Shown here in pieces: positions 1-64,000 of a stretch of DNA of 64,000 bases (within the stretch, counting starts at the first letter, position 1; every line of letters starts with the position of its first letter). This stretch comes from Mesobacillus persicus (GTDB taxonomy: Bacteria > Bacillota > Bacilli > Bacillales > Cytobacillaceae): the NCBI RefSeq assembly GCF_900109925.1, contig NZ_FOBW01000002.1:1-64000 (forward strand). Reading direction: 5' to 3'. The translations under genes were made by a program, and so were the position numbers. The notes beneath the pieces are model-generated. The model had not been told where the DNA came from. It searched no databases and saw only the letters and a program-made list of their open reading frames with translations.

Positions 1-346
1 GCTTAAAAAGTTAAAGAAAAATAAAAATTTCAAGAAAGTTAAAGATGCATTAATTCACTCGGATCAGGGAGTACACTACACCCATCCTGAATTCCAAAAA
101 GCAGTAAAGAAATTAGGTTTACAACAATCTATGTCAAGAAGAGGTAACTGTTGGGACAACGCCCCCCAAGAATCATTCTTTGGGCATCTAAAGGACGAGG
201 CCTCTATTAAAGCATGTAAAACTCTAGATGAATTGAAACGAGAAATTAAGCAATATATGACCTATTATAATCACCATAGATATCAATGGTATTTAAATAA
301 GATGACCCCTGTTCAATACAGAGATCATCTTCTTAAAACTGCCTAG
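1..346 (+). CDS. IS3-family transposase OrfB, C-terminal fragment
   Basis: The reading frame is open from the left edge (base 2) to the TAG at 344-346, so this is the 3' end of a larger gene, not a 71-residue protein starting at the internal ATG at 131. It contains the end of a DDE integrase core. An HSDQG block holds the second catalytic Asp, and SRRGNCWDNAP followed by ESFFGHLKDE holds the catalytic Glu, as in OrfB proteins of the IS3 family (IS150 group). It ends with the typical YNHHRYQ and MTPVQYR blocks. OrfA and the left end lie outside the window, so whether the element is active cannot be judged. Confidence 0.93.
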   Translation, partial: LKKLKKNKNFKKVKDALIHSDQGVHYTHPEFQKAVKKLGLQQSMSRRGNCWDNAPQESFFGHLKDEASIKACKTLDELKREIKQYMTYYNHHRYQWYLNKMTPVQYRDHLLKTA

Positions 347-358
347 GCTTTTTTAAAA

Positions 359-383
359 TGTCCTTGACAAAGGGTACAGTTCA
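359..383 (+). mobile_element. Right terminal repeat of the IS3-family element
   Basis: Thirteen bases after the transposase stop comes a block starting TGTCCTTGACAAAGGG and ending TACAGTTCA. This resembles right inverted repeats of IS150-group elements, which end in CA. The element boundary is placed at base 383. The left repeat and the target duplication cannot be seen. Confidence 0.75.
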
Positions 384-406
384 TTAAAGTAAGCAGGCCT
401 TTTTTA

Positions 407-964
407 TTAAGCACGTGATACGTATGAGCTGTCTGTTGTGTTGATGATTAAACGATCACCCTGATTTACGAAAAACGGAACCTGAACTGTAAGGCCTGTT
501 TCTACTGTAGCTGGCTTTGTTCCACCTGATGCTGTATCACCTTTGATTCCTGGTTCAGTTTCCGTAACCTCTAACTCAACCGTGTTCGGAAGCTCTACAC
601 CAAGCGTTTCTCCTTGATACATCATGATTTGGACTTCCATGTTCTCTTTTAAAAATTTCAGTTCGTATTCAATAGTTGTTGCTGGGAGTTCAATTTGATC
701 ATAAGATTCATTATCCATAAATACGTGTTGATCACCGTTCGCATATAAATATTGCATTCTCCGGTTATCAATCTGAGCTTTCCCTACTTTTTCACCTGCA
801 CGGAACGTTTTTTCCTGGATAGCTCCAGTACGTAGGTTACGTAACTTTGAACGGACGAAAGCTGCCCCTTTACCAGGTTTTACATGTTGGAAATCAACAA
901 CGCGCCAAATGCTGTTGTCCACCTCAATAGTCAATCCTGTGCGAAAATCATTTACTGAAATCAT
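407..964 (-). CDS. efp: Translation elongation factor P
   Basis: EF-P binds between the ribosomal P and E sites and rescues ribosomes stalled on polyproline. The 185 residues are the usual full length, with an N-terminal KOW-like domain and two OB-fold domains. The loop [10 protein letters not shown] carries Lys32, the position modified with 5-aminopentanol in B. subtilis. A good ribosome site (AGGAGGA) precedes the ATG. It lies 21 nt downstream of papQ and is probably co-transcribed with it. Its 3' side abuts an insertion sequence only 23 bp after the stop codon, which may have split the original terminator. Confidence 0.98.
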
Positions 965-985
965 TAATAAATCCTCCTAGCCTTA

Positions 986-2047
986 TTAAAGAATGATTAA
1001 CTCTTTAGATGAGTGGGTAAGCCTCTCATTATGTTCCTCTGTGATGATAATATCATCCTCAATTCTTACACCGCCTAGGCCAGGTATGTATATTCCAGGT
1101 TCAACTGTTACGACCATCCCAGGTTCGAGCACAATATCGGACTTTACAGATAAACCTGGACCTTCATGTACTTCCAGTCCAATTCCGTGGCCAGTCGAAT
1201 GACCAAAGTATTCTCCATAGCCTTTTTCGGTAATATAGTCTCTTGTCAGTGCATCTGCCTGTTTCCCGGTTAACCCTGGTTTGATGCCGTTAACTCCTCG
1301 AAGTTGAGCCTCAAGAACAATATTATATATTTCCTTCAGCTTTTCAGTTGGCTGGCCAACCGCAATCGTTCTAGTGATATCAGAAACATATCCTTCATAG
1401 TAAGCCCCGAAATCTAGGGTTACAAAGTCCCCTGCTTCAATCACTTTGTCACTTGCTACCCCGTGTGGAAGGGCGGAACGATAGCCGGATGCCACGATGA
1501 TATCGAATGATGAGGAAGTTGCCCCCAATGACCTCATAAAGAACTCTAATTCATTCGACACTTGTAATTCTGTTTTTCCAGGACGAATGAAGTCGAGAAT
1601 ATGTGTAAACGCAGCGTCAGCAATCTTCGCTGCTTCCTTTAATATCTTAATCTCTGTCCCATTCTTAATCAAGCGTAACTTTTCAATTTCTCCAGAAACA
1701 GGGACTAATTCCGCCTGAACTTCCTTTTCAAATACTTTAAACGTCGAAAAAGCTACATGGTCTTCTTCAAACCCTAGCTTTTTAACTTCTAGTTTTTTTG
1801 CTAGTTCGGCTACTTCTGCAGCAATAGTCCCTTTTTGCTTTATAACTTCATAACCCTCACATTGTTTGGCCGCTTGTTCCGTATAGCGGAAATCAGTAAT
1901 AAATAGGGCCTTATCGACTGTGATTAGGACCGCCCCAGCCGTTCCCGTAAATCCAGTCATAAATCTTCTGTTAAAGTTACTTGTGATAAGCATCCCATCA
2001 AGGCCAAGCTCTTCAAGCCTTTTTTGTAGTTTTTGTAATTTATTCAT
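986..2047 (-). CDS. papQ: M24 Xaa-Pro aminopeptidase
   Basis: Cytosolic metallopeptidase that removes N-terminal residues preceding proline (YqhT/PapQ type). The N-terminal creatinase-like domain (about residues 1-125) is followed by the pita-bread catalytic domain. All five expected metal ligands are visible: Asp212 and Asp223 (DFGAYYEGYVSD), His287 (GHSTGHGIG), Glu316 (VTVEPG) and Glu330 (GVRIED). At 353 residues it is full length. It sits directly upstream of efp, as in B. subtilis. The pairing suits a shared theme of proline-related translation and turnover, but that link is inference. Confidence 0.95.
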   Translation of the reverse strand: MNKLQKLQKRLEELGLDGMLITSNFNRRFMTGFTGTAGAVLITVDKALFITDFRYTEQAAKQCEGYEVIKQKGTIAAEVAELAKKLEVKKLGFEEDHVAFSTFKVFEKEVQAELVPVSGEIEKLRLIKNGTEIKILKEAAKIADAAFTHILDFIRPGKTELQVSNELEFFMRSLGATSSSFDIIVASGYRSALPHGVASDKVIEAGDFVTLDFGAYYEGYVSDITRTIAVGQPTEKLKEIYNIVLEAQLRGVNGIKPGLTGKQADALTRDYITEKGYGEYFGHSTGHGIGLEVHEGPGLSVKSDIVLEPGMVVTVEPGIYIPGLGGVRIEDDIIITEEHNERLTHSSKELIIL

Positions 2048-2072
2048 TATATGACTCCTCTCCTACCACTCG

Positions 2073-2102
2073 AAAAAAAGAATGTTCAATAAGAACATTC
2101 TA
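2073..2102 (-). terminator. Rho-independent terminator after yqhR
   Basis: On the minus strand, AGAATGTTC and GAACATTCT form a stem with a 5-nt loop, followed by seven Ts. It ends the yqhR transcript before papQ, which implies a separate promoter for papQ-efp. Confidence 0.85.
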
Positions 2103-2133
2103 CCATACATGAATTCTTCCACCTACTCAGAGC

Positions 2134-2652
2134 TTATGACACTGGAGACTCTTTTGCTTCTTCTTCCCGAACGTTTCGCTCAGCTTCTTCAAACGAGATG
2201 GAGTAACCTATGAAAACTCCATATAAAAGATATATACAGGCCGTTGTTATGAGTGTGTTTCTTGATAGCTTCCAAAAGGACTCAATTCCGGGGAAAATAG
2301 GGTTTAACACATAAAAAACTAGCAAAAACAATCCTATCCCATACGCCATTCCTACCCACATGTTATTGAACCGTCTTAAAACTGCATAATATAACAAGGA
2401 AGCTCCAATGGATAAAACCCCGATGGCAAGTATAGAGAACACTGTACCAATCCACCCTTTTTTCCAATCACCTAGAGCCCAAGGTTCAAGGATTAAATTC
2501 GGACGAACTTCCGTAAAATTAAAGAAATAGGCAAGTAAAGCAAGAGAACTCCATACAATCCCACCAACTAAACCAGTAATAACGACCATGCTAATAAAGG
2601 ACATTGGCTTTTCATGTTTATTCTGTTCTAGCCGCTTTTGATTTTCTTCCAT
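2134..2652 (-). CDS. yqhR: YqhR-type membrane protein
   Basis: Predicted integral membrane protein of unknown function. It has a charged cytoplasmic N-terminus (about 20 residues), four hydrophobic segments (near residues 20-45, 70-90, 95-115 and 130-155) and an acidic C-terminal tail rich in Glu. An upstream in-frame GTG at 2661 overlaps the GGAGG ribosome site. The ATG at 2652 has proper 8-nt spacing and is preferred, giving 172 residues. In B. subtilis aroQ (yqhS) lies between yqhR and papQ and yqhQ follows upstream; neither is present here. Confidence 0.85.
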   Translation of the reverse strand: MEENQKRLEQNKHEKPMSFISMVVITGLVGGIVWSSLALLAYFFNFTEVRPNLILEPWALGDWKKGWIGTVFSILAIGVLSIGASLLYYAVLRRFNNMWVGMAYGIGLFLLVFYVLNPIFPGIESFWKLSRNTLITTACIYLLYGVFIGYSISFEEAERNVREEEAKESPVS

Positions 2653-2962
2653 TTCAAGCACCTCCGTTTGTTATTATGCCCACGCCCTTGCAATCCTTAC
2701 ATACTTTTCCCAATTATTTTGCTTCATCCCTTACCTAAATAAACTAGAGCTTTACGTGTTTTTTTGGTAAAATATAGTTAGGAAAGAAGCAAGAAACCCT
2801 CTGACAAAAGGCTCAGACTACAAATCTGTATAGAAGATTATCCATAAACTGAAAAAGTAGCAGGATTTGATTACGCGAATGAAGAAAATGTATAAAATAA
2901 TTCAGTGACCAAGTTTAAAATAGGAAAAAAATGCTCATGATGCTTTTAGGGAGGTGGCTTTT
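2653..2962. other. Divergent intergenic region yqhR/yqhP
   Basis: About 300 bp without a supported gene. It separates the divergent yqhR and yqhP. The only signals recognised are the yqhP promoter candidate and the ribosome sites at both edges. Confidence 0.6.
2867..2896 (+). promoter_or_regulatory. Candidate SigA promoter for yqhP
   Basis: TTGATT (2867-2872) and TATAAA (2891-2896) are separated by 18 bp, about 65 bp upstream of the yqhP start. This is a sequence match only. Confidence 0.45.
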
Positions 2963-3337
2963 TTGAAAAATAAAACTTCATTTTATATAGTCCTAGGACT
3001 AATCTTCCTAGCAGCAATTGGATTGGTTTCTTCGCTGGTTAAAGATCCAGGTGGCCTCATTAAGATGCTTGCAGGGATGGCATTGATAGTAGCAGTAATC
3101 TTTTTCTTAATAAATCGTTTTTCACAAGCTAGTCCTTCGCAGAATCATGAGCAACGCGCTTTTAAAAAAGCGGCCAAAAGGTCAAAAAAACGTTACCATT
3201 CAAAGGAGAGTTCCTCTCCACCCAAACGTTCGTCAATAGGTTCGCTCTCTGCAGCCAGAAAAAAAAGAAAAGATGCCTCACACCTTACTGTAATAGAAGG
3301 AAAAAAAGGCAAGAAAAAAAACCGGGCCTCGTTTTAA
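2963..3337 (+). CDS. yqhP: YqhP-type small membrane protein (SA1362 family)
   Basis: A 124-residue protein of unknown function. Two hydrophobic segments (about residues 6-24 and 32-52) form a hairpin, followed by a very basic, Lys/Ser-rich cytoplasmic tail with repeated KK and RKK runs. The start is taken as TTG at 2963, 8 nt after GGAGG. The in-frame GTG at 2954 overlaps that ribosome site. The position opposite yqhO matches yqhP of B. subtilis. Its 3' end overlaps the terminator shared with yqhO. Confidence 0.8.
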   Translation: MKNKTSFYIVLGLIFLAAIGLVSSLVKDPGGLIKMLAGMALIVAVIFFLINRFSQASPSQNHEQRAFKKAAKRSKKRYHSKESSSPPKRSSIGSLSAARKKRKDASHLTVIEGKKGKKKNRASF

Positions 3338-3352
3338 AAGGTCTGGTTTTTT
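3313..3352. terminator. Bidirectional terminator between yqhP and yqhO
   Basis: Stem ACCGGGCCT/AGGTCTGGT with G.U pairs, flanked by an A-run and a T-run. It overlaps the yqhP stop codon and ends at the yqhO stop, so it serves both convergent genes. Confidence 0.75.
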
Positions 3353-4235
3353 AGTATCCCCACGTTTTCATAAACTTTACGGCACTATTCCATCCTAACT
3401 CAATAAGTGACCGTTTCTTTTCATCCGTTAATTCAAACTCTGTGGCCAGAATACCTTCGGTTGGGATAAAAATGATGTTTTTTTCATGCTTACGTGAGAT
3501 ATATCTAGCGTCATGAGCATCTTTCATTGTCTCAAAAAGGGCTTCAAACAGATTTATGGCATTATTAATTTTATGTCTCTGATGTTCACGTAAACTTGGG
3601 CTTAGCTTAACCCCTAGCACCGGACGTACCATTTTCACATTTTCTTTATCGAAAAGCCACATTGGAAAATTGCTGAGTACTCCGCCATCAACGACAACAG
3701 TTGATCCTTGATAGTCTTTTATTTTAACCGGTTCGAAAAAAAAGGGGAGACTACAACTCATTCTAATTGCTTTAGCAATTGAAAAGGTTTTAGGATTAAT
3801 CCCATACTTAGGTAAATCATCTGGAAGTACAAGCATCGTTCCATTTGTTATATCAGACGCAATCACTCGCAAGCTCTCTGGTGGTAAGTCACCAAATTTC
3901 CTCAATCCTTTGGCTGCAAGCTTATTTTCTATCCAACGTTCAAACTCCTTCCCTTTATACAAACCTAGTCTCCAATAAAGGAAAAACCATTTTGCCAATG
4001 CTGTGGGAAGAAAAGTATGATGAGGATCCAAAAATGACTTCAAATCCATTTCATCAAGGATTTGGGCAATTTCTTTACTTGAATAACCAGCCGCGATAAA
4101 AGCAGCAATAATGGATCCGGCGCTCGTACCCGCAACTCGTTTAAAATGTAACCCCTTCTCCTCTACCGCTTTATAGGCTCCAACAAGAGCAAAGCCCTTT
4201 ATCCCGCCTCCAGAAAAAACACCGTCTATATCCAT
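3351..4235 (-). CDS. yqhO: Patatin-like phospholipase
   Basis: Patatin-family serine hydrolase, probably an acyl-lipid hydrolase in the cytoplasm. The oxyanion glycine motif GGGIKG (residues 9-14), the nucleophile elbow GTSAG with Ser38, and the catalytic Asp183 in VDGG are all present, so the Ser-Asp dyad is intact. There is no signal peptide. The 294 residues and location match YqhO of B. subtilis. The physiological substrate is not known. The ATG follows AGGAGTGG. Confidence 0.9.
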   Translation of the reverse strand: MDIDGVFSGGGIKGFALVGAYKAVEEKGLHFKRVAGTSAGSIIAAFIAAGYSSKEIAQILDEMDLKSFLDPHHTFLPTALAKWFFLYWRLGLYKGKEFERWIENKLAAKGLRKFGDLPPESLRVIASDITNGTMLVLPDDLPKYGINPKTFSIAKAIRMSCSLPFFFEPVKIKDYQGSTVVVDGGVLSNFPMWLFDKENVKMVRPVLGVKLSPSLREHQRHKINNAINLFEALFETMKDAHDARYISRKHEKNIIFIPTEGILATEFELTDEKKRSLIELGWNSAVKFMKTWGY

Positions 4236-4325
4236 ACAAGCCCACTCCTATCTGTAACTTGCTTGTTACATCTTTAAGCGGGCAGGTTGTAAAATAGTAC
4301 GGCGTACAAGGTAAAGTTTTTCATT

Positions 4326-5351
4326 TTAAGTGAAATATTGTATTTCAGCCTTTGGAAAAAATTCATGGATATACTCGCGAATGCTTGTCTCTAACTGGCT
4401 GGCTTCTTCTGTTTGGTAAACATACTTACCAATCCCATAGCGGCCCCATTTATATTTCCGTTTTTCTTCATCCATCTCTAACTTTGTTTTTGGATAACGT
4501 TTCATAATGACCTTTTTAGCTGGTTTGGTAAATCGATGTTGAATGAGTTCAAACGTTATATCATCAAGATTCACTCCATCTAGTGATTGATGGAGGCGCT
4601 CAAATAATTCGCGATAGCCTTCTTCCCAGCCCTCATGTCTATATATTGGTGCAACAATAAAACCAAGAGGATATCCTGCCCCTGCAACCTTCCTTGCTGC
4701 TTCGAGGCGTTCATCAAATGAAGAAGTACCTGGTTCAAAATTTTTGATGACATACCGGGAATTTATGCTAAAACGGAAGCGAGTCTTTCCATTGTGCTTT
4801 GCATCAAGTAGATGGTCGACATGATGAAACTTCGTTACGAACCTTAATTGGCCATATTCAGATTCTCCAAAATACTCGATTGCCCTTTTAAGTGAGTGTG
4901 TTAAGTGATCAATTCCGACGATGTCAGAAGTACAGGCAGCTTCAAACCTGGTTATTTCCGGTTTTCTTTCTTCCATGTATTTTTCGGCTTGTTCAAATAT
5001 CTCATCAAGGTTCACATAGGTCCTAATGTATGGTTTACTTCCAAGAGTTGTTTGTAAATAGCAATAGTGACAATGCCCCATACAGCCCGTTGCAAGCGGA
5101 ATGGCATATTCAGCTGAAGGTTTGGAGGTATCAAATTTCAGTGTCTTCCTTATTCCAACCACAAGCGTTGATTTAGCATTACGATACTGCTGCAATTCAT
5201 TATCACCAGGAATTCCCCTTACTTGGTTATGTGAAGTCGTCTCTCTAATTTCAAGCCCCATGTCTTCAAATTTCTGTTTGAGTTCTTGTCCTAACGGATA
5301 CTCTAATGCCCGAGGTTCGATATAGACAAGTTGCGGTACAAATGGTTCCAA
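4326..5351 (-). CDS. splB: Spore photoproduct lyase
   Basis: Radical-SAM enzyme that reverses the UV-induced spore photoproduct in DNA during germination. The cluster motif CMGHCHYC places Cys90, Cys94 and Cys97 exactly as in the B. subtilis enzyme. Cys140 (EAACTSD) corresponds to the catalytic Cys141 that re-donates a hydrogen. The 341 residues are full length. Translation probably starts at TTG 5351, preceded by GAGGGG. The gene marks the host as a spore former. In B. subtilis splB is elsewhere, next to splA; no splA-like gene is seen here. Confidence 0.96.
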   Translation of the reverse strand: MEPFVPQLVYIEPRALEYPLGQELKQKFEDMGLEIRETTSHNQVRGIPGDNELQQYRNAKSTLVVGIRKTLKFDTSKPSAEYAIPLATGCMGHCHYCYLQTTLGSKPYIRTYVNLDEIFEQAEKYMEERKPEITRFEAACTSDIVGIDHLTHSLKRAIEYFGESEYGQLRFVTKFHHVDHLLDAKHNGKTRFRFSINSRYVIKNFEPGTSSFDERLEAARKVAGAGYPLGFIVAPIYRHEGWEEGYRELFERLHQSLDGVNLDDITFELIQHRFTKPAKKVIMKRYPKTKLEMDEEKRKYKWGRYGIGKYVYQTEEASQLETSIREYIHEFFPKAEIQYFT

Positions 5352-5404
5352 TTGATTCCCCTCATTTCTATAGACTCATCTAAAGATAGTATGGCTATGA
5401 AATG

Positions 5405-5437
5405 AGAAAAGAGGATGGAAAATTATTTCCATCCTCT
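5405..5437 (-). terminator. Terminator after nrdJ
   Basis: Twelve-base stem AGAGGATGGAAA/TTTCCATCCTCT with a short AT-rich loop and a trailing T-run on the minus strand, just after the nrdJ stop. Confidence 0.85.
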
Positions 5438-5445
5438 ACTTTGTA

Positions 5446-8400
5446 TTATAAGCCACATTTTAATTGTGCATTACAGTTTGTACATGTATTACAGCCACCA
5501 ATATCTTTAACTTCTCCTTTTCGACAAACAGGGCATGTATCTCCTACCTCTGAGCCGATGGTTACATTTGTCGAGCGAAGTTCGTTAATGGTATCAACTA
5601 AAACGACATGCTGTTTAGACTTTTCTTTCTTTGCTTCCTTATCTTCTTCAAAGCTATTTTCCTCAGCTTTTAAAGTTAGGACCTGCGAATCACGGGACCC
5701 GTCAACATAGACTGTTCCACCCTTTGCTCCACCTTTGTAAAGACGCTCGTACACTTTTTCAACCTGTTCAACACTGTACCCTTTAGGTGCGTTGACGGTC
5801 TTACTGATGGAGCTGTCAATCCAACGTTGGATAATGCATTGCACATCCGCGTGGGCTTCAGGTGCAAGTTCCATAGCTGCAACGAACCAGTTTGGAAGGT
5901 TTTCTGCATCTGCTTCTGGATGTGCATCTAGGTATTCCTGAACAATATCTGCTTTTACTTCAATAAATTTACCAAGACGGCCGCTTCGGAAGTAAGAAAA
6001 GGAAAAATATGGTTCAAGTCCTGTAGAGACCCCAACCATGGTCCCCGTGGATCCCGTGGGAGCAACAGTTAGCAAATGTGAATTACGAACTCCATTTTCG
6101 AGTATGGATTCACGCACATCTTCAGGCATTTTTTTCATAAATCCTGTGTTTATGAACGCATTTCTTAAACGATTTGTTTCTTCAGCAGTTTCCCCATCCA
6201 AGAACGGGAAGCTTCCTTTTTCTTTTGCAAGCTCAACTGAAGCTCGATAAGCTGTTGTCGCAATGGTTTCAAAAACTTTATCAACTAGTTCATTTCCTTT
6301 TTCAGAACCATATTCTGTTTCACAGTAAATGAGAAGATCGTGAAGGCCCATCACACCAAGACCAATTCGACGCTCCCCAAGTGCTTGCTTTTTATTTTCG
6401 GCAAGGAAGTAAGGAGTGGCATCGATGACATTATCCTGCATCCTAATCCCTATTTCTACTGTACGTTTTAATTTTTCAAGGTTAACAGTCTTTGTTTCCT
6501 TATCGGCCATTTCCGCAAGGTTAACGGCTGCAAGATTACAAACACTATATGGTGCTAGTGGTTGCTCGCCACAAGGGTTGGTTGCTACAACTTTTTGACC
6601 ATATGCTTGTGCGTTTGTCATGTCATTGGCGTTGTCGATATAGAAAATCCCTGGTTCTGCTGAGTAAGTTGCACAGATATTGACTAGGTTCCAAAGTTCT
6701 TTTGCTTTGATTTTTTTGTATGTGCGTACTTTATAGCCAAGCTTTTCCCATTCGCGAACATCGCCAACTTTATGCCATTCTTCATTGTACGTTTTCATGG
6801 TTTCAGCATCATACGATTCAACATCCGGGAAACGCAGATCAAACTCCGCATCGTTCTCCACGGCATCCATAAATTCCTTTGTTAAGGTAATTGAAATATT
6901 AGCTCCTGTTAGGAATTCCGAATTGTGGACCGTATAATTACCGCCTGTCTCAAGCTTTTCTTCAGCATTCCTGATAATTTCCGCACTGAAACCACCGTAG
7001 CCTGGAATGTTTTTATAATTTATAATCCCTTGATACATTGCCTCTTCTTGCAAGGTCAACGGAGTGAACTTTAGTTTTTCTTTCGCATGTTTCTTAATCG
7101 TTTCGTCTTGAGTATTTTCGATCAAGAAACGAAGGATTCTTGGATTTTGCATTTTTGAAATAATGAATTCAATGATGTCTGGATGCCACGTACCTACCGT
7201 TCCTTTCGGAATATTTCGCTGCGCATTTAAGCAGCCGGACTAGACTATATCATCACCCTCAGCTTGATCTGTTAGGGGTCGGGCGCTTATGAGAGTTTAT
7301 TGTTGGGACTCACTCTCTAGTCGTTTAACCTTCGCCATCACCTAAGCCCGATGACGCTTGGCTGCAGATTGTCCAATACTAGCAATTTTTAGAGCCGTCA
7401 CGCCCACCGTTTCCAGTCACGTTGTGGCTTGCTAGCCTCTAAGGATTTTCCCGCAATTCACCCGATTTACTAATCGTTCATTTCTGAACGATGCGGACTA
7501 GTGCATCTTTTAATCCGCTAACATTATCATTTGAGCGCCACGCTGATTGTTACTAGCTAAGTTTTAGCCGGCTAGGGCATTTCTGCCTAGCTCTCATACT
7601 TTCATATGAGGTCAGACTATATCATCAAAGGATTTACCCCTCTGTCTCGTGCCCCAAAAGACCGTTACCGAATCTATGGTTTACTTTCACCTTAAAGATC
7701 ACTTCTTAGGTGATTTCAATAGTCGTTGAACGTTCATCTTCGTTTCCAAAGATGCTTCGCTGCTGATTGCCCAATCCTTATCATTTTTGAACCATCACGC
7801 TCACCGTTACCGGTCACGTTGTGGTTGATATGGCTCTAAGGGTGTTCCAGCAATTCACGAGATTTTAATCCCGCCATGGCGTATTTAACGGGATCCCCCC
7901 TGCTCAACTAGATGAGTCAACTTCGCAATATCATCCAGCCAAGATACTGAGCCAGACGATTTTCCGTTAACACCTTTAGCAAGCGTATTTCGTGGTCTAA
8001 GCGTCGAACCATTCGTTCCGACTCCACCACCGCGGCTCATGATTTCCATCACTTGCTTGCGGTGTTCCGAGATGCCTTCACGAGAATCTTGAACAAAAGG
8101 CATCACGTAACAATTAAAGTAGGTCACGTCGGTATCTGCGCCTGCTCCGTAAAGAACGCGTCCTGCTGGAATGAAGTTTAAGCTTGATAATTCTTGATAA
8201 AACTTTTCAAACCATTCCTTGCGTTTTTCTTCTGTTTTCTCAACTGAAGCTAAGCCCGTTGCATTTCGTTTCGCAATCTGCTCATAGAACACTTCTAATG
8301 GTTTTTCAATCACATCGAGTGATTTATGGATGATTCCAGTTTTCGCTTCTTCGGGGTCATCAAGGACGCCGCGGAACTCTTCATCCACCAAAACCTTTGC

Positions 8401-8676
8401 CGTTTTTGATTCCCAATCAATGTCAAGAATAAACCCGAGGCCTCTTGCAGGAAATTTCGGATCTTCTTTAATCGTAAGAACGACAAAATCTCCCTCACCT
8501 AAGGTTACTTTCTCTGTGTCCTTAAATGTATAACGATCCAGCATGACAAGTCTGGATACCCCTTTATGGGTTGTCTTCATATCAGGGGTAATTGGATGAA
8601 CCTGCGGAAACAAACGGATGTCCTTGTTCAGATTCTCAATATTAATATTCATTTTTTGGCCTAGCTCAACTGTCAT
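5446..8676 (-). CDS. nrdJ: B12-dependent ribonucleotide reductase, split by two group I introns
   Basis: Class II (adenosylcobalamin) reductase making deoxyribonucleotides. The gene has three exons: 8676-7888, 7542-7513 (30 nt, coding RGAQMIMLAD) and 7188-5446. Joined, they restore the family sequence GGSR-RGAQMIMLAD-WHPDI and give 853 residues, normal for Bacillus NrdJ. Visible motifs are the redox cysteines (FNCYV in exon 1, YSVCNL in exon 3), NPCGE with the thiyl-radical Cys and Glu, and a Cys-rich tail (CPVC, CNTCTNC, KCGL). The start is ATG 8676, 8 nt after GGGAG; GTG 8682 is too close to it. Unspliced RNA stops at once, because each intron begins with in-frame TAA. It is not a pseudogene if the introns splice. 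Upstream NrdR boxes suggest NrdR control. Confidence 0.93.
7189..7512 (-). ncRNA. Group I intron 2 in nrdJ (324 nt)
   Basis: Read on the minus strand it shows the four conserved group I core elements: P (AATTGCGGGAA), Q (ACAATCTGCAG), R (TTAAACGACTA) and S (GATATAGTCTAGTCC). The 5' exon end GCGGAT pairs with the internal guide GTCCGC (P1, 6 bp) with the required U.G at the splice site. The intron's last base is G, followed by exon TGGCAT. It starts with in-frame TAA. There is no endonuclease ORF. It is clearly related to intron 1, for example in the shared CCACAACGTGAC block. Confidence 0.93.
7543..7887 (-). ncRNA. Group I intron 1 in nrdJ (345 nt)
   Basis: On the minus strand it carries P (AATTGCTGGAA), Q (GCAATCAGCAG), R (TTCAACGACTA) and S (GATATAGTCTGACC). 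The exon end GATCCCGT pairs over 8 bp with guide GCGGGATT (P1), with U.G at the splice site. The six bases just before the guide (GCCATG) pair fully with the 3' exon CGTGGC (P10). The last intron base is G. The first codon is in-frame TAA. No endonuclease gene is present. Confidence 0.94.
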
Positions 8677-8799
8677 GATCACATCTCCCTCTAGTAAAAT
8701 TCAGTAATACCGTCCAGTTTTTACAAGGCTGATAGATTTAGCGTTGATTCTGGATGTACTTACGAATTACTCATACATTATCATATTAAAAGACATTAA

Positions 8800-8847
8800 A
8801 TCAATATATAGTGTGTATTAAATTTTCGACAACACTATATATTGATT
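8800..8847 (-). promoter_or_regulatory. Pair of NrdR boxes upstream of nrdJ
   Basis: Two imperfect palindromes, ATCAATATATAGTGTG (8800-8815) and ACACTATATATTGATT (8832-8847), resemble the NrdR consensus (ACAC-TATATA-GTGT type). They are 32 bp apart start to start, about three helical turns, as in known NrdR operators. NrdR would repress nrdJ when dATP is high. Confidence 0.85.
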
Positions 8848-9059
8848 AAAGTTCGAATGAAATTAAATTTGTCAAACCTAGAATCAGTGAAAAAAAAGAG
8901 AGAAAAAGAGAGAAAGATTGATATCCACCAAAAAACGATAGAATTCAACAAATTTCACCGCTTGCGTTTTATCGAAGGACGCACGAATAACAAAAGGCTG
9001 TTTTCTAAAAGATTGTTGTTTTTCATTGGTCTTTAATTAAACCGGTTGTTCGAGCGAAG
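8848..9059. other. Intergenic spacer, no gene seen
   Basis: An AT-rich stretch upstream of the NrdR boxes. An open frame at 8842-9036 (+) has no ribosome site, overlaps the operator and is Lys/Arg-rich low-complexity sequence, so it is not called. Confidence 0.5.
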
Positions 9060-9175
9060 TCGCTTGACTCTTGCGGGAGCAGCGGGACAGGTGAGACCTA
9101 GGTTTAAATGGTCCGAGTAAGGGCCATTTAAACCCCGCAAGAGCGCAAGCGACGCTTACTGCCCGCCCCGCGGAA
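9060..9175. repeat. GC-rich palindromic intergenic repeat
   Basis: Nested inverted repeats: an outer arm GTCGCTTG-CTCTTGCGGG (to 9077) pairs with CCCGCAAGAG-CAAGCGAC (from 9134), and an inner 12-bp arm (9103-9114/9121-9132) closes a 6-nt GAGTAA loop. The tail GCCCGCCCCGC also occurs in the repeats near 24530 and 52270. Its GC content is well above the surroundings. Confidence 0.8.
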
Positions 9176-9223
9176 ATCGACCGCTTTGTTCAAAAGCAAC
9201 GAAGTTTGATAAAGGAGCCTAAC

Positions 9224-9261
9224 AAAAAGATAGGAAAGCGACGTACTCCTTCCCTACCTTT
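9224..9261 (-). terminator. Terminator overlapping the lipM stop
   Basis: On the minus strand, AGGTAGGGAAG pairs with CTTTCCTATCT (with G.U pairs), followed by five Ts. The stem includes the lipM stop codon. Confidence 0.7.
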
Positions 9262-10090
9262 TAAAATTCCACTCGTCAGACTCATATTTTGTTTTTGCAA
9301 GATTTAATACATAGTCCATTTCTTCATCTGTTAACGTATAGGGCTCTAATTCAATATTAAGTCCTTCTTCAAAACCTGCCTTAAACGCCTTCTTCGCTTC
9401 GTCCATCTCTACAGTACGGCCACTAATTTCCTTTATGGCGACTGCTTTTGTTTTAAAAGCTTTTTGCATTCGTTCTTTTACCCGTTCATTCGGATATTTA
9501 AATAAACTAAAAAGCTTGTCCTCATCTAAATCCAGTAAAATCGCACCATGTTGTAGTATAACGCCCTTTTGACGGGTCTGTGCACTGCCTGCAACTTTTC
9601 TCCCCTCAACAACAAGCTCATACCAGCTAGGAGCGTCAAAACAAACCGCAGACCGTGGACTCTTTAATGCGTTTTTCTCCTCATCTGTACGAGGAACGGC
9701 AAAGTATGCCTCTAGCCCTAAATTCTGAAAACCTCTCAATACCCCTTCAGAGATGACACGATATGCCTCTGTGACTGTTTTAGGCATTTCAGGATGTTCT
9801 TCTGACACGATTACACTGTATGTAAGCTCATGTTCGTGAAGTACTCCCCTACCGCCTGTAGGTCTACGAACAAATCCTAGCTCGTGCTTCTTCACTGCTT
9901 CCATGTCTATTTCTTTTTCTATTTTTTGAAAGTAACCAATCGACAAACTAGCAGGCTCCCAACCATAAAATCGAATGATGGGAGGGATCTTCCCCTCACT
10001 ATGCCAATCAAGCAGGGCTTCATCTAACGCCATATTAAAAGCTGGCGAACCATTTCCTGAATCGATATATCTCCAAATTTCTTTTTTCAT
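9254..10090 (-). CDS. lipM: Octanoyl-[acyl carrier protein]:GcvH octanoyltransferase
   Basis: Transfers octanoyl from ACP to the lipoyl domain of GcvH, the first step of lipoate assembly in Bacillus. BPL/LplA/LipB-fold protein of 278 residues. The [18 protein letters not shown] block, the nucleophile Cys in SAVCFDAP, and the conserved GRKVAGSAQ lysine are present. The start is set at ATG 10090 ([12 protein letters not shown]), matching the family. The upstream in-frame ATG at 10129 lacks a ribosome site. It lies near the glycine-cleavage genes, whose H-protein is the acceptor. Confidence 0.95.
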
Positions 10091-10195
10091 AGCCCAACCC
10101 CATTTTTCTTCGGCTTTCCAACCAGTCATTTATTTCACTTTACATAGTCTATCAAAAAGTTATTTTAAAAACAAAAAAAGATATCTCCCACGCGA

Positions 10196-10232
10196 AGGAC
10201 ACTAGCCGCTAGGGCGCTGGATACTAAAAACG
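10196..10232. repeat. Short remnant of the GC-rich intergenic repeat
   Basis: CTAGCCGCTAGGGCGCTGG resembles the AGCGCCTAGCCCC core of the repeats near 24570 and 52240, in a short degenerate form. Confidence 0.4.
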
Positions 10233-10306
10233 AATACAATTATTCACACCCATTACCTTTTATAATTTCCTAGACGACGAAAAACAAGCTTTCCAATGAA
10301 ATTCCT

Positions 10307-10335
10307 TTGCCCTACGAACAAATCACTTATATAAT
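10307..10335 (+). promoter_or_regulatory. Candidate SigA promoter for yqhL
   Basis: TTGCCC (10307-10312), a 17-bp spacer and a perfect TATAAT (10330-10335), 32 bp upstream of the yqhL start. Confidence 0.7.
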
Positions 10336-10367
10336 ATAATTGGCTTAGTTAGAAAGGAGAAGGAACA

Positions 10368-10748
10368 TTGGAAGCATTATATTTTCTACTTGTAGTAATA
10401 GGGGTTATCGTTGCTTACTCCGCTTTTAATTATTTCTATCAGCGCAGGTTCTTGAAAACCCTAACTGAAGAGGAATTTAAAGCAGGGTATCGTAAAGCAC
10501 AATTAATTGATGTCCGAGAACCGAACGAATTTGATGCAGGACATATTCTAGGTGCTAGAAACATTCCGGCTTCGCAACTAAAAATGCGGATGAAAGAGAT
10601 CCGTCCTGACAAACCTGTTTATTTGTATTGCCAAAGTGGGGCTAGAAGCGCAAGAGCGGCACAAATGCTCCACAAGAAGGGGTATCAAGAACTTTCCCAT
10701 CTACAAGGTGGTTTCAAAAAGTGGTCAGGGAAAATTAAAGCAAAATAA
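10368..10748 (+). CDS. yqhL: Membrane-anchored rhodanese-domain protein
   Basis: Single rhodanese (sulfurtransferase-like) domain of about 100 residues behind an N-terminal transmembrane anchor (residues 3-20). The active-site loop CQSGARS contains the catalytic cysteine, and LIDVREPNEFDAGHI is the family's CH2A-like motif. It starts at TTG 10368, 7 nt after AAGGAGAAGG. The 126 residues and position opposite gcvPB match YqhL. The sulfur donor and acceptor are unknown. Confidence 0.92.
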   Translation: MEALYFLLVVIGVIVAYSAFNYFYQRRFLKTLTEEEFKAGYRKAQLIDVREPNEFDAGHILGARNIPASQLKMRMKEIRPDKPVYLYCQSGARSARAAQMLHKKGYQELSHLQGGFKKWSGKIKAK

Positions 10749-10758
10749 ATAATATATG

Positions 10759-10792
10759 AAAAAAATAAAAGTGCCCTAAGGGCACTTTTTTG
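10759..10792. terminator. Bidirectional terminator yqhL/gcvPB
   Basis: Ten-base stem AAAAGTGCCC/GGGCACTTTT with a 3-nt loop, A-run before and T-run after, between two convergent genes. Confidence 0.92.
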
Positions 10793-10811
10793 ATTACAAC
10801 CTATCTTCACT

Positions 10812-12272
10812 TTAAGCTTTCTGGAAGCGTAAAATTGGCTTTCTAGCTGCTGTTGCTTCATCAAGTCTTCCAATTACGGTTGTATGTGGAGCTTCCTGAA
10901 CGACTTCTGGATTGTCTTCTGCTTCTTTGGCAATTTGAATCATTGCATCAATAAATGCATCAAGAGTGTCTTTCGATTCAGTTTCTGTCGGTTCAACCAT
11001 AATACACTCCTCAACATTTAGCGGGAAGTAAATGGTAGGTGGATGATACCCAAAATCGAGTAGTCTCTTTGCAATATCAAGTGTCCGCACGCCCAGCTTC
11101 TTCTGGCGTTTTCCACTTAAAACAAATTCATGCTTGCAATGCTTATCAAATGGAAGATCATAATATTCAGCCAGTCTTCTCATCATATAGTTAGCATTTA
11201 ATACAGCATTTTCAGTAACAGCCTTCAGGCCATCTGGACCCATGCTGCGAATGTACGTATAGGCACGAACATTTATCCCAAAGTTTCCATAGTAAGGCTT
11301 CACTCGACCAATGGATTGTGGTCGGTCATAATCAAAAATGAACTCCCCATCACGCTTAGTAACTATTGGTTTTGGTAGGTATGGAATTAAGTCTGATTTT
11401 ACACCAACAGGACCAGAACCTGGACCACCGCCACCATGCGGACCAGTGAACGTTTTATGAAGATTTAAATGGACAACGTCAAATCCCATATCCCCAGGGC
11501 GAGCTTTTGACAGAACCGCATTTAAATTTGCACCGTCGTAGTAGAGTTTTCCTCCTGCACCATGGACTATTTCAGCCATTTCGACAATGTTCTCTTCAAA
11601 AAGCCCCAGTGTATTTGGATTGGTTAACATTAAGGCCGCTGTGTCTGGACCTACGACTCTTTTTAGATCCTCGAGATCAACAAGACCCATTTCATTCGAT
11701 TTCACTGTTACCGTTTCAAAACCTGCGACCGTTGCTGAAGCAGGGTTCGTACCGTGAGCAGAGTCAGGAACAATAACCTTCGTACGTTCCGTATCACCGT
11801 TTGCTTCATGGAACGCTCGAATCATCATTAATCCGGTCCACTCTCCATGAGCCCCCGCGGCTGGCTGAAGGGTCACTTCGTCCATCCCAGTAATTTCAAT
11901 TAAGTGCTCCTGAAGATCATACATGAGCTCCATAGCTCCCTGGACAGAGCTTTCATCCTGAAGTGGATGAATATGAGCAAAGCCATTAAATCTAGCTACA
12001 TTTTCGTTAATCTTAGGATTATATTTCATAGTACATGAACCTAGTGGATAAAAACCGGAGTCCACACCATGGTTTCGGTTAGAAAGTGCCGTATAGTGAC
12101 GCATAATATCTAGCTCAGAAACTTCTGGAAGTTCAGCTTCCGCTTCCCGAACGTATTCTTCAGGAAGTAATTCTGCTAAATCAACTTCTGGAATATCCAC
12201 CTCAGGCAGACTATAACCGATTCGGCCAGGACTGCTTAATTCAAAAATGAGTGGCTGGTCTTCCTTATGCAT
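10812..12272 (-). CDS. gcvPB: Glycine dehydrogenase (decarboxylating) subunit 2
   Basis: PLP-binding half of the split P-protein of the glycine cleavage system, which decarboxylates glycine and passes the aminomethyl group to lipoyl-GcvH. The PLP-lysine motif HLNLHKTF is followed by a Gly-rich loop, and SHGTNPAS-like SAHGTNPA is present. The start is ATG 12272 ([12 protein letters not shown]), giving 486 residues; upstream in-frame codons lie inside gcvPA. It overlaps the gcvPA stop by 8 nt, which suggests translational coupling. Confidence 0.97.
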
Positions 12273-13611
12273 GGCAATCCCCCATTTCTTGGACAAGTGT
12301 ATCAATTTCTTCCTTAGTCCTCTGCTCTGTAACAGCAATGAGCATATGTTCACTTAGTTCAGGATAGTCTCGACCTAAATCATATCCTCCGATAATTCCT
12401 TTGGAGAGTAGTTCTTCATTCACTGTTTTAACTGGTCTGTTCAATTTAACAACAAATTCATTAAAGGCTGGTCCTTCAAATACGACTTCAAAACCATTAT
12501 CCTTGAATGTTTTTCTAGCATAATGAGCCTTTTGGATATTCGCAATCGCCATTTCCTTTACGCCTTTTTTACCAAGAGCGGTCATCGCAACAGACGCTGC
12601 TAGAGCATTCAATGCCTGATTTGAACAAATATTGGAGGTAGCTTTATCACGGCGAATATGTTGTTCTCTTGCTTGAAGTGTTAGAACAAAGCCGCGTCTA
12701 CCTTCATCATCCTTCGTCTGACCAACAAGGCGACCAGGAGTTTTTCGCATTAACTTAGATGTTACCGCGAAATATCCACAGTGTGGACCACCAAATGCTG
12801 CTGGAATGCCAAACGGTTGGGCATCGCCAACGACAATATCTGCACCAAATTTTCCAGGAGGTGTCAAGGCACCTAAAGCTAGTGGATTACTAGAAACAAC
12901 AAACAATGATTTTTGCGCATGAGTGATTTTCTCGAGTTCTACCATTGGCTCAATACGACCAAAAAAGTTCGGGTACTGAACCATAACAGCAGCTACATCA
13001 CCATCCATCTGCTTGGAAAGCTCTTCTAAATCCGTAACCCCATCCTTATATGGAATCTCTACCACTTCAATGTACTGCCCTTTAGCATAAGTTTTCACTA
13101 CTTCCTTAGACTCAGGATGGACAGCCGCGGAGATAAGGATCTTCTTGCGTTTCGTTTGCCCTGCACTTAACATCGCTGCTTCGGCAAGGGCCGTTCCACC
13201 ATCGTACATAGACGAGTTGGCCACTTCCATTCCAGTAAGTTCACAAATCATTGTCTGGAATTCAAAGATCGCTTGTAATTCGCCTTGTGAAATTTCAGGC
13301 TGATATGGTGTATAGGCCGTATAGAATTCTGACCGTGAAATGACGTGATCAACAATCACTGGCATGTAGTGATCGTACACACCTGCACCAAGGAAGGAAG
13401 AGTACGTTTTTAAATCAGCATTTTTAGCAGCTAATCGGGATAATTCCTTCATTAAGGTAGGTTCGGATTTAGCTGGCTTAATCTTGTATTCACCTTGAAA
13501 GCGAACTTTTTCCGGAATATCGCTAAACAACTCTTCAATAGAATTGACACCGATTGTTTCAAGCATGGTTTGCTTATCACTTTCAGTCAGCGGTAGATAA
13601 CGATGCTTCAT
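12265..13611 (-). CDS. gcvPA: Glycine dehydrogenase (decarboxylating) subunit 1
   Basis: N-terminal, non-PLP half of the two-subunit P-protein, 448 residues, full length. It has the family start [12 protein letters not shown], the conserved [14 protein letters not shown] and the [12 protein letters not shown] region. It lies 14 nt downstream of gcvT with a GAGGGG ribosome site and overlaps gcvPB, forming the gcvT-gcvPA-gcvPB operon read from a glycine riboswitch. Confidence 0.97.
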
Positions 13612-13625
13612 GCTATTTCCCCTCT

Positions 13626-14732
13626 CTACTTCTTTTCTCGTTTATAAAATGGAATGCTAGTTACTACTGCTTTCAATCTCTTTCCACGAATTTCAACCTC
13701 GACCTCTGTACCAACCTCGGTAAATGCTTTTTCTAGTAGAGCAAGGCCGATATTTCTCTTAAGTGTCGGTGACTGCGTTCCTGTTGTCACTTCACCTATT
13801 TTCTTTTCTTCTTGATAAATTGCATAACCATGACGTGGGATCCCACGATCAATCATTTCCACACCAACAAGTTTTCTAGGTAGCCCTGTTTCTTTCTGTT
13901 GAGTTAATGCCTCTTTACCAATAAAATCCGCTTCTTTATTTAATTTAACTGCAAATCCAATTCCGGCTTCTAGTGGCGTGATATCCGGTGAAAGTTCCTG
14001 ACCATAAAGGGCCAAGTTTGCCTCGAAACGAAGGGTATCCCTAGCTCCAAGACCACAAGGAAGAACCCCTTCCTCTTTCCCAGCTTCTAAGATATCATGC
14101 CAAATACTTGCTGCATCCTGAGGTTTGCAATATATTTCAAAACCATCTTCACCTGTATAACCAGTTCTAGAAATTAACGCCGACTTTCCATTTACATTAA
14201 CTTCTTGGTTAAACTTAAAAAAGCCAATACTCCCTAAATCCAAATCACCTGCAAGCTGCTGCAAAACTTTTTGTGCAGCCGGGCCCTGAATCGCTAACTG
14301 AGCTAAGTCTTCTGAGATGTTCTTTAGTTCAACGTCTCCTTCAAGATGGTCTTCAAGCCACTTAAAGTCCTTTTCTATGTTGGCTGCATTGACGACGAGG
14401 AGATAGTGGTCTTGCTCAAGCATGTAGATAATTAAATCATCAACCGTTCCACCATTTTCATAGCACATTGCTGTGTACTGGGCTCCCTGAATTTTTAGTT
14501 TAGAAACGTCATTTGTCATCATTTTTTGAAGGAAAGCTAAGCTGTCTGTCCCTTTCAACTCAAACTCACCCATATGGGATACATCGAAAAGACCTGCTTT
14601 AGTTCGAACAGCCTCATGTTCTTCCTTTATTCCGGAGAATTGTACTGGGAGCTCCCAGCCACCAAAATCTATCGTCTTTCCTCCGTACTGTTTATAAACA
14701 TCAAATAGCGGAGTACGTTGTAATTCTACCAT
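13626..14732 (-). CDS. gcvT: Aminomethyltransferase (glycine cleavage T-protein)
   Basis: Moves the one-carbon unit from aminomethyl-GcvH to tetrahydrofolate, releasing ammonia. The 368 residues are full length. Visible features are the N-terminal [10 protein letters not shown] motif, the folate-binding [11 protein letters not shown] segment and the C-terminal barrel. It is the first gene of the operon. The leader contains a tandem glycine riboswitch with an intrinsic terminator, so transcription is expected to rise with glycine. Confidence 0.98.
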
Positions 14733-14802
14733 CGATTTCCCTACCCCCTTGTTCCTGTTTGTTTTTGCTGATTATAGATGTTTTATAGCTTAAAAATGCA
14801 AC

Positions 14803-14851
14803 AAAAAAAGGACAGAGTACCCCCTTGTATTACAAGTAGGTCTCTGTCCCT
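14803..14851 (-). terminator. Terminator of the glycine riboswitch expression platform
   Basis: On the minus strand GGGACAGAGACC and GGTACTCTGTCC form a stem with a T-run immediately after. The 5' arm overlaps the end of the second aptamer, as expected for glycine-dependent antitermination. Confidence 0.88.
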
Positions 14852-15006
14852 TTCACCTGAAAGTTTACCCTTTTCAAGGCTTTCCCCTTTGGTGGCTCCC
14901 TCGATGTGGAGCACTCTCCAGAGTTGCGTCAAACAAGTGTTCTTTTGCCTGAGAGATTCACATAAATGCTTGCTCCTTCGGCGCTACGATTGTAGTCTCT
15001 CCCCTT
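14840..15006 (-). promoter_or_regulatory. Tandem glycine riboswitch (gcvT leader)
   Basis: Two glycine aptamers in series on the minus strand. The first has GCGCCGAAGGAGCAAGC and ATCTCTCAGGCAAAAGAAC. The second has ACTCTGGAGAG, CCACCAAAGGGGAAAGCC and ACTTTCAGGTGAAAGG. A short linker (GACGCA) joins them. This is the typical Bacillus gcv arrangement. Confidence 0.96.
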
Positions 15007-15183
15007 GCCATCATCCGCAATTATAAATTTGTCAATTTAAGGGCATGCTATAAGATAACACCAAATAATCAGCTATTTCGATTTTGCTATTGTAGTAAAT
15101 TTCAAAACATTCAAATCTACTTTCATCCTATCATTATTAAGGTAGTTTCGGCAATATATTTTAACACTAAAGGAGTGGTCACC

Positions 15184-16872
15184 TTGACTGTTCAAATCAA
15201 CTTCGATACCTCTTGGCAGGATGAACTTTTAAACAGGATTTCAAATGACGGTCCATGGGGAAGCTGGGATCTTTATAAGCTAGCTCTCGAGGTCGAAAGT
15301 CATACAATCATTCCAGAATTTGAAGGCTTGCAAGCCCCAAAGCATCTTTCCGACCTTACCCCATTACCCCACCAGCTTGAGGTAGCAAAACAGGTGGTTG
15401 AGAATATGAATGGAAAAGCCATTTTAGCAGATGAAGTTGGTCTTGGGAAAACAATTGAAGCCGGTCTAGTTTTAAAGGAATATATGATAAGGGGTCTTGT
15501 CAAAAAAGCTCTGATTCTTGTTCCAGCCTCACTTGTTTCTCAATGGGAAATGGAACTTAACAGTAAGTTTTTCATTCCTGCTGTTGCCCAGAAAAAGAGC
15601 TATGTATGGGAAAGGTTTGATGTTGTCGTCTCTTCTATAGATACTGCTAAACGCAATCCACACCGAGACATCATATACGAACAGAATTATGATATGGTCA
15701 TTATCGACGAGGCTCATAAGTTAAAAAACAGCAAAACAAAAAACTATGAATTTGTCCAAAGTTTAAAGAAGAAATTTTGCTTGCTTCTTACAGCCACTCC
15801 AATCCAGAACAAAGTGTCGGAAATCTTTAACCTTGTCAGCCTATTAAAACCAGGTCATCTCGGAAGTGAATCGGCATTCTTTGAAAAATATAAAAAAGAC
15901 GCCCGTTCTCTTAATGATAACGAGCATTTACGAGAGCTCGTAAATAAGGTTATGATTCGAAACCGACGCGAGGATACTGGAATTGAGTGGACCAAACGTC
16001 ATGTAGAGACAATTCCTATCACATTTACAAAAGAAGAACAGGAATTATACAATAGCATCCACATTCTAAGAGACCAATCTAGCGGGGGACCTTCAAGTCC
16101 ATTTTCGTTAATGACCCTACAACGGGAGGCGTGCAGCAGCCGAGAAGCCGTTTATTATACGTTGAAAAACATGCTCCAGCGACAACAAACACCATCGGCT
16201 GAATTTGAACAGAAGATAGCCTCTATTATTAAAAAGGTCGAAGCTGTTACAACGAACTCCAAAGCAGTTAAAGCGCTAGAGCTTATCAAGAAAATCGATG
16301 ACAAGGTCATTATTTTTACCGAGTACCGCGCAAGTCAACTTTATCTTCAATGGTATCTACAACAGAATGGAATTACATCCGTACCATTTAGAGGGGGCTT
16401 TAAACGCGGGAAAAAGGACTGGATGAAAGAACTCTTTGAGAAGAAAGCCCAAGTGTTGATTGCAACGGAGGCAGGTGGCGAAGGAATTAACCTTCAATTT
16501 TGTAATCATATCATTAACTTTGATTTACCATGGAACCCAATGCGGCTTGAACAAAGAATTGGAAGAATTCATCGGCTAGGTCAAAAGAAAGATGTCATGA
16601 TTTATAATTTCGCTATTAAGGATACCGTAGAAGATCATGTACTTAAGCTTTTATATGAAAAAATTAACCTTTTTGAAAAAGTGATTGGTGATTTGGATGA
16701 CATCTTAACTAAACTCGATTTCGGAAAGGTAGAAGACCATCTAATGGATATCTTAAACCAGTCTTCTTCTGAGGGAGAGATGAAAATTAAGATGGAAAAC
16801 TTTACTTCAATGATTCAATTTGCAGAAGAAATGACGGAAGGAGATTCACATGCAGCAACAGGAAATACATAA
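15184..16872 (+). CDS. yqhH: SNF2-family DEAD/DEAH helicase YqhH
   Basis: Superfamily 2 Swi2/Snf2 ATPase of 562 residues. Motifs in order are DEVGLGKTIEAGL (Walker A), VIIDEAHKLKN (DEAH), LLLTATPIQN (motif III), ATEAGGEGINLQF (motif V) and QRIGRIHRLGQ (motif VI). It starts at TTG 15184, 8 nt after AGGAG; GTG 15175 overlaps that site. The last codons overlap the start of yqhG by 23 nt. It probably remodels nucleic-acid/protein complexes, but its target is unknown. Confidence 0.93.
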   Translation: MTVQINFDTSWQDELLNRISNDGPWGSWDLYKLALEVESHTIIPEFEGLQAPKHLSDLTPLPHQLEVAKQVVENMNGKAILADEVGLGKTIEAGLVLKEYMIRGLVKKALILVPASLVSQWEMELNSKFFIPAVAQKKSYVWERFDVVVSSIDTAKRNPHRDIIYEQNYDMVIIDEAHKLKNSKTKNYEFVQSLKKKFCLLLTATPIQNKVSEIFNLVSLLKPGHLGSESAFFEKYKKDARSLNDNEHLRELVNKVMIRNRREDTGIEWTKRHVETIPITFTKEEQELYNSIHILRDQSSGGPSSPFSLMTLQREACSSREAVYYTLKNMLQRQQTPSAEFEQKIASIIKKVEAVTTNSKAVKALELIKKIDDKVIIFTEYRASQLYLQWYLQQNGITSVPFRGGFKRGKKDWMKELFEKKAQVLIATEAGGEGINLQFCNHIINFDLPWNPMRLEQRIGRIHRLGQKKDVMIYNFAIKDTVEDHVLKLLYEKINLFEKVIGDLDDILTKLDFGKVEDHLMDILNQSSSEGEMKIKMENFTSMIQFAEEMTEGDSHAATGNT

Positions 16873-17644
16873 CTTTCTTCTAAAGTATTTTGAAGCAAAT
16901 AAGTGTGAGCTAGTCCAGTCCCAGTCCGGTTACATGACTGTTCAACTGACGGAAGAGATGGATAAAGAGCTTATGAACCGGCCATTTTACTGGCATTATC
17001 TAGAAAAAACGGGTGGAGTACCTAACCCTATGCAACTTACTCTAATTACAAACCAACAACAAATAAATGGAGATATCAAAGGAGAAAATATTCATTTTGG
17101 CTCGCCTAGACTCCACCAGATTTTTGCTTCAACAAAAAAACTAGCTGGATATATACGGCTATATGAAGATTATCAAGGAGCACCTGGGAAGCAAACCCCC
17201 TTGCTTCCTTGGCTTTGTATTAATGCAAAAATCTCCTATCAATGTGATCGAAAGCGAGATATTTACCAATCGATTGGTCTTCAACTTATCAATGGCCGTA
17301 TGGTAACTGACTTTCATGATCGGATGTTAAAATTACCTTTAACACCAAAGATTCCTGACTATGCGTTCACCCTCTCGCCGCTCATTATGCCTAAAAGTGG
17401 TGTTACAAGGATTGAGAATATGTTAAGGACAAAGATTTCCGAAGAGGATCATACCTGGGCAACAGAAGCAAGAGAGCGCTGGAAGAAAGACCTTGATTTA
17501 TTAAACCATTTTTATAAGGATGTCGAAAACGAATTAGAGAGCTATGAAAATGAAAAACAAGCTCTTAAAGAGCAATTCGAACCAAAGATAGATATTTCAA
17601 TTATAAACGGCGGACTCTTTTATCTTACTGATAACGCGATGTAA
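16850..17644 (+). CDS. yqhG: YqhG family protein, unknown function
   Basis: Conserved Bacillaceae protein of 264 residues with no recognised catalytic motif, signal peptide or membrane segment. The C-terminal third (about residues 200-245) is charged and likely helical or coiled-coil. Its ATG lies inside yqhH and follows AAGGAG, so the two are translationally coupled. A shared function with the helicase is a reasonable inference only. Confidence 0.88.
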   Translation: MQQQEIHNFLLKYFEANKCELVQSQSGYMTVQLTEEMDKELMNRPFYWHYLEKTGGVPNPMQLTLITNQQQINGDIKGENIHFGSPRLHQIFASTKKLAGYIRLYEDYQGAPGKQTPLLPWLCINAKISYQCDRKRDIYQSIGLQLINGRMVTDFHDRMLKLPLTPKIPDYAFTLSPLIMPKSGVTRIENMLRTKISEEDHTWATEARERWKKDLDLLNHFYKDVENELESYENEKQALKEQFEPKIDISIINGGLFYLTDNAM

Positions 17645-17664
17645 ACCCTGATGTACAGCAGGAA

Positions 17665-17699
17665 AGAAGACCCAGCCATATAGCCGGGTCTTCTTTTTT
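17665..17699. terminator. Bidirectional terminator yqhG/yqzE
   Basis: Stem AAGAAGACCC/GGGTCTTCTT with an inner CC-GG extension and a T-run. It sits between yqhG and the convergent yqzE, and so also ends the comG-yqzE transcript. Confidence 0.9.
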
Positions 17700-17882
17700 C
17701 TACCGCTGTCTTCGTTTAATTAAAAGCATAAAGGCATATGGCAAAATGCCAAACCACCTGTATACCATTGGCGACCTGCCTGATTTCTTTTCAACCTTAT
17801 TCCTGACTCTTTCCTCTCTAGGCTGATCCGCATACTTCACTACAGTCTCCGTTATATATTTCACATAGTCATTTGTCTTCAT
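17700..17882 (-). CDS. yqzE: YqzE family protein
   Basis: Small basic protein of 60 residues, conserved downstream of comGG. The charged N-terminal half contains QPREERVRNKVEKK, followed by a short hydrophobic stretch (YRWFGILPYAFMLLI) near the C-terminus that may associate with the membrane. An AGGTG ribosome site precedes the ATG. It lies 63 bp after comGG on the same strand and is probably transcribed with the competence operon. Its role is unknown. Confidence 0.85.
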   Translation of the reverse strand: MKTNDYVKYITETVVKYADQPREERVRNKVEKKSGRSPMVYRWFGILPYAFMLLIKRRQR

Positions 17883-17945
17883 AGAAACACCTACCTTTTT
17901 CCCTTACAAGTCTCTCCTAGATTCTTTCCTTTTAACCTTCTGCCA

Positions 17946-18326
17946 CTAATTTTTTTCAATCCATTTTACCCATTTCTTTTGGACCTTATCATAATGAGCC
18001 AGAGCAATCCATTGTTCCATTGAGGATAACTTGAGTGTAAACATCACCTCATCCAACGCCGTACTAAGCACTTTACGCTGATAAGCAATTTCCCCATTCG
18101 TGTAGATGAACCTCCCTGAGGGTGGTAACTGCCCATTCATCAAAAGTTTTTCTGTTTCTTTTACAGCCGCAAGCATATAATACTCCCCAACCAATATCGT
18201 TTCCGTTTCTTTATAAAAACGTTTCTCAGCCACATATTGCTCGATACCAATCAAGAAAAAAAGAGCGAAAAAGGTTAGCATGCATAAAGATAACGGATAA
18301 GTAAAACCTTTCTCATTATTTTTCAT
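17946..18326 (-). CDS. comGG: Competence pseudopilin ComGG
   Basis: Last of the com pseudopilin genes, 126 residues. The short N-terminus KNNEKGFTYPLSL is followed by a hydrophobic helix (about residues 10-28), as in type IV pilin-like proteins. Gly-Phe at residues 7-8 would be the ComC cleavage site. ComGG is one of the minor pseudopilins that build the transformation pilus. Its start overlaps the comGF stop by 4 nt. Confidence 0.88.
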   Translation of the reverse strand: MKNNEKGFTYPLSLCMLTFFALFFLIGIEQYVAEKRFYKETETILVGEYYMLAAVKETEKLLMNGQLPPSGRFIYTNGEIAYQRKVLSTALDEVMFTLKLSSMEQWIALAHYDKVQKKWVKWIEKN

Positions 18327-18802
18327 TTTATATCCACACTTATTATCGATCTTAAATAGCCCTCATAATCTACACCATTTAAATCTGTCACTGAAATAGT
18401 AAACCCTGCGCGCAATCTCTCAAACTGAACAGAAACTACATTTTGCAAGAGAATTTCGTGACCAGTATAATTTACTCTTCTCCTAAGATTGGATCCATAC
18501 TTCTCATACAAAATGGTGTCATTATTTCGTTTCAGTAGTAATTTATCTTCTAGCACAGTAATTTCTGTCGCTAACCGAATTTCTTTTTTCATCTGACTAT
18601 AGAATACCTCCCATTCCATCCTTTGTATTCCTTGATCAATGACTTCATGGGAAAGCACCGTCCTAATTCCGATTGGCAAAAAAGACATTAACATACAAAA
18701 CGCCGTTAATGCTATAAGCATTTCAACTAAGGTAAAGCCCTGTTCATTCCTCCCATGCACACTTCGATATTTTTTGTGTGAAATACCCATCGAAATCGAC
18801 AC
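18323..18802 (-). CDS. comGF: Competence pseudopilin ComGF
   Basis: Minor pseudopilin of the DNA-uptake pilus. It has the prepilin motif EQGFTLVEML with a hydrophobic helix behind it, and a globular C-terminal domain ending in GYLRSIISVDIK. The start is uncertain: GTG 18802 or ATG 18790 give a leader of about 18-22 residues before the cleavage site, longer than usual. The 5' end overlaps comGE by 59 nt, which is also typical of this operon. Confidence 0.88.
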   Translation of the reverse strand: MSISMGISHKKYRSVHGRNEQGFTLVEMLIALTAFCMLMSFLPIGIRTVLSHEVIDQGIQRMEWEVFYSQMKKEIRLATEITVLEDKLLLKRNNDTILYEKYGSNLRRRVNYTGHEILLQNVVSVQFERLRAGFTISVTDLNGVDYEGYLRSIISVDIK

Positions 18803-19079
18803 ACACCTCCACTAAAGATTCGGGACTGTGATTGATAGCCCTGATTGTAAATACCGTTCCATTCCGATTAATACTTTCATTTCCAAGTGGTTCAGTTCTG
18901 ATTTTCATCTCTTGTAACCGGTCATACAATAGATGAAGAGCATCTGCTTCACGTCGAAGATCAACAGACTGAGTAATAAGAGAAATAGAAAGAGGGAGCA
19001 GAACACATGCGGCCATGAGCCAAGCAGACAGTGAAAGGAGGAGCTCCGCAATAAAAAAACCTTCATTCTTCAACCACAT
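18744..19079 (-). CDS. comGE: Competence pseudopilin ComGE
   Basis: A 111-residue minor pseudopilin. The N-terminus MWLKNEGFFIAELLLSLSAW contains the Gly-Phe cleavage site and the Glu at position +5 expected of pilin-like proteins, followed by a hydrophobic helix. It overlaps comGD by 17 nt and comGF by 59 nt, so translation of the cluster is coupled. Confidence 0.88.
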   Translation of the reverse strand: MWLKNEGFFIAELLLSLSAWLMAACVLLPLSISLITQSVDLRREADALHLLYDRLQEMKIRTEPLGNESINRNGTVFTIRAINHSPESLVEVCVDFDGYFTQKISKCAWEE

Positions 19080-19503
19080 AGAAACGCCCTCTTCCTATTA
19101 ATACCGTCATTCGATAAAGCTTGTTTCCGATTTCAATATAAAACGAACCAAATCGGTTCGTATTCCCATCAGGCAAAAATTGAAAATAAAGATTCAACGT
19201 TCCTTCCCTGACTTTGACATTAGGAGAATATTTTCTTTCTACTAGCATCGGACCATTAAATCTAGTCCTTATATAATAATAATTTGACTCAGGCATAATA
19301 TGGATGGTGACCTCTTCCTGATGAGAGATAGCATGTTGTTGGGCTAAGAAAAGGTCGGATTTAAGTTGCGAGAAGAATAAATGGCTATCAAGAAGATTAT
19401 AGGTAGGCTTTAGTAGCATCGAAGACGCAAGGGACATAACAAGAAACGCGGAAAGAACAATAAGAGTTTCGATTAAGGTGAAACCATTTTTCTGACTATC
19501 CAT
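19063..19503 (-). CDS. comGD: Competence pseudopilin ComGD
   Basis: A 146-residue minor pseudopilin with prepilin signal KNGFTLIETLIVLSAF, cleaved after Gly by ComC, and a Glu at +5. The ATG follows the comGC stop directly (no gap). The mature part is a GspH-like beta-rich domain. It takes part in assembly of the competence pilus for DNA uptake. Confidence 0.92.
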   Translation of the reverse strand: MDSQKNGFTLIETLIVLSAFLVMSLASSMLLKPTYNLLDSHLFFSQLKSDLFLAQQHAISHQEEVTIHIMPESNYYYIRTRFNGPMLVERKYSPNVKVREGTLNLYFQFLPDGNTNRFGSFYIEIGNKLYRMTVLIGRGRFYVVEE

Positions 19504-19824
19504 TTAATTTGTAGCAGTTGATGCAACAGCTTCCACGACTCCCCCAGCTGTTAAGGTGATTACACGCCCATCAGGGCAAGATGTTTCACTTGCATTCAAA
19601 TACTTAGCTGTTACTAACTCAGTGATATCCTTAGGAAGTTTTTTATTATCAATATTATAGGCTTGGACTTGCCCCTCCACCATTTTAACAAGAGCCTCAC
19701 AACCCTTTTTGTTAATCGTAGCATTATGTTGGGTAACATTCGGAACAGTAATAATTAAAAGCACAGAAATAACTAACAATACAATCATCATCTCGATTAA
19801 TGTAAATCCTTTTTCGTTTTTCAT
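19504..19824 (-). CDS. comGC: Major competence pilin ComGC
   Basis: Main subunit of the transformation pilus. The leader MKNEKG is followed by the canonical FTLIEMMIVLLVISVLLI helix with Glu+5. Two cysteines (GCEAL and TSCPDG) can form the intramolecular disulfide known for ComGC. The start is set at ATG 19824 with AAGGA 8 nt upstream, giving 106 residues; the ATG at 19833 overlaps that site. It lies 21 nt after comGB. Confidence 0.95.
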   Translation of the reverse strand: MKNEKGFTLIEMMIVLLVISVLLIITVPNVTQHNATINKKGCEALVKMVEGQVQAYNIDNKKLPKDITELVTAKYLNASETSCPDGRVITLTAGGVVEAVASTATN

Positions 19825-19845
19825 TCCAATCATCCTTTTCTAATA

Positions 19846-20880
19846 TTAGATTCCCTGAATCAATTTAAACATTGGAAGAAGTATTGCTAGGTATAGGGCT
19901 ACAATGAGAATACCAATCATGCAATACAACGCTGGCTGAATAATTTTCATGCCTCTCCTTGTTTTTTCTTCAAGGAGAGTGAGACAATGGCGACTATAAA
20001 AATGCAATTCCTTATCCAATCTTCCGTTTTCCTGCCCATGTCTAATGATTCGACCAAGCTCCTCCTCAAAGAATGGATAAGCAAAAATAACCTTATCTAG
20101 GTCTTGTCCATTAGAGAGACTCTCTTTAATCTCACTCCCAAGCTCTGCTGAAAACGGTGACTGTTTGTGTCTTTCAAAAATTTGTAGTGCTTCAATTACT
20201 GACATACCACTAGAGAGAAGATAGCTCAATTGGGTCGTAAAAAAGTGGGAATACAAAAGCTTCAAGAAGTTTCCAGCGAGCGGGAGGCGGACAAGCCTTT
20301 CCCGTTTTTCTAGGCTTCGGTACTTTCTAAAAATAACAAGGTAGTAGATTATGCAACAAACAGAGGCTAGCAAGAAAAGAAACATAAACAGAGGGGCATA
20401 CATTTCGACCGTTGAAAGGACTTTTGTAAATAGAGTTGGCTCAACATCCATATTCTGATAGAGAGAGGAGAATCTCGGAAGCAGTGCTTTATTAACAAAG
20501 TAAAATAGTAAGATGGTTAGAAAAATTAAAAATAATGGATAAGATAGGAGGCCTTTCAGCCTTTGATAATCAGCGTTTCTCCTTAGTACCATCACGCTCC
20601 CTTCTATGATGGCATCCGCTAGGCCCCCATGCTGTTCCGCAAAATATACATAATTAACAAGATCTTTGTTAAAATTCAAATCTGAAAGGATTCGATAGAA
20701 TGGATGTCCTTCTCTTAGATTAACTAGACACCCTTTAATCTCTTCCTGCCTCTTAGGATCAAAATAAAAAGAGAGGGAGTCAATTGCCTCTGCTAATGGA
20801 TAACCTCTTGACAATAATTCACCGATCCTTTTCAGGAAACTTGCCTGCTCCTGCACAGACCATTTAGCGTTCCTGTTCAT
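19846..20880 (-). CDS. comGB: Competence type II/IV secretion-like membrane protein ComGB
   Basis: Polytopic inner-membrane platform of the competence pilus (GspF/PilC family), 344 residues. Two homologous T2SF cytoplasmic domains (about residues 10-125 and 205-320) alternate with three hydrophobic segments near 115-140, 165-185 and 315-340. The start overlaps comGA by 17 nt, with GAGGTGG as ribosome site inside comGA. Confidence 0.94.
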   Translation of the reverse strand: MNRNAKWSVQEQASFLKRIGELLSRGYPLAEAIDSLSFYFDPKRQEEIKGCLVNLREGHPFYRILSDLNFNKDLVNYVYFAEQHGGLADAIIEGSVMVLRRNADYQRLKGLLSYPLFLIFLTILLFYFVNKALLPRFSSLYQNMDVEPTLFTKVLSTVEMYAPLFMFLFLLASVCCIIYYLVIFRKYRSLEKRERLVRLPLAGNFLKLLYSHFFTTQLSYLLSSGMSVIEALQIFERHKQSPFSAELGSEIKESLSNGQDLDKVIFAYPFFEEELGRIIRHGQENGRLDKELHFYSRHCLTLLEEKTRRGMKIIQPALYCMIGILIVALYLAILLPMFKLIQGI

Positions 20881-21949
20881 CTAATATCCACCTCTTAAAT
20901 TCTTCTTCCTTTATAAACCCCAAAGCGATTCCTTTAGATACGGCATCTCTTAAGGTTGCGTAGCGAGTCCCTTCGTCAATTCCCTTTGCCTGTCTTAGAA
21001 CGGCAGTTAATGAGTTTCCGGTTAAGACTTCAAAAACACTTCCCCTTTTGCCACGGCCAGAAGTATAGCAATAAGGCGAACACTCTTTTTCACAATACGG
21101 ACATGCCAGCTCAACTAATCGTTGTGCTGTCACGGCGATCAAGGTCTGTTCTATTTCAAGCCAGTTAATTCCGAATTCGAGCAGGCGGTAAATGGCTCCT
21201 TTTGCATCGCGCGTATGCATCGTAGTTAAGACCAAATGACCTGTTAACGCAGCACGAACGGCAATTTCTGCAGTTTCCTGATCACGGATTTCTCCGACCA
21301 TAATAATATCTGGGTCATGACGGAGGATTGCCTTTAACCCCGAAGCATAAGAAATTCCCGCCTTCTCATTTACTTGAATTTGAAGAACAGTATCATTCTG
21401 TTTTTCAATTGGATCTTCTAATGTAATGACATGTCGGTTAATCATTTGCGAGGCTTCGGAAAGAAGTGAGTAAAGGGTTGTCGTCTTGCCGCTCCCCGTT
21501 GGTCCGGTAAGAATGACCAATCCATGGGCATGCTTCATTAGAGAAATTAGTTTTTTTGACGTATTCGGGAATAAACTTAACTGATAGAAGGGAATTTGAT
21601 TTTGCTGAGGAAGAAGGCGGATGACCATACTTTCACTTTTTGTTGCCGGAAGTGTAGAGATTCGAAGTCCTACTTCAATGCCCTTGTAACAGTAGGAGAA
21701 CGCTCCACTTTGCGGTCGTCTTTTATCACCTATATCCATGGATGAGATGAATTTAAAATGAGAAATGAGCCGTTCACAAACAACTTTCTCGAGGGTATAC
21801 CTTTGCAGGAGTTGGTTTCCGAGGCGAAACTTAATCATTGTGTCTTTGCCATGGGGTATGATGTGGATATCAGAAGCGCCTTTTTGCAGAGCATCATTTA
21901 AAATGCTGTCCGCTAATGCTTGTATCGATCTTTCAATTTCAAACACCAC
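20864..21949 (-). CDS. comGA: Competence ATPase ComGA
   Basis: Traffic ATPase (GspE/PilB type) that powers pilus assembly for DNA uptake. The Walker A GPTGSGKTT, the Asp box around LEDPIE, Walker B DIIMVGEIRDQETAE and a tetracysteine-like CPYCEKECSPYC are all present. The 361 residues are full length. The start is one of two adjacent GTG codons (21949/21946). It is the first gene of the operon. A ComK site was looked for upstream, but no convincing pair of AAAA-N5-TTTT boxes was found. Confidence 0.95.
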   Translation of the reverse strand: MVFEIERSIQALADSILNDALQKGASDIHIIPHGKDTMIKFRLGNQLLQRYTLEKVVCERLISHFKFISSMDIGDKRRPQSGAFSYCYKGIEVGLRISTLPATKSESMVIRLLPQQNQIPFYQLSLFPNTSKKLISLMKHAHGLVILTGPTGSGKTTTLYSLLSEASQMINRHVITLEDPIEKQNDTVLQIQVNEKAGISYASGLKAILRHDPDIIMVGEIRDQETAEIAVRAALTGHLVLTTMHTRDAKGAIYRLLEFGINWLEIEQTLIAVTAQRLVELACPYCEKECSPYCYTSGRGKRGSVFEVLTGNSLTAVLRQAKGIDEGTRYATLRDAVSKGIALGFIKEEEFKRWILDEQER

Positions 21950-22192
21950 CTCTCGGGTTAATAGAGAAGAGATTCTCCAGGAATTTGTAGCTTTCCTGCT
22001 TCCTTTTAAAAAAAAATATGAATAAAGTGTGACAGGTTTTCAAACCGCTAAAAATGCCTCCATCGTTCATGATTTCGCCATTTAGTTGTGAACATTTTCT
22101 AAACATATAGTGTAAACAGTGTAAACCTCATTCCAAACCATTTTCAGCTGTATTATAATAAAGAAAATTAAAGCAGTATGAGGTGAAGCAGA

Positions 22193-22894
22193 GTGGAACA
22201 AACATTGAAAATAACAAGTGTTTTATCCGATCCCACGCGCTATTATATTTACCAGTACATTACGAAACGACATAAAGATGTTACCGTACAAGAAATTGCT
22301 GATAACTTTGAAATACACCCAAATGTGGCAAGACTACACTTATCCAAATTAGAAGATGTGAACATGCTCGTATCAGAAACTAAGAAAACTGGAAAAGGGG
22401 GACGTCCTAGCAGGCTTTACCGCTTATCCGAAGACGTCATTCAGTTAAATTTTCCATACCGGGATTATCAACTATTATCAAAAATAGCTATGATTACCAT
22501 GATGTCTCTTGGTGACGAGGGAAGGAAAGCTCTCTACCTCACTGGCAAACGCCTAGGTACTGAGTTAGTAGAACAGGAACTATCGAGGCACCATCAACAT
22601 CCTGATGAACTTTCATTCGAACAAAAACTGAATATCGTTAAAGGCGCAGCGACATTGGCTGGCTTCTACCCTGAATTTGAGGCAAATAATGAACAAACTA
22701 AGATCTATTTCCAAATCTTCAATTGCCCGTTTAAAGAAGTCGCGATTGAACACCCAGAAACTGTTTGTACAATGCATGTTGAATTCTTACGTGGTATGTT
22801 TGAATCTCTTTTTGAGGATATCGAATTAATTGAAAAAGAAAACTTAATCGCAGGATGTGATTCTTGCACATATCAGGCATTGGTTGCGCATTAA
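22193..22894 (+). CDS. ArsR/COG2345-like HTH regulator with C-terminal cysteines
   Basis: A 233-residue transcription regulator. The N-terminal winged helix (residues 1-80) includes LSDPTRYYIYQYI, VQEIADNF and HPNVARLHLSKLE. A GGRPSRLYRLS wing follows. The C-terminal domain has spaced cysteines (FNCPFKEV, ETVCTMH, AGCDSC), as in SufR-like/COG2345 regulators, so metal or Fe-S binding is possible but unproven. It starts at GTG 22193 with GAGGTG upstream. It is divergent from comGA, yet nothing in the sequence shows that it controls comG. Confidence 0.8.
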   Translation: MEQTLKITSVLSDPTRYYIYQYITKRHKDVTVQEIADNFEIHPNVARLHLSKLEDVNMLVSETKKTGKGGRPSRLYRLSEDVIQLNFPYRDYQLLSKIAMITMMSLGDEGRKALYLTGKRLGTELVEQELSRHHQHPDELSFEQKLNIVKGAATLAGFYPEFEANNEQTKIYFQIFNCPFKEVAIEHPETVCTMHVEFLRGMFESLFEDIELIEKENLIAGCDSCTYQALVAH

Positions 22895-22975
22895 TACAAA
22901 GCTTATTTACATTTCCCTCCTCTTTACTTTATAATTGGTATGTGATGGACTTGTAAGGTAAAAGGAGGGATGGCT

Positions 22976-23221
22976 ATGGATAGGATGTACAGGGTTTTAG
23001 GATTCTGGACAGGTATTTTCGCAGTCATGTTTTTTGTAGGGGATATGTATACAGCGTCCTTACTATTTTTTGGACAAACAGGGTTTTTCTTGCTTTTAAG
23101 TTATTTGAAATTATCCGAACGCATGTATATTTATATCTTCGGAGCATACTTAACGGTTTTCTTTGCAGGATTTACTTACTACACCACATTTTTAATGGGG
23201 AATGGACCAGCGGGGCACTAA
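22976..23221 (+). CDS. yqgY: DUF2626 small membrane protein YqgY
   Basis: An 81-residue protein with three hydrophobic helices and almost no soluble part. It begins MDRMYRVLGFWTG, the family signature. ATG 22976 lies 7 nt after GGAGG; ATG 22970 abuts the ribosome site and is less likely. Its function is unknown. It ends before a bidirectional terminator. Confidence 0.88.
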   Translation: MDRMYRVLGFWTGIFAVMFFVGDMYTASLLFFGQTGFFLLLSYLKLSERMYIYIFGAYLTVFFAGFTYYTTFLMGNGPAGH

Positions 23222-23236
23222 AACCAAAGGTCAAAC

Positions 23237-23270
23237 AAAAAAAGCGATGGAACTCCATCGCTTTTTTTAT
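23237..23270. terminator. Bidirectional terminator yqgY/midA-like
   Basis: Twelve-base stem AAAAAGCGATGG/CCATCGCTTTTT, 4-nt loop, A-run and T-run on either side. Confidence 0.93.
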
Positions 23271-24343
23271 TTTATCAACCCGCTCAATCCTTTTTGCTGA
23301 ATAATTACATGAAAAGCGCTACTCATCCCCCCTGGTAACACTAGGCTTCGAATCGCTCTATTTTGTTTGCTCTTTTCGGAAAACGGATTTGGATCAAAAT
23401 TCTCTGCTAACTCATCAAGTATGCCAATACTGAGTAAATATTCATCTTGTCTTTGCTTTGATAAAAACTTCAAACCTTGAAGCTCTCCTTCACTAACGAG
23501 CGCATCAAAATGAACATGACTAGTAATATCCATCAATCCTGGATATTGCAGAACATTATCATACATTCTTTGGCGATAATAACCTCTCAAACTTCCCTTT
23601 CGCCGCTCTGGTTCACGCCATTCCTCGTTGGTATATCCATAATCAACGGTAATGACGACACCACTTGTTAACATATGATTAATTTCTCTCAACACTTCCT
23701 TCATTGCTAAAGGGATCTCAATCCGCTGCCCCTCATAAAATTTGATCTCTTGATCCTCAATAAAGTCTAGTATCTTCTCATCCACTAGTGGAACTAGTTC
23801 TTCACTAAGCTCACCGTCCCTAAATGTAACCATTACTTCAAATAACTCCGCGCCCTTCTTCTCTATCATGTGAACTGGAAGGGCATCAAAGAGTTCATTT
23901 GAAAAGACTAACCCACTAAAGTCTCTCAGTTCACTAAGCTCACTATATTGAATAATGTTGCCAATGCTTTGAAGTTCCTCAACCTGAAGTTTTCTGTGGA
24001 AAGGGCTGGTCTCGATAAGGATATAAGTTAGCGGAATCGTTGAATATTGATTCCACCCTTCTAAAAATGCCTTAGCAAACCGCCCATTGCCACCGCCAAT
24101 CTCACAAACTGCTGCAGGAAGATCATATTTTAAATGATGGGTAGAATACCATTTCGCCATGATTTTCCCAAATACATTTGAGACATTGCTTGTGGTAATA
24201 AAATCGCCACTTCGCCCAATCTTTACCTCATCATTCATATAGTAGCCGTGTTTCGGATGATAGAGTGCATTCTTTATGTATTCCGCGTATGTAATCATCT
24301 TGTTCGGGCTTTTCATTATTATATCTTGGATAAAGGAATTCAT
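23267..24343 (-). CDS. MidA-family (DUF185) SAM-dependent methyltransferase
   Basis: A 358-residue protein of the MidA/NDUFAF7 family (PF02636). The N-terminal YAEYIKNALYHPKHGYY block is the family signature. The SAM-binding loop VCEIGGGNGRFA and FSNELFDALPVH follow, and VITVDYGYTNEEW lies in the C-terminal half. In mitochondria the relative methylates an arginine of complex I; the bacterial substrate is not known. The ATG has AAGGAG upstream. It stands alone between terminators. Confidence 0.88.
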   Translation of the reverse strand: MNSFIQDIIMKSPNKMITYAEYIKNALYHPKHGYYMNDEVKIGRSGDFITTSNVSNVFGKIMAKWYSTHHLKYDLPAAVCEIGGGNGRFAKAFLEGWNQYSTIPLTYILIETSPFHRKLQVEELQSIGNIIQYSELSELRDFSGLVFSNELFDALPVHMIEKKGAELFEVMVTFRDGELSEELVPLVDEKILDFIEDQEIKFYEGQRIEIPLAMKEVLREINHMLTSGVVITVDYGYTNEEWREPERRKGSLRGYYRQRMYDNVLQYPGLMDITSHVHFDALVSEGELQGLKFLSKQRQDEYLLSIGILDELAENFDPNPFSEKSKQNRAIRSLVLPGGMSSAFHVIIQQKGLSGLIK

Positions 24344-24449
24344 ATTTTCTCCTTACTATTTACCACTATTGACGTAGTGTTTTGGTTGTTGTATTCTGAA
24401 ATTAGAAACAAAAGCATTACCTTCCCTTATTTAAAAACAGCAAATCCCT

Positions 24450-24482
24450 AAGAAACCCTTCATATCTGAAGGGTTTCTTTAT
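24450..24482. terminator. Hairpin terminator downstream of yqgX
   Basis: Stem AAGAAACCCTTCA/TGAAGGGTTTCTT with a short loop and T-rich ends on both strands. It could end the minus-strand yqgX transcript after the repeat region. Confidence 0.8.
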
Positions 24483-24483
24483 T

Positions 24484-24797
24484 TACTTGGTTCTGCTAAG
24501 CGGGGGTGTTGCTTTCCGCTCCAGGCGCACAACGAACAGCGGGGCGGGCAGTGAGCCTGTCTAGCTCCAGCGCCTAGCCCCTCGAGTCGCTTCTTGTCTA
24601 GCTACGGCTCCTAGCGACTCGAGTTTAAGCCACCGCCTTTCAGAAGGTAAAGATCACCTTCTTACAGGGCGCGTCTTATGCTTGTCGCCCCTAGACAGTC
24701 GCCTCCGCATTTCATAGTCGAAGTCAAAGAACGACTTCATCTGCCGCCCCTCCAGCGCTTTTCGGGGCTGAACAAGGCGCTTCCGCTGTTCTCCATT
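24484..24797. repeat. GC-rich intergenic repeat cluster
   Basis: About 310 bp without a gene. It contains GCTCCAGGCGC, GCGGGGCGGGCAGTGA and AGCGCCTAGCCCCTCGAGTCGCTTC-like segments. The last type occurs twice in partial form (near 24568 and 24605). An inverted relative is at 52190-52315. Internal hairpins include AGAAGGTAAAGATCACCTTCT near 24640. The base composition is much more GC-rich than the neighbours. Confidence 0.8.
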
Positions 24798-24800
24798 TAC

Positions 24801-25436
24801 TTAAAAACCATTCAAAAAAGGATTTGAATCCATTTCTTGTCCGATTGTTGTTGCTGGACCATGACCTGGTAGAACAATTGTCTCTTCAGGCAAGACCAGT
24901 AGTTTATCATGAATACTTCTTAAGAGAAGATCATGACTTCCCCCAGGAAGATCCGTCCTTCCAATGCTTGCTTGAAAAAGTGCATCTCCGGAAACAACAA
25001 TTCCATCCTGTTCAAAATAAAAAGATATACTACCAGGCGAATGGCCAGGAGTCTCAAATACCTTAAACGAGAAACCATCCAAAACCATGTTCTCTTCTGA
25101 GGAAATGAGATAATCAGCTTCCTTCGCTCTAATCACTTGTCCATGAAGAAAAAATTGTGAACCATTTAAAGCTGGATCTACCAACCAATCCTTCTCTTTT
25201 TTATGAACATAAACGGGAATCGAATACTTTTCCCTGATTGAATCTACAGCTCCGATATGATCAAAATGAGCATGTGTTAATAATATCGCCTTAGGCTTTA
25301 ACTTTTTTTTACTTATGTATTGAATGACTTTATCAGGCTCTTCCCCCGGATCAATAATCAAGCCATTTCCATCCTCGTTCGAGAGAATATAACAATTTGT
25401 CTGTAGCGGTCCAAGTGGCAACGGGAACCAGTTCAT
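24801..25436 (-). CDS. yqgX: Metallo-beta-lactamase fold hydrolase YqgX
   Basis: Glyoxalase II-like metallohydrolase of 211 residues. The dinuclear metal motif THAHFDH, further ligands in ETPGHSPGS and SGDALF, and the late GHGPAT histidine are all present. It probably hydrolyses thioesters such as S-lactoyl bacillithiol in methylglyoxal detoxification, or a related substrate; this assignment comes from the family. The ATG follows GGAGGTG. Confidence 0.92.
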   Translation of the reverse strand: MNWFPLPLGPLQTNCYILSNEDGNGLIIDPGEEPDKVIQYISKKKLKPKAILLTHAHFDHIGAVDSIREKYSIPVYVHKKEKDWLVDPALNGSQFFLHGQVIRAKEADYLISSEENMVLDGFSFKVFETPGHSPGSISFYFEQDGIVVSGDALFQASIGRTDLPGGSHDLLLRSIHDKLLVLPEETIVLPGHGPATTIGQEMDSNPFLNGF

Positions 25437-25534
25437 TCTGACACCTCCAAATTTAAGTTGATTTTCATCCTATTCCTATTTTACACTATTAACAGTTAAG
25501 ATTTAAGGTTTCTCAAAAAAGGAGGACTCTCATT

Positions 25535-26032
25535 ATGGACTCCGCGTTTGGTGTTGAGGCCAATCAAATCGTATCTGAGGTTGAAGAGTTTGAAGCTTTA
25601 TTACATTCCGATACAAATATTTTAGAGCAACTCGGGGCGATGTTCATCTATAAGAACGAAAGTGATGCAGCCTGCGCTAAAGGCCTTTTACAAGAGGCGG
25701 ATTTATTTGAAGATATACACCCACTGATTGTGTTTGAAAATGGTGTTGAAGGTGAATGTTTTTTCGACTACGGTTTTAAAGGTGAAAATCGGACATACTT
25801 ATTGAAGGAATCATTAATTGGTTTTTCTCTCATCGGAGACGGAGACAACCAACAAATGATTGAAATGGCAAAACTTCAAATCGAAGAACATGTAGTTTAT
25901 CAGGCAACAATTGACTATCATGAATTATTCTTTGTTGAGCGTCAGCTATCCGAATTGATGAAACGGATTGCAGAAGCCTATAAATGTGGGACAATGTTTT
26001 TAGACCTCGACAAATGGAAGAAAAAACTATAA
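25535..26032 (+). CDS. Conserved hypothetical protein, acidic
   Basis: I do not recognise this 165-residue protein. It is acidic in the first two thirds (many Glu/Asp) with a basic end (LDKWKKKL), has no signal peptide or membrane helix, and has two cysteines in different parts (DAACAKG, YKCGTM). The ribosome site is strong (AAGGAGG, 10 nt upstream) and codon use looks normal, so it is very likely expressed. It is divergent from yqgX and upstream of a DUF2759 gene. Confidence 0.8.
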   Translation: MDSAFGVEANQIVSEVEEFEALLHSDTNILEQLGAMFIYKNESDAACAKGLLQEADLFEDIHPLIVFENGVEGECFFDYGFKGENRTYLLKESLIGFSLIGDGDNQQMIEMAKLQIEEHVVYQATIDYHELFFVERQLSELMKRIAEAYKCGTMFLDLDKWKKKL

Positions 26033-26133
26033 AATAGTAACGAATATAGGTAGCGTCTACATAGGGCTGAAGCCTGAGCATGAATAACAAAGTAGTTTGA
26101 TGCTTACTTACTATTTCTAAAGGGGGATTAAAA

Positions 26134-26307
26134 ATGGGACTCGTCATTATTTTTGCATTAGTAACCATCCTTGCTGCCTACGGCACATTCACTGCTTTAA
26201 AAAACAAAAATTTACTAGGAATCGTTTTTGGTGGGGGTAGCCTTCTCGTCTTTGGCTGGTTTACAATTATGACAATAATCTACCACGGTTATCCAGTAGC
26301 GCATTAA
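26134..26307 (+). CDS. yqgW: DUF2759 small membrane protein (YqgW-like)
   Basis: A 57-residue protein. It is nearly all hydrophobic: helix LVIIFALVTILAAYG, a short basic turn (ALKNKNL), then helix GIVFGGGSLLVFGWF and a C-terminal YHGYPVAH. ATG 26134 has AAAGGGGG 8 nt upstream. It matches the DUF2759 type found between yqgV and yqgX in B. subtilis. It is easily missed by length cut-offs. Its function is unknown. Confidence 0.88.
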   Translation: MGLVIIFALVTILAAYGTFTALKNKNLLGIVFGGGSLLVFGWFTIMTIIYHGYPVAH

Positions 26308-26340
26308 TTTTTTTTAGCGATAGGAACACATTTATTCATC

Positions 26341-26373
26341 AAAAAGGACTGCTAAACAGCAGTCCTTTTTATT
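26341..26373. terminator. Bidirectional terminator yqgW/yqgV
   Basis: Stem AAAAAGGACTGCT/AGCAGTCCTTTTT around a 4-nt loop, between convergent genes. Confidence 0.93.
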
Positions 26374-26683
26374 ATTCAAGTAAGCTTTCAACCCGCGCCA
26401 CTTTATCTTCCATTTTTCTATCGATATCTCGGCGATCATCAATTCTGATGTTCGTTGCAACCCGTAAGATATCTTTAGCAAAAGGAGCCTCATGCATTGC
26501 CTGAATGACCTCGAATAAAATTGGTAATTCCCCTTCGATAATTGTGTTCATTGGTGTAAGCTGGTAGCGAATTTTCCCCTGCTTTTCATATTCCAAAAGC
26601 AGCTTTTGAATATCTGCAACATAGGAACTAACACTTGGGGAATTTGTACCAATTGGTATAACCGTAACATCAACAATAGCCAT
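26372..26683 (-). CDS. yqgV: MTH1187/YkoF-type thiamine-binding protein (DUF77)
   Basis: A 103-residue ferredoxin-like protein of the UPF0045/MTH1187 family. It begins AIVDVTVIPIGTNSPSVSSYVADI and carries LTPMNTIIEGELPILFEVI, the ligand-pocket region. Relatives bind thiamine or its pyrimidine precursor. It lies 12 nt after yqgU with an AGGAGG site, so it is co-transcribed with it. Confidence 0.9.
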   Translation of the reverse strand: MAIVDVTVIPIGTNSPSVSSYVADIQKLLLEYEKQGKIRYQLTPMNTIIEGELPILFEVIQAMHEAPFAKDILRVATNIRIDDRRDIDRKMEDKVARVESLLE

Positions 26684-26695
26684 AAAAATATCCTC

Positions 26696-27841
26696 CTACT
26701 GGTTAACTAGGTTTATTATCTCCTTCTCTAGCAAATCAATTACTTTCTCAAGTTGAAAACCATATAAACACATAGTACCACTTGGAGAACAAGAAATTGG
26801 TTCATTTGCTAACTTAGAAAAGATTTCTCTTTCTTCTCCATCTTTTAAAGAGATTTCCGTTAGCGCGAATCCTCCCGTGTACATATCGGCTGCACCACTA
26901 CTATGCGGGAGAAAAGATAGCATCGAATCTTTACTATCGATAAAATCATAATATGGGACTAACCATCCTGAAAAAGTAGTTAAATGCTTCGTATCAAAAG
27001 TATAGATCTGTTCGAACTCCTTATTAAAGATCAAATATGTAGAACGTTCACTATCGTTTTCCTTTGTATAAATGGCTAGAACGCGGTCTTTGGAAGAATC
27101 GATATAATGAACGGACGATAATAATCTCTCTTCTTTCCCATTACCTAGATTTCTTTTTATTAGGGGTGCATTGAGATTAGGGCTATCCTCTTTCCAATCG
27201 AGATACAAAACTTCCTTGTTGGTTGGCCAAATCGTAAATGGTTGAGGAAGATTAATTTGCTGTATATTCTGCTCCTCGATATTCACGACATAAGTGGCAA
27301 AACTCCAATCTTCTTTAAAAGAGGATACTAAAACCTCATTCTCGTTTTCATCATTCCACTCGTATGCAAGCTCAAACGAATCAATTTTTGTTTCATACCG
27401 GGTCTTTCCATCCACCCCGAGGACCGTTAATTCCCCTTCGTAGTTAGATGGGGCTGCGTGAATCAGGAGTTGTTTCCTTGAGGGACTGAGTTCAGCACTT
27501 ACTATAGGGTATTCGCTCTTATAAAACGATGAGCTCACACCCTCATCTAAATCGTAACTGTAAACCTCGGAGCCCTCTTTTATATTTGTTATGTATAAAA
27601 TTGTCTGGTCATTTAGCCAGCCCACCGTTTGATAGAAATTCCCCTCCATATCCTCAATTGGGGCTACCTTTCCTAAAGAAAAAGGATTGTCTTTTACAAT
27701 GGGGAGGTAACTTGAGCCTGCATGAGGTTGCGCGTGGCGCTCATTTGTACAACCTCCTAAAAATAATACAGACGCTGCTAAGAAAGCAAAAAAAAGAAAC
27801 GATTTCATTGTGTTTGTTCTCTTTATATATATGCCCTTCAA
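26696..27841 (-). CDS. yqgU: YqgU-like putative lipoprotein
   Basis: A 381-residue exported lipoprotein of unknown function. A basic n-region (KGIYIKRTNTMK) precedes a hydrophobic stretch and the lipobox LGGC, so the mature protein would begin with a lipidated Cys. The rest has no clear enzyme motif but contains repeated beta-strand blocks such as TILYITNIKEGSEVYSYD, suggesting a beta-propeller-like fold. TTG 27841, 5 nt after GGGGAG, is preferred over the upstream in-frame codon at 27859. Confidence 0.82.
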   Translation of the reverse strand: MKGIYIKRTNTMKSFLFFAFLAASVLFLGGCTNERHAQPHAGSSYLPIVKDNPFSLGKVAPIEDMEGNFYQTVGWLNDQTILYITNIKEGSEVYSYDLDEGVSSSFYKSEYPIVSAELSPSRKQLLIHAAPSNYEGELTVLGVDGKTRYETKIDSFELAYEWNDENENEVLVSSFKEDWSFATYVVNIEEQNIQQINLPQPFTIWPTNKEVLYLDWKEDSPNLNAPLIKRNLGNGKEERLLSSVHYIDSSKDRVLAIYTKENDSERSTYLIFNKEFEQIYTFDTKHLTTFSGWLVPYYDFIDSKDSMLSFLPHSSGAADMYTGGFALTEISLKDGEEREIFSKLANEPISCSPSGTMCLYGFQLEKVIDLLEKEIINLVNQ

Positions 27842-28061
27842 GTTCTCCCCACCCTTCAATAAACAATACGTAAAAAAGCAAGAAACGTTTCAATTTTCTT
27901 TAAAATCCTGCACTTTTTTTGCCAGGCTATAATTCTCTAGGGAATCACTTAGTGAAATTCTTTCCTGACCAAGTAGCACTGAAACCGGAGCAGGCCACAA
28001 AATTAGTGACAATACCTCCACATACTTTCTCCGTCTTCCTGAAATAACATTTTTTTAGGTT

Positions 28062-28090
28062 AAAAAAAGAAGTGTCCATTGGACACCCCT
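28062..28090 (-). terminator. Terminator after glcK
   Basis: On the minus strand GGTGTCC/GGACACTT pair around a 3-nt loop, followed by seven Ts, directly after the glcK stop. Between here and 27842 no gene is seen. Confidence 0.85.
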
Positions 28091-28092
28091 CC

Positions 28093-29079
28093 TTATTCTG
28101 CATTTCCCTTAGTAACCCTATTTTCCACAATCCAGGCTGCTCCAATAACTCCAGCATCATTACCGAGGGTTGCCAGGGCAATTTCCGTTGAGTTTGCTAC
28201 TCTAGGAAACGAATATTTCATAAACGATTCTTGTACAGAATCAAGCAATATAGCACCTGCTCTTGATACTCCTCCACCGAGAACGACTTTTTCCGGATTT
28301 AGTGTGTTTGCAATATTGGCTAGTGCAATTCCTAGATGAAATGCAACCTTTTCAATCACTATTCGTGCGGTCGCATCTCCTTCTTTCGCTGCATCAAAGA
28401 TATCTTTCGCAGAAACTATACCGTCCCTGCGATAGAGTTCACTAAGAGACCCACTATGAGTGTGCATGCTTAACTCTTCAATAGCTAAACGAACAATCCC
28501 CGTAGCGGAGGCAATGGTTTCTAGACAGCCGGATTTTCCACAATTACATGGTGCTCCACCCTCCGCAATCGAGGTTATATGGCCAATCTCCCCTGCTGCA
28601 CCACTTTTCCCATGAACAATATCACCATTGGCAATAACCCCTCCGCCAACACCCGTTCCGAGAGTAACACAGACAAGATCTCTGGCTCCGTTTCCGGCCC
28701 CTTTCCACATTTCACCCAAGGCAGCACAGTTCGCATCATTATCCACTGCTACAGGCAATGAGGTTTCCAATTCTAACAGGTCCTTTAGTGGATATACATC
28801 CTTCCAACCTAAATTAACGGCTTCATAAATCTCACCCGTTGCCAAATTAACCGGACCAGGAGCCCCTATGCCAATTCCTTGAATCGCACTCTTGCTCCGA
28901 CCGAGTTCATCCAATTTTAGGTCAATTGCTTTAGCAATATCGGTAGTTATATTTTTCCCTTCATTGGATTTATCGGTAGGGATTTCCCATTTATGTAGAA
29001 TTTCTCCATAAAGGCTTAGGAATGCAATTTTTATTGTAGTGCCTCCTAAGTCAACACCAATCAACCACTTTTCCACCAT
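28093..29079 (-). CDS. glcK: ROK-family glucokinase
   Basis: ATP-dependent glucose kinase of 328 residues. The phosphate-binding [10 protein letters not shown] lies near residue 8, the substrate residues are in [12 protein letters not shown], and the ROK zinc motif is [14 protein letters not shown]. Start ATG 29079 gives the usual [14 protein letters not shown]-terminus; longer in-frame starts fall inside yqgQ. It follows the yqgQ stop by 1 nt, as in B. subtilis. Confidence 0.96.
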
Positions 29080-29080
29080 T

Positions 29081-29299
29081 TCATTCACCTTGTTTCTTTT
29101 GTCTTTTTTCCCGTTCCAACCTAATTTCATGCCTTAGGAGCATAATAGCAGATTGGAATTCCGCTGTCTGAATAAGCTGTGAGCTATATAGTTCTTTTAT
29201 TTCAGCCTCCATAAGCTCTAAATCTGCTAACCTTTCTCCCACATAAATATAGGAACCAAACCCTTTTAAAAACTGCTGGATATCAAATATTGTCTTCAC
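29081..29299 (-). CDS. yqgQ: YqgQ family protein (DUF910)
   Basis: A 72-residue protein of the DUF910 family, a small three-helix bundle with motif [19 protein letters not shown]. It has been solved structurally in B. subtilis and proposed to bind single-stranded nucleic acid. It precedes glcK with a 1-nt gap, so the two are co-transcribed. Confidence 0.92.
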
Positions 29300-29382
29300 T
29301 TTTTACCCTCTCATTGTGAACAAATTTACATGATTAAGTATAATCGATACCAGCTAGCTTCTCAAGGGAGTTAATTCAGATC

Positions 29383-30843
29383 CTAGCGGTCCGGATCTTT
29401 AGGGTGTAAGACCTTTGGACGGCGATTTTTCAACGGCATTGGTGCACGAATAATAACATCACGAAATGCTTTGAAATCAAACGGGATAAATGGCCATAAA
29501 TATGGAATTCCAAAAGAATTCATACGAACAAGATATAGAATAAACAGCACGGTTCCGATGACAAGCCCATATACGCCAAAGGCGGCTGTAACAATAAGTA
29601 AAAAGATTCTTGCCATTCGATTTGCTAGACTCATCTCATAACTAGGAGTTGCAAAGGTCCCAATCGCTGCGATTGAAAAATATAGAATGACTTCATTCGT
29701 TAATAACCCTACCTCAATCGCAACCTGTCCAATCATCAAGGCTGCAACAAGTCCTAGTGCAGTAGCCAGAGAGGTTGGAGTATGTATAGCGGCCATTCTT
29801 AATCCATCTAAACCGACTTCAATGATCATGAATTGGACGAATAACGGAATTTGTCCAGGATCATTTATCCCAATATATGAAAAATTTTCGGGTAATAAAC
29901 TTGGATGTGAAGCAAGTAAATACCAAAGTGGTAAAAGAAAGATGGATGCCCAAACCAATAGGTATCGTATCATTCTTAAATATGCGCCAACTAATGGTTT
30001 ATTACGGTATTCTTCCGCGTGCTGCATGTGATGCCAAAAAGTTGTTGGTGTAATCATCACACTCGGGGACCCATCAACGATGATACAAACATGACCTTCA
30101 TAAAGATGAACAGCAGCTGTGTCTGGCCTTTCCGTGTACCGAACATTCGGATAAGGATTCCAGTGTTTTCCTGAGATAAATTCTTCGATTGTCTTCTCTG
30201 CCATAGGTAGACCATCGGTATCAATTTTCCCAATAGAATCTTTTACTTCTTTCACCATCTTAGGGTCAGCAATATCCTCAATATAACATACAACGATATC
30301 CGTTTTGGACCTGCGTCCTACTTGCATATATTCCATCCGCAAAGTACGGTCTCGAACTCTTCTCCTAGTAAGTGCGGTATTAAACACGATGGTTTCAACA
30401 TAACCGTCCCGTGCCCCTCTAACCACTCTTTCTGTATCCGGTTCCTCAGGTCCTCTTACCGGATATGTACGGGCATCGATAACAATCCCTTTTGTTAAAC
30501 CATCTACAAGTAAAACTGTTGGTCCCGCTAATACCTTATCCGTCAAGTCATCCAAGTCATCGGAAACTTCTACTTCGACGTATGGTATATAAGTACGGAT
30601 GAGTTTCTTCAACATATCGTCGCGAAGGTCTTCAGGTTTTAATCCAGCCAAATATTTCATTAAAAGATGCAGAATATCGTCTTTCGCAAACCCATCAATT
30701 AAAAATAGGGCCATCTCTTTTTCTGCATATTCCACATCGAGCTGAATCACGTCAAAACTTTTGTCAACCCCCAAAGATTCCTTTAAATAAGCAATATTTT
30801 TTTGAATATCCGCATGAACTGGATGTTTTACTGTTTTTTCCAT
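29383..30843 (-). CDS. GerA-family spore germination protein, SpoVAF-like
   Basis: A 486-residue spore inner-membrane protein of the GerA/SpoVAF family. The N-terminal cytoplasmic domain (about 1-275) contains VLLVDGLTKGIVID, TERVVRGARDGYVET and HVCIIVDGSPSVMITP, and four to five transmembrane helices follow (about 290-440). ATG 30843 sits 5 nt after GAGGTGG; the codon at 30864 has no site. Length and end (basic, Pro-rich) resemble SpoVAF more than GerAA, but no spoVA genes are nearby. It stands alone, which is unlike germinant-receptor operons. Confidence 0.87.
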   Translation of the reverse strand: MEKTVKHPVHADIQKNIAYLKESLGVDKSFDVIQLDVEYAEKEMALFLIDGFAKDDILHLLMKYLAGLKPEDLRDDMLKKLIRTYIPYVEVEVSDDLDDLTDKVLAGPTVLLVDGLTKGIVIDARTYPVRGPEEPDTERVVRGARDGYVETIVFNTALTRRRVRDRTLRMEYMQVGRRSKTDIVVCYIEDIADPKMVKEVKDSIGKIDTDGLPMAEKTIEEFISGKHWNPYPNVRYTERPDTAAVHLYEGHVCIIVDGSPSVMITPTTFWHHMQHAEEYRNKPLVGAYLRMIRYLLVWASIFLLPLWYLLASHPSLLPENFSYIGINDPGQIPLFVQFMIIEVGLDGLRMAAIHTPTSLATALGLVAALMIGQVAIEVGLLTNEVILYFSIAAIGTFATPSYEMSLANRMARIFLLIVTAAFGVYGLVIGTVLFILYLVRMNSFGIPYLWPFIPFDFKAFRDVIIRAPMPLKNRRPKVLHPKDPDR

Positions 30844-31278
30844 AATCCACCTCGAAAGTCTCATATCATCTAGTTAATCCATAATTTTCCTCACTCCTTC
30901 CATCATTGCCACACCTATAACAAAACATACTTTGTTTTTTTTACTTAACAGGAATGTTATTCTTACCCCAGGCATCAGCCGAATAGGGACGTGCTGGGGT
31001 GACCCCTCTACGCTTGTGAAGATGAAAACAGGGATGAAGCCAGCATGAAATCATCTTCATGAACCCGATGAAGATGATAACGAGAACGAATCAGCTTCAT
31101 AAGATGTGTAGCCCCCACCCCACAGGACCGAGTGCCTTCTGCTCCAATATCAACAATTTTTAATAATTTATCATCAATGTTATTTAACAAAGTTTACCAA
31201 AAGAAAGGAAAGTAGTTCATAATTTATAAATTCATGAACTACTTTCCTGTTTCGAAACTCCTATAATTCAATTTTAAA
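30844..31278. other. Intergenic region with several hairpins
   Basis: About 430 bp without a convincing gene. It contains a hairpin ACCCCAGGCA/TGCTGGGGT (30965-31000), a perfect 11-bp hairpin ATCATCTTCAT/ATGAAGATGAT (31050-31078) and the yqgP terminator. Open frame 31008-31190 (-) has no ribosome site and overlaps these hairpins. Confidence 0.6.
31204..31250 (-). terminator. Terminator after yqgP
   Basis: Perfect 15-bp stem AGGAAAGTAGTTCAT/ATGAACTACTTTCCT followed by TTTCTTTT on the minus strand, 29 bp after the yqgP stop. Confidence 0.88.
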
Positions 31279-32808
31279 CTACAAAGAGGTAATCCTTTCT
31301 ACTAACTCTTGATAATCCTTGTTGTCAGGTTGTAAATTTAAAGCGTTCTCTGCGTATGTTTTCGCTTCATTAAGTGATCCTTGTTCTAAATAAATTAACG
31401 AAAGATTATAATGAGCCTCATGAAACTGGGGATTCAATTCAACAACCTGTTGAAGGTGAACTTTCGCACCCTCAAGGTCATTCCTTTTAACCTCTGTAAA
31501 AGAAAGGAGAAATAGAATATCGGCTGAGTCACGTTCCTTATCTTTGTATTCGTTCAAAAGTTGATACGCCTTGTCAAACTCTTCCGCTCGAATCTGTTCC
31601 TGGGCATGGATTAAGACGGACTGCTTATCCATTAAAGATGCAGGGTTACTAAAACCATACTGTAGCAGCCCTAGGATCAAAGCGGTTGTAATCGCTAAGT
31701 ATAACACCTGGGAAGCAATCCTTTTCTTTTTCGGGAAACGGACAATCCCAGCTGCAGCGAAACCACCTACTAATCCGCCGATGTGTCCTGCATTATCAAT
31801 GCCAGGAATCGTGAAGCCGAACATCAGATTAATAGCCAGAACAATAAGGATGTTAAATCCTAATGATCTCAGAAAAAGTCGGGGAAAGACAACACCGAAA
31901 TAAAGTAAGGCCCCAAAACACCCGAATATCGCTCCGCTTGCTCCAGCAGACAAATTAGGGCTAAACAGAAAGCTAGCCAATACCCCTGAGAAACCTGCGA
32001 GGATATAGATAAATAAGAACCTACTATTCCCGTATATTCGTTCAACCATTGGACCTAAGTAGTATAAGGCTAAAGAATTCATTAAGAGATGAAGAAAACC
32101 AATATGTATGAACATTGGTGTAATAAAACGCCACCATTCTCCTTCCAAAATAAGTGGATTAAACTTAGCACCATACTGGATGAGAATGGATGTCTCCGTA
32201 CTTCCCCCCATAAGTTCCATTAAGATAAAGACTGCAACCTGAATAACGATTAGAAAAAAAGTGAAGAAACCTTTTCCTGAATGAAATATTGCCTTCTCAG
32301 CTTTTTCTCTTTCCGATGCATCTCGTAAGGATTCAACCTGAAGCTTGGTCGTTTCTTCCTCTGTTAACTCCATTCTACCTTCTAGCAAGAAATCAGTGCC
32401 CATTATATCGTGTAACTTATCCTTCGATTGACTAACATTCGAACTATCTATTATAGTGGTGACCACTTCCACCTTCTCTTTAGCGGAGCTCAAATACGGT
32501 TTAACTAGGTGATGCTCATAATCATCCACTGGTGGAAACTGTGTAAAGTAGAGATTACTTATAGTTAATTTCCCTCTAACCAACCTTCTCCTAATTCGGC
32601 TCCCATTTGCAGCAACTTGTTCAATATCTCTTTGAAGCCACTGACTCCAATCAAGGTCATATCGTATAAGCCTTACAATCGGCAGATCTTTATTTTCAAC
32701 TTTTTCTAACCATATCTCTTGTTTATCCCTTGAAATCTGTAAAACTCTATATTGTTTTCTTACAATTAAATAGTGGGCCGTGCTCCAAAATAAACTTTCG
32801 GCAATCAA
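31279..32808 (-). CDS. yqgP: Rhomboid intramembrane protease with TPR tail
   Basis: Rhomboid serine protease (GluP/YqgP type) of 509 residues. It has a soluble N-terminal domain (about 1-180), a transmembrane core with catalytic Ser in GASGAIFG and His in NAGHIGGL, and a C-terminal pair of TPR units (about 420-505). In B. subtilis YqgP cleaves the Mg transporter MgtE together with FtsH. TTG 32808, 10 nt after AAAGGAGGG, is preferred; the upstream frame to 32868 has no site. Confidence 0.94.
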   Translation of the reverse strand: MIAESLFWSTAHYLIVRKQYRVLQISRDKQEIWLEKVENKDLPIVRLIRYDLDWSQWLQRDIEQVAANGSRIRRRLVRGKLTISNLYFTQFPPVDDYEHHLVKPYLSSAKEKVEVVTTIIDSSNVSQSKDKLHDIMGTDFLLEGRMELTEEETTKLQVESLRDASEREKAEKAIFHSGKGFFTFFLIVIQVAVFILMELMGGSTETSILIQYGAKFNPLILEGEWWRFITPMFIHIGFLHLLMNSLALYYLGPMVERIYGNSRFLFIYILAGFSGVLASFLFSPNLSAGASGAIFGCFGALLYFGVVFPRLFLRSLGFNILIVLAINLMFGFTIPGIDNAGHIGGLVGGFAAAGIVRFPKKKRIASQVLYLAITTALILGLLQYGFSNPASLMDKQSVLIHAQEQIRAEEFDKAYQLLNEYKDKERDSADILFLLSFTEVKRNDLEGAKVHLQQVVELNPQFHEAHYNLSLIYLEQGSLNEAKTYAENALNLQPDNKDYQELVERITSL

Positions 32809-32954
32809 ATATATCTCCCTCCTTTCTTCAGTTTTACTCCTTAAGATTATTATAAACGAAAATGCCAAGAGATAAGGAATATAAGAATTTTCAACAAATG
32901 CAGGGGATTATCTTTTTACTAACGGCTGATTTCAAAAACTTTACAGGATCAAAT

Positions 32955-32985
32955 CAAAAAAAGACCTCAGAAAGGTCTTTTTACC
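32955..32985 (-). terminator. Terminator overlapping the yqgO stop
   Basis: On the minus strand AAAGACCT/AGGTCTTTT pair around a short loop followed by a T-run; the stem begins at the stop codon. Confidence 0.88.
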
Positions 32986-33178
32986 TAAATTCTGAAGGTC
33001 CTGAAAAAACGGTTTGAAAAAGTTTTTGTCGAATTCCTGGGATACCCATTAGGGAGCCTACTGCGAACCTTCTTAGCATTGCATTTCCTAAAATACCATT
33101 CATCACTCGATATCGATTTTGGTATACAAAATATCCTGCCAAGCTAAAAAGTATAAATGACGCAAGTTTTTTTAACAT
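32981..33178 (-). CDS. yqgO: Small membrane-associated protein, YqgO-like
   Basis: A 65-residue protein with one N-terminal hydrophobic segment (LASFILFSLAGYFVY), then a basic amphipathic part (NRYRVMNG, MLRRFAVGS, GIRQKLFQ). ATG 33178 lies about 7 nt after GGAGGG; ATG 33184 is too close to it. Its position between yqgP and the upstream genes fits yqgO of B. subtilis. Its function is unknown. Confidence 0.72.
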   Translation of the reverse strand: MLKKLASFILFSLAGYFVYQNRYRVMNGILGNAMLRRFAVGSLMGIPGIRQKLFQTVFSGPSEFR

Positions 33179-33263
33179 ATCCATCCCTCCACCATTATTT
33201 TGTAGCAGAAAGAATTCTTTTATCCATAGATTACAGGTACTTCGAAAAAACTAGCTGCCTACA

Positions 33264-34259
<996 letters not shown>

Positions 34260-34271
34260 TCAAGAGATTCA

Positions 34272-35075
34272 TTATGATATCCAAGGTGAAAAACTGATAT
34301 AGAAAAGGATCCCCAAGATTACCGCACTCAAGCCTGACATGAAATTAACCACATCATTTCTAAACCATTCTTTCCCCTTAAGTAGAATTGCCTTTTCCTG
34401 ACAATGGGTTGGCCCCTCAATATGCCGACCACAGACCTTACAAGTGTATTCCGCTTGTAAATATGCTCCTAAAAATGTATCGATTAGCATACCAGCAAAG
34501 CCGAATATTACTATGGAGAAAAACCCAAGAGAGCTTAATTGAAACAAGTAAGTTGCAATCATAGCGATAAGTAAAGCACCTAATAAACCTGCGAATGTTC
34601 CAAGCAAGGATATGGCACCAGAGGTTCCAGTCTCAACCTTTTTAAACCCCTTTATCGTACGCGGGGCCTTTTTGCTCAAGGAACCTAGTTCAGATGCCCA
34701 AGTATCGGCGTTCGCACTAGCTAATGAAATGGCAAAGGCGATTAGCCAAATCGGTTCGCTCCAATAAAAGAAAATTAATCCTGTTAGAGCGGCAATTCCC
34801 CCATTCGCTATCACTTGTGCCCAGTCTCGTGTTGAGCCCTTTTCGTGAATTTCAGATAAGAAACTTTTTCTTTTCTTCTTATACTTAGAAAACAGACTTG
34901 AGCTGATGAAGAATATCCCAATCAATATAAGACCGTTGCTACCAAATCCAATTGCTATACTGCTTCCAACAAAGAAGGCCGAAATAGCACCAGATAGACT
35001 AAGGAATGATAGTTTCCAAGCTACAAACGCAGTGAAAAGAATAAAACCTAAAGTCAGCGCCGATTCAACCGCCAC
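34272..35075 (-). CDS. DUF92 integral membrane protein
   Basis: A 267-residue polytopic membrane protein of the DUF92/COG1836 family (related to phytyl-phosphate kinase VTE6). It has about seven hydrophobic segments, the family motif SLASANADTWASELG and GFKKVETGTSGAIS. A loop with CKVCGRHIEGPTHC could bind metal. Its prokaryotic role is unknown. The GTG start overlaps the end of yqgN by 11 nt, so the two are coupled. Confidence 0.88.
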   Translation of the reverse strand: MAVESALTLGFILFTAFVAWKLSFLSLSGAISAFFVGSSIAIGFGSNGLILIGIFFISSSLFSKYKKKRKSFLSEIHEKGSTRDWAQVIANGGIAALTGLIFFYWSEPIWLIAFAISLASANADTWASELGSLSKKAPRTIKGFKKVETGTSGAISLLGTFAGLLGALLIAMIATYLFQLSSLGFFSIVIFGFAGMLIDTFLGAYLQAEYTCKVCGRHIEGPTHCQEKAILLKGKEWFRNDVVNFMSGLSAVILGILFYISFSPWIS

Positions 35076-35631
35076 ACAGGAACACCCCTTCTTCTGTTAC
35101 AATCTTTGCAACAGCCATGTCATGGGGTTCGTTTGGCAAGTCAGAAACAATCTGTTGGCTAAAAGCCAGACTCAACGTCTGATTGTGATATTTCTTTAAA
35201 TAACGATCGTAATATCCTCCTCCAAAACCCAGCCTATACCCTGCAGTTGTGTAGGCTAGACCTGGTACAACAAGGAGGTCGATATTTTCGGCGTTAATTT
35301 CAGCGGTTTCTGAAGGTATCGGTTCATACAGTCCGAAGTAGACTTTTTCCAATTCTGAAAATCTAGTTAACGTACGAAAAACCATTTCTTTTGTATGGGG
35401 AACACATTTAGGGATGACCACCGTTTTCCCTTGTTCCCAAGCCTTGCGTATTAGTTGAAAGGTGTCGACTTCGGGCGCTTTAGAAATGGTCATACCGATT
35501 ACGTCAGCATCCTTCCAACTACTGTCATCAAATAAGCGTCTTGCGATTTGGTATGAGAGGTCTTCATAAACAGGTAAGCTGAGTTTTTCGAGCTCACTTT
35601 TCATTGAATTTCGAAGGGTTTTCTTCCTCAA
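35065..35631 (-). CDS. yqgN: 5-formyltetrahydrofolate cyclo-ligase
   Basis: Converts 5-formyl-THF to 5,10-methenyl-THF with ATP. The 188 residues carry an N-terminal basic RKKTLRNSMK, VVPGLAYTTAGYRLG and the signature GFGGGYYDRYL. The start is TTG 35631 with GGGAGGCG upstream. It is first of a run yqgN, DUF92, ldh, yqgO on one strand. Confidence 0.94.
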   Translation of the reverse strand: MRKKTLRNSMKSELEKLSLPVYEDLSYQIARRLFDDSSWKDADVIGMTISKAPEVDTFQLIRKAWEQGKTVVIPKCVPHTKEMVFRTLTRFSELEKVYFGLYEPIPSETAEINAENIDLLVVPGLAYTTAGYRLGFGGGYYDRYLKKYHNQTLSLAFSQQIVSDLPNEPHDMAVAKIVTEEGVFLCGG

Positions 35632-35728
35632 GTTCTCGCCTCCCTTTCTAAGTAATTATCTGTATGTATTGGCTGATGATTCTTTCCATATATGAATGTA
35701 TCATAAAATATAATAAAAAAAACAACAA

Positions 35729-35761
35729 AAAAAGCAGTCGGGATAATTCCCGCTGCTGCTT
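35729..35761 (-). terminator. Terminator after rpmG
   Basis: On the minus strand GCAGCAGCGGGA pairs with TCCCGACTGC (one bulge), followed by seven Ts. Confidence 0.88.
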
Positions 35762-35909
35762 ATTTTGTTTCACGATGTGCAGTTGCACGCTTTTCTCTTG
35801 GGCAATATTTTTTAAGCTCAAGACGATCTGGATTATTACGTTTATTCTTTTTAGAAATATAGTTACGGTCTCCGCACTCTGTGCACGCTAACGTAATATT
35901 TACACGCAT
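35760..35909 (-). CDS. rpmG: 50S ribosomal protein L33
   Basis: A 49-residue L33 beginning [17 protein letters not shown]. The first CxxC pair is intact, but the second site has a single Cys (KKYCPREK), so a full four-cysteine zinc ribbon is not present. Such partly cysteine-depleted L33 forms are known in Bacillus next to other L33 copies. ATG 35909 follows GGAGGG; in-frame codons further upstream lack a site. Confidence 0.95.
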
Positions 35910-35992
35910 ATTTTTCCCTCCAAACATACCTGTTTCGTTCATACGACTTTTCTATAATAGCACTTTTCATCAGGAAATGCTAGTAGGTTTTT

Positions 35993-36652
35993 TTAATTAT
36001 TTAGGTCATATCGCTTTCCTTTGACAAGATAGAAAACATTCTCTGCAATGTTTGTTGTATGGTCTGCAGCCCGTTCAAGATAGCGACATATAAAGGAGAG
36101 CTGGGTTATCTGTGCCGTGTAGCTAGGATTTTCTTGATTTAGTTTCAACAGTTCCCTGATTGTCTGACCATACAAATCATCGACCTGATCATCCATTTCA
36201 GCAATCTTCTTTGCCTTAGACAAATCCTCTTCTCCAAAAGATTCTAAGGACAACGACAGCATCTCCAGTGTTAGTTTGTGCATTTCCTTAATATGTTCAA
36301 TTGGTTTTACAAGGGGTTCCTTGCCAATCCGGATTGCCGATTTAGCAATGTTTACGCCAAAGTCAGCGATTCTTTCAATATCGTTTGCGATTTTAATCGC
36401 TACAATAATTCTCCGTAAATCTACAGCAACAGGGGATTGTTTTGCTATTAGTAGGATAGCAAAATCATTAATCTCTTCTTCCAAGATATTTGCTTTAGAA
36501 TCATCTTCAATTATTTTTAAAGCTAGTTCAATATCTTGGTTTTCAAGAGCTTCTAAAGAACGTGTTAATGCGTCAGCACTGAAATTCCCAAGTTCGATTA
36601 ATCGATTTTGAAGTTCTCGCAGTTCCTCTTCAAATTTCTCTCTAACAACCAT
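35993..36652 (-). CDS. phoU: Phosphate signalling protein PhoU
   Basis: Cytoplasmic helical protein (219 residues) with two PhoU repeats, each holding E/DxxxD-type metal-cluster motifs (ANDIERIADFGVNIA and LERAADHTTNIAE). It modulates the Pst transporter and PhoR signalling. It ends the pstSCAB-phoU operon, 63 bp after pstB. B. subtilis 168 has no phoU here but two pstB genes, so this locus has the more general bacterial layout. Confidence 0.96.
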   Translation of the reverse strand: MVVREKFEEELRELQNRLIELGNFSADALTRSLEALENQDIELALKIIEDDSKANILEEEINDFAILLIAKQSPVAVDLRRIIVAIKIANDIERIADFGVNIAKSAIRIGKEPLVKPIEHIKEMHKLTLEMLSLSLESFGEEDLSKAKKIAEMDDQVDDLYGQTIRELLKLNQENPSYTAQITQLSFICRYLERAADHTTNIAENVFYLVKGKRYDLNN

Positions 36653-36715
36653 CGTTTTGCTCCTTTCATCACATCAGACTAAACTAACTCAACAAGAAAA
36701 TTTGTCTTTCATTGA

Positions 36716-37540
36716 TCAGCCAAATCGACCAGTAATATAATCTTCCGTCCGTTTATCAGAAGGATTGGAGAAGATTTTATTTGTATCGGCAAACTCAACG
36801 ACTTCCCCACTGAGAAAGAAAGCTGTTTTGTCTGAAATTCGAGCCGCCTGCTGCATATTATGGGTAACGATAATAATACTAAAATCCTTTTTCAACTCTT
36901 GGACCAGTTCTTCAACCTTTAATGTAGATATTGGGTCAAGCGCTGATGTTGGTTCGTCCATGAGAATAACATCTGGTTCAATTGCTAGTGCACGGGCAAT
37001 ACATAGACGTTGTTGTTGCCCCCCAGAAAGTCCATAGGCATTTTCATTAAGGCGGTCCTTCACTTCGTCCCAAATAGCCGCGCCCCTTAAGCTCTTTTCA
37101 ACGATTTCATTTAAAATTTTCTTATCGCGAATCCCATGAATTTTCGGTCCATAGGCAACATTCTCAAAAATTGATTTCGGAAAAGGATTAGGTTTTTGAA
37201 AAACCATTCCTACTTTTGTTCTTAAATCTTCTACTTTAAAGTTTTTATCAAGAATATTCTTTCCACGGTACAATATTTCTCCGGAAATCCTTACTACTGG
37301 AATCATTTCCACCATTCTGTTTAAGGTTTTAATATATGTGGATTTCCCACACCCAGATGGACCAATGATTGCGGTGACCTCATTCTCATAAATAGACAAA
37401 TTAATATTTTTTAACGCCTGATCTTCACCATACCAAAGGTTTAAATCCTTCGTATCATAAACAATACTTTTCTTCGTGTCGGGCACTGGCGATTCCCCCA
37501 TGGTAGAAACTTGTTTCTTGTTTTCTGTTAATACCGACAT
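36716..37540 (-). CDS. pstB: Phosphate ABC transporter ATP-binding protein
   Basis: ATPase of the high-affinity phosphate importer, 274 residues. Walker [11 protein letters not shown], signature LSGGQQQRL, Walker [13 protein letters not shown] and the H-loop IIVTHNM are intact. About 25 extra N-terminal residues precede the ABC core. ATG 37540, 9 nt after AGGAGG, or the adjacent TTG 37543, is the start. Only one pstB copy is present. Confidence 0.97.
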
Positions 37541-37560
37541 CAATAAAAACCTCCTGGTAG

Positions 37561-38445
37561 CTAAAATCTTCTTTGAAACTTATTTCGGATTAAGATCGCG
37601 ATTGAATTCATTATGAACAAGACAAGTAGTAAAATTAAGATGGTTGCAGCTGCCAAATTCATATACTCTGATACCAACGCAGAATCGAGTGTCCAATAAT
37701 AAATCTGGACGGGAAGAATCGTAAACTTATCAAAGATTCCATCTGGTAGAGGAATTAGTAATGCCGGTATTCCGATAACTACAAGTGGCGCAGTCTCACC
37801 AATTGCCCGGGAAAGGGCTAATATCGTTCCCGTTAAAATTCCTGGTATAGAAGCTGGTAGGACTACATTTTTAATGGTTTGCCATTTAGTTGCACCCATC
37901 CCGTAGGAAGCTTCTCTTAGAAATTGTGGAACCGCTCGAATTGCTTCTTGCGCCGATACAACCACAACCGGTAGTACAAGAAGGGCCATCGTTAAACCAC
38001 CAGCTAAAACGATATTCCCCAAATCTAAACCTCTAACAAAAACTGTCAATCCCAAAAGACCAAAGACGACAGATGGAACTCCAGCTAAATTGGCAATATT
38101 GGTTTGAAACAGGGACTGTAACCGCCCCTTTTTAGCATACTCTTCCAGATAAATGGCAGTCCCGACACCTAATAGCATCGTGACAGGAGCAACAACAAGC
38201 ATTAACCAAAAGGTTCCAAGGATTGCCCCCATAATCCCTGCCCTCTCCGGCTCAGTAGATAACTTGTTTGTAATAAAATCAAAATTTATCCACCCTGCTC
38301 CATCTCGGAAAACTCGGTAAATAAGAATAACTAGAACAATTAGACCAAATAACGTAGCCAGAAGGAATAATGATTTTGCAAGCATATTAAGAAATAATCT
38401 TGAACCCATTTTTTTCTGAACTTGATTGTTATCAACGTATTTCAT
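37561..38445 (-). CDS. pstA: Phosphate ABC transporter permease PstA
   Basis: Inner-membrane permease subunit, 294 residues, about six transmembrane helices, with the coupling-helix EAA-type loop [25 protein letters not shown]. It follows pstC by 2 nt and precedes pstB by 20 nt. The GGAGG site is good. Confidence 0.97.
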
Positions 38446-38447
38446 TT

Positions 38448-39395
38448 TTAATATTCCTCCCTATATTTGCGAGAAATATATTGCGCAATCATGTTCATAA
38501 TCAGCGTAAACACAAATAGTGTAAACGCAACAGCATATAAACTATGATATAAAGTCGTTCCAGCAGCCGCCTCACCACCAGTTACTTCAACTATATAAGC
38601 TGTCATGGTTTGCATAGATTGCGTAACATCAAAGGTAAAGTTTTTTGAACTGCCGCTCGCAATGGTAACAATCATCGTTTCGCCAATGGCACGAGAAATA
38701 CCTAACACAAAGGAAGCAATGATTCCAGAAATGGCTGCTGGTAAAACGACTTTCCAGGTCACTTCTAGCTTCGTTGAACCTAGGGCTAGTGCCCCTTCTC
38801 TCATTGCATTTGGCACTGAACTCATGGCATCCTCAGAGAGGGACGCCACCATTGGGATGATCATAATTCCCATTACAATACCAGGACTAAGAATATTCGT
38901 TGGTTCCAATCCTGGGATGAAGGATCTTAATAGCGGTGTAACAAAGGTAAAGGCAAAGAAACCATATACAATTGTTGGGATACCCGCAAGAATCTCCAGA
39001 ATAGGCTTTAAAATTTTTCGAGCTTTCTCCGACGCGTATTCACTTAAATAAATCGCCGTCATAAGACCAATAGGAATGGCGACAAGCATCGCGATTAGAG
39101 TAGATATAAGAGTACCGGTCAGCAGTGGCAACACACCAAAAACCGCGTGTTCTCCTAAAGGTTTTAACTCAGTGCCAGTAAAGAAGCTTATAATTGGTAC
39201 CTCTTGAAAAAAGAGCACTGTTTCGGTAATTAGCGTTAGCAGAATACCGACAGTTGTAAGAATTGATATAACAGCAATTCCTAAAAGGATTCCTGGAATC
39301 AGTTTTTCGACTGAATTTCCGATACTCTTTGTTTTTTTCTTTTCATCTATCAAATCACGGATTTTCATTTTGTTTTGATCCGCTGTCTTTTGCAA
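38448..39395 (-). CDS. pstC: Phosphate ABC transporter permease PstC
   Basis: Second permease subunit, 315 residues with six transmembrane helices, the family segments GIPTIVYGFFAF and the coupling loop EGALALGSTKLEVTWKVVLPAA. It starts at TTG 39395, 8 nt after AAAGGGG. It lies 109 bp after pstS, separated by a hairpin. Confidence 0.97.
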   Translation of the reverse strand: MQKTADQNKMKIRDLIDEKKKTKSIGNSVEKLIPGILLGIAVISILTTVGILLTLITETVLFFQEVPIISFFTGTELKPLGEHAVFGVLPLLTGTLISTLIAMLVAIPIGLMTAIYLSEYASEKARKILKPILEILAGIPTIVYGFFAFTFVTPLLRSFIPGLEPTNILSPGIVMGIMIIPMVASLSEDAMSSVPNAMREGALALGSTKLEVTWKVVLPAAISGIIASFVLGISRAIGETMIVTIASGSSKNFTFDVTQSMQTMTAYIVEVTGGEAAAGTTLYHSLYAVAFTLFVFTLIMNMIAQYISRKYREEY

Positions 39396-39456
39396 TTTTA
39401 TTAACCCCTTTAACCTTAATTATGAACCTAGAGGGAATAATCAATAAGAATAGCTA

Positions 39457-39484
39457 AAAGATGAGAAGAGTACACTTCTCATCC
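39457..39484 (-). terminator. Intercistronic hairpin between pstS and pstC
   Basis: On the minus strand GATGAGAAG/CTTCTCATC pair around a 6-nt loop, followed by TTTTAGC. The short T-run suggests partial termination or 3'-end protection that would leave pstS mRNA more abundant than the rest. Confidence 0.7.
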
Positions 39485-39504
39485 ATTAGACTGATTGAAG
39501 GTTA

Positions 39505-40461
39505 CTATTCACCTTTCAAGCCATTTAATGTGTCAACAGTGGCTTGAATTTCTTCTTCAGGAAGTGGTGCAAAACCAGTTTCTTGAGCAACTTCATTTGC
39601 ATTTTCCATTGTATAGATAGCATAATCTAACACCTGTGGTTTTTCTTTTGCATGGTTAACGTTTAGGTAACTGAATACCGGGCGAGTAAATTCTGCATAT
39701 TCTCCATCTTCAGCGATAGTTTCCACAGAAGGTTCTACTGGACCATTACCAAAATCAACATTAACAGCTGTTAGCTTATCGGTATTGCTCGCATAATATC
39801 CATATCCAAAGAATGCAATGGCGTTTTTGTCTTTGGAAACTAGATCAACAAGTACAGAATAATCTTGCTGAAGGTTAGCCCCTTCTACCATATCTTGCTC
39901 TCCAAGGATGTTTTCAAACATGAACTCGTATGTTCCATGATTTTCATTTGGTCCGTATGTTTTAATTTCTTCCTCAGGGAAGTCTGGGCGCACATCTGAC
40001 CACTTTTGCTTTCCACCACTCGCAAGGAAGATTTCAATGATTTCTTGTTGTGTTAATTCAGTAGCCCAATCGTTTTCTTTATTAATAACGAATGTTAAAC
40101 CATCCAAAGCAACCTTTAGTTCTTGTACTTCAGTTCCTAGCTCTTCAGCTTTAGCTAACTCTTCTTCTTTAATTGAACGTGAAGCATTGTTAAAGTCTGT
40201 CCCATCTTCTACTAAGAATTTCTGAAATCCTGCAGAGGTACCAGCACGACTAACTTCAACCGAAACATTCTCCTGGGCATTTGTCATATAATTTTCTGCC
40301 ATTTTAGCCATAAAAGGATAGACTGTACCAGAGCCGTCAATCACAACACTGCCTTCTAATTCCGCCCCACCCTCCGGTGAGTCATTGCCTCCACAAGCAG
40401 CCATAATCATCATAACTGAAGCCATTAATGTCATTAAGCTAAATTTTTTCAGACGTTTCAT
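39505..40461 (-). CDS. pstS: Phosphate-binding lipoprotein PstS
   Basis: Extracellular phosphate receptor, 318 residues. The signal peptide ends in a lipobox-like MAACGG, giving a lipidated Cys. The binding-site segments DGSGTVYPFMAKMAENY, SRAGTSAGFQKF and NHGTYEFMFEN are visible. First gene of the Pst operon, with Pho-box repeats upstream. An ATG with GGGGG upstream. Confidence 0.97.
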   Translation of the reverse strand: MKRLKKFSLMTLMASVMMIMAACGGNDSPEGGAELEGSVVIDGSGTVYPFMAKMAENYMTNAQENVSVEVSRAGTSAGFQKFLVEDGTDFNNASRSIKEEELAKAEELGTEVQELKVALDGLTFVINKENDWATELTQQEIIEIFLASGGKQKWSDVRPDFPEEEIKTYGPNENHGTYEFMFENILGEQDMVEGANLQQDYSVLVDLVSKDKNAIAFFGYGYYASNTDKLTAVNVDFGNGPVEPSVETIAEDGEYAEFTRPVFSYLNVNHAKEKPQVLDYAIYTMENANEVAQETGFAPLPEEEIQATVDTLNGLKGE

Positions 40462-40534
40462 TCCGTATTCCCCCTAAGAGATATCGTTTGTTTTGTCCTA
40501 CAAGTAACAGAATACAGACCTTTTTTTAATTCTG

Positions 40535-40562
40535 TTTAAATAGAATGTAAAGGTTTTGTAAA
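40535..40562 (-). promoter_or_regulatory. Pho box upstream of pstS
   Basis: On the minus strand three hexamers TTTACA, TTTACA and TTTAAA are spaced 11 bp start to start. This is the PhoP-binding pattern (TT-A/C/T-ACA repeats with about 5-bp spacers), 74 bp upstream of the pstS start. Confidence 0.8.
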
Positions 40563-40642
40563 TTCACATGAATTTTATGTATATCTGTCGAAAATCAGGA
40601 CCATAATCCATATATGATTTAATGGTTAGTATCACCTAAAAG

Positions 40643-40677
40643 CAAAAAAAAACTGCCCTATTGGACAGTTTTATTAC
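40643..40677 (-). terminator. Terminator after pbpA
   Basis: Stem AAAACTG(T)CC/GGGCAGTTTT with a 4-nt loop and a nine-T tail on the minus strand. Confidence 0.9.
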
Positions 40678-42803
40678 TATTCTTCTTCGGATTCACCATC
40701 GTTTGAAGGAGTATTGTTATTTTCAGTTTCTTCAGTCTGCCTAGCCTTTTTTATATCAAAATACGTATCTAGCACCCTACGCCCGATGACACTATTTGCC
40801 GTATGGCCACTGTTCCCTTCATATGCCCATGGAACCATTACTGCCATAGCTATTTCTGGATTATCGTATGGTGCATACCCTACAAGACTAAGGTTCATAA
40901 CACCTGGAGCCTCATTAAAGTTGCCACGCTCTGGTCCATCATAGAATGCTTGGGCAGTCCCTGTTTTACCTGCTGGTTTATAGCTTGCGCTTCCAAAGCT
41001 TCCATAAGCCGTTCCGCCAGAAACCTGCATAACTCGGCGGAACCCTTCCTGTACGCCTGCAATCCATTCAGGCTCAGCATCTACCTTATTAAGAACAACA
41101 GGCTCAAAAGTTTTTACCACTGGACCTATATCTTTATTATCCATGATTGGCTCACGAATCTCTCTAACAATCTGCGGTTTAATTCGATTACCACCATTAG
41201 CAATGGTTGAAACGTATTGCGCCAGCTGCATAGGGGTATAAGTATCATACTGACCAATAGCAAAATCAAGTAAGAGACCTGGGCCACGGTCAAACCCTTT
41301 AAATCCGGCCATTTCGTTCGGAAGATCAATTCCAGTCCTTATTCCAAGCCCAAATTGAGCAAATGAATTCCTAAATGTATCAAACGCTTTTGGGTTGATT
41401 GAAAGAGGTTGATTATACCGATATACTCCCTCGCCAACATTAATTGCGGTCCTATACATAAAGACGTTTGATGATACTTTAAGTGCATTTTTGTAATCAA
41501 GAGTACCTAAACCTGCTCTCCATGAGCTTTTAGGCTTTGTGTCTTTAATTACAATCGGAGTATCATGGAAGGTCGTACTTGGGACGATCGCGCCAGTATT
41601 TAAACCTGTTAGCACAGTTGCTCCTTTAACTGCTGAACCTACAGTGTAGGATGTGGAGATATTCCCTAGGGCAAAGTCTTTCATCTCCCTAACCCCTGTT
41701 TCTTTATCCTTTACAATTTGCTTACCCGCCATCGTTAATACTTCTCCTGTAAAAGGATCCATTAGAACCACAAAGGCTCGGTCTAAAAATCTAGTTCTTG
41801 GCTGCTGCTTTGCCTTAACTAACTCTTCTTCAATAATTTTCTCAACAGCAATTTGTAAATCCATATCTATTGTAAGGACCAGGTCTTTTCCTCTATTTCC
41901 TTCAGTAATTACCTCAGTATCAAGAACATTCCCTGCCTTATCGGTAATATTTTTCACTTTTGCCTTTTGCCCGTGTAGAACATCTTCATATTGAAGTTCT
42001 AAATAGCTTCTTCCAACTCGGTCATTTCGACTGTAATCTCTTGACAAATAATACTCTAAGCTTTCTCTTGGCAAACCCTCGTTGGAGTCAGTAATCCCAC
42101 CAAGAACCGATGATAACGTTGGCTTAAGAGGATACTCTCGGTCCCAATCTGTCGTTGTATCCACTCCTGGCAACTGTTCTAAGTTTTCACTAACAGCCGC
42201 ATACTCTTTAGCAGAAACTTCTTTTTTCACAATTTGTGGTGTAAGTGCATAACCACTATTGAACTCCCTAAAGATAGCTAAAATTTCTAAATCCTCATCA
42301 GTAAGTTGATCTAAATCCTTTTCTGTTATTCTTTCGAGTTGAAGGTCATAGATTGCCTTATCATCAAGCTCTTTTTCTTTATATAAATCCCACTCAGCTT
42401 CGGTTATTTTCTCTTTAGCACGCTCAGGATTTTTCAAGATCCAGTAGTCCTTTTTATCTCGTTCCCTTACAGCGTCTGTATCCTTGTATATCAGCTTTGC
42501 CAACCGTTCTGCTACCTTTAACATTTCCTCCGTGGAAGTTCCTTGACTTCTTGTATAAGTAATCGCGTCACTAGCTGTATTGTCAACAATCGTTGTCATA
42601 TTTCGATCAAACATTTTGCCACGAGGTACTGGACTGTTAACAGTTACATCCTCGGTCCGTTCGATTTCACGCTTATAATCTTCTCCATAGACAATTTGGA
42701 CAATCCCAAGTCTCAAAATTAACATCGAAAACAACATAAAGACTGCAAAAAACAATAAATTTAGCCTAAAGGAAACCTGTTTCGTTTTTTTCTTTTTCCC
42801 CAT
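40677..42803 (-). CDS. pbpA: Class B penicillin-binding protein (PBP2A type)
   Basis: Peptidoglycan transpeptidase for lateral-wall synthesis, 708 residues. One N-terminal transmembrane anchor (about 12-32), a dimerisation/pedestal domain with VPRGKMFDRN, then the transpeptidase domain: catalytic Ser in GSAVKGATV (SxxK), SSN in KVSSNVFMYR and KTG in AGKTGTAQAF. The acidic tail ends in many Glu. Position next to an MFS gene and sodA equals yqgF (pbpA) of B. subtilis. Confidence 0.96.
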   Translation of the reverse strand: MGKKKKTKQVSFRLNLLFFAVFMLFSMLILRLGIVQIVYGEDYKREIERTEDVTVNSPVPRGKMFDRNMTTIVDNTASDAITYTRSQGTSTEEMLKVAERLAKLIYKDTDAVRERDKKDYWILKNPERAKEKITEAEWDLYKEKELDDKAIYDLQLERITEKDLDQLTDEDLEILAIFREFNSGYALTPQIVKKEVSAKEYAAVSENLEQLPGVDTTTDWDREYPLKPTLSSVLGGITDSNEGLPRESLEYYLSRDYSRNDRVGRSYLELQYEDVLHGQKAKVKNITDKAGNVLDTEVITEGNRGKDLVLTIDMDLQIAVEKIIEEELVKAKQQPRTRFLDRAFVVLMDPFTGEVLTMAGKQIVKDKETGVREMKDFALGNISTSYTVGSAVKGATVLTGLNTGAIVPSTTFHDTPIVIKDTKPKSSWRAGLGTLDYKNALKVSSNVFMYRTAINVGEGVYRYNQPLSINPKAFDTFRNSFAQFGLGIRTGIDLPNEMAGFKGFDRGPGLLLDFAIGQYDTYTPMQLAQYVSTIANGGNRIKPQIVREIREPIMDNKDIGPVVKTFEPVVLNKVDAEPEWIAGVQEGFRRVMQVSGGTAYGSFGSASYKPAGKTGTAQAFYDGPERGNFNEAPGVMNLSLVGYAPYDNPEIAMAVMVPWAYEGNSGHTANSVIGRRVLDTYFDIKKARQTEETENNNTPSNDGESEEE

Positions 42804-42823
42804 CTTCCCCCCACCTTCCTTTT

Positions 42824-42862
42824 TAAAAAAGGGATACGATGCATGATTGCATACCCTTTATT
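42824..42862 (-). terminator. Terminator after the MFS gene
   Basis: On the minus strand AAAGGGTA/TATCCCTTT pair, with an inner imperfect GCAT repeat, followed by Ts. Confidence 0.8.
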
Positions 42863-42923
42863 TTAAAGGAAAAGCAGGGATATATCTATTGGAAATTTTA
42901 ATCCGAAACGTTTACCGCGAACT

Positions 42924-44141
42924 TTAGGTATAGGATAGCTTAATATGACGCACAAAGAAGTAAATGATCGTATGACCACTTCCAATGATTAGGAGTAAGA
43001 TAGGGATACTCTTCTCTTGATTGAACCAGTGGATAGCACCCAAGAATAACAGAATTGAAAGTATTCTCCCCATATTTAAGAACACTTCTTTTACCACTAT
43101 GTATTCTATTCTCATTTCGGCAGCCTTCCAGCCTCTACCGATGACATCATAGGTTAATGACGCATACGGAACGAGTAATAGTGGATAGGCAATTGCAATA
43201 ATTGCAGCATATATGAGAAGTTTAAAATAAGTTAAATCAAAAACAATTAAGAAGATAACTAAATAAAGCAGAATTCCTCCAACGAGAATGGCTTTTTTAC
43301 GCCATTCTTTTTTTAACATCCTAGAAACAAAAAAATAGGTTAAAAAAGCAATACCAGAATTAATAAGCCCAAATGTCCCTAATGCCATTTCGCTTCCAGT
43401 AGAGATAAAAACAAAGACAGAGATAATAAACGCAAATGTTCCTTCCCTAAGTCCTTGAAAAATGTGAGCATTTGTAACCATCCGCCAATTATCGCTATTT
43501 TTCCGTTCTTTCCAAATTCTTGTGAACCAGTACTTCCCTTCTGCAGGACGCCGCTTTAAATAGAAGCTTAAAAAGACAGCAACCGAAAACAATGCTAAGG
43601 AAATACCAAATATAATTGTATAGCCCGTGAACTTTTCCAACCTTGAAATAATAAAACCAGCTGCAAACGGACCAATCATTCCGCCAGCTGAGGATAGGAT
43701 TCCTAAAAAGCCATTGAAAAAGTCGCGAGTTTCTGGTTCGGTAATCTCAAAGGTTAGGACGTTAAAAGCTAACCAGTAAAACCCGTAGCCAATCCCAAGC
43801 ACCCCACCAAGAAGCAAGAGAAATTCTGATGCTCTTTCCCCTGCAAAAAGAACCGCAAGGTAAAAAGAGGCTAAAAAAATTACACCAATCCTTAACACAA
43901 TGACTCGGTCTATCTTTTTTGCCCATCGACCAGCTAAAATAAAAGTCACCAATTGCATCACAACAATTGACAGATTATAAAATCCAAGGTCAAGATATTC
44001 TCCAGATTGCTTCCATAAATAGATATTGACGAAAGTATTAGACAAAGCAACACTTAATGAATATAAGCCTCCGATCAACAGAAGAAGCGTTAAGTCTTTT
44101 GTTAGTTCCACATCACCTATTAGTTTTTTAACTTTACTCAT
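42924..44141 (-). CDS. yqgE: MFS transporter YqgE-like
   Basis: Polytopic protein of 405 residues with about 12 hydrophobic helices and the MFS loop GRWAKKIDR between helices 2 and 3. The substrate is unknown. ATG 44141, 8 nt after AAAAGGGGAG, is chosen; the ATG at 44198 lacks a site. Gene order matches yqgE between pbpA and sodA. Confidence 0.88.
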   Translation of the reverse strand: MSKVKKLIGDVELTKDLTLLLLIGGLYSLSVALSNTFVNIYLWKQSGEYLDLGFYNLSIVVMQLVTFILAGRWAKKIDRVIVLRIGVIFLASFYLAVLFAGERASEFLLLLGGVLGIGYGFYWLAFNVLTFEITEPETRDFFNGFLGILSSAGGMIGPFAAGFIISRLEKFTGYTIIFGISLALFSVAVFLSFYLKRRPAEGKYWFTRIWKERKNSDNWRMVTNAHIFQGLREGTFAFIISVFVFISTGSEMALGTFGLINSGIAFLTYFFVSRMLKKEWRKKAILVGGILLYLVIFLIVFDLTYFKLLIYAAIIAIAYPLLLVPYASLTYDVIGRGWKAAEMRIEYIVVKEVFLNMGRILSILLFLGAIHWFNQEKSIPILLLIIGSGHTIIYFFVRHIKLSYT

Positions 44142-44242
44142 TAAGAAACTCCCCTTTTCTTCTGTGTAGTTTCTATCAATCCACAATGACTTATTCATGA
44201 TTAAAGAAAGCAGTAAAGAAGCAGGGAATTAATTTTCTCCAT

Positions 44243-44278
44243 AAAAAAAAAAGACAGGCAAATTGCGCCTGTCTTTTC
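44243..44278 (-). terminator. Terminator after sodA
   Basis: Ten-base stem AAAGACAGGC/GCCTGTCTTT with a 7-nt loop and ten Ts on the minus strand. Confidence 0.93.
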
Positions 44279-44292
44279 GTCATTGTCCATTA

Positions 44293-44901
44293 TTATTTCG
44301 CAGCGTTGTAACGCTTGTTTACTTCATCCCAGTTTACTACGTTCCAGAATGCACCAATATAATCTGGTCTTCTGTTCTGGTAGTTTAGGTAGTAAGCATG
44401 CTCCCATACATCAAGACCAAGTACTGGAGTCTTACCTTCCATAAGTGGTGAATCTTGGTTTGGTGTGCTTGTTACTTCAATTTCTCCATTGTTTACTGCA
44501 AGCCAAGCCCAACCAGATCCAAAGCGAGTTGTTGCTGCTTTTGCAAATTCCTCTTTAAAAGCGTCAAAGCTTCCAAACTTCTTAGTGATTGCCTCAGCAA
44601 GTTCACCTGTAGGTTCTCCGCCACCATTTGGAGAAAGGATTTGCCAGAATAAAGAGTGGTTAGCATGTCCACCACCGTTATTGCGTACTGCTGTGCGTGC
44701 AGCCTCAGGAACGGCATCAAGGTTTGAGATAACTTCCTCTACTGATTTAGCTAGTAACTCCTCATTGCCAGCTAAAGCATTGTTTAGATTAGTTACATAA
44801 GTGTTATGGTGCTTAGTGTGATGAATGTTCATTGTTTCCTTATCGATGTGTGGTTCTAGTGCATCATATGCATAAGGTAATTGTGGTAATTCAAAAGCCA
44901 T
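44293..44901 (-). CDS. sodA: Superoxide dismutase (Mn)
   Basis: Cytosolic Mn/Fe superoxide dismutase of 202 residues. Metal ligands are His27 (MNIHHTKHH), the His in [10 protein letters not shown], and Asp/His in LDVWEHAYY. Start ATG 44901 gives [13 protein letters not shown], 7 nt after GGAGG; codons at 44910 overlap the ribosome site. The Mn preference is inferred from the Bacillus relatives. It is divergent from the Fnr-type gene. Confidence 0.97.
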
Positions 44902-44910
44902 ATTTAACAT

Positions 44911-45200
44911 CCTCCTATGTATCGTTTGATATCCTTAAGAATGTTTCTACTATCTTTAGTTTTCAGATATTAGAACCATTCTAAAAGGGCTCTAGCATTA
45001 GATTACCAAACAACGGTAATTGATTCAAATAAAACGCTTTATTTGAACCTAATAAAGTTTTCCCTTTATGCTTATTTTTATTCTTAAATGAGCGTAAAAC
45101 ACCAAAACGAATAGAATTCAAAAAATCGTCAATATTACACAATCCCCATTCTGTCAACGATTTATGTCGCATCTAACTACAACACCTTCCAATTACTGTA
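44911..45200. other. Intergenic region sodA/fnr
   Basis: About 290 bp without a supported gene. A 63-codon frame on the minus strand (44981-45172) has a weak GGAAGGTG site about 10 nt upstream, but no recognisable similarity. Confidence 0.4.
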
Positions 45201-45209
45201 AAACCACTA

Positions 45210-45238
45210 TTGACATAGTACCTACAATTCTTTTAAAT
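45210..45238 (+). promoter_or_regulatory. Candidate SigA promoter for fnr
   Basis: Perfect TTGACA (45210-45215), 17-bp spacer, then TTAAAT (45233-45238), 35 bp upstream of the start codon. Confidence 0.6.
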
Positions 45239-45273
45239 CAAAAGTGTAGAGGCTTTTTTAGGGAGTGATCCTC

Positions 45274-45966
45274 ATGGAGAAAAACATATCTTTATACAGC
45301 TTGTTATTGCAAAATTTCATAGATAAAGAGGCGATTCAAAAGGTCAAAGCCGGTACCATTCTTTTTCAGGAAGATGATCGGGTTGATTACATCTATCTCG
45401 TCCTAAACGGCACTATCTCGGTTGGACGGGTCCACATGAAGGGGAAAGAATTCATCATGAAGTTGCTGAATGGTGAGGAGATGATTATTGAATACGAATT
45501 GTTTAAACATAATCCTCGGTATCATTTTACAGCAAAAGTGATTACTGACTGTGAAATCATTATGATTAAGAGAGAAGCATTCGAGGATTTTGTTTTTAAC
45601 GACAAAACGGCCATGAATTCGCTTTTAAATTGGCTTAGTACCCGGTATTTAAAAGCCCAAATGAAATGCCAAGACTTAATCATGAATGGTAAAAAAGGTG
45701 GACTGTACTCTATACTCATTCGACTTTGTACTAGTTACGGAGTTAAAACAAACGAAGGAATTCTTATCGACCTTCCTCTAACCCATCAAGAGCTAGCTAA
45801 TTTAACTTTTGGAACGAGAGAAGTAATTCAGCGAATGTTAAAGGAACTCAGAGAACTCAACATTATATCTTATGACCAGCTTAAATTTACCGTAAAAGAT
45901 TTGAACTTTTTAAAAAGAGAAGTCGACTGCCAAAATTGTACCTTTGAAATTTGTGGCCTGAATTAA
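45274..45966 (+). CDS. fnr: Fnr-type oxygen-responsive regulator (Crp/Fnr family)
   Basis: A 230-residue regulator with a cyclic-nucleotide-binding-like N-terminal barrel, a long dimer helix and a C-terminal HTH (LTHQELANLTFGTREVIQRML). The tail CQNCTFEIC places Cys219, Cys222 and Cys227, the same C-x2-C-x4-C spacing as the [4Fe-4S] ligands of B. subtilis Fnr (Cys227/230/235). Oxygen sensing is therefore likely. ATG 45274 follows GGGAG; the GTG at 45265 overlaps it. Unlike B. subtilis, it is next to sodA rather than narK. Confidence 0.82.
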   Translation: MEKNISLYSLLLQNFIDKEAIQKVKAGTILFQEDDRVDYIYLVLNGTISVGRVHMKGKEFIMKLLNGEEMIIEYELFKHNPRYHFTAKVITDCEIIMIKREAFEDFVFNDKTAMNSLLNWLSTRYLKAQMKCQDLIMNGKKGGLYSILIRLCTSYGVKTNEGILIDLPLTHQELANLTFGTREVIQRMLKELRELNIISYDQLKFTVKDLNFLKREVDCQNCTFEICGLN

Positions 45967-45982
45967 AAATGTACTTGACTCT

Positions 45983-46012
45983 AAAAAAATCGTGCTATGC
46001 ACGATTTTTTTA
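45983..46012. terminator. Bidirectional terminator fnr/yqgC
   Basis: Stem AAAAAATCGTG/CACGATTTTTT with a 5-nt loop between convergent genes. Confidence 0.93.
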
Positions 46013-46489
46013 GATAGTAACAAAAAAGTAAACCACCATTACGATTTGAATAACCGCTTTCGTCACAACACTGCTTATAAAGCCAATAACGGAACCAAAC
46101 CCGATTTTTGCTGCCTCTTTGATTTTTCTTCTATTTATTATTAGTTCTGCTAAGAATGCTCCTGCAAAAGGCCCAATTATTATGCCGATAACAGGAATAA
46201 TAAATGGCCCAATTAACAAACCGATTGTACTTCCCCAAACACCAGCCTTAGACCCTCCATATTTTTTCACACCAATAATATTTGCAATATAGTCAGCTCC
46301 AAACAACAGAATGACAAATAAGGCTTGGACCGACCAAAATAACAAATTAAATGGTTCGAAAGAATAAAATACCCCGTAAAGTACGAATCCAGCGAGTAGA
46401 AAAACAACACTCGGTATAATTGGATAAATCAATCCTACAAATGCAACTACAAACAATAAAATGATGATGATCCAATACAAATAATCCAA
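46010..46489 (-). CDS. yqgC: DUF456 membrane protein YqgC
   Basis: A 159-residue hydrophobic protein of the DUF456 family with about four to five transmembrane helices and Gly-rich turns (GSKAGVWGSTIGLLIGPF, GPFAGAFLAELI). It starts at TTG 46489, 8 nt after AGGGA. Its function is unknown. Position near sodA matches yqgC. Confidence 0.9.
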   Translation of the reverse strand: MDYLYWIIIILLFVVAFVGLIYPIIPSVVFLLAGFVLYGVFYSFEPFNLLFWSVQALFVILLFGADYIANIIGVKKYGGSKAGVWGSTIGLLIGPFIIPVIGIIIGPFAGAFLAELIINRRKIKEAAKIGFGSVIGFISSVVTKAVIQIVMVVYFFVTI

Positions 46490-46526
46490 AATATCATCCC
46501 TTCAGAATAATAAAATTTCCTAAACA

Positions 46527-46560
46527 AAAATAAAAGCAAGGGAAGGCCCTTGCTTTATTT
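46527..46560 (-). terminator. Terminator after the Na/Pi cotransporter gene
   Basis: Stem AAAGCAAGGG/CCCTTGCTTT with a short loop and T-rich tail on the minus strand, just after the stop codon. Confidence 0.88.
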
Positions 46561-46565
46561 TACCA

Positions 46566-48200
46566 TTAATGATTTTCGTCTAACACGTATTCTGCAATAT
46601 TTACAGCATGGTCACCGACTCGTTCAAGGTTGCTGACAATATCTACGAAAACAATCCCAGCTTGACCAGAACAGTTTCCTTCATTGATTCGGAGGATATG
46701 TTGTTTTCTTAGTGATCTCTCCATTTTATCGATTTCTTCTTCTTTCTTTACTACCTTAGCAGCGATTGTTCGATCGTTTTGATCAAGCGCTTGTAAAGCA
46801 TTATTAACCGTCGAAATCGTAAGTGCAAACATTTCGTCAAGATCGCCCATAGCGGTATCTGTCATTTTAACTTTATTTGCTTGCTGATACTCAACAAGCT
46901 CGATAATATTTTCAAAATGGTCACCAATCCGCTCTATATCACGAACTGTATCCATCAGATTCCCATGTTCCTCTGACTCCACTTTTGAAAGGGAGCTAGT
47001 CGAGAGCAAAACAAGGTAATCAGTGATTTTTCTATCAAGATTATTAATTGCATCCTCTAATTGATAAGCTGCCCCCGAGTGCTTTGTATTCTTTGTTTTT
47101 AAGAACTGATTCGTTTCCTCAAGCCCTTGAACAGCAAATTTCCCCATACGCAAAACTTCTTCCTTGGCTTGTCCAAGTGCAATTGATGGAGATTGTTCAA
47201 TGAAGATTGGATCGAGATGCTGGGCTTTATATTCTACAATGGAATCTTGCCCTGGAATTAACTTTGTCACGATATAAGCTAACACCGCAATAAACGGCAA
47301 TTGAAGCAATGTGTTTGAAGCATTAAATATCCCATGCGCAAACGCAATCGTCATTTCTGGATTTAAATTCATGGCCTCTTGAATCATGAGAATGAGGCTC
47401 GTAAATGGTTTTAAGAGAAGCAAAAAGATAACTGTCCCAATTAAGTTGAAAAGAACATGGGTTGCAGCAGCACGACGGGCAGCAACAGATGTGCCAATGG
47501 CTGCAAGAATGGCTGTAATTGTTGTACCAATGTTATCACCAAACAGAACTGGCAAAGCGGCATTTAAGGTTACGAGACCTTCGCCAAATAATTCCTGAAG
47601 AATCCCAATTGTTGCACTAGAACTTTGGACAATGACAGTAAAGAGAGTTCCGACCACAACACCTAATATAGGGTTTGTACTCATTTGAACCGTAAGTTCA
47701 TGGAAAGCTTCCACACCACGCAGTGGCTTCATCCCAGCGCCCATTAGTTCAAGTCCATAGAATAAGGCACCAAACCCAAAGACAAGCTGACCGACGTTAT
47801 GTATTTTCTTACTCTTAAAGAAGAACAAAAGAATAGCACCGGCTGCAATAATTGGTAATGCGTACGCGCCAATATCAATACCAATGATAAAAGCAGTAAC
47901 AGTTGTTCCAATATTGGCTCCCATGATTACACCAATTGCTTGACGTAAAGTCATAAATCCTGCACTGACTAAACCAACCGTGATGGCCGTGGTTCCACTA
48001 CTTGTCTGTAACAATACCGTTACAAATATCCCAGCTAATACTCCCATTATCGGGTTTGTCGTGAACTTATCCAATATATCTCTTAGGCGATCACCTGCAG
48101 ATCTTTGTAGTCCGTCCCCCATGTATTTTATCCCGAATAGGAAAATACCAAGGCCGCCCAAAAATTCAAACAGCATTTGTTGTACATTCAATTCCATCAT
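46566..48200 (-). CDS. Na/Pi cotransporter with C-terminal PhoU domain
   Basis: A 544-residue NptA/PNaS-family sodium-phosphate symporter. Two inverted Na_Pi_cotrans repeats (about 1-150 and 165-310) carry QTSSGTTAITVGL and QSSSATIGILQ, the signature QSSS-type motifs. The C-terminal 200 residues are a PhoU-like helical domain with DIERIGDHFENI and NLERVGDHAVNIAE. ATG 48200 or 48197 follows AGGGG. It is a second phosphate route beside Pst, about 8 kb away. Confidence 0.94.
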   Translation of the reverse strand: MMELNVQQMLFEFLGGLGIFLFGIKYMGDGLQRSAGDRLRDILDKFTTNPIMGVLAGIFVTVLLQTSSGTTAITVGLVSAGFMTLRQAIGVIMGANIGTTVTAFIIGIDIGAYALPIIAAGAILLFFFKSKKIHNVGQLVFGFGALFYGLELMGAGMKPLRGVEAFHELTVQMSTNPILGVVVGTLFTVIVQSSSATIGILQELFGEGLVTLNAALPVLFGDNIGTTITAILAAIGTSVAARRAAATHVLFNLIGTVIFLLLLKPFTSLILMIQEAMNLNPEMTIAFAHGIFNASNTLLQLPFIAVLAYIVTKLIPGQDSIVEYKAQHLDPIFIEQSPSIALGQAKEEVLRMGKFAVQGLEETNQFLKTKNTKHSGAAYQLEDAINNLDRKITDYLVLLSTSSLSKVESEEHGNLMDTVRDIERIGDHFENIIELVEYQQANKVKMTDTAMGDLDEMFALTISTVNNALQALDQNDRTIAAKVVKKEEEIDKMERSLRKQHILRINEGNCSGQAGIVFVDIVSNLERVGDHAVNIAEYVLDENH

Positions 48201-48290
48201 TTCAACCCCTAGAATTTTTTCGACTAGTTTCAGCAAACCTCTACATTATGAAAGATTTACTAGGGAATTGTAAACATTTTTTTAAGCAAA

Positions 48291-48337
48291 TTTACAATAC
48301 CTTAACATTTCGAAAGAAATATTACAAAATTATTACA
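48291..48337 (+). promoter_or_regulatory. Possible Pho-box-like repeats
   Basis: On the plus strand TTTACA/TTAACA (48291, 48302) and ATTACA/ATTACA (48321, 48332) form two pairs, each at 11-bp spacing, but the pairs are offset by 19 bp. They lie between the divergent Na/Pi gene and yqgB. PhoP binding is possible; sequence similarity only. Confidence 0.4.
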
Positions 48338-48416
48338 AGGAAATCCATTTAACTTGTGAAACCTTACCTATCAAGATACAATTAAACCCGTTAATTATGA
48401 TAAAGGGTGTGGTTCC

Positions 48417-49202
48417 ATGAATATTTTTGTTCAGTTTTTTAAAAGCATTTACTCACCAAAAGACATCGCATCATTCCGTTTACAGGGAATTGGGAAAACC
48501 ATCTTATATGTCTTTTTACTTTCAGCAATATCCGTCTTTCCTACGATTTATTTTTCAAACACAGCAATTAAAGAAGCTGTAAGTGTGATAGAGGAAACGA
48601 TAAAAGAAGATCTCCCGGATTTTCAAATTGAGAACGGATTGCTTACTTCCACAGAAAATGAGCCAATTCTGATTACTAAAGGAGATTTCTCAATTATCTT
48701 CGACTCGTCCGGAACGATGGATACTTCGAATGTGACAACAGGAGATACCCTTGCTCTTCTTAAGCAAGAAATGGTGTTAATTGCAGGTGGAGAAGCAAAT
48801 TCCATCCCTTATTCTATGCTAGGAGCACAAACCACTACTAAGCAAGAAATTGAAACTTTCATTGACGGCTCAGATTCAGCTTTAGCAATATTTTTGCCCA
48901 TTTTTTCTCTCGCTATTTACCTTTTTACTAGTGGCATTGGGTTTATTGAAATTTCCATTATTGCTTTATTTGGTCTCCTCCTTAAAAATCTTGTTGGGAA
49001 ACCCCTTCAATATCGACATCTTTGGCGAATGGCTGCCTACAGTGTAACACTCCCTACTGTCTTTTTTACAATCATGTCTTTGCTTCAGGTACATGTACCA
49101 TTCGGGTCTTTAATAAATTGGTTCGTCAGTCTTACCGTGCTACTTCTTGCGATTCAAGAAGTACCACACTCAAAAGAACCCGAACTTGTTGATAATGAAT
49201 AA
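48417..49202 (+). CDS. yqgB: DUF1189 membrane protein YqgB
   Basis: A 261-residue protein of the DUF1189 family: N-terminal helix (about 25-45), a large extracytoplasmic domain (about 50-150) and several C-terminal helices (about 155-250), with a short acidic tail. Its function is unknown. The ATG has AAAGGGTG upstream. Divergent from the Na/Pi gene. Confidence 0.9.
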   Translation: MNIFVQFFKSIYSPKDIASFRLQGIGKTILYVFLLSAISVFPTIYFSNTAIKEAVSVIEETIKEDLPDFQIENGLLTSTENEPILITKGDFSIIFDSSGTMDTSNVTTGDTLALLKQEMVLIAGGEANSIPYSMLGAQTTTKQEIETFIDGSDSALAIFLPIFSLAIYLFTSGIGFIEISIIALFGLLLKNLVGKPLQYRHLWRMAAYSVTLPTVFFTIMSLLQVHVPFGSLINWFVSLTVLLLAIQEVPHSKEPELVDNE

Positions 49203-49209
49203 TGGTCCT

Positions 49210-49239
49210 ACTGCATTCAAATATGGATGCAGTTTTTTG
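49210..49239 (+). terminator. Terminator after yqgB
   Basis: Stem ACTGCAT/ATGCAGT, 10-nt loop, then seven bases nearly all T. It lies inside the extended open frame upstream of yqfZ, which supports the later yqfZ start. Confidence 0.85.
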
Positions 49240-49298
49240 TTCTAACTCTAGTGTTTTATGCATATAAATGGACAAACCTTACGATGGAGGATTGTTCA

Positions 49299-49625
49299 AT
49301 GAAAAAACTAGCAGGATTCCTATTTATTGTTCTCATATTGTTTTCTATATACAATGATCTTAGTTACGGTAGTCTTCCAACAGCAGTTAGTACCAATAAA
49401 ATTGAAGCCAAAACAGTCGTTAAGGAAAGCGTCCCCTACTTTGAATATAAAATTCTTCCAGGGGATACGGTTTTGTCTGTATTAGAAAAAAACTTAGATG
49501 GACCGCTTCCTGTATCTATTACAAAAGCTGTTGAGGATTTTCAGGATTTAAACAACAATATTGAACCAACAGCCATTAATATTGGAAAAACCTATAAGTT
49601 TCCCGAGTATCCCCAAGGACAATAG
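49299..49625 (+). CDS. yqfZ: YqfZ-like LysM-domain protein
   Basis: A 108-residue protein with an N-terminal signal or anchor (KKLAGFLFIVLILFSI) and a C-terminal LysM-like domain (about 50-105) beginning YKILPGDTVLSVLE and ending NIGKTYKFPEY. LysM binds peptidoglycan, so it probably acts at the wall or in spores. ATG 49299 follows GGAGG; the frame extends to 49227, but a terminator lies there. It lies 102 bp before ispG. Confidence 0.85.
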   Translation: MKKLAGFLFIVLILFSIYNDLSYGSLPTAVSTNKIEAKTVVKESVPYFEYKILPGDTVLSVLEKNLDGPLPVSITKAVEDFQDLNNNIEPTAINIGKTYKFPEYPQGQ

Positions 49626-49650
49626 CAAAGGCTACAAAAGTGAACTTTTC

Positions 49651-49680
49651 TTGTCAAGGTTGACTATAGCCTGATAAAAT
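49651..49680 (+). promoter_or_regulatory. Candidate SigA promoter for ispG
   Basis: TTGTCA (49651-49656), an 18-bp spacer and TAAAAT (49675-49680), 47 bp before the TTG start. Confidence 0.5.
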
Positions 49681-49727
49681 AAAAATGGATATGTTTGAAT
49701 TTCTTTTCTTAAAGGAGCGAATCACTG

Positions 49728-50825
49728 TTGAGTGAAATAATACACCGTACCAAAACACGCCCTGTTCGCGTGGGCAATTTAACAATCGGTGGCAACAATG
49801 AAGTCGTCATTCAGAGTATGACGACAACCAAAACACATGATGTTGAGGCAACTGTTGCTGAAATATTGCGTCTAGAAGAAGCTGGATGCCAGGTTGTACG
49901 AGTAGCATGTCCCGACGAACGGGCAGCCAATGCTATATCTGAAATTAAAAAACGAATCAATATTCCTTTGGTCGTCGACATCCATTTCGACTATAAATTA
50001 GCGTTAAAAGCAATTGAAGGCGGCGCTGATAAAATCAGAATTAATCCAGGAAATATCGGAAGAAGAGAGAAAGTTGAAGCTGTTGTTAAAGCAGCAAAAG
50101 AACGTGGGATCCCTATTCGTATCGGGGTCAATGCCGGATCACTTGAAAAACGGATACTAGATAAATATGGGTATCCTACTGCTGACGGCATGGTTGAAAG
50201 CGCCCTGCATCATATAAAAATACTTGAGGATTTAGATTTCCACGACATTATTGTTTCTATGAAGGCATCAGATGTAAATCTAGCCATTGAAGCTTACACA
50301 AAGGCTGCGCAAGCCTTTGACTATCCTCTACACCTCGGAATAACCGAATCGGGCACACTGTTTGCTGGTACAGTAAAAAGTGCGGCAGGACTTGGAGCCA
50401 TCCTAAGTAAAGGAATTGGAAACACTGTACGTATCTCCTTGAGTGCGGATCCTGTCGAAGAGGTTAAAGTGGCCAGAGAACTTTTAAAATCATTTGGCCT
50501 CGCTGCTAATGCGGCTACACTTATTTCTTGTCCGACATGTGGTCGAATCGAAATTGACTTGATTTCAATTGCTAACGAAGTTGAGGAATACATTTCAAAG
50601 ATAAAAGCACCTATTAAGGTTGCTGTACTAGGATGCGCAGTTAACGGTCCAGGTGAAGCTCGCGAAGCTGATATCGGAATTGCGGGGGCTCGCGGGGAAG
50701 GTCTGCTTTTCCGTCACGGAAAAACGGTAAGGAAAGTTCCAGAAGACCAATTGGTTGAGGAATTAAAAAAAGAAATCGATAAAATTGCTGAAGAAAAACT
50801 TATTGAAATGGCAGAACGAAAATAA
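49728..50825 (+). CDS. ispG: HMBPP synthase (GcpE)
   Basis: (E)-4-hydroxy-3-methylbut-2-enyl-diphosphate synthase of the MEP isoprenoid pathway, 365 residues. Strong start [22 protein letters not shown]. The [4Fe-4S] ligands lie in SCPTCGR and [11 protein letters not shown]. It uses a TTG start, 6 nt after AAAGGAGCG. The second pathway gene, ispH, is 7.4 kb downstream on the same strand. Confidence 0.97.
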
Positions 50826-50833
50826 TATATTAG

Positions 50834-50866
50834 AAAAGGCCCGGAAACCCGGGCCTTTTTTTTTGC
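50834..50866. terminator. Bidirectional terminator ispG/yqfX
   Basis: Stem AAAAGGCCCGG/CCGGGCCTTTT, 4-nt loop and nine Ts. Confidence 0.94.
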
Positions 50867-50882
50867 TCCCTTTGAAGTGAAC

Positions 50883-51395
50883 TCAATAAAACGGCAAAAC
50901 AAACATCCCAATAATAATCGAAACAGCACCTATTCCGATTGCCCAGGTAGCTAGCCCTTTGGCTCCACCACGATTTCTCGCAATGAAACCAAGAACAACA
51001 CCTGTTATGCCAAGAACAACAGGTAAAACAAACAATGAAAGGATTGAAATCGCCAGAGCGGAAATGCCTACAATACCAGCTCTTGCTTTCATCGTTTCTT
51101 GGTCTCCTGTTTCTACATCACGGTCACGACCTAAGCTGACAGGAGCTGCAATCTCAGCAGCCGTTTCCTCACGGTAGCTCGTCTCTGTCTCTTGAGACAT
51201 ATCCGCTTGAGAAGCTGTGTTCATTCCCGATACTTGGTTATAGTCAACGTTATTTTCTCGGGGCAAGGCTAATCCTAACGGAGTAGTAGCAGAAGCCCCT
51301 GTACCTTCTTTATTAATGTCGTTATCAAGCATATTTTGTTCAGGCTCGTTCAAATACTCGGGTTTATCCTGGTTTCGATTTTCGTCTGCCATCAT
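50883..51395 (-). CDS. yqfX: YqfX-like membrane protein
   Basis: A 170-residue protein with a long hydrophilic, Asn/Glu/Thr-rich N-terminus (about 1-100, likely disordered) and two C-terminal hydrophobic helices (about 105-135 and 145-168) separated by ARNRGGAKGLATW. Its function is unknown. It starts at one of two adjacent ATG codons (51395/51392) after GAGGGA. Position beside ispG matches yqfX. Confidence 0.85.
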   Translation of the reverse strand: MMADENRNQDKPEYLNEPEQNMLDNDINKEGTGASATTPLGLALPRENNVDYNQVSGMNTASQADMSQETETSYREETAAEIAAPVSLGRDRDVETGDQETMKARAGIVGISALAISILSLFVLPVVLGITGVVLGFIARNRGGAKGLATWAIGIGAVSIIIGMFVLPFY

Positions 51396-51553
51396 AATCC
51401 CTCGCTTTCATAGTGGAGCATTTATATTGTCTGCGAGAAAGCAACTTTTTACGATGTCAATATCTGTCTAAAAAGGACAGATATTTCTTCAAACGGTTCC
51501 AATCATCTGGTAAGATTATCAGGGAAAAGAATTTTAACAGGGGAGATTAACAA

Positions 51554-52120
51554 ATGACAAAGCGTTTTGGTATCGACATCGACGGAACCGTTACTTGCCC
51601 AGCTTCCATGGTTCCTTTTTTAAATGAAGCATTTAATTTAAATATTTCACTTAAAGATATAAAACAATATGATTTAATGCCCCTTGTTTCCGTATCCAAA
51701 GAAGAATTCGCTGAATGGTTTACAAAAAATGAGCCAAAGATTTATTCGAACTCTCCGATGGCAAAAGGAGCAAAAGAAATATTAGATGATTGGGCAAAAA
51801 CAAATGAGTTGTTTTTCATTAGTGCAAGAGGCCAGCAGTTGCTCAACGTTACGGCTGAATGGTTTAATGTCCATAACATTGATTATGATCATATAGAACT
51901 TATAGGTAGCCATGATAAGGTGGCATCAGCGAAAAAATATAATGTAGACATCTTTTTTGAAGACAAGCACGATAATGCCGTGACCATTCATGAAGAATGC
52001 CAAATTCCAGTCATCCTATTCAATACTCCCTATAATCAGGATCCCATTCCAGAAGGTGTGATTCGCGTGAATAATTGGTATGAAGCCAATAATTGGGTTA
52101 ATAACTGGCTACAGAAATAA
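51554..52120 (+). CDS. yqfW: Putative HAD-type nucleotidase YqfW
   Basis: HAD-superfamily phosphatase of the 5'(3')-deoxyribonucleotidase type, 188 residues. The nucleophile motif GIDIDGTVT supplies the Asp pair, FFISARGQQ is motif II, and DIFFEDKHDNA gives motif IV aspartates. The substrate is not shown. ATG 51554 follows GGGGAG. Confidence 0.88.
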   Translation: MTKRFGIDIDGTVTCPASMVPFLNEAFNLNISLKDIKQYDLMPLVSVSKEEFAEWFTKNEPKIYSNSPMAKGAKEILDDWAKTNELFFISARGQQLLNVTAEWFNVHNIDYDHIELIGSHDKVASAKKYNVDIFFEDKHDNAVTIHEECQIPVILFNTPYNQDPIPEGVIRVNNWYEANNWVNNWLQK

Positions 52121-52123
52121 TTA

Positions 52124-52158
52124 AAAGGTCCATCCCCATCGGATGGACCTTTCTTTTT
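52124..52158 (+). terminator. Terminator after yqfW
   Basis: Stem AAAGGTCCATCC/GGATGGACCTTT, 5-nt loop, then T-rich sequence. Confidence 0.93.
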
Positions 52159-52189
52159 TATTTAGTTAACCCTGATATTAGATATTGTG

Positions 52190-52315
52190 GTCGTTCTTTG
52201 ACTTCAACTGACGGACCGAAGCGACTCAAGGGGCTAGGCGCTGCAACTGACTGGATCACCCGCACGCCCCGCGAAAACAAGCGCCTGGAGTGGAAACCAA
52301 CTTTACTTGTTTAAT
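52190..52315. repeat. GC-rich intergenic repeat, inverted relative of 24484-24797
   Basis: In reverse complement it reads CACTCCAGGCGC, then CGCGGGGCGTGCGGGTGA, then CAGCGCCTAGCCCCTTGAGT followed by CGCTTC. These blocks are in the same order as in the repeat at 24510-24600, which has a few substitutions. Confidence 0.8.
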
Positions 52316-52323
52316 GAAGCCTT

Positions 52324-52752
52324 TTAACTAAAACACTCCGGACACTTTCCATAAATTTCAAACTTATGTCCAGACACATCATACCCTTTTAAACTTTCGC
52401 TAAGCGCACTCATCGGACAAGTTTCAATTTCTTTTGTTTTTCCACAGTCTAAGCAGATAAAATGATGATGATGATGATGCGCTTGATGTGAGCAAGCAAA
52501 TCGAAAATGTTTTTCGCCTGAAAGCTCAGTCATTTCTAGGATTCCCAAATCAACAAACACAGAGAGGTTCCGGTAAATAGTGTCAAAACTTAAACCAGGG
52601 TAATGTATTTTTAACTTGTCTAACACATCTCGGGCTGTTAGATATTTTTCATGATCAGAGAAAAGCTGAAGCATCTCCTCCCTTTTCCCTGTGTGTTTAT
52701 ACCCGGCATCCTTCAAGAGATCCATTGCTTCATTTACATTCAATTCACTCAC
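52324..52752 (-). CDS. zur: Zinc uptake regulator Zur (Fur family)
   Basis: A 142-residue Fur-family repressor. The winged helix is about residues 1-85. A His-rich stretch ([10 protein letters not shown]) is followed by the structural zinc cysteines CLDC and CPEC. It is the last gene of znuC-znuB-zur, 4 nt after znuB, so it would respond to zinc and feed back on its own operon. Zur rather than Fur or PerR is inferred from the operon and the operator. The start is GTG 52752 or TTG 52743. Confidence 0.9.
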
Positions 52753-52756
52753 CCCA

Positions 52757-53599
52757 TTATATTGCTCTTCCTGAAGAAAGCTTTTTCATCAAGACAGTAA
52801 CCACTAAAATGAACACGGCAATCATAACAATTGTGCCACCTGGTGCTAAATCTAAATAATACGAAAGAAACAGGCCACCTAAAACGGAAGCTTCACCAAA
52901 GAGAACGGAATAGAAAATGGTTTGCTTAAAGCCTCGAGCAATGCGAATACTCGCTGCAACCGGCAATGTCATTAACGAAGAGACAAGTAGAATCCCAACA
53001 ATTCTCATTGATGCAGCAATGACTAATGCAACCATGACAATAAAAATAAAATGAATGGTCTTTGCAGCGATTCCTGTTGCCTTCGCGTATTCCTCGTCAA
53101 AGGAAAGTAGGAACAACTCTTTATAAATTAAAATAATTGTAAGGATAACAAAAACACTTATTACAACAATTGTCCATAAATCTACCCTACTTACAGCACT
53201 AACACTTCCAAATAAATAGCTAAATAAATCTGTATTAAACCCGTCTGCAAGTGAGATAAAAATAACACCTAGTCCAATACCTCCAGAGAGGATAATTGGA
53301 ATCGCAAGCTCTTGATAATGCTTATATACCGTACGTAGTTTCTCAATTAATACAGCCCCGCCAACTGAAAAAGCCATTCCCATATAAAGTGGATTCAGAC
53401 CTAAGAAAAAGGTTGAATATTTTCCAAGAAATAAACTAGCTGCAATTCCAGCAAGTGTAACATGACTTAAAGCATCTGCAATTAACGAAAGCCGGCGAAC
53501 GACAATAAAGACCCCTAGTAAAGGGGCTATTGCACCGATTATAATCCCGGCAAGAAAGGCATTTTGCAAAAATTCATATTGAAGAATGCCTGAAATCAT
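52757..53599 (-). CDS. znuB: Zinc ABC transporter permease
   Basis: ABC-3 family permease, 280 residues with eight to nine hydrophobic segments, carrying [20 protein letters not shown] and the coupling region [19 protein letters not shown]. It overlaps znuC by 4 nt (ATGA). Zinc as substrate follows from the Zur box and zur in the operon. No substrate-binding lipoprotein gene is in the operon. Confidence 0.9.
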
Positions 53600-54372
53600 G
53601 AGTGTGCCTCCTCGTGGTGATCATGCGATAAGAGCTGCACATCATGCCCATAAATCTCAGATACCCCTTTTACCTTTTGCTGCTCGAATTCACGCGATGT
53701 ACCATGGAAGAACAACTCTTTATTCAAACACGCAACATTGGTAACCTTATCCGAGATCGCCCCAATATCATGGGTGACCATTAGTAGAGTAATCCCTGTT
53801 TGATTTAAATGTGAGAGCATTTCATAGAAAGCTTGAACATTCTCTGCATCGACACCAACTGTTGGTTCATCAAGAATTAACAGCTCCGGCTGACTCACAA
53901 GTGCTCTTGCAATGAAAACTCGTTGTTGCTGTCCACCAGAAAGCTCCCCAATGTTTCGGTCTATAAATCTTTCCATTCCAACGGATGCAATGACTTTTTT
54001 TATTAATTCGGCTTCCTGCTTAGTTGAAAAGCGAAATAAGCCCATTTTTTTTGTTAAACCACTAGCAACTACCTCATATACGGTTGCCGGGAACCCAGTA
54101 TTAAAAGAATTGGCTTTTTGAGAGACAAACCCTATCTTTTGTTTCTCTCTAAAATGTCGGATGTCTTCCCCGAAAATTTTTATCTCCCCTTTTTGAGGTT
54201 TAACCAAGCCAAGAATTAATTTGAGCAAGGTTGATTTCCCTGAACCGTTTGGGCCGACAATTCCCAGGAAAGCTCCCTTCTGTATTGATAAATTGATATT
54301 CTCAAGAACGTTTTCACGATCATAACGATAAAAAACATTTTTTATTTCAATAATTGGAAGATTATTCTTCAC
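53596..54372 (-). CDS. znuC: Zinc ABC transporter ATP-binding protein
   Basis: ABC ATPase, 258 residues. Walker A GPNGSGKST, signature LSGGQQQRV, Walker B LLILDEPTVGVD and the H-loop MVTHD are intact. A His/Glu-rich tail (HDHHEEAH) may bind metal. Start GTG 54372, 5 nt after AGGTGG; GTG 54381 lies within that site. First gene of the operon, with a Zur box immediately upstream. Confidence 0.92.
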   Translation of the reverse strand: MKNNLPIIEIKNVFYRYDRENVLENINLSIQKGAFLGIVGPNGSGKSTLLKLILGLVKPQKGEIKIFGEDIRHFREKQKIGFVSQKANSFNTGFPATVYEVVASGLTKKMGLFRFSTKQEAELIKKVIASVGMERFIDRNIGELSGGQQQRVFIARALVSQPELLILDEPTVGVDAENVQAFYEMLSHLNQTGITLLMVTHDIGAISDKVTNVACLNKELFFHGTSREFEQQKVKGVSEIYGHDVQLLSHDHHEEAHS

Positions 54373-54386
54373 ATTAACCACCTACA

Positions 54387-54407
54387 AAATAAGAATCATT
54401 CCGATTT
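54387..54407 (-). promoter_or_regulatory. Zur box upstream of znuC
   Basis: Minus-strand AAATCGGAATGATTCTTATTT matches the B. subtilis Zur-box pattern AAATCGTAAT-N-ATTACGATTT at most positions. It ends 15 bp before the start codon. Confidence 0.75.
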
Positions 54408-54526
54408 ACTCACGTAGTATAACCCATGGGGGCAAAAATGTAAATAATAGAGCCTTTTGATGTATTTTTAAATCATGGTCACGATTAGGATGAAACGCTC
54501 ATACCTTACAATGAGGAGTGATGAGT

Positions 54527-54793
54527 ATGAAAATATTTGAAAACATCGTAAATCACAAGGTCAATAATATTACCGGGGAAGAACTCTTAAAATATGCAGA
54601 ACCATTTAAATTAGAAATTACAAAATCACAAGCCAATAAGATTGCCCAATACTTAAGAAGTACGAAGGTAAATATCTTCGATGATAAAGAACGTGTGGTC
54701 CTTGTTAAGGAGATTGCTAAAATTGCTGGACCAGAAACTGCAAAAGAAGTGAATAAACTGTTTGTCTTGTTTACAAAAGATAAAAAAAAATAA
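54527..54793 (+). CDS. yqfT: DUF2624 family protein YqfT
   Basis: An 88-residue, Lys-rich, helical soluble protein (MKIFENIVNHKVNNIT at the start, FTKDKKK at the end), matching DUF2624/YqfT. ATG 54527 lies 8 nt after GAGGAG; two in-frame codons before it overlap the site. Function unknown. Confidence 0.85.
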   Translation: MKIFENIVNHKVNNITGEELLKYAEPFKLEITKSQANKIAQYLRSTKVNIFDDKERVVLVKEIAKIAGPETAKEVNKLFVLFTKDKKK

Positions 54794-54798
54794 CAAGG

Positions 54799-54837
54799 CA
54801 AAAAAGCTGTGATGTACTACATCACAGCTTTTTTATA
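54799..54837. terminator. Bidirectional terminator yqfT/nfo
   Basis: Near-perfect palindrome with arms AAAAAGCTGTGATGTA and TACATCACAGCTTTTT and T-runs on both strands. Confidence 0.95.
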
Positions 54838-54842
54838 TAGGT

Positions 54843-55736
54843 TTATCCTTGTAGAATTTTATCTAACAAACCCTCATTAAATTGCTTGCTTCTTAACATT
54901 TCAATTTCATGAAGATACGGTGCTTTCTTACTGTTCTTATCTTCACCAACAAACGGCGTTTCCAAAATTTTCGGTATTTCCGCTAGTTGTGGATGGTGGA
55001 CAATATAATTTAATGCTTCAAACCCGATATGACCAAACCCAATGTTTTCATGTCTATCTTTTTTCGCTCCGCGAGGATTTTTACTATCATTAATATGAAG
55101 GACCTTTAACCGTTCTATCCCAACAATTTTATCGAATTCATTAAGTACCCCATCAAAATCCTCGACTATATTATATCCTGCATCATGAGTATGGCATGTG
55201 TCGAAACACACAGATAATTTATCGTTGTGAACCACACCATCAAAAATCATTGCTAACTCCTCGAAAGATTTCCCACATTCGGAGCCTTTCCCTGCCATCG
55301 TTTCTAGCGCGATTTGAACCTGGTCATTCTTGGTTAATACCTCATTCAATCCTTCAACAATCTTCTTAATTCCTTCTTCTGTTCCAGCTCCTACGTGAGC
55401 ACCTGGGTGTAGAACGATTTGTTTTGCTCCAATTGCTTCTGTACGATCGATTTCGCTCCGTAGGAACCGTACGCCTAAATCAAAGGTGTCTGGGTTTGTC
55501 GTATTCCCAATATTAATGATATAGGGCGCATGGACGACAATTTCATCAATCCCGTGTTCTTTTAAGAATTTCTGACCAACCTCTATATTTAGATCCTCAA
55601 TTTTTTTCCTTCTTGTGTTTTGTGGCGCCCCTGTATAAATCATAAATGTATTTGCACCATAGGATACCGCTTCTTCCCCTGCGGCAAGAAGCATTTTTTT
55701 CCCACTCATTGAAACATGTGAACCAATTTTAAGCAT
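54843..55736 (-). CDS. nfo: Endonuclease IV (AP endonuclease)
   Basis: Zinc-dependent AP endonuclease of base excision repair, 297 residues, TIM barrel. The family motifs [19 protein letters not shown] and [20 protein letters not shown], which supply zinc ligands, are intact. It lies 24 bp after cshB. In B. subtilis it acts in dormant and germinating spores. Confidence 0.97.
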
Positions 55737-55760
55737 TCCTTTGTCCCCCTTTGAAATCCA

Positions 55761-57077
55761 CTATTTCTTTCTTTTTTCGACTCGCTTGGCTCTTTTTTTA
55801 ATTTTATCAATATCTGCCTGCATCTTTTTCTTATAACCCGGCTTTACCTTTTGTGGCTTCTTAACCATCGTTTTCGCTTTCACGTCAATTTCATTTTCCT
55901 TCTTTTGCCTTCTCTGCCGCTTATGACGTTCAGCGATTTCGACAATCTCTCCATTTTGTAAATCGATGTTATGGAAAGTAATACCTAGCTTTTCTAGTCT
56001 ATTAAGTGCATCCTCATCTGAAGGTTCATGGATGGTCAAAGCAATCCCAGAATAACCAGCACGCGCTGTTCTTCCTACCCTGTGAATGTAAAAGTCCAAA
56101 TCAGTTGGGAGTTCATAATTAATGACGTGACTAACTCCTTCGATATCGATTCCACGAGCAGCAAGGTCCGTTGCAACAATATATTGGTATTCTAGGTCGT
56201 TGACTTGTTTCATCATTCTTTTCCGTTCCCGTGGACTTAGGTCTCCATGAATTCTCCCAACCTTAACTCCTTGGGCAATAAGACCATCAGCCACTTCATC
56301 CGCCTTTTTCTTAGTATTCGTAAACACTATCGCCAAATAAGGATTGAAGGCTTTCAAGGCTGAATGAACGAGGCTAACTTTATTTCGGTGTCTAGTTGGC
56401 ATCAAGACATGTTTGATATTTTCAGCCGTTGCTTTCTTTGGATCCACTTGGACATATTTTGGATTATCCATATACTTCTTTAAGAAGGGTTTTAACTTTT
56501 CTGGGATAGTTGCAGAGAAGACCAGCATTTGTAATTTTTCAGGCATTTTCCCAGCAAATTGATCTACATCATGAATGAACCCCATATCGAGCATCAAATC
56601 AGCTTCATCCACAACAAGGAATTCAGCCTTATGTACATGAAGGGCTTGTTCTTTAACTAGGTCATTGATCCTACCTGGAGTTCCAATGACGATTTGAGGC
56701 TGAGTCTTCAGCTTCTCAATTGTTCTTACCTTGTCCGTCCCACCAATAAACAAACGAGCCGTATACTTTTCCCCTTCCTCTGCATGTTCGACTATTTTCA
56801 GGACTGCATGATAAATCTGATTAGCAAGCTCCCTTGTTGGTGCTGTTATAACAGCTTGTACCTCATTTAAGTTCGGTTTAATGTTTTCGATGATTGGAAG
56901 TATATAAGCATGAGTTTTTCCCGTTCCTGTCTGGGATTGACCAATCGCACTTTCGCCTTTTTGAATAATTGGGATTAATCTTTCTTGTATTTCTGTTGGC
57001 TCTGTAAAACCAAGTTCCTGAATCGCTTTATGAATAAACGGCTTAAAATTATATTTTTCAAATTTTGTTGATTTCAT
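55761..57077 (-). CDS. cshB: DEAD-box RNA helicase CshB
   Basis: A 438-residue RNA helicase. The Q motif EPTEIQERLIP, Walker A SQTGTGKT, VVDEADLML (DEAD), SAT, and motif VI HRVGRTARAG are all present. The C-terminus (about 380-438) is strongly basic and likely binds RNA. YqfR/CshB acts in ribosome assembly and cold growth. The ATG has AAAGGAG upstream and is followed by nfo. Confidence 0.96.
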   Translation of the reverse strand: MKSTKFEKYNFKPFIHKAIQELGFTEPTEIQERLIPIIQKGESAIGQSQTGTGKTHAYILPIIENIKPNLNEVQAVITAPTRELANQIYHAVLKIVEHAEEGEKYTARLFIGGTDKVRTIEKLKTQPQIVIGTPGRINDLVKEQALHVHKAEFLVVDEADLMLDMGFIHDVDQFAGKMPEKLQMLVFSATIPEKLKPFLKKYMDNPKYVQVDPKKATAENIKHVLMPTRHRNKVSLVHSALKAFNPYLAIVFTNTKKKADEVADGLIAQGVKVGRIHGDLSPRERKRMMKQVNDLEYQYIVATDLAARGIDIEGVSHVINYELPTDLDFYIHRVGRTARAGYSGIALTIHEPSDEDALNRLEKLGITFHNIDLQNGEIVEIAERHKRQRRQKKENEIDVKAKTMVKKPQKVKPGYKKKMQADIDKIKKRAKRVEKRKK

Positions 57078-57314
57078 AAAAAAGCTCCTTTTATCGTTCT
57101 TATTTTTCTGGAGTTAACGGTTACCTCATTTTTAACTCGTGCAAGTCCATCCTGTTATTATAATCGACAATCGCAAAAATCTCCATTTAAGCTTATTTTA
57201 ACCTTTTTATCACCTAATTCATGCTCAAACAGATTAAGTTTCATTTTTATCCAAACCAAAAATAAGTGAATGCATATTCTAAAAGGAGAAGCAATTTCGA
57301 AAGGAGGCTAAAAT

Positions 57315-57935
57315 ATGCGCCCAGGACCAGGTGGCCCGTATCGTGGTATGGGACCAGGAATGTTTGGGGCAGGACCTATGAATCAGGGGTCAGGTCCTTT
57401 TGGTGGGTCTTTTATGAGGCAAATGGGGCCAGCACAAACTCGAATGAACCCCATGATGGGCATGGGTCAATCAGCGAAGCAAGGGGGAGGCATTCTTGCG
57501 AAGATTTTAGGAAAAGGAGCAGGAGCACGAAATCTTGGTGGAGCCGCACAGGGAGCAACTAGAGCAGCTTCCGGTGGAGGCGGTATTCTTAATACCCTTG
57601 CGAACCCTGGATCCATTAACGGATTCTTAAACAATACTCAGCAAGTGCTGAAAACAGCCCAGCAAGTAGGGCCAATGATCCAGCAATACGGACCTCTTGT
57701 GAGGAATCTTCCTGCAATGTGGAAGCTTTACAGGGGCTTTAAAGATATGCCTGATCAAGATGAAAAAGATAGCAAGGTTAGTAGCGAAAATTCATTACCT
57801 ATAGATACTAAATCAACGAAAACAACACAATTAACAAAGGCTAGCATGTCTAAAGAAAACACATCTTCCCTTGAAACAAAAAAACAGTCGCCTAAATTAA
57901 CATCAAGACCATCCACACCAAAATTGTTTTATTGA
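57315..57935 (+). CDS. yqfQ: YqfQ/VrrA-like protein
   Basis: A 206-residue low-complexity protein. The first 45 residues are Gly/Pro/Met-rich (GPGGPYRGMGPGMFGAGP), the middle is Gly/Ala-rich with QQVGPMIQQYGPLVRNLPAMWKLYR as the conserved family core, and the tail is Ser/Thr/Lys-rich. Composition resembles VrrA/YqfQ spore-associated proteins. The ribosome site AAAGGAGG is strong. Role unknown. Confidence 0.85.
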   Translation: MRPGPGGPYRGMGPGMFGAGPMNQGSGPFGGSFMRQMGPAQTRMNPMMGMGQSAKQGGGILAKILGKGAGARNLGGAAQGATRAASGGGGILNTLANPGSINGFLNNTQQVLKTAQQVGPMIQQYGPLVRNLPAMWKLYRGFKDMPDQDEKDSKVSSENSLPIDTKSTKTTQLTKASMSKENTSSLETKKQSPKLTSRPSTPKLFY

Positions 57936-58018
57936 TCAACTGCAAAAAATTGGTTGGTCAGTAAATTATGCATATCCGTTTTTATATAACTCCCCTTAGT
58001 AGATAAATTACTTTACTG

Positions 58019-58055
58019 AAAGGTCACGATGCTTACTTCATCGTGACCCTTTTTC
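58019..58055 (+). terminator. Terminator after yqfQ
   Basis: Stem AAGGTCACGATG/CATCGTGACCCTT (one bulge), 7-nt loop, T-rich tail. Confidence 0.9.
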
Positions 58056-58187
58056 TTTCCATAGTTTGGCAACAGTCCAGATTCCAACTGCTCACTCCCG
58101 CTGGAAAAAAAGTATTTTTGTAATCTGTTTTTAAGTTTACTATAATAGAGAGATAGAAATAGAGCTTTCTGGTAGGAGGATGACTCA

Positions 58188-59135
58188 ATGAAAGTAATTA
58201 AAATTTCACCGCGAGGGTACTGCTATGGCGTTGTTGATGCTATGGTCATTGCCCGAAACGCGGCTCTTGATAAAAGTTTACCAAGACCAATCTATATCTT
58301 AGGTATGATTGTCCATAACAAGCATGTGACAGATGCGTTTGCTGATGAGGGTATCATTACCTTAGATGGTAATAATCGCAGAGAAATCTTGGAAAAGGTT
58401 GAAGGCGGTACCGTTATCTTCACAGCTCACGGAATTTCCCCGGAAGTTCGTGAACTAGCTACGCAGAAGGGGCTAGTTACGATTGACGCAACCTGCCCAG
58501 ATGTAACGAGAACACATGTATTAATTGAAGAGAAGGTTCAAGAGGGGTTCCAAGTGATTTATATTGGTAAAAAAGGACACCCGGAACCAGAGGGGGCTGT
58601 TGGGGTTGCTCCAGGTCGTGTCCATCTTGTCGAAACAGTTGCTGATGTCGAAGCACTCCAACTGGGCCACGATAAACTTATTGTCACGAACCAAACAACA
58701 ATGAGCCAATGGGATGTTGCGGATATCATGCAAAAGGTCCAGGAAAAATTCCCATCTGTGGAAGTCCATCGCGAAATTTGTATGGCTACTCAAGTTCGCC
58801 AAGAAGCGGTTGCTGAACAAGCGAAAGAAGCCGATGTATTGATTGTCGTCGGCGACCCAAAGAGTAACAACTCCAACCGCTTAGCACAAGTATCCCAGGA
58901 GATTGCTGGAACGAACGCCTACAGGATTGCGGATGTTTCCGAACTTAAACTTGAATGGCTAAAGGGCGCAGAGACAGTTGCTGTCACAGCAGGAGCCTCG
59001 ACCCCGACACCGATCACGAAAGAAGTTATTACTTTCATAGAGCAATATGATCCAGAAGATGAAGCAACATGGACCACAGAGAAAAAGGTCCCGCTTAATA
59101 AGATTCTTCCTAAAGTCAAGAGAACAACCGTTTAA
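58188..59135 (+). CDS. ispH: HMBPP reductase (LytB)
   Basis: 4-hydroxy-3-methylbut-2-enyl-diphosphate reductase, the last step of the MEP pathway, 315 residues. Three [4Fe-4S] cysteines are in GYCYGV (Cys12), [10 protein letters not shown] and [10 protein letters not shown]. The [10 protein letters not shown] segment is typical. The ATG follows TAGGAGGATG. Works with ispG upstream to make IPP and DMAPP. Confidence 0.97.
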
Positions 59136-59139
59136 ATTT

Positions 59140-59167
59140 AAGAAGTGTCCGATGGGACACTTCTTAT
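59140..59167 (+). terminator. Terminator after ispH
   Basis: Stem AAGAAGTGTCC/GGGACACTTCTT with a 3-nt loop and T-rich tail. Confidence 0.92.
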
Positions 59168-59269
59168 TTTTATCCAAATGAATAAAGGAAAAGCAGGACA
59201 ACCCTATTGGAATTTGCCCTGCTCATATCGTTATTCCTACCGCCTTCTTTGACACTTACAATTATAGAC

Positions 59270-59460
59270 AATAGACGGAAGAATTCCGCTTATTTGGTAA
59301 ATAGCATCGAAAATAGCTTAAATAAACGGAGAAATTCCGACTATTGACTCGAAAAACGTGAAAATAGGTGATTTTTAATTGCATAATCGGAAAATCTCCC
59401 CTTATATGCCACGAAACGAACTGCATTCTGAATATAACCGAAAAATCTCCGCTTATTTTA
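59270..59460. repeat. AT-rich intergenic repeat array (four units)
   Basis: Four variants of a motif GGA-AAATTCCG/TCTCCG followed by CTTAT occur at about 59275, 59326, 59388 and 59438, spaced 50-62 bp: ACGGAAGAATTCCGCTTAT, ACGGAGAAATTCCGACTAT, TCGGAAAATCTCCCCTTAT and CCGAAAAATCTCCGCTTAT. The cores are partly palindromic. No ORF with a ribosome site is present from 59168 to 59571. Confidence 0.75.
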
Positions 59461-59571
59461 CTTTGGCTAGTATTCAATTAAGGAAAAGCCTTTTTAATTT
59501 AAGGCGAGGAGAGATAATGTTTGGTCAGGCATTTTTTATGACTTAATCCCCTGTGTTTAAGACGCTGTATT

Positions 59572-60687
59572 TTAAATAAATATAAAAGGATCTGTATTCA
59601 CTTCTGAGGAGATAAACTCAACCTCAAATCCTTTCTCCTGGCATCGATCAGCTAGGATGTTTGCCACTCCAGTCTTCATCACTTTTTCGACATTATGACC
59701 TGGATCAATGATGTTTAAGCCAGCCATCATTGCATCATGAGCAGTATGATAATAAATATCTCCGGTGATATAAACATCTGCACCGCGGAACTTCGCATGA
59801 GAGTAATACTTGTTCCCGTCACCACCAAGCACTGCTACTTTTTTAACTCGATCCTCTAAATTGCCAACGACACGTACAGCTGAAACGTCTAATGCATTTT
59901 TTACATGCTCTGCAAACTCGCCTAAACTCATTTCTTCAACCGTTCCAATCCTTCCCAACCCTAGTTCTTCCCCTTTGTTCTCAAGTGGGAAAAGATCATA
60001 AGCAGGTTCCTCGTATGGATGAGCCTTAAACATCGCAGATAGAATTTTCTTTTCTAAACTCTTAGGAAAAATAGTCTCAATCCTTGTTTCTCCTACCGCT
60101 TCAAACCGTCCCTTCTCACCGATATGGGGATTCGTTGACTCCCCTGGGAGAAAGCGCCCAGTCCCATTTACTGAGAAAGAACAATGGCTATAGTCCCCTA
60201 TCGCTCCACCTCCAGCATTTCCGATCGCTTCTCTCACTTCTTCCGCATTCTCTTCAGGAACGTATACGGCAAGTTTCACCAATTTATCCTCATAAGTAGG
60301 CACGAGAACCTCAGTATTTCTTAAACCTAATGCACCTGCTAAGAGGTCATTTACTCCCCCTTTAGCAACATCTAAATTCGTATGAGCAGCATACACGGCT
60401 ATGTCATGTTTAATTAATTTCGTTATCATTCGACCGGAGGCAGTCTCTTCGGTTATTTTTTTCATCGACCTGAAGATAGGCGGATGATGGGCGATAATAA
60501 GTTCAACGCCTTTTTCAATCGCCTCATCCACGACTTCCTCGAGCACATCTAAGGCAATCATCACTTTTTTTACAGGTTTACTCAACGAGCCAATCTGTAA
60601 TCCAATTTTATCTCCCTCTACCGCAAAAACCTTCGGAGAGAACTGTTCAAATAGCTGAATGACCTCGTGGCCATTTACCTTTTTCAC
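59572..60687 (-). CDS. yqfO: Nif3-like dinuclear metal protein YqfO
   Basis: A 371-residue protein of the NIF3/DUF34 family. The N- and C-terminal Nif3 halves (about 1-130 and 240-371) hold metal ligands in IIAHHPPIF, HTNLDVAKGGVND and the late DPGHNVEKV. A PII-like insert is between them (about 130-235). Called GTP cyclohydrolase 1 type 2 in some databases, but the activity is not firm. GTG start overlaps the trmK stop by 4 nt. Confidence 0.93.
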   Translation of the reverse strand: MKKVNGHEVIQLFEQFSPKVFAVEGDKIGLQIGSLSKPVKKVMIALDVLEEVVDEAIEKGVELIIAHHPPIFRSMKKITEETASGRMITKLIKHDIAVYAAHTNLDVAKGGVNDLLAGALGLRNTEVLVPTYEDKLVKLAVYVPEENAEEVREAIGNAGGGAIGDYSHCSFSVNGTGRFLPGESTNPHIGEKGRFEAVGETRIETIFPKSLEKKILSAMFKAHPYEEPAYDLFPLENKGEELGLGRIGTVEEMSLGEFAEHVKNALDVSAVRVVGNLEDRVKKVAVLGGDGNKYYSHAKFRGADVYITGDIYYHTAHDAMMAGLNIIDPGHNVEKVMKTGVANILADRCQEKGFEVEFISSEVNTDPFIFI

Positions 60688-61376
60688 GAAAGAACCTCCT
60701 CTGCCATTTTTATTTTCTTCTCCAATTCAAGCCTTTTCTCGTCTGTAGCCTCGTTTTGTTCTGCTTGTTCCAGCTGACTTAAAATCCTTTGCCAATTCTG
60801 TTTTTCAAGTTCCCATTTTTCCTGAAAGGCCTCATTTCTATCTTTTAATAAATAGGGACCAAATAACACCTCTGCCTCGGTATATTTACTTTCACCTTTG
60901 TCGGCAACGAGCACTTCATAAATCTTACCATCCTCTTTTAAAATGGTTTCAGAGGTAAGCTTCCAGTCGTTAGCACTTAACCATCTTCTAATTGCCATCG
61001 CCCCAACATTCGGTTGGAGAATAAGCTTTGTCACTTCGCCAAGTTTATCCTTTCCACTTTCAAGAATACTGGCTATGAGAGTCCCCCCCATCCCGGCTAC
61101 TGTAATACAATCAACTTCTCCAGGTTCAATAACCTCAAGTCCATCCCCTTTGCGCACTACAATGCGATCTGTAAGCCCCTCAAGTTGCACCTGCTTCATA
61201 GCAGATTGAAACGGGCCTTCTGCTACCTCCCCCGCAATTGCAAAGCGTACAGCCCCTTTTTTGACCATATGGCACGGTAAATAGGCGTGATCCGAACCTA
61301 TATCCGCCATCCTACAGCCGTGAGGGAGATAATTAGCAACTGCCGCCAATCTATCTGAAAGTTTATCTGTGTTCAT
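60684..61376 (-). CDS. trmK: tRNA (adenine(22)-N1)-methyltransferase
   Basis: SAM-dependent methyltransferase making m1A22 in tRNA, 230 residues. The SAM motif MADIGSDHAYLP and the catalytic-loop VDCITVAGMGGTLI are intact. A helical coiled-coil C-terminal domain (about 160-225) is charged. The ATG at 61376 with GGGTGA upstream gives MNTDKLSDRL. Translationally coupled to yqfO. Confidence 0.94.
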   Translation of the reverse strand: MNTDKLSDRLAAVANYLPHGCRMADIGSDHAYLPCHMVKKGAVRFAIAGEVAEGPFQSAMKQVQLEGLTDRIVVRKGDGLEVIEPGEVDCITVAGMGGTLIASILESGKDKLGEVTKLILQPNVGAMAIRRWLSANDWKLTSETILKEDGKIYEVLVADKGESKYTEAEVLFGPYLLKDRNEAFQEKWELEKQNWQRILSQLEQAEQNEATDEKRLELEKKIKMAEEVLS

Positions 61377-61451
61377 TACGTCACCCACTAATTTCTTTAA
61401 TACCCGGTCTGCCGTTTTTTGGCCCTCCGAATTCCTTACTTAGTCTAGTAT

Positions 61452-61481
61452 AAAAAAAGTCCTTTGCAGATGCAAAGGACA
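61452..61481 (-). terminator. Terminator after cccA
   Basis: Minus-strand stem GTCCTTTGCA/TGCAAAGGAC followed by seven Ts, 11 bp after the cccA stop. Confidence 0.93.
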
Positions 61482-61491
61482 TGGTCATACA

Positions 61492-61854
61492 TTATTTCAT
61501 TTCTGCTAGCCATTGAGCCACTTTTTCTTCATTTCCAGCTACTAGACCTCCTGGCATTCCACCAGGTGTACCGTTTACAAGAATATCCTGAATTTCTTCT
61601 TGTGAGAGCTTACTACCAACTGCTGTTAAAGCTGGACCAGAGACACCTTGTAATTGGTCACCGTGGCAACCAATACAGCTTTGTTGATATAGTTCCTCTG
61701 GGCTTGCATCAGCCACTTCCTCTGTGTGGCCACCTTCTTCACTTTCTTTAGCCATCTGTTCAGCATCCCCTAAACCTTTAAAAGAAAGGAAAAACATTAG
61801 ACCAATACCAAAGACCATGATCACTACAAATGGAATAATTGGATTTCGATTCAT
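61492..61854 (-). CDS. cccA: Cytochrome c-550
   Basis: A 120-residue membrane-anchored small cytochrome c. The N-terminal helix (about 7-28) anchors it outside the membrane. The linker is acidic, then a haem domain with CIGCH, and axial Met in GGMPGG. It carries electrons in the respiratory chain. Ribosome site AAGGAGGGG. Confidence 0.95.
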   Translation of the reverse strand: MNRNPIIPFVVIMVFGIGLMFFLSFKGLGDAEQMAKESEEGGHTEEVADASPEELYQQSCIGCHGDQLQGVSGPALTAVGSKLSQEEIQDILVNGTPGGMPGGLVAGNEEKVAQWLAEMK

Positions 61855-62163
61855 CTATACCCCTCCTTATGTATAAGTTATAAAATATTTATAACTATTG
61901 CAAACAACTTTATTTTACTTGAAAAACGTTCTAAGGAAAAGTAAAAAAGTAAACTTTATCACACTAATACACAATTTAGACAATTTTTTGGGAATCAAGG
62001 AGATATTACCAGCCTATAACATCCTTTTAATGGAAAAATAATCGAAAGGGTATTTGCAAAGTGAGAGACAATTCAGTAAAATAACTGTAGATAGTGTTAA
62101 ACACAAAGAGAACTAGTATATAAAGTGAATAACATCCATCCTAAGGGGCATTAGTGTGAAATA
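61855..62163. other. Intergenic region cccA/sigA
   Basis: About 310 AT-rich bases with no gene seen. It contains the cccA promoter region (minus strand) and a small palindrome GTGTTAAACAC at about 62095. Confidence 0.5.
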
Positions 62164-62201
62164 AAAAGGATAATTCACTTTTAAAAGTAAATTATCCTTA
62201 T
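62164..62201 (-). terminator. Terminator after sigA
   Basis: Stem AAGGATAATTTACTTT/AAAGTGAATTATCCTT (one mismatch) and T-rich tail on the minus strand. Confidence 0.9.
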
Positions 62202-62206
62202 GAAAT

Positions 62207-63337
62207 CTATTCTAAGAAGTCTTTCAAGCGTTTGCTACGGCTAGGATGTCTTAACTTCCTAAGTGCTTTAGCTTCAATCTGGCGGATACGCTCTCGGGTG
62301 ACACCAAATACTTTACCCACTTCTTCAAGCGTTCTAGTGCGGCCATCATCAAGACCAAAGCGCAATCTTAATACATTCTCTTCACGATCAGTTAACGTAT
62401 CTAATACATCTTCAAGTTGCTCTTTAAGCAGTTCATATGCAGCATGCTCAGATGGAGATGTAGCATCTTGGTCTTCAATAAAATCTCCTAGGTGAGAGTC
62501 ATCTTCTTCTCCAATAGGGGTTTCTAAAGAAACAGGCTCCTGAGCAATCTTAAGAATTTCTCGTACCTTTTCAGGGGTAAGGTCCATATCTTCTGCAATT
62601 TCTTCAGGTGTCGGTTCGCGACCTAGGTCTTGCAATAATTGACGCTGGACACGAATTAGTTTATTGATGGTTTCAACCATATGAACCGGTATCCGAATTG
62701 TTCTTGCTTGGTCTGCAATTGCTCTAGTAATGGCCTGACGAATCCACCAAGTTGCATAAGTACTAAATTTGAAACCTTTACGGTAATCAAACTTTTCAAC
62801 TGCTTTGATAAGACCCATATTTCCTTCTTGAATCAGGTCTAAGAAGAGCATTCCACGGCCGACATAGCGTTTTGCAATACTAACGACTAGACGAAGGTTT
62901 GCTTCAGCAAGACGTCTTTTCGCCTCTTCGTCACCTTTTTCGATTCTTGTGGCAAGCTTGATTTCTTCTTCTGCTGAAAGAAGATCAACTCTTCCTATCT
63001 CTTTTAAGTACATTCTTACTGGGTCGTTAATCTTTACGCCAGGGGGAACACTTAAATCATTAAGATCAAATTCTTCATCACTTTCCTTGGCTAGTTCCTT
63101 AACAGCAGGATCTACATCCTCATCATTGTCACCAACTAGTTCAACCCCTTGATCACCAAGGAATTCGTAAAATTCATCCATTTGGTCTGAATCTAATTCA
63201 AAACTTGATAATCTCTCGGCAATGTCATCATAAGCGAGGACACCGGTTTTTTTTCCTAGTTCCGTTAATAATTCTTTCGCTTGATCTAAGGTAACTTCTG
63301 GCTCAACCTCTTTAGAATGGGTGGACTTTTCAGCCAT
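62207..63337 (-). CDS. sigA: RNA polymerase sigma factor SigA (RpoD)
   Basis: Housekeeping sigma factor, 376 residues. Region 1.1 (about 1-95) is acidic. Regions 1.2-2.4 include [13 protein letters not shown] and [13 protein letters not shown]. Region 4.2 has [28 protein letters not shown]. Start ATG 63337 ([10 protein letters not shown]), preceded by GGAGGGG; an extended frame to 63367 lacks a site. Follows dnaG in the macromolecular-synthesis operon. Confidence 0.98.
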
Positions 63338-63377
63338 ATGTACCCCTCCTTCCAAAATCACAAACACATTTTACAAA

Positions 63378-64000
63378 TTATAATGACTTACGCAGCTGGA
63401 TAATTTCCATTGCGATAGTGGCTGCACGTAAAAAATCGCTTTGTCGTTCTGCTTCCTTTTGTTCAACTTCTTTAGCTTTTATTTTTAACATCTTTTGATA
63501 TTTCAACACCTGCTTGATATAATCAGTTAATTCCTGATCACCAATCTCTTCGTTGAGTGTTATCATTCCGATGTCTGCTACAATCCTTTTTAGCTTATTA
63601 TCTTCAAGATAATTTAAGAACCCATTAAGATCTGGCTCATAGCCTTTTTCATAAAACCCTATTAAATAAGTAATGATTGCCTGGTGTTCATCAATATTTA
63701 GAGTATTGCCTTGCAGCAGGTCATGTACTCTATATGCCATTTCACTATCTCTTAGCATATGTGAAATGAGACGTCGTTCCGCTTCATAATAAGCTGGCCT
63801 AAGCCCTGCCTGCCTTACCACCGAAAAAGGCTTAGCCTCAGGAGGAGAGGTATTGGAGCTTACTTTTCTAGCTTGCGGCGTTGAACTTCCCCTTTGGTTC
63901 ACTTGCTGCTTTAACGCATCCAAGGAAAGTGAAAACTCATTCGCTAGCTGTCTAATATAAAAGTCCTTTTCGACTACTTTATCTAGTCGACTGATTTCAA
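63378..64000 (-). CDS. dnaG: DNA primase, C-terminal part (cut by window edge)
   Basis: The reading frame continues past the right edge. The visible upstream residues read EISRLDKVVEKDFYIRQL, then ANEFSLSLDALKQQ, so the TTG at 63923 is internal and not a start. This is the linker and the C-terminal helicase-interaction domain (about 180 residues), which contacts DnaB-type helicase. The catalytic TOPRIM and zinc domains lie outside. It precedes sigA by 40 bp, in the conserved dnaG-sigA order. Confidence 0.95.
   Translation of the reverse strand, partial: EISRLDKVVEKDFYIRQLANEFSLSLDALKQQVNQRGSSTPQARKVSSNTSPPEAKPFSVVRQAGLRPAYYEAERRLISHMLRDSEMAYRVHDLLQGNTLNIDEHQAIITYLIGFYEKGYEPDLNGFLNYLEDNKLKRIVADIGMITLNEEIGDQELTDYIKQVLKYQKMLKIKAKEVEQKEAERQSDFLRAATIAMEIIQLRKSL

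Follow-up and report, generated by a model that had tools for sequence, protein, structure and literature searches.

Organization of the nrdJ locus

On a 498-kb contig of a 4.6-Mb genome, the window (the whole 64-kb stretch of DNA that was analysed) carries on its minus strand nrdJ, the gene of a class II, B12-dependent ribonucleotide reductase, arranged as three exons and two group I introns:

7888..8682, minus strand: nrdJ exon 1; NF005991 profile positions 2-263, 506 bits
8682 (GTG) and 8676 (ATG), minus strand: exon 1 starts; the ATG gives the 853-codon total
7543..7887, minus strand: intron 1, group I, site A, 345 nt; RF00028 77.9 bits, complete helices
7895-7888 with 7874-7867, minus strand: intron 1 P1, exon side with guide
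7880-7875 with 7542-7537, minus strand: intron 1 P10
7862-7856 with 7651-7645, minus strand: intron 1 P3
7724-7720 with 7619-7615, minus strand: intron 1 P7
7513..7542, minus strand: micro-exon, 30 nt, RGAQMIMLAD; read from the sequence, supplies profile positions 264-273
7189..7512, minus strand: intron 2, group I, site B, 324 nt; RF00028 61.8 bits, complete helices
7518-7513 with 7498-7493, minus strand: intron 2 P1, exon side with guide
7507-7503 with 7186-7182, minus strand: intron 2 P10
7492-7485 with 7480-7473, minus strand: intron 2 P2
7465-7459 with 7285-7279, minus strand: intron 2 P3
7322-7318 with 7247-7243, minus strand: intron 2 P7
7478..7507, minus strand: HNH endonuclease gene remnant in intron 2; inspection against the L152 site-B protein, and alignment
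5446..7188, minus strand: nrdJ exon 3 with stop codon; NF005991 profile positions 274-858, 1161 bits

Exon 1 meets intron 1 at 7888/7887 (...GGA TCC CGT^TAA), where its open frame (7885-8682) stops at the UAA of the intron, and the last base of intron 1 is the G at 7543. The codons of the micro-exon (7542-7513) are CGT GGC GCT CAA ATG ATA ATG TTA GCG GAT; intron 2 extends from 7512 (TAA...) to 7189 (G), and exon 3 opens TGG CAT CCA. An in-frame UAA is the first codon of each intron. The earlier note had claimed two group I introns with exactly these junctions, each ending in G and opening with an in-frame UAA, and the sequence as we read it, together with Rfam scores above the cut-off, bears it out.

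Counted from the ATG at 8676, the exons supply 263+10+580 = 853 codons, the same number as in the uninterrupted protein of relative L004. Searched apart with the equivalog profile NF005991 (cut-off 854 bits), exon 3 alone exceeds the cut-off at 1161 bits and exon 1 alone scores 506; the profile gap between exon 1 (to 263) and exon 3 (from 274) is ten residues, exactly the micro-exon. These lengths agree with the 853-residue joined protein containing RGAQMIMLAD that was proposed earlier.

The list of open reading frames holds none of at least 60 aa inside either nrdJ intron of the window, so neither carries the endonuclease gene that would mark it as a mobile intron. By inspection, the HNH remnant in intron 2 reads DALVRIVQK-stop, which resembles the end of this gene in site-B introns of full length; the remnant and the guide overlap. 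Elsewhere in the window, a glycine riboswitch aptamer (14927-15014, minus strand, 63.5 bits) is ordinary.

Group I identity and RNA structure

A search of both strands of the 64 kb with RF00028 (cut-off 50 bits) gave 77.9 bits at 7959-7593 and 61.8 bits at 7522-7219, so that the covariance-model check put forward in the earlier note comes out positive for both intervals. The core pairs are complete in intron 1 (P3 7/7, P4 7/7, P7 5/5) and in intron 2 (P3 7/7, P4 6/6, P7 5/5). P1 has 8 bp in intron 1 and 6 bp in intron 2, with a U.G pair at the splice site and a terminal G in both introns; the P1 partner of intron 1 is GAUCCCGU and its P10 partner CGUGGC (6 bp), while intron 2 has GCGGAU as its P1 partner and a 5-bp P10 with GCAUC, starting at the third base of exon 3. 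The two P1 helices and the 6-bp P10 of intron 1 had been predicted, and hold on checking of the pairing. The micro-exon contributes its first 6 nt to P10 of intron 1 and its last 6 nt to P1 of intron 2; since the other 18 of its 30 bases lie between the two pairing zones, both ribozymes could presumably fold on one precursor.

Pairs were counted in alignments of short introns only. Among 21 short site-B introns (20 of the 35 in the family sample plus that of L037), 99.3% of cells are paired and nine pairs are changed on both sides; slid structures reach 31-47% paired, and 0 of 500 shuffles is as high. The corresponding values for nine short site-A introns (of 18) are 98.7%, five pairs changed on both sides and 32-48% for slid structures; here 47 of 500 shuffles attain the count of pairs changed on both sides. 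Further standard pair types do not rise above shuffles in either alignment (197/500 and 361/500). Informative variation is almost absent from P1, P3, P4 and P7 of site A, and P1 of site B is invariant; these helices are therefore supported by being conserved and complete rather than by covariation. In a folding program that cannot form the P3/P7 pseudoknot, the 720-nt precursor is more stable than all 20 of its shuffles (z -4.35), and the best fold from this program joins arms of one intron to arms of the other. Judged by sequence and covariance model, both nrdJ inserts are group I introns, for which guanosine-dependent splicing is predicted.

Distribution among relatives

Of 151 family genomes sampled, 145 gave a match and 143 have an orthologous nrdJ; G083 (partial match) and G140 (remote match) were left out of the 143. 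The gene is interrupted in 83 of these and is a single uninterrupted piece in 59; L207, a truncated contig, was counted as uninterrupted. Sites, numbered by codons of the 853-residue protein, are distributed as follows:

Site A, between codons 263 and 264: 18 of 143 genomes
Shifted site between A and A', between codons 264 and 265: 1 genome (L155)
Site A', between codons 265 and 266: 16 of 143 genomes
Site B, between codons 273 and 274: 35 of 143 genomes
Site C, between codons 480 and 481: 33 of 143 genomes
Site D, between codons 652 and 653: 25 of 143 genomes

At these sites 43 genes have one insert, 30 have two, seven have three and one (L205) has four; the other two interrupted genes (L179 and L180) have a sole insert of 2.7 kb at codon 460. 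Sites were assigned by hand from the junctions in L155 (between A and A'), L190 and L191 (B), and L177 and L194 (D); the site data of L124 were entered from the window, and L129, L130 and L182 were counted as D by the 3' junction, the 5' junction being offset by an alignment gap. The pair of A and B occurs in 13 of the 143 genomes and in 8 of 25 genera. The earlier note had called a ten-codon exon between two such introns unusual, which stands only in a relative sense: the same pair recurs in these 13 genomes, and short exons are in print in the available portions of two papers (PMC11878797, PMC10136302).

Eighty named loci divide at this segment into 59 uninterrupted, eight A', six B, two A, four A+B and one A'+B (with a 24-nt exon); the set is biased against exon 3 interruptions because exon 3 was the query. 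Neobacillus terrae C11 and Robertmurraya kyonggiensis NB22 are among the named carriers, and Bacillus sp. PS06 has the 24-nt exon. The named doubles L014, L033, L039 and L058 are L138, L149, L152 and L134 of the sample, and are names rather than extra counts. Beyond the family, the 699-nt query matches in 92 of 299 order-level genomes, some family members included, part of these matches being introns of other genes. Among 20 regions picked by hand, which yield no frequency, five (L235-L238 and L254) have the 30-nt arrangement and L239, from the same genome as L037, the 24-nt one. Because the same junctions recur in other genomes, a chance or assembly artefact is ruled out.

Other inserts of several kinds were noticed. 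Those at site C measure 176-311 nt, or as much as 1.2 kb when they contain an ORF (about 311 aa), cut NPCG before E, and have U before them and G at their end (e.g. L163, L167, L187 and L198). RF00028 gave no match at the site in four of four loci tested, and the full-length ORF matched no Pfam family; on the Rfam result we dropped a group I assignment and refer to them as intron-like inserts of unproven class. At site D, three genomes were scored with Rfam, above the cut-off in G005 and G003 and below it in G006. The 2.6-2.7-kb inserts of L179 and L180 (codon 460), L201 (482) and L204 (526), with ORFs of 587-610 aa, look by inspection like putative group II introns.

Outside nrdJ, the source genome has a group I-like intron (L003, on contig C22; 33.9 bits, below the cut-off) in the 3' part of its tmRNA gene, with an RF00023 match of 155.5 bits adjoining it, and L088, L091 and L093 have similar tmRNA-gene introns by eye. 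Group I introns interrupting tmRNA genes are known. Group I introns also lie at the 3' end of flagellin genes in L243 and L245, and probably in L241, L242, L244, L250 and L252; several loci of this type have two group I introns about 455 nt apart, and the identity of the gene was established for L243 and L245. The accessible part of PMC3984707 mentions introns in flagellin genes of a thermophilic Bacillus.

Conservation of the coding sequence and proposed splicing

In 59 of the 80 named relatives exactly 30 nt separate the exon-1 and exon-3 matches, and the segment of uninterrupted relatives reads RGAQMIM followed by LAD, LSD, LTD, QAD or QSD. In Thermotoga maritima NrdJ (1xje), the aligned counterpart of VEQGGSRRGAQMIMLADWHPDI is VKQGSRRRGALMGILNINHPDI. 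Sites C and D split the gene between NPCG and EQ and between APTG and STG; these we take to be active-site motifs.

The codons that pair with the guides are strictly kept in interrupted genes: all 18 site-A genes have TCC-CGT and all 35 site-B genes have GCG-GAT. Of the 56 uninterrupted named loci, by comparison, 11 have TCC and 11 have GCG. L040, L050 and L070 mapped badly and were taken out of these codon counts by name; in the synonymous-identity analysis described below they were subject to its distance filter only.

At codon 269 (window 7527-7525), an isoleucine codon outside both pairing zones, ATA is used by 23 of the 35 site-B carriers; two of the 56 uninterrupted named loci have it, as do two of the 27 family loci that lack an intron at this place. 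This bias is suggested to be a co-conversion footprint or part of an endonuclease target.

Relative to congener L126, dN/dS is 0.015 for codons 61-263 and 0.029 for codons 274-470; both large exons look to be under purifying selection. A class I reductase alpha and beta pair is encoded on another contig of the same genome, so that nrdJ is not the sole reductase and loss of NrdJ might be tolerated; the low dN/dS indicates that nrdJ has been retained despite the class I pair. These values bear on the reading that the gene is broken, its inserts staying unspliced and exons 1 and 3 being remnants or separate polypeptides. Such a reading would account for the in-frame stops that open both introns and would be compatible with the presence of the class I enzyme, but the dN/dS of 0.015-0.029 in both exons, the junctions and guides kept in 18 site-A and 35 site-B genes, and the intact ribozyme helices make it very improbable.

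We conclude, with a probability of roughly 90%, that nrdJ is one working gene whose transcript contains two group I introns around a ten-codon exon and is spliced in frame. This conclusion draws on the anatomy of the locus, the intron family, the pairing, the conservation and the distribution; general knowledge of group I introns supplies the steps of splicing, the in-frame joining and the role of UAA. The guide of each intron would pair with the end of its own upstream exon (GAUCCCGU for intron 1, GCGGAU for intron 2), leaving a U.G pair at the splice site; free guanosine would cut at the 5' splice site; the freed exon end, aided by P10, would attack after the terminal G of the intron; and exons 1, 2 and 3 would be joined in frame to encode the 853-residue NrdJ. 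By standing at the first codon of each intron, UAA may keep ribosomes off the ribozymes. In the available part of a phage study, eight of nine genes were spliced, four of them only in infected cells (PMC11878797), so a sound-looking intron need not self-splice in vitro.

Inclusion or skipping of the micro-exon

The two introns might also act as one: a single large ribozyme, made up of the 5' portion of intron 1 together with the 3' portion of intron 2, could join exon 1 to exon 3. Skipping of this kind would delete ten conserved residues in frame and lower the amount of active NrdJ, perhaps as a form of regulation. The P7 strands are the same in both introns (GACUA and UAGUC), and the micro-exon is a whole number of codons; moreover, the portions available of two papers report skipping of the exons of Twort orf142 and Coxiella 23S rRNA (PMC10136302) and of an exon of the SIOphi phage terminase gene (PMC11878797). 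The other pairings argue against it. Exon 1 pairs with the guide of intron 2 at three of six positions, the P10 of intron 1 pairs with exon 3 in register at three of six, and a hybrid P3 of the two introns has five of seven pairs, with two mismatches; in the same partial text, skipping is suppressed by differing P1, P10, P9a and P9.2 elements (PMC10136302). We consider it unlikely that skipping gives a real second product.

Guides that do not recognize each other's exons, together with the P3 mismatch, would instead make inclusion dominant over skipping. Because the guides and the P3 helices differ between the introns, we predict that the micro-exon is mainly included; because P7 is compatible and the folding program pairs arms across the introns, some skipping may still occur.

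Lineages and possible joint spread of the two introns

The best match of each site-A intron is the site-A intron of another genome (18/18), and that of each site-B intron another genome's site-B intron (36/36, L037 included). By these matches introns 1 and 2 belong to two separate lineages at sites 30 bp apart. The A lineage also holds the best matches of two introns found at other positions, that at site A' in L037 and the shifted one in L155, so that it occupies three positions within a span of 6 nt. In full-length introns the encoded protein is of the LAGLIDADG type at A and of the HNH type at B (one of each was scanned); the copies in the source genome have lost the endonucleases of these full-length relatives.

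Phages were considered as a direct source. Among 50,697 phage records, blastn found 61 with matches to intron 2 and 205 with matches to intron 1, none with one place covering at least 80% of the query; the one 23-base pattern tried for intron 2 had no exact occurrence in viral contigs, and the one 22-base pattern tried for intron 1 occurred in 11, where the upstream frames are not nrdJ-like by eye. As these searches gave no full-length phage match, phages were rejected as the direct source.

Across the 143 genomes, A and B occur together 13 times against 4.4 expected (Fisher p 5.6e-6); the within-genus expectation, from shuffled labels, is 7.75 (p=0.002). A' and B are together in no genome of the sample (3.84 expected, p 0.004), yet L037 has both. 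No association was found for A-C, B-C, A-D or C-D in the 143 genomes, and that of B-D is weak (Fisher p 0.02; within genera 0.13). These p values are uncorrected for the number of site pairs, and genus is the one level of kinship controlled for. Within the 13 doubles, the distances between copies of intron 1 are correlated with those between copies of intron 2 (Mantel r 0.39, p 0.003; 0.38, p 0.003 in a partial test on host distance), and neither intron tracks host-gene distance (r 0.08 and 0.16). An intron of endonuclease size is found at A only in seven doubles, at B only in three, at both in none and at neither in three. Synonymous codon identity over codons 258-286 is 0.60-0.67 among doubles and 0.34-0.57 among uninterrupted named loci.

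These observations raise the question of whether the pair moves as a composite mobile unit, which would add to, rather than replace, the reading of nrdJ as a working, spliced gene. As the sites are 30 bp apart, homing by the endonuclease of either intron would copy both introns and the micro-exon. The excess of A+B overall and within genera beside the unlinked pairs A-C, B-C, A-D and C-D, the correlated distances of two introns that do not follow the host gene, the distribution of endonuclease-sized introns and the higher synonymous identity among doubles are all consistent with such a unit. However, that none of the 13 doubles has endonuclease-sized introns at both sites is weak evidence, the guides demand part of the codon identity, and genus alone was controlled for. 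In the source genome itself, intron 2 is nearest (95.7%) to that of congener L126, which is without intron 1; codons 268-290 are identical between the two, whereas codons 262-264 and 267, adjoining site A, differ. The simplest reading of this pattern is that B would have arrived first and then A, or that A was lost in the congener, that is, stepwise arrival or loss rather than joint transfer. We therefore advance the composite unit tentatively. The fuller proposal, that the unit spread through the Bacillales with one endonuclease moving both introns, and that the guide and P3 differences were kept because they protect the micro-exon from skipping, is somewhat doubtful.

Comparison with known systems

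Group I introns have been described in conserved parts of nrdE of Bacillus species, cyanobacteria and the phages Twort and SPbeta, some with homing endonucleases, according to the accessible parts of two papers (PMC3984707, PMC3653736); these are class I genes, unlike the class II nrdJ of the present study. For class II nrdJ, full-text searches of open-licence PMC papers listed none that concerns group I introns in this gene; nrdJ may, however, be among the reductases for which RNRdb mentions over 100 curated group I introns.

The closest parallel is the reductase large-subunit gene of the Bacillus phage phiNIT1 (L213). There, as in nrdJ, the same conserved strand of the large subunit is cut by two group I introns with a small exon between them; in the portion of the paper available, it splices in vitro and the small exon is present in cDNA (PMC11878797). 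By RF00028 its introns score 94 and 42.7 bits, the second below the cut-off of 50. It differs from nrdJ in belonging to a phage and to another reductase class. The intron sites differ too: judged by eye, that of the first phiNIT1 intron is roughly two codons upstream of site A and that of the second roughly ten downstream of site B. Blastn similarity between its introns and those of nrdJ is limited to short core stretches.

Twort orf142 (a Staphylococcus phage gene) and Coxiella burnetii 23S rRNA likewise have two group I introns around a tiny exon, of 23 nt and 34 nt respectively; these are other genes, for which the text available reports skipping (PMC10136302). The Twort introns are highly similar to each other according to the same source, whereas the nrdJ pair comes from different lineages.

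Tiny exons between group I introns are thus already in print, as far as the consulted parts of PMC11878797 and PMC10136302 go; the apparent novelty is that a micro-exon between twin introns recurs in a chromosomal gene of a class II reductase. With nrdJ interrupted in 83 of 143 genomes, gene finders unaware of introns may split or miss it in many Bacillales genomes. The combinations A, A', B, A+B and A'+B found in nrdJ provide a natural test set both for the avoidance of skipping and for the spread of linked introns.
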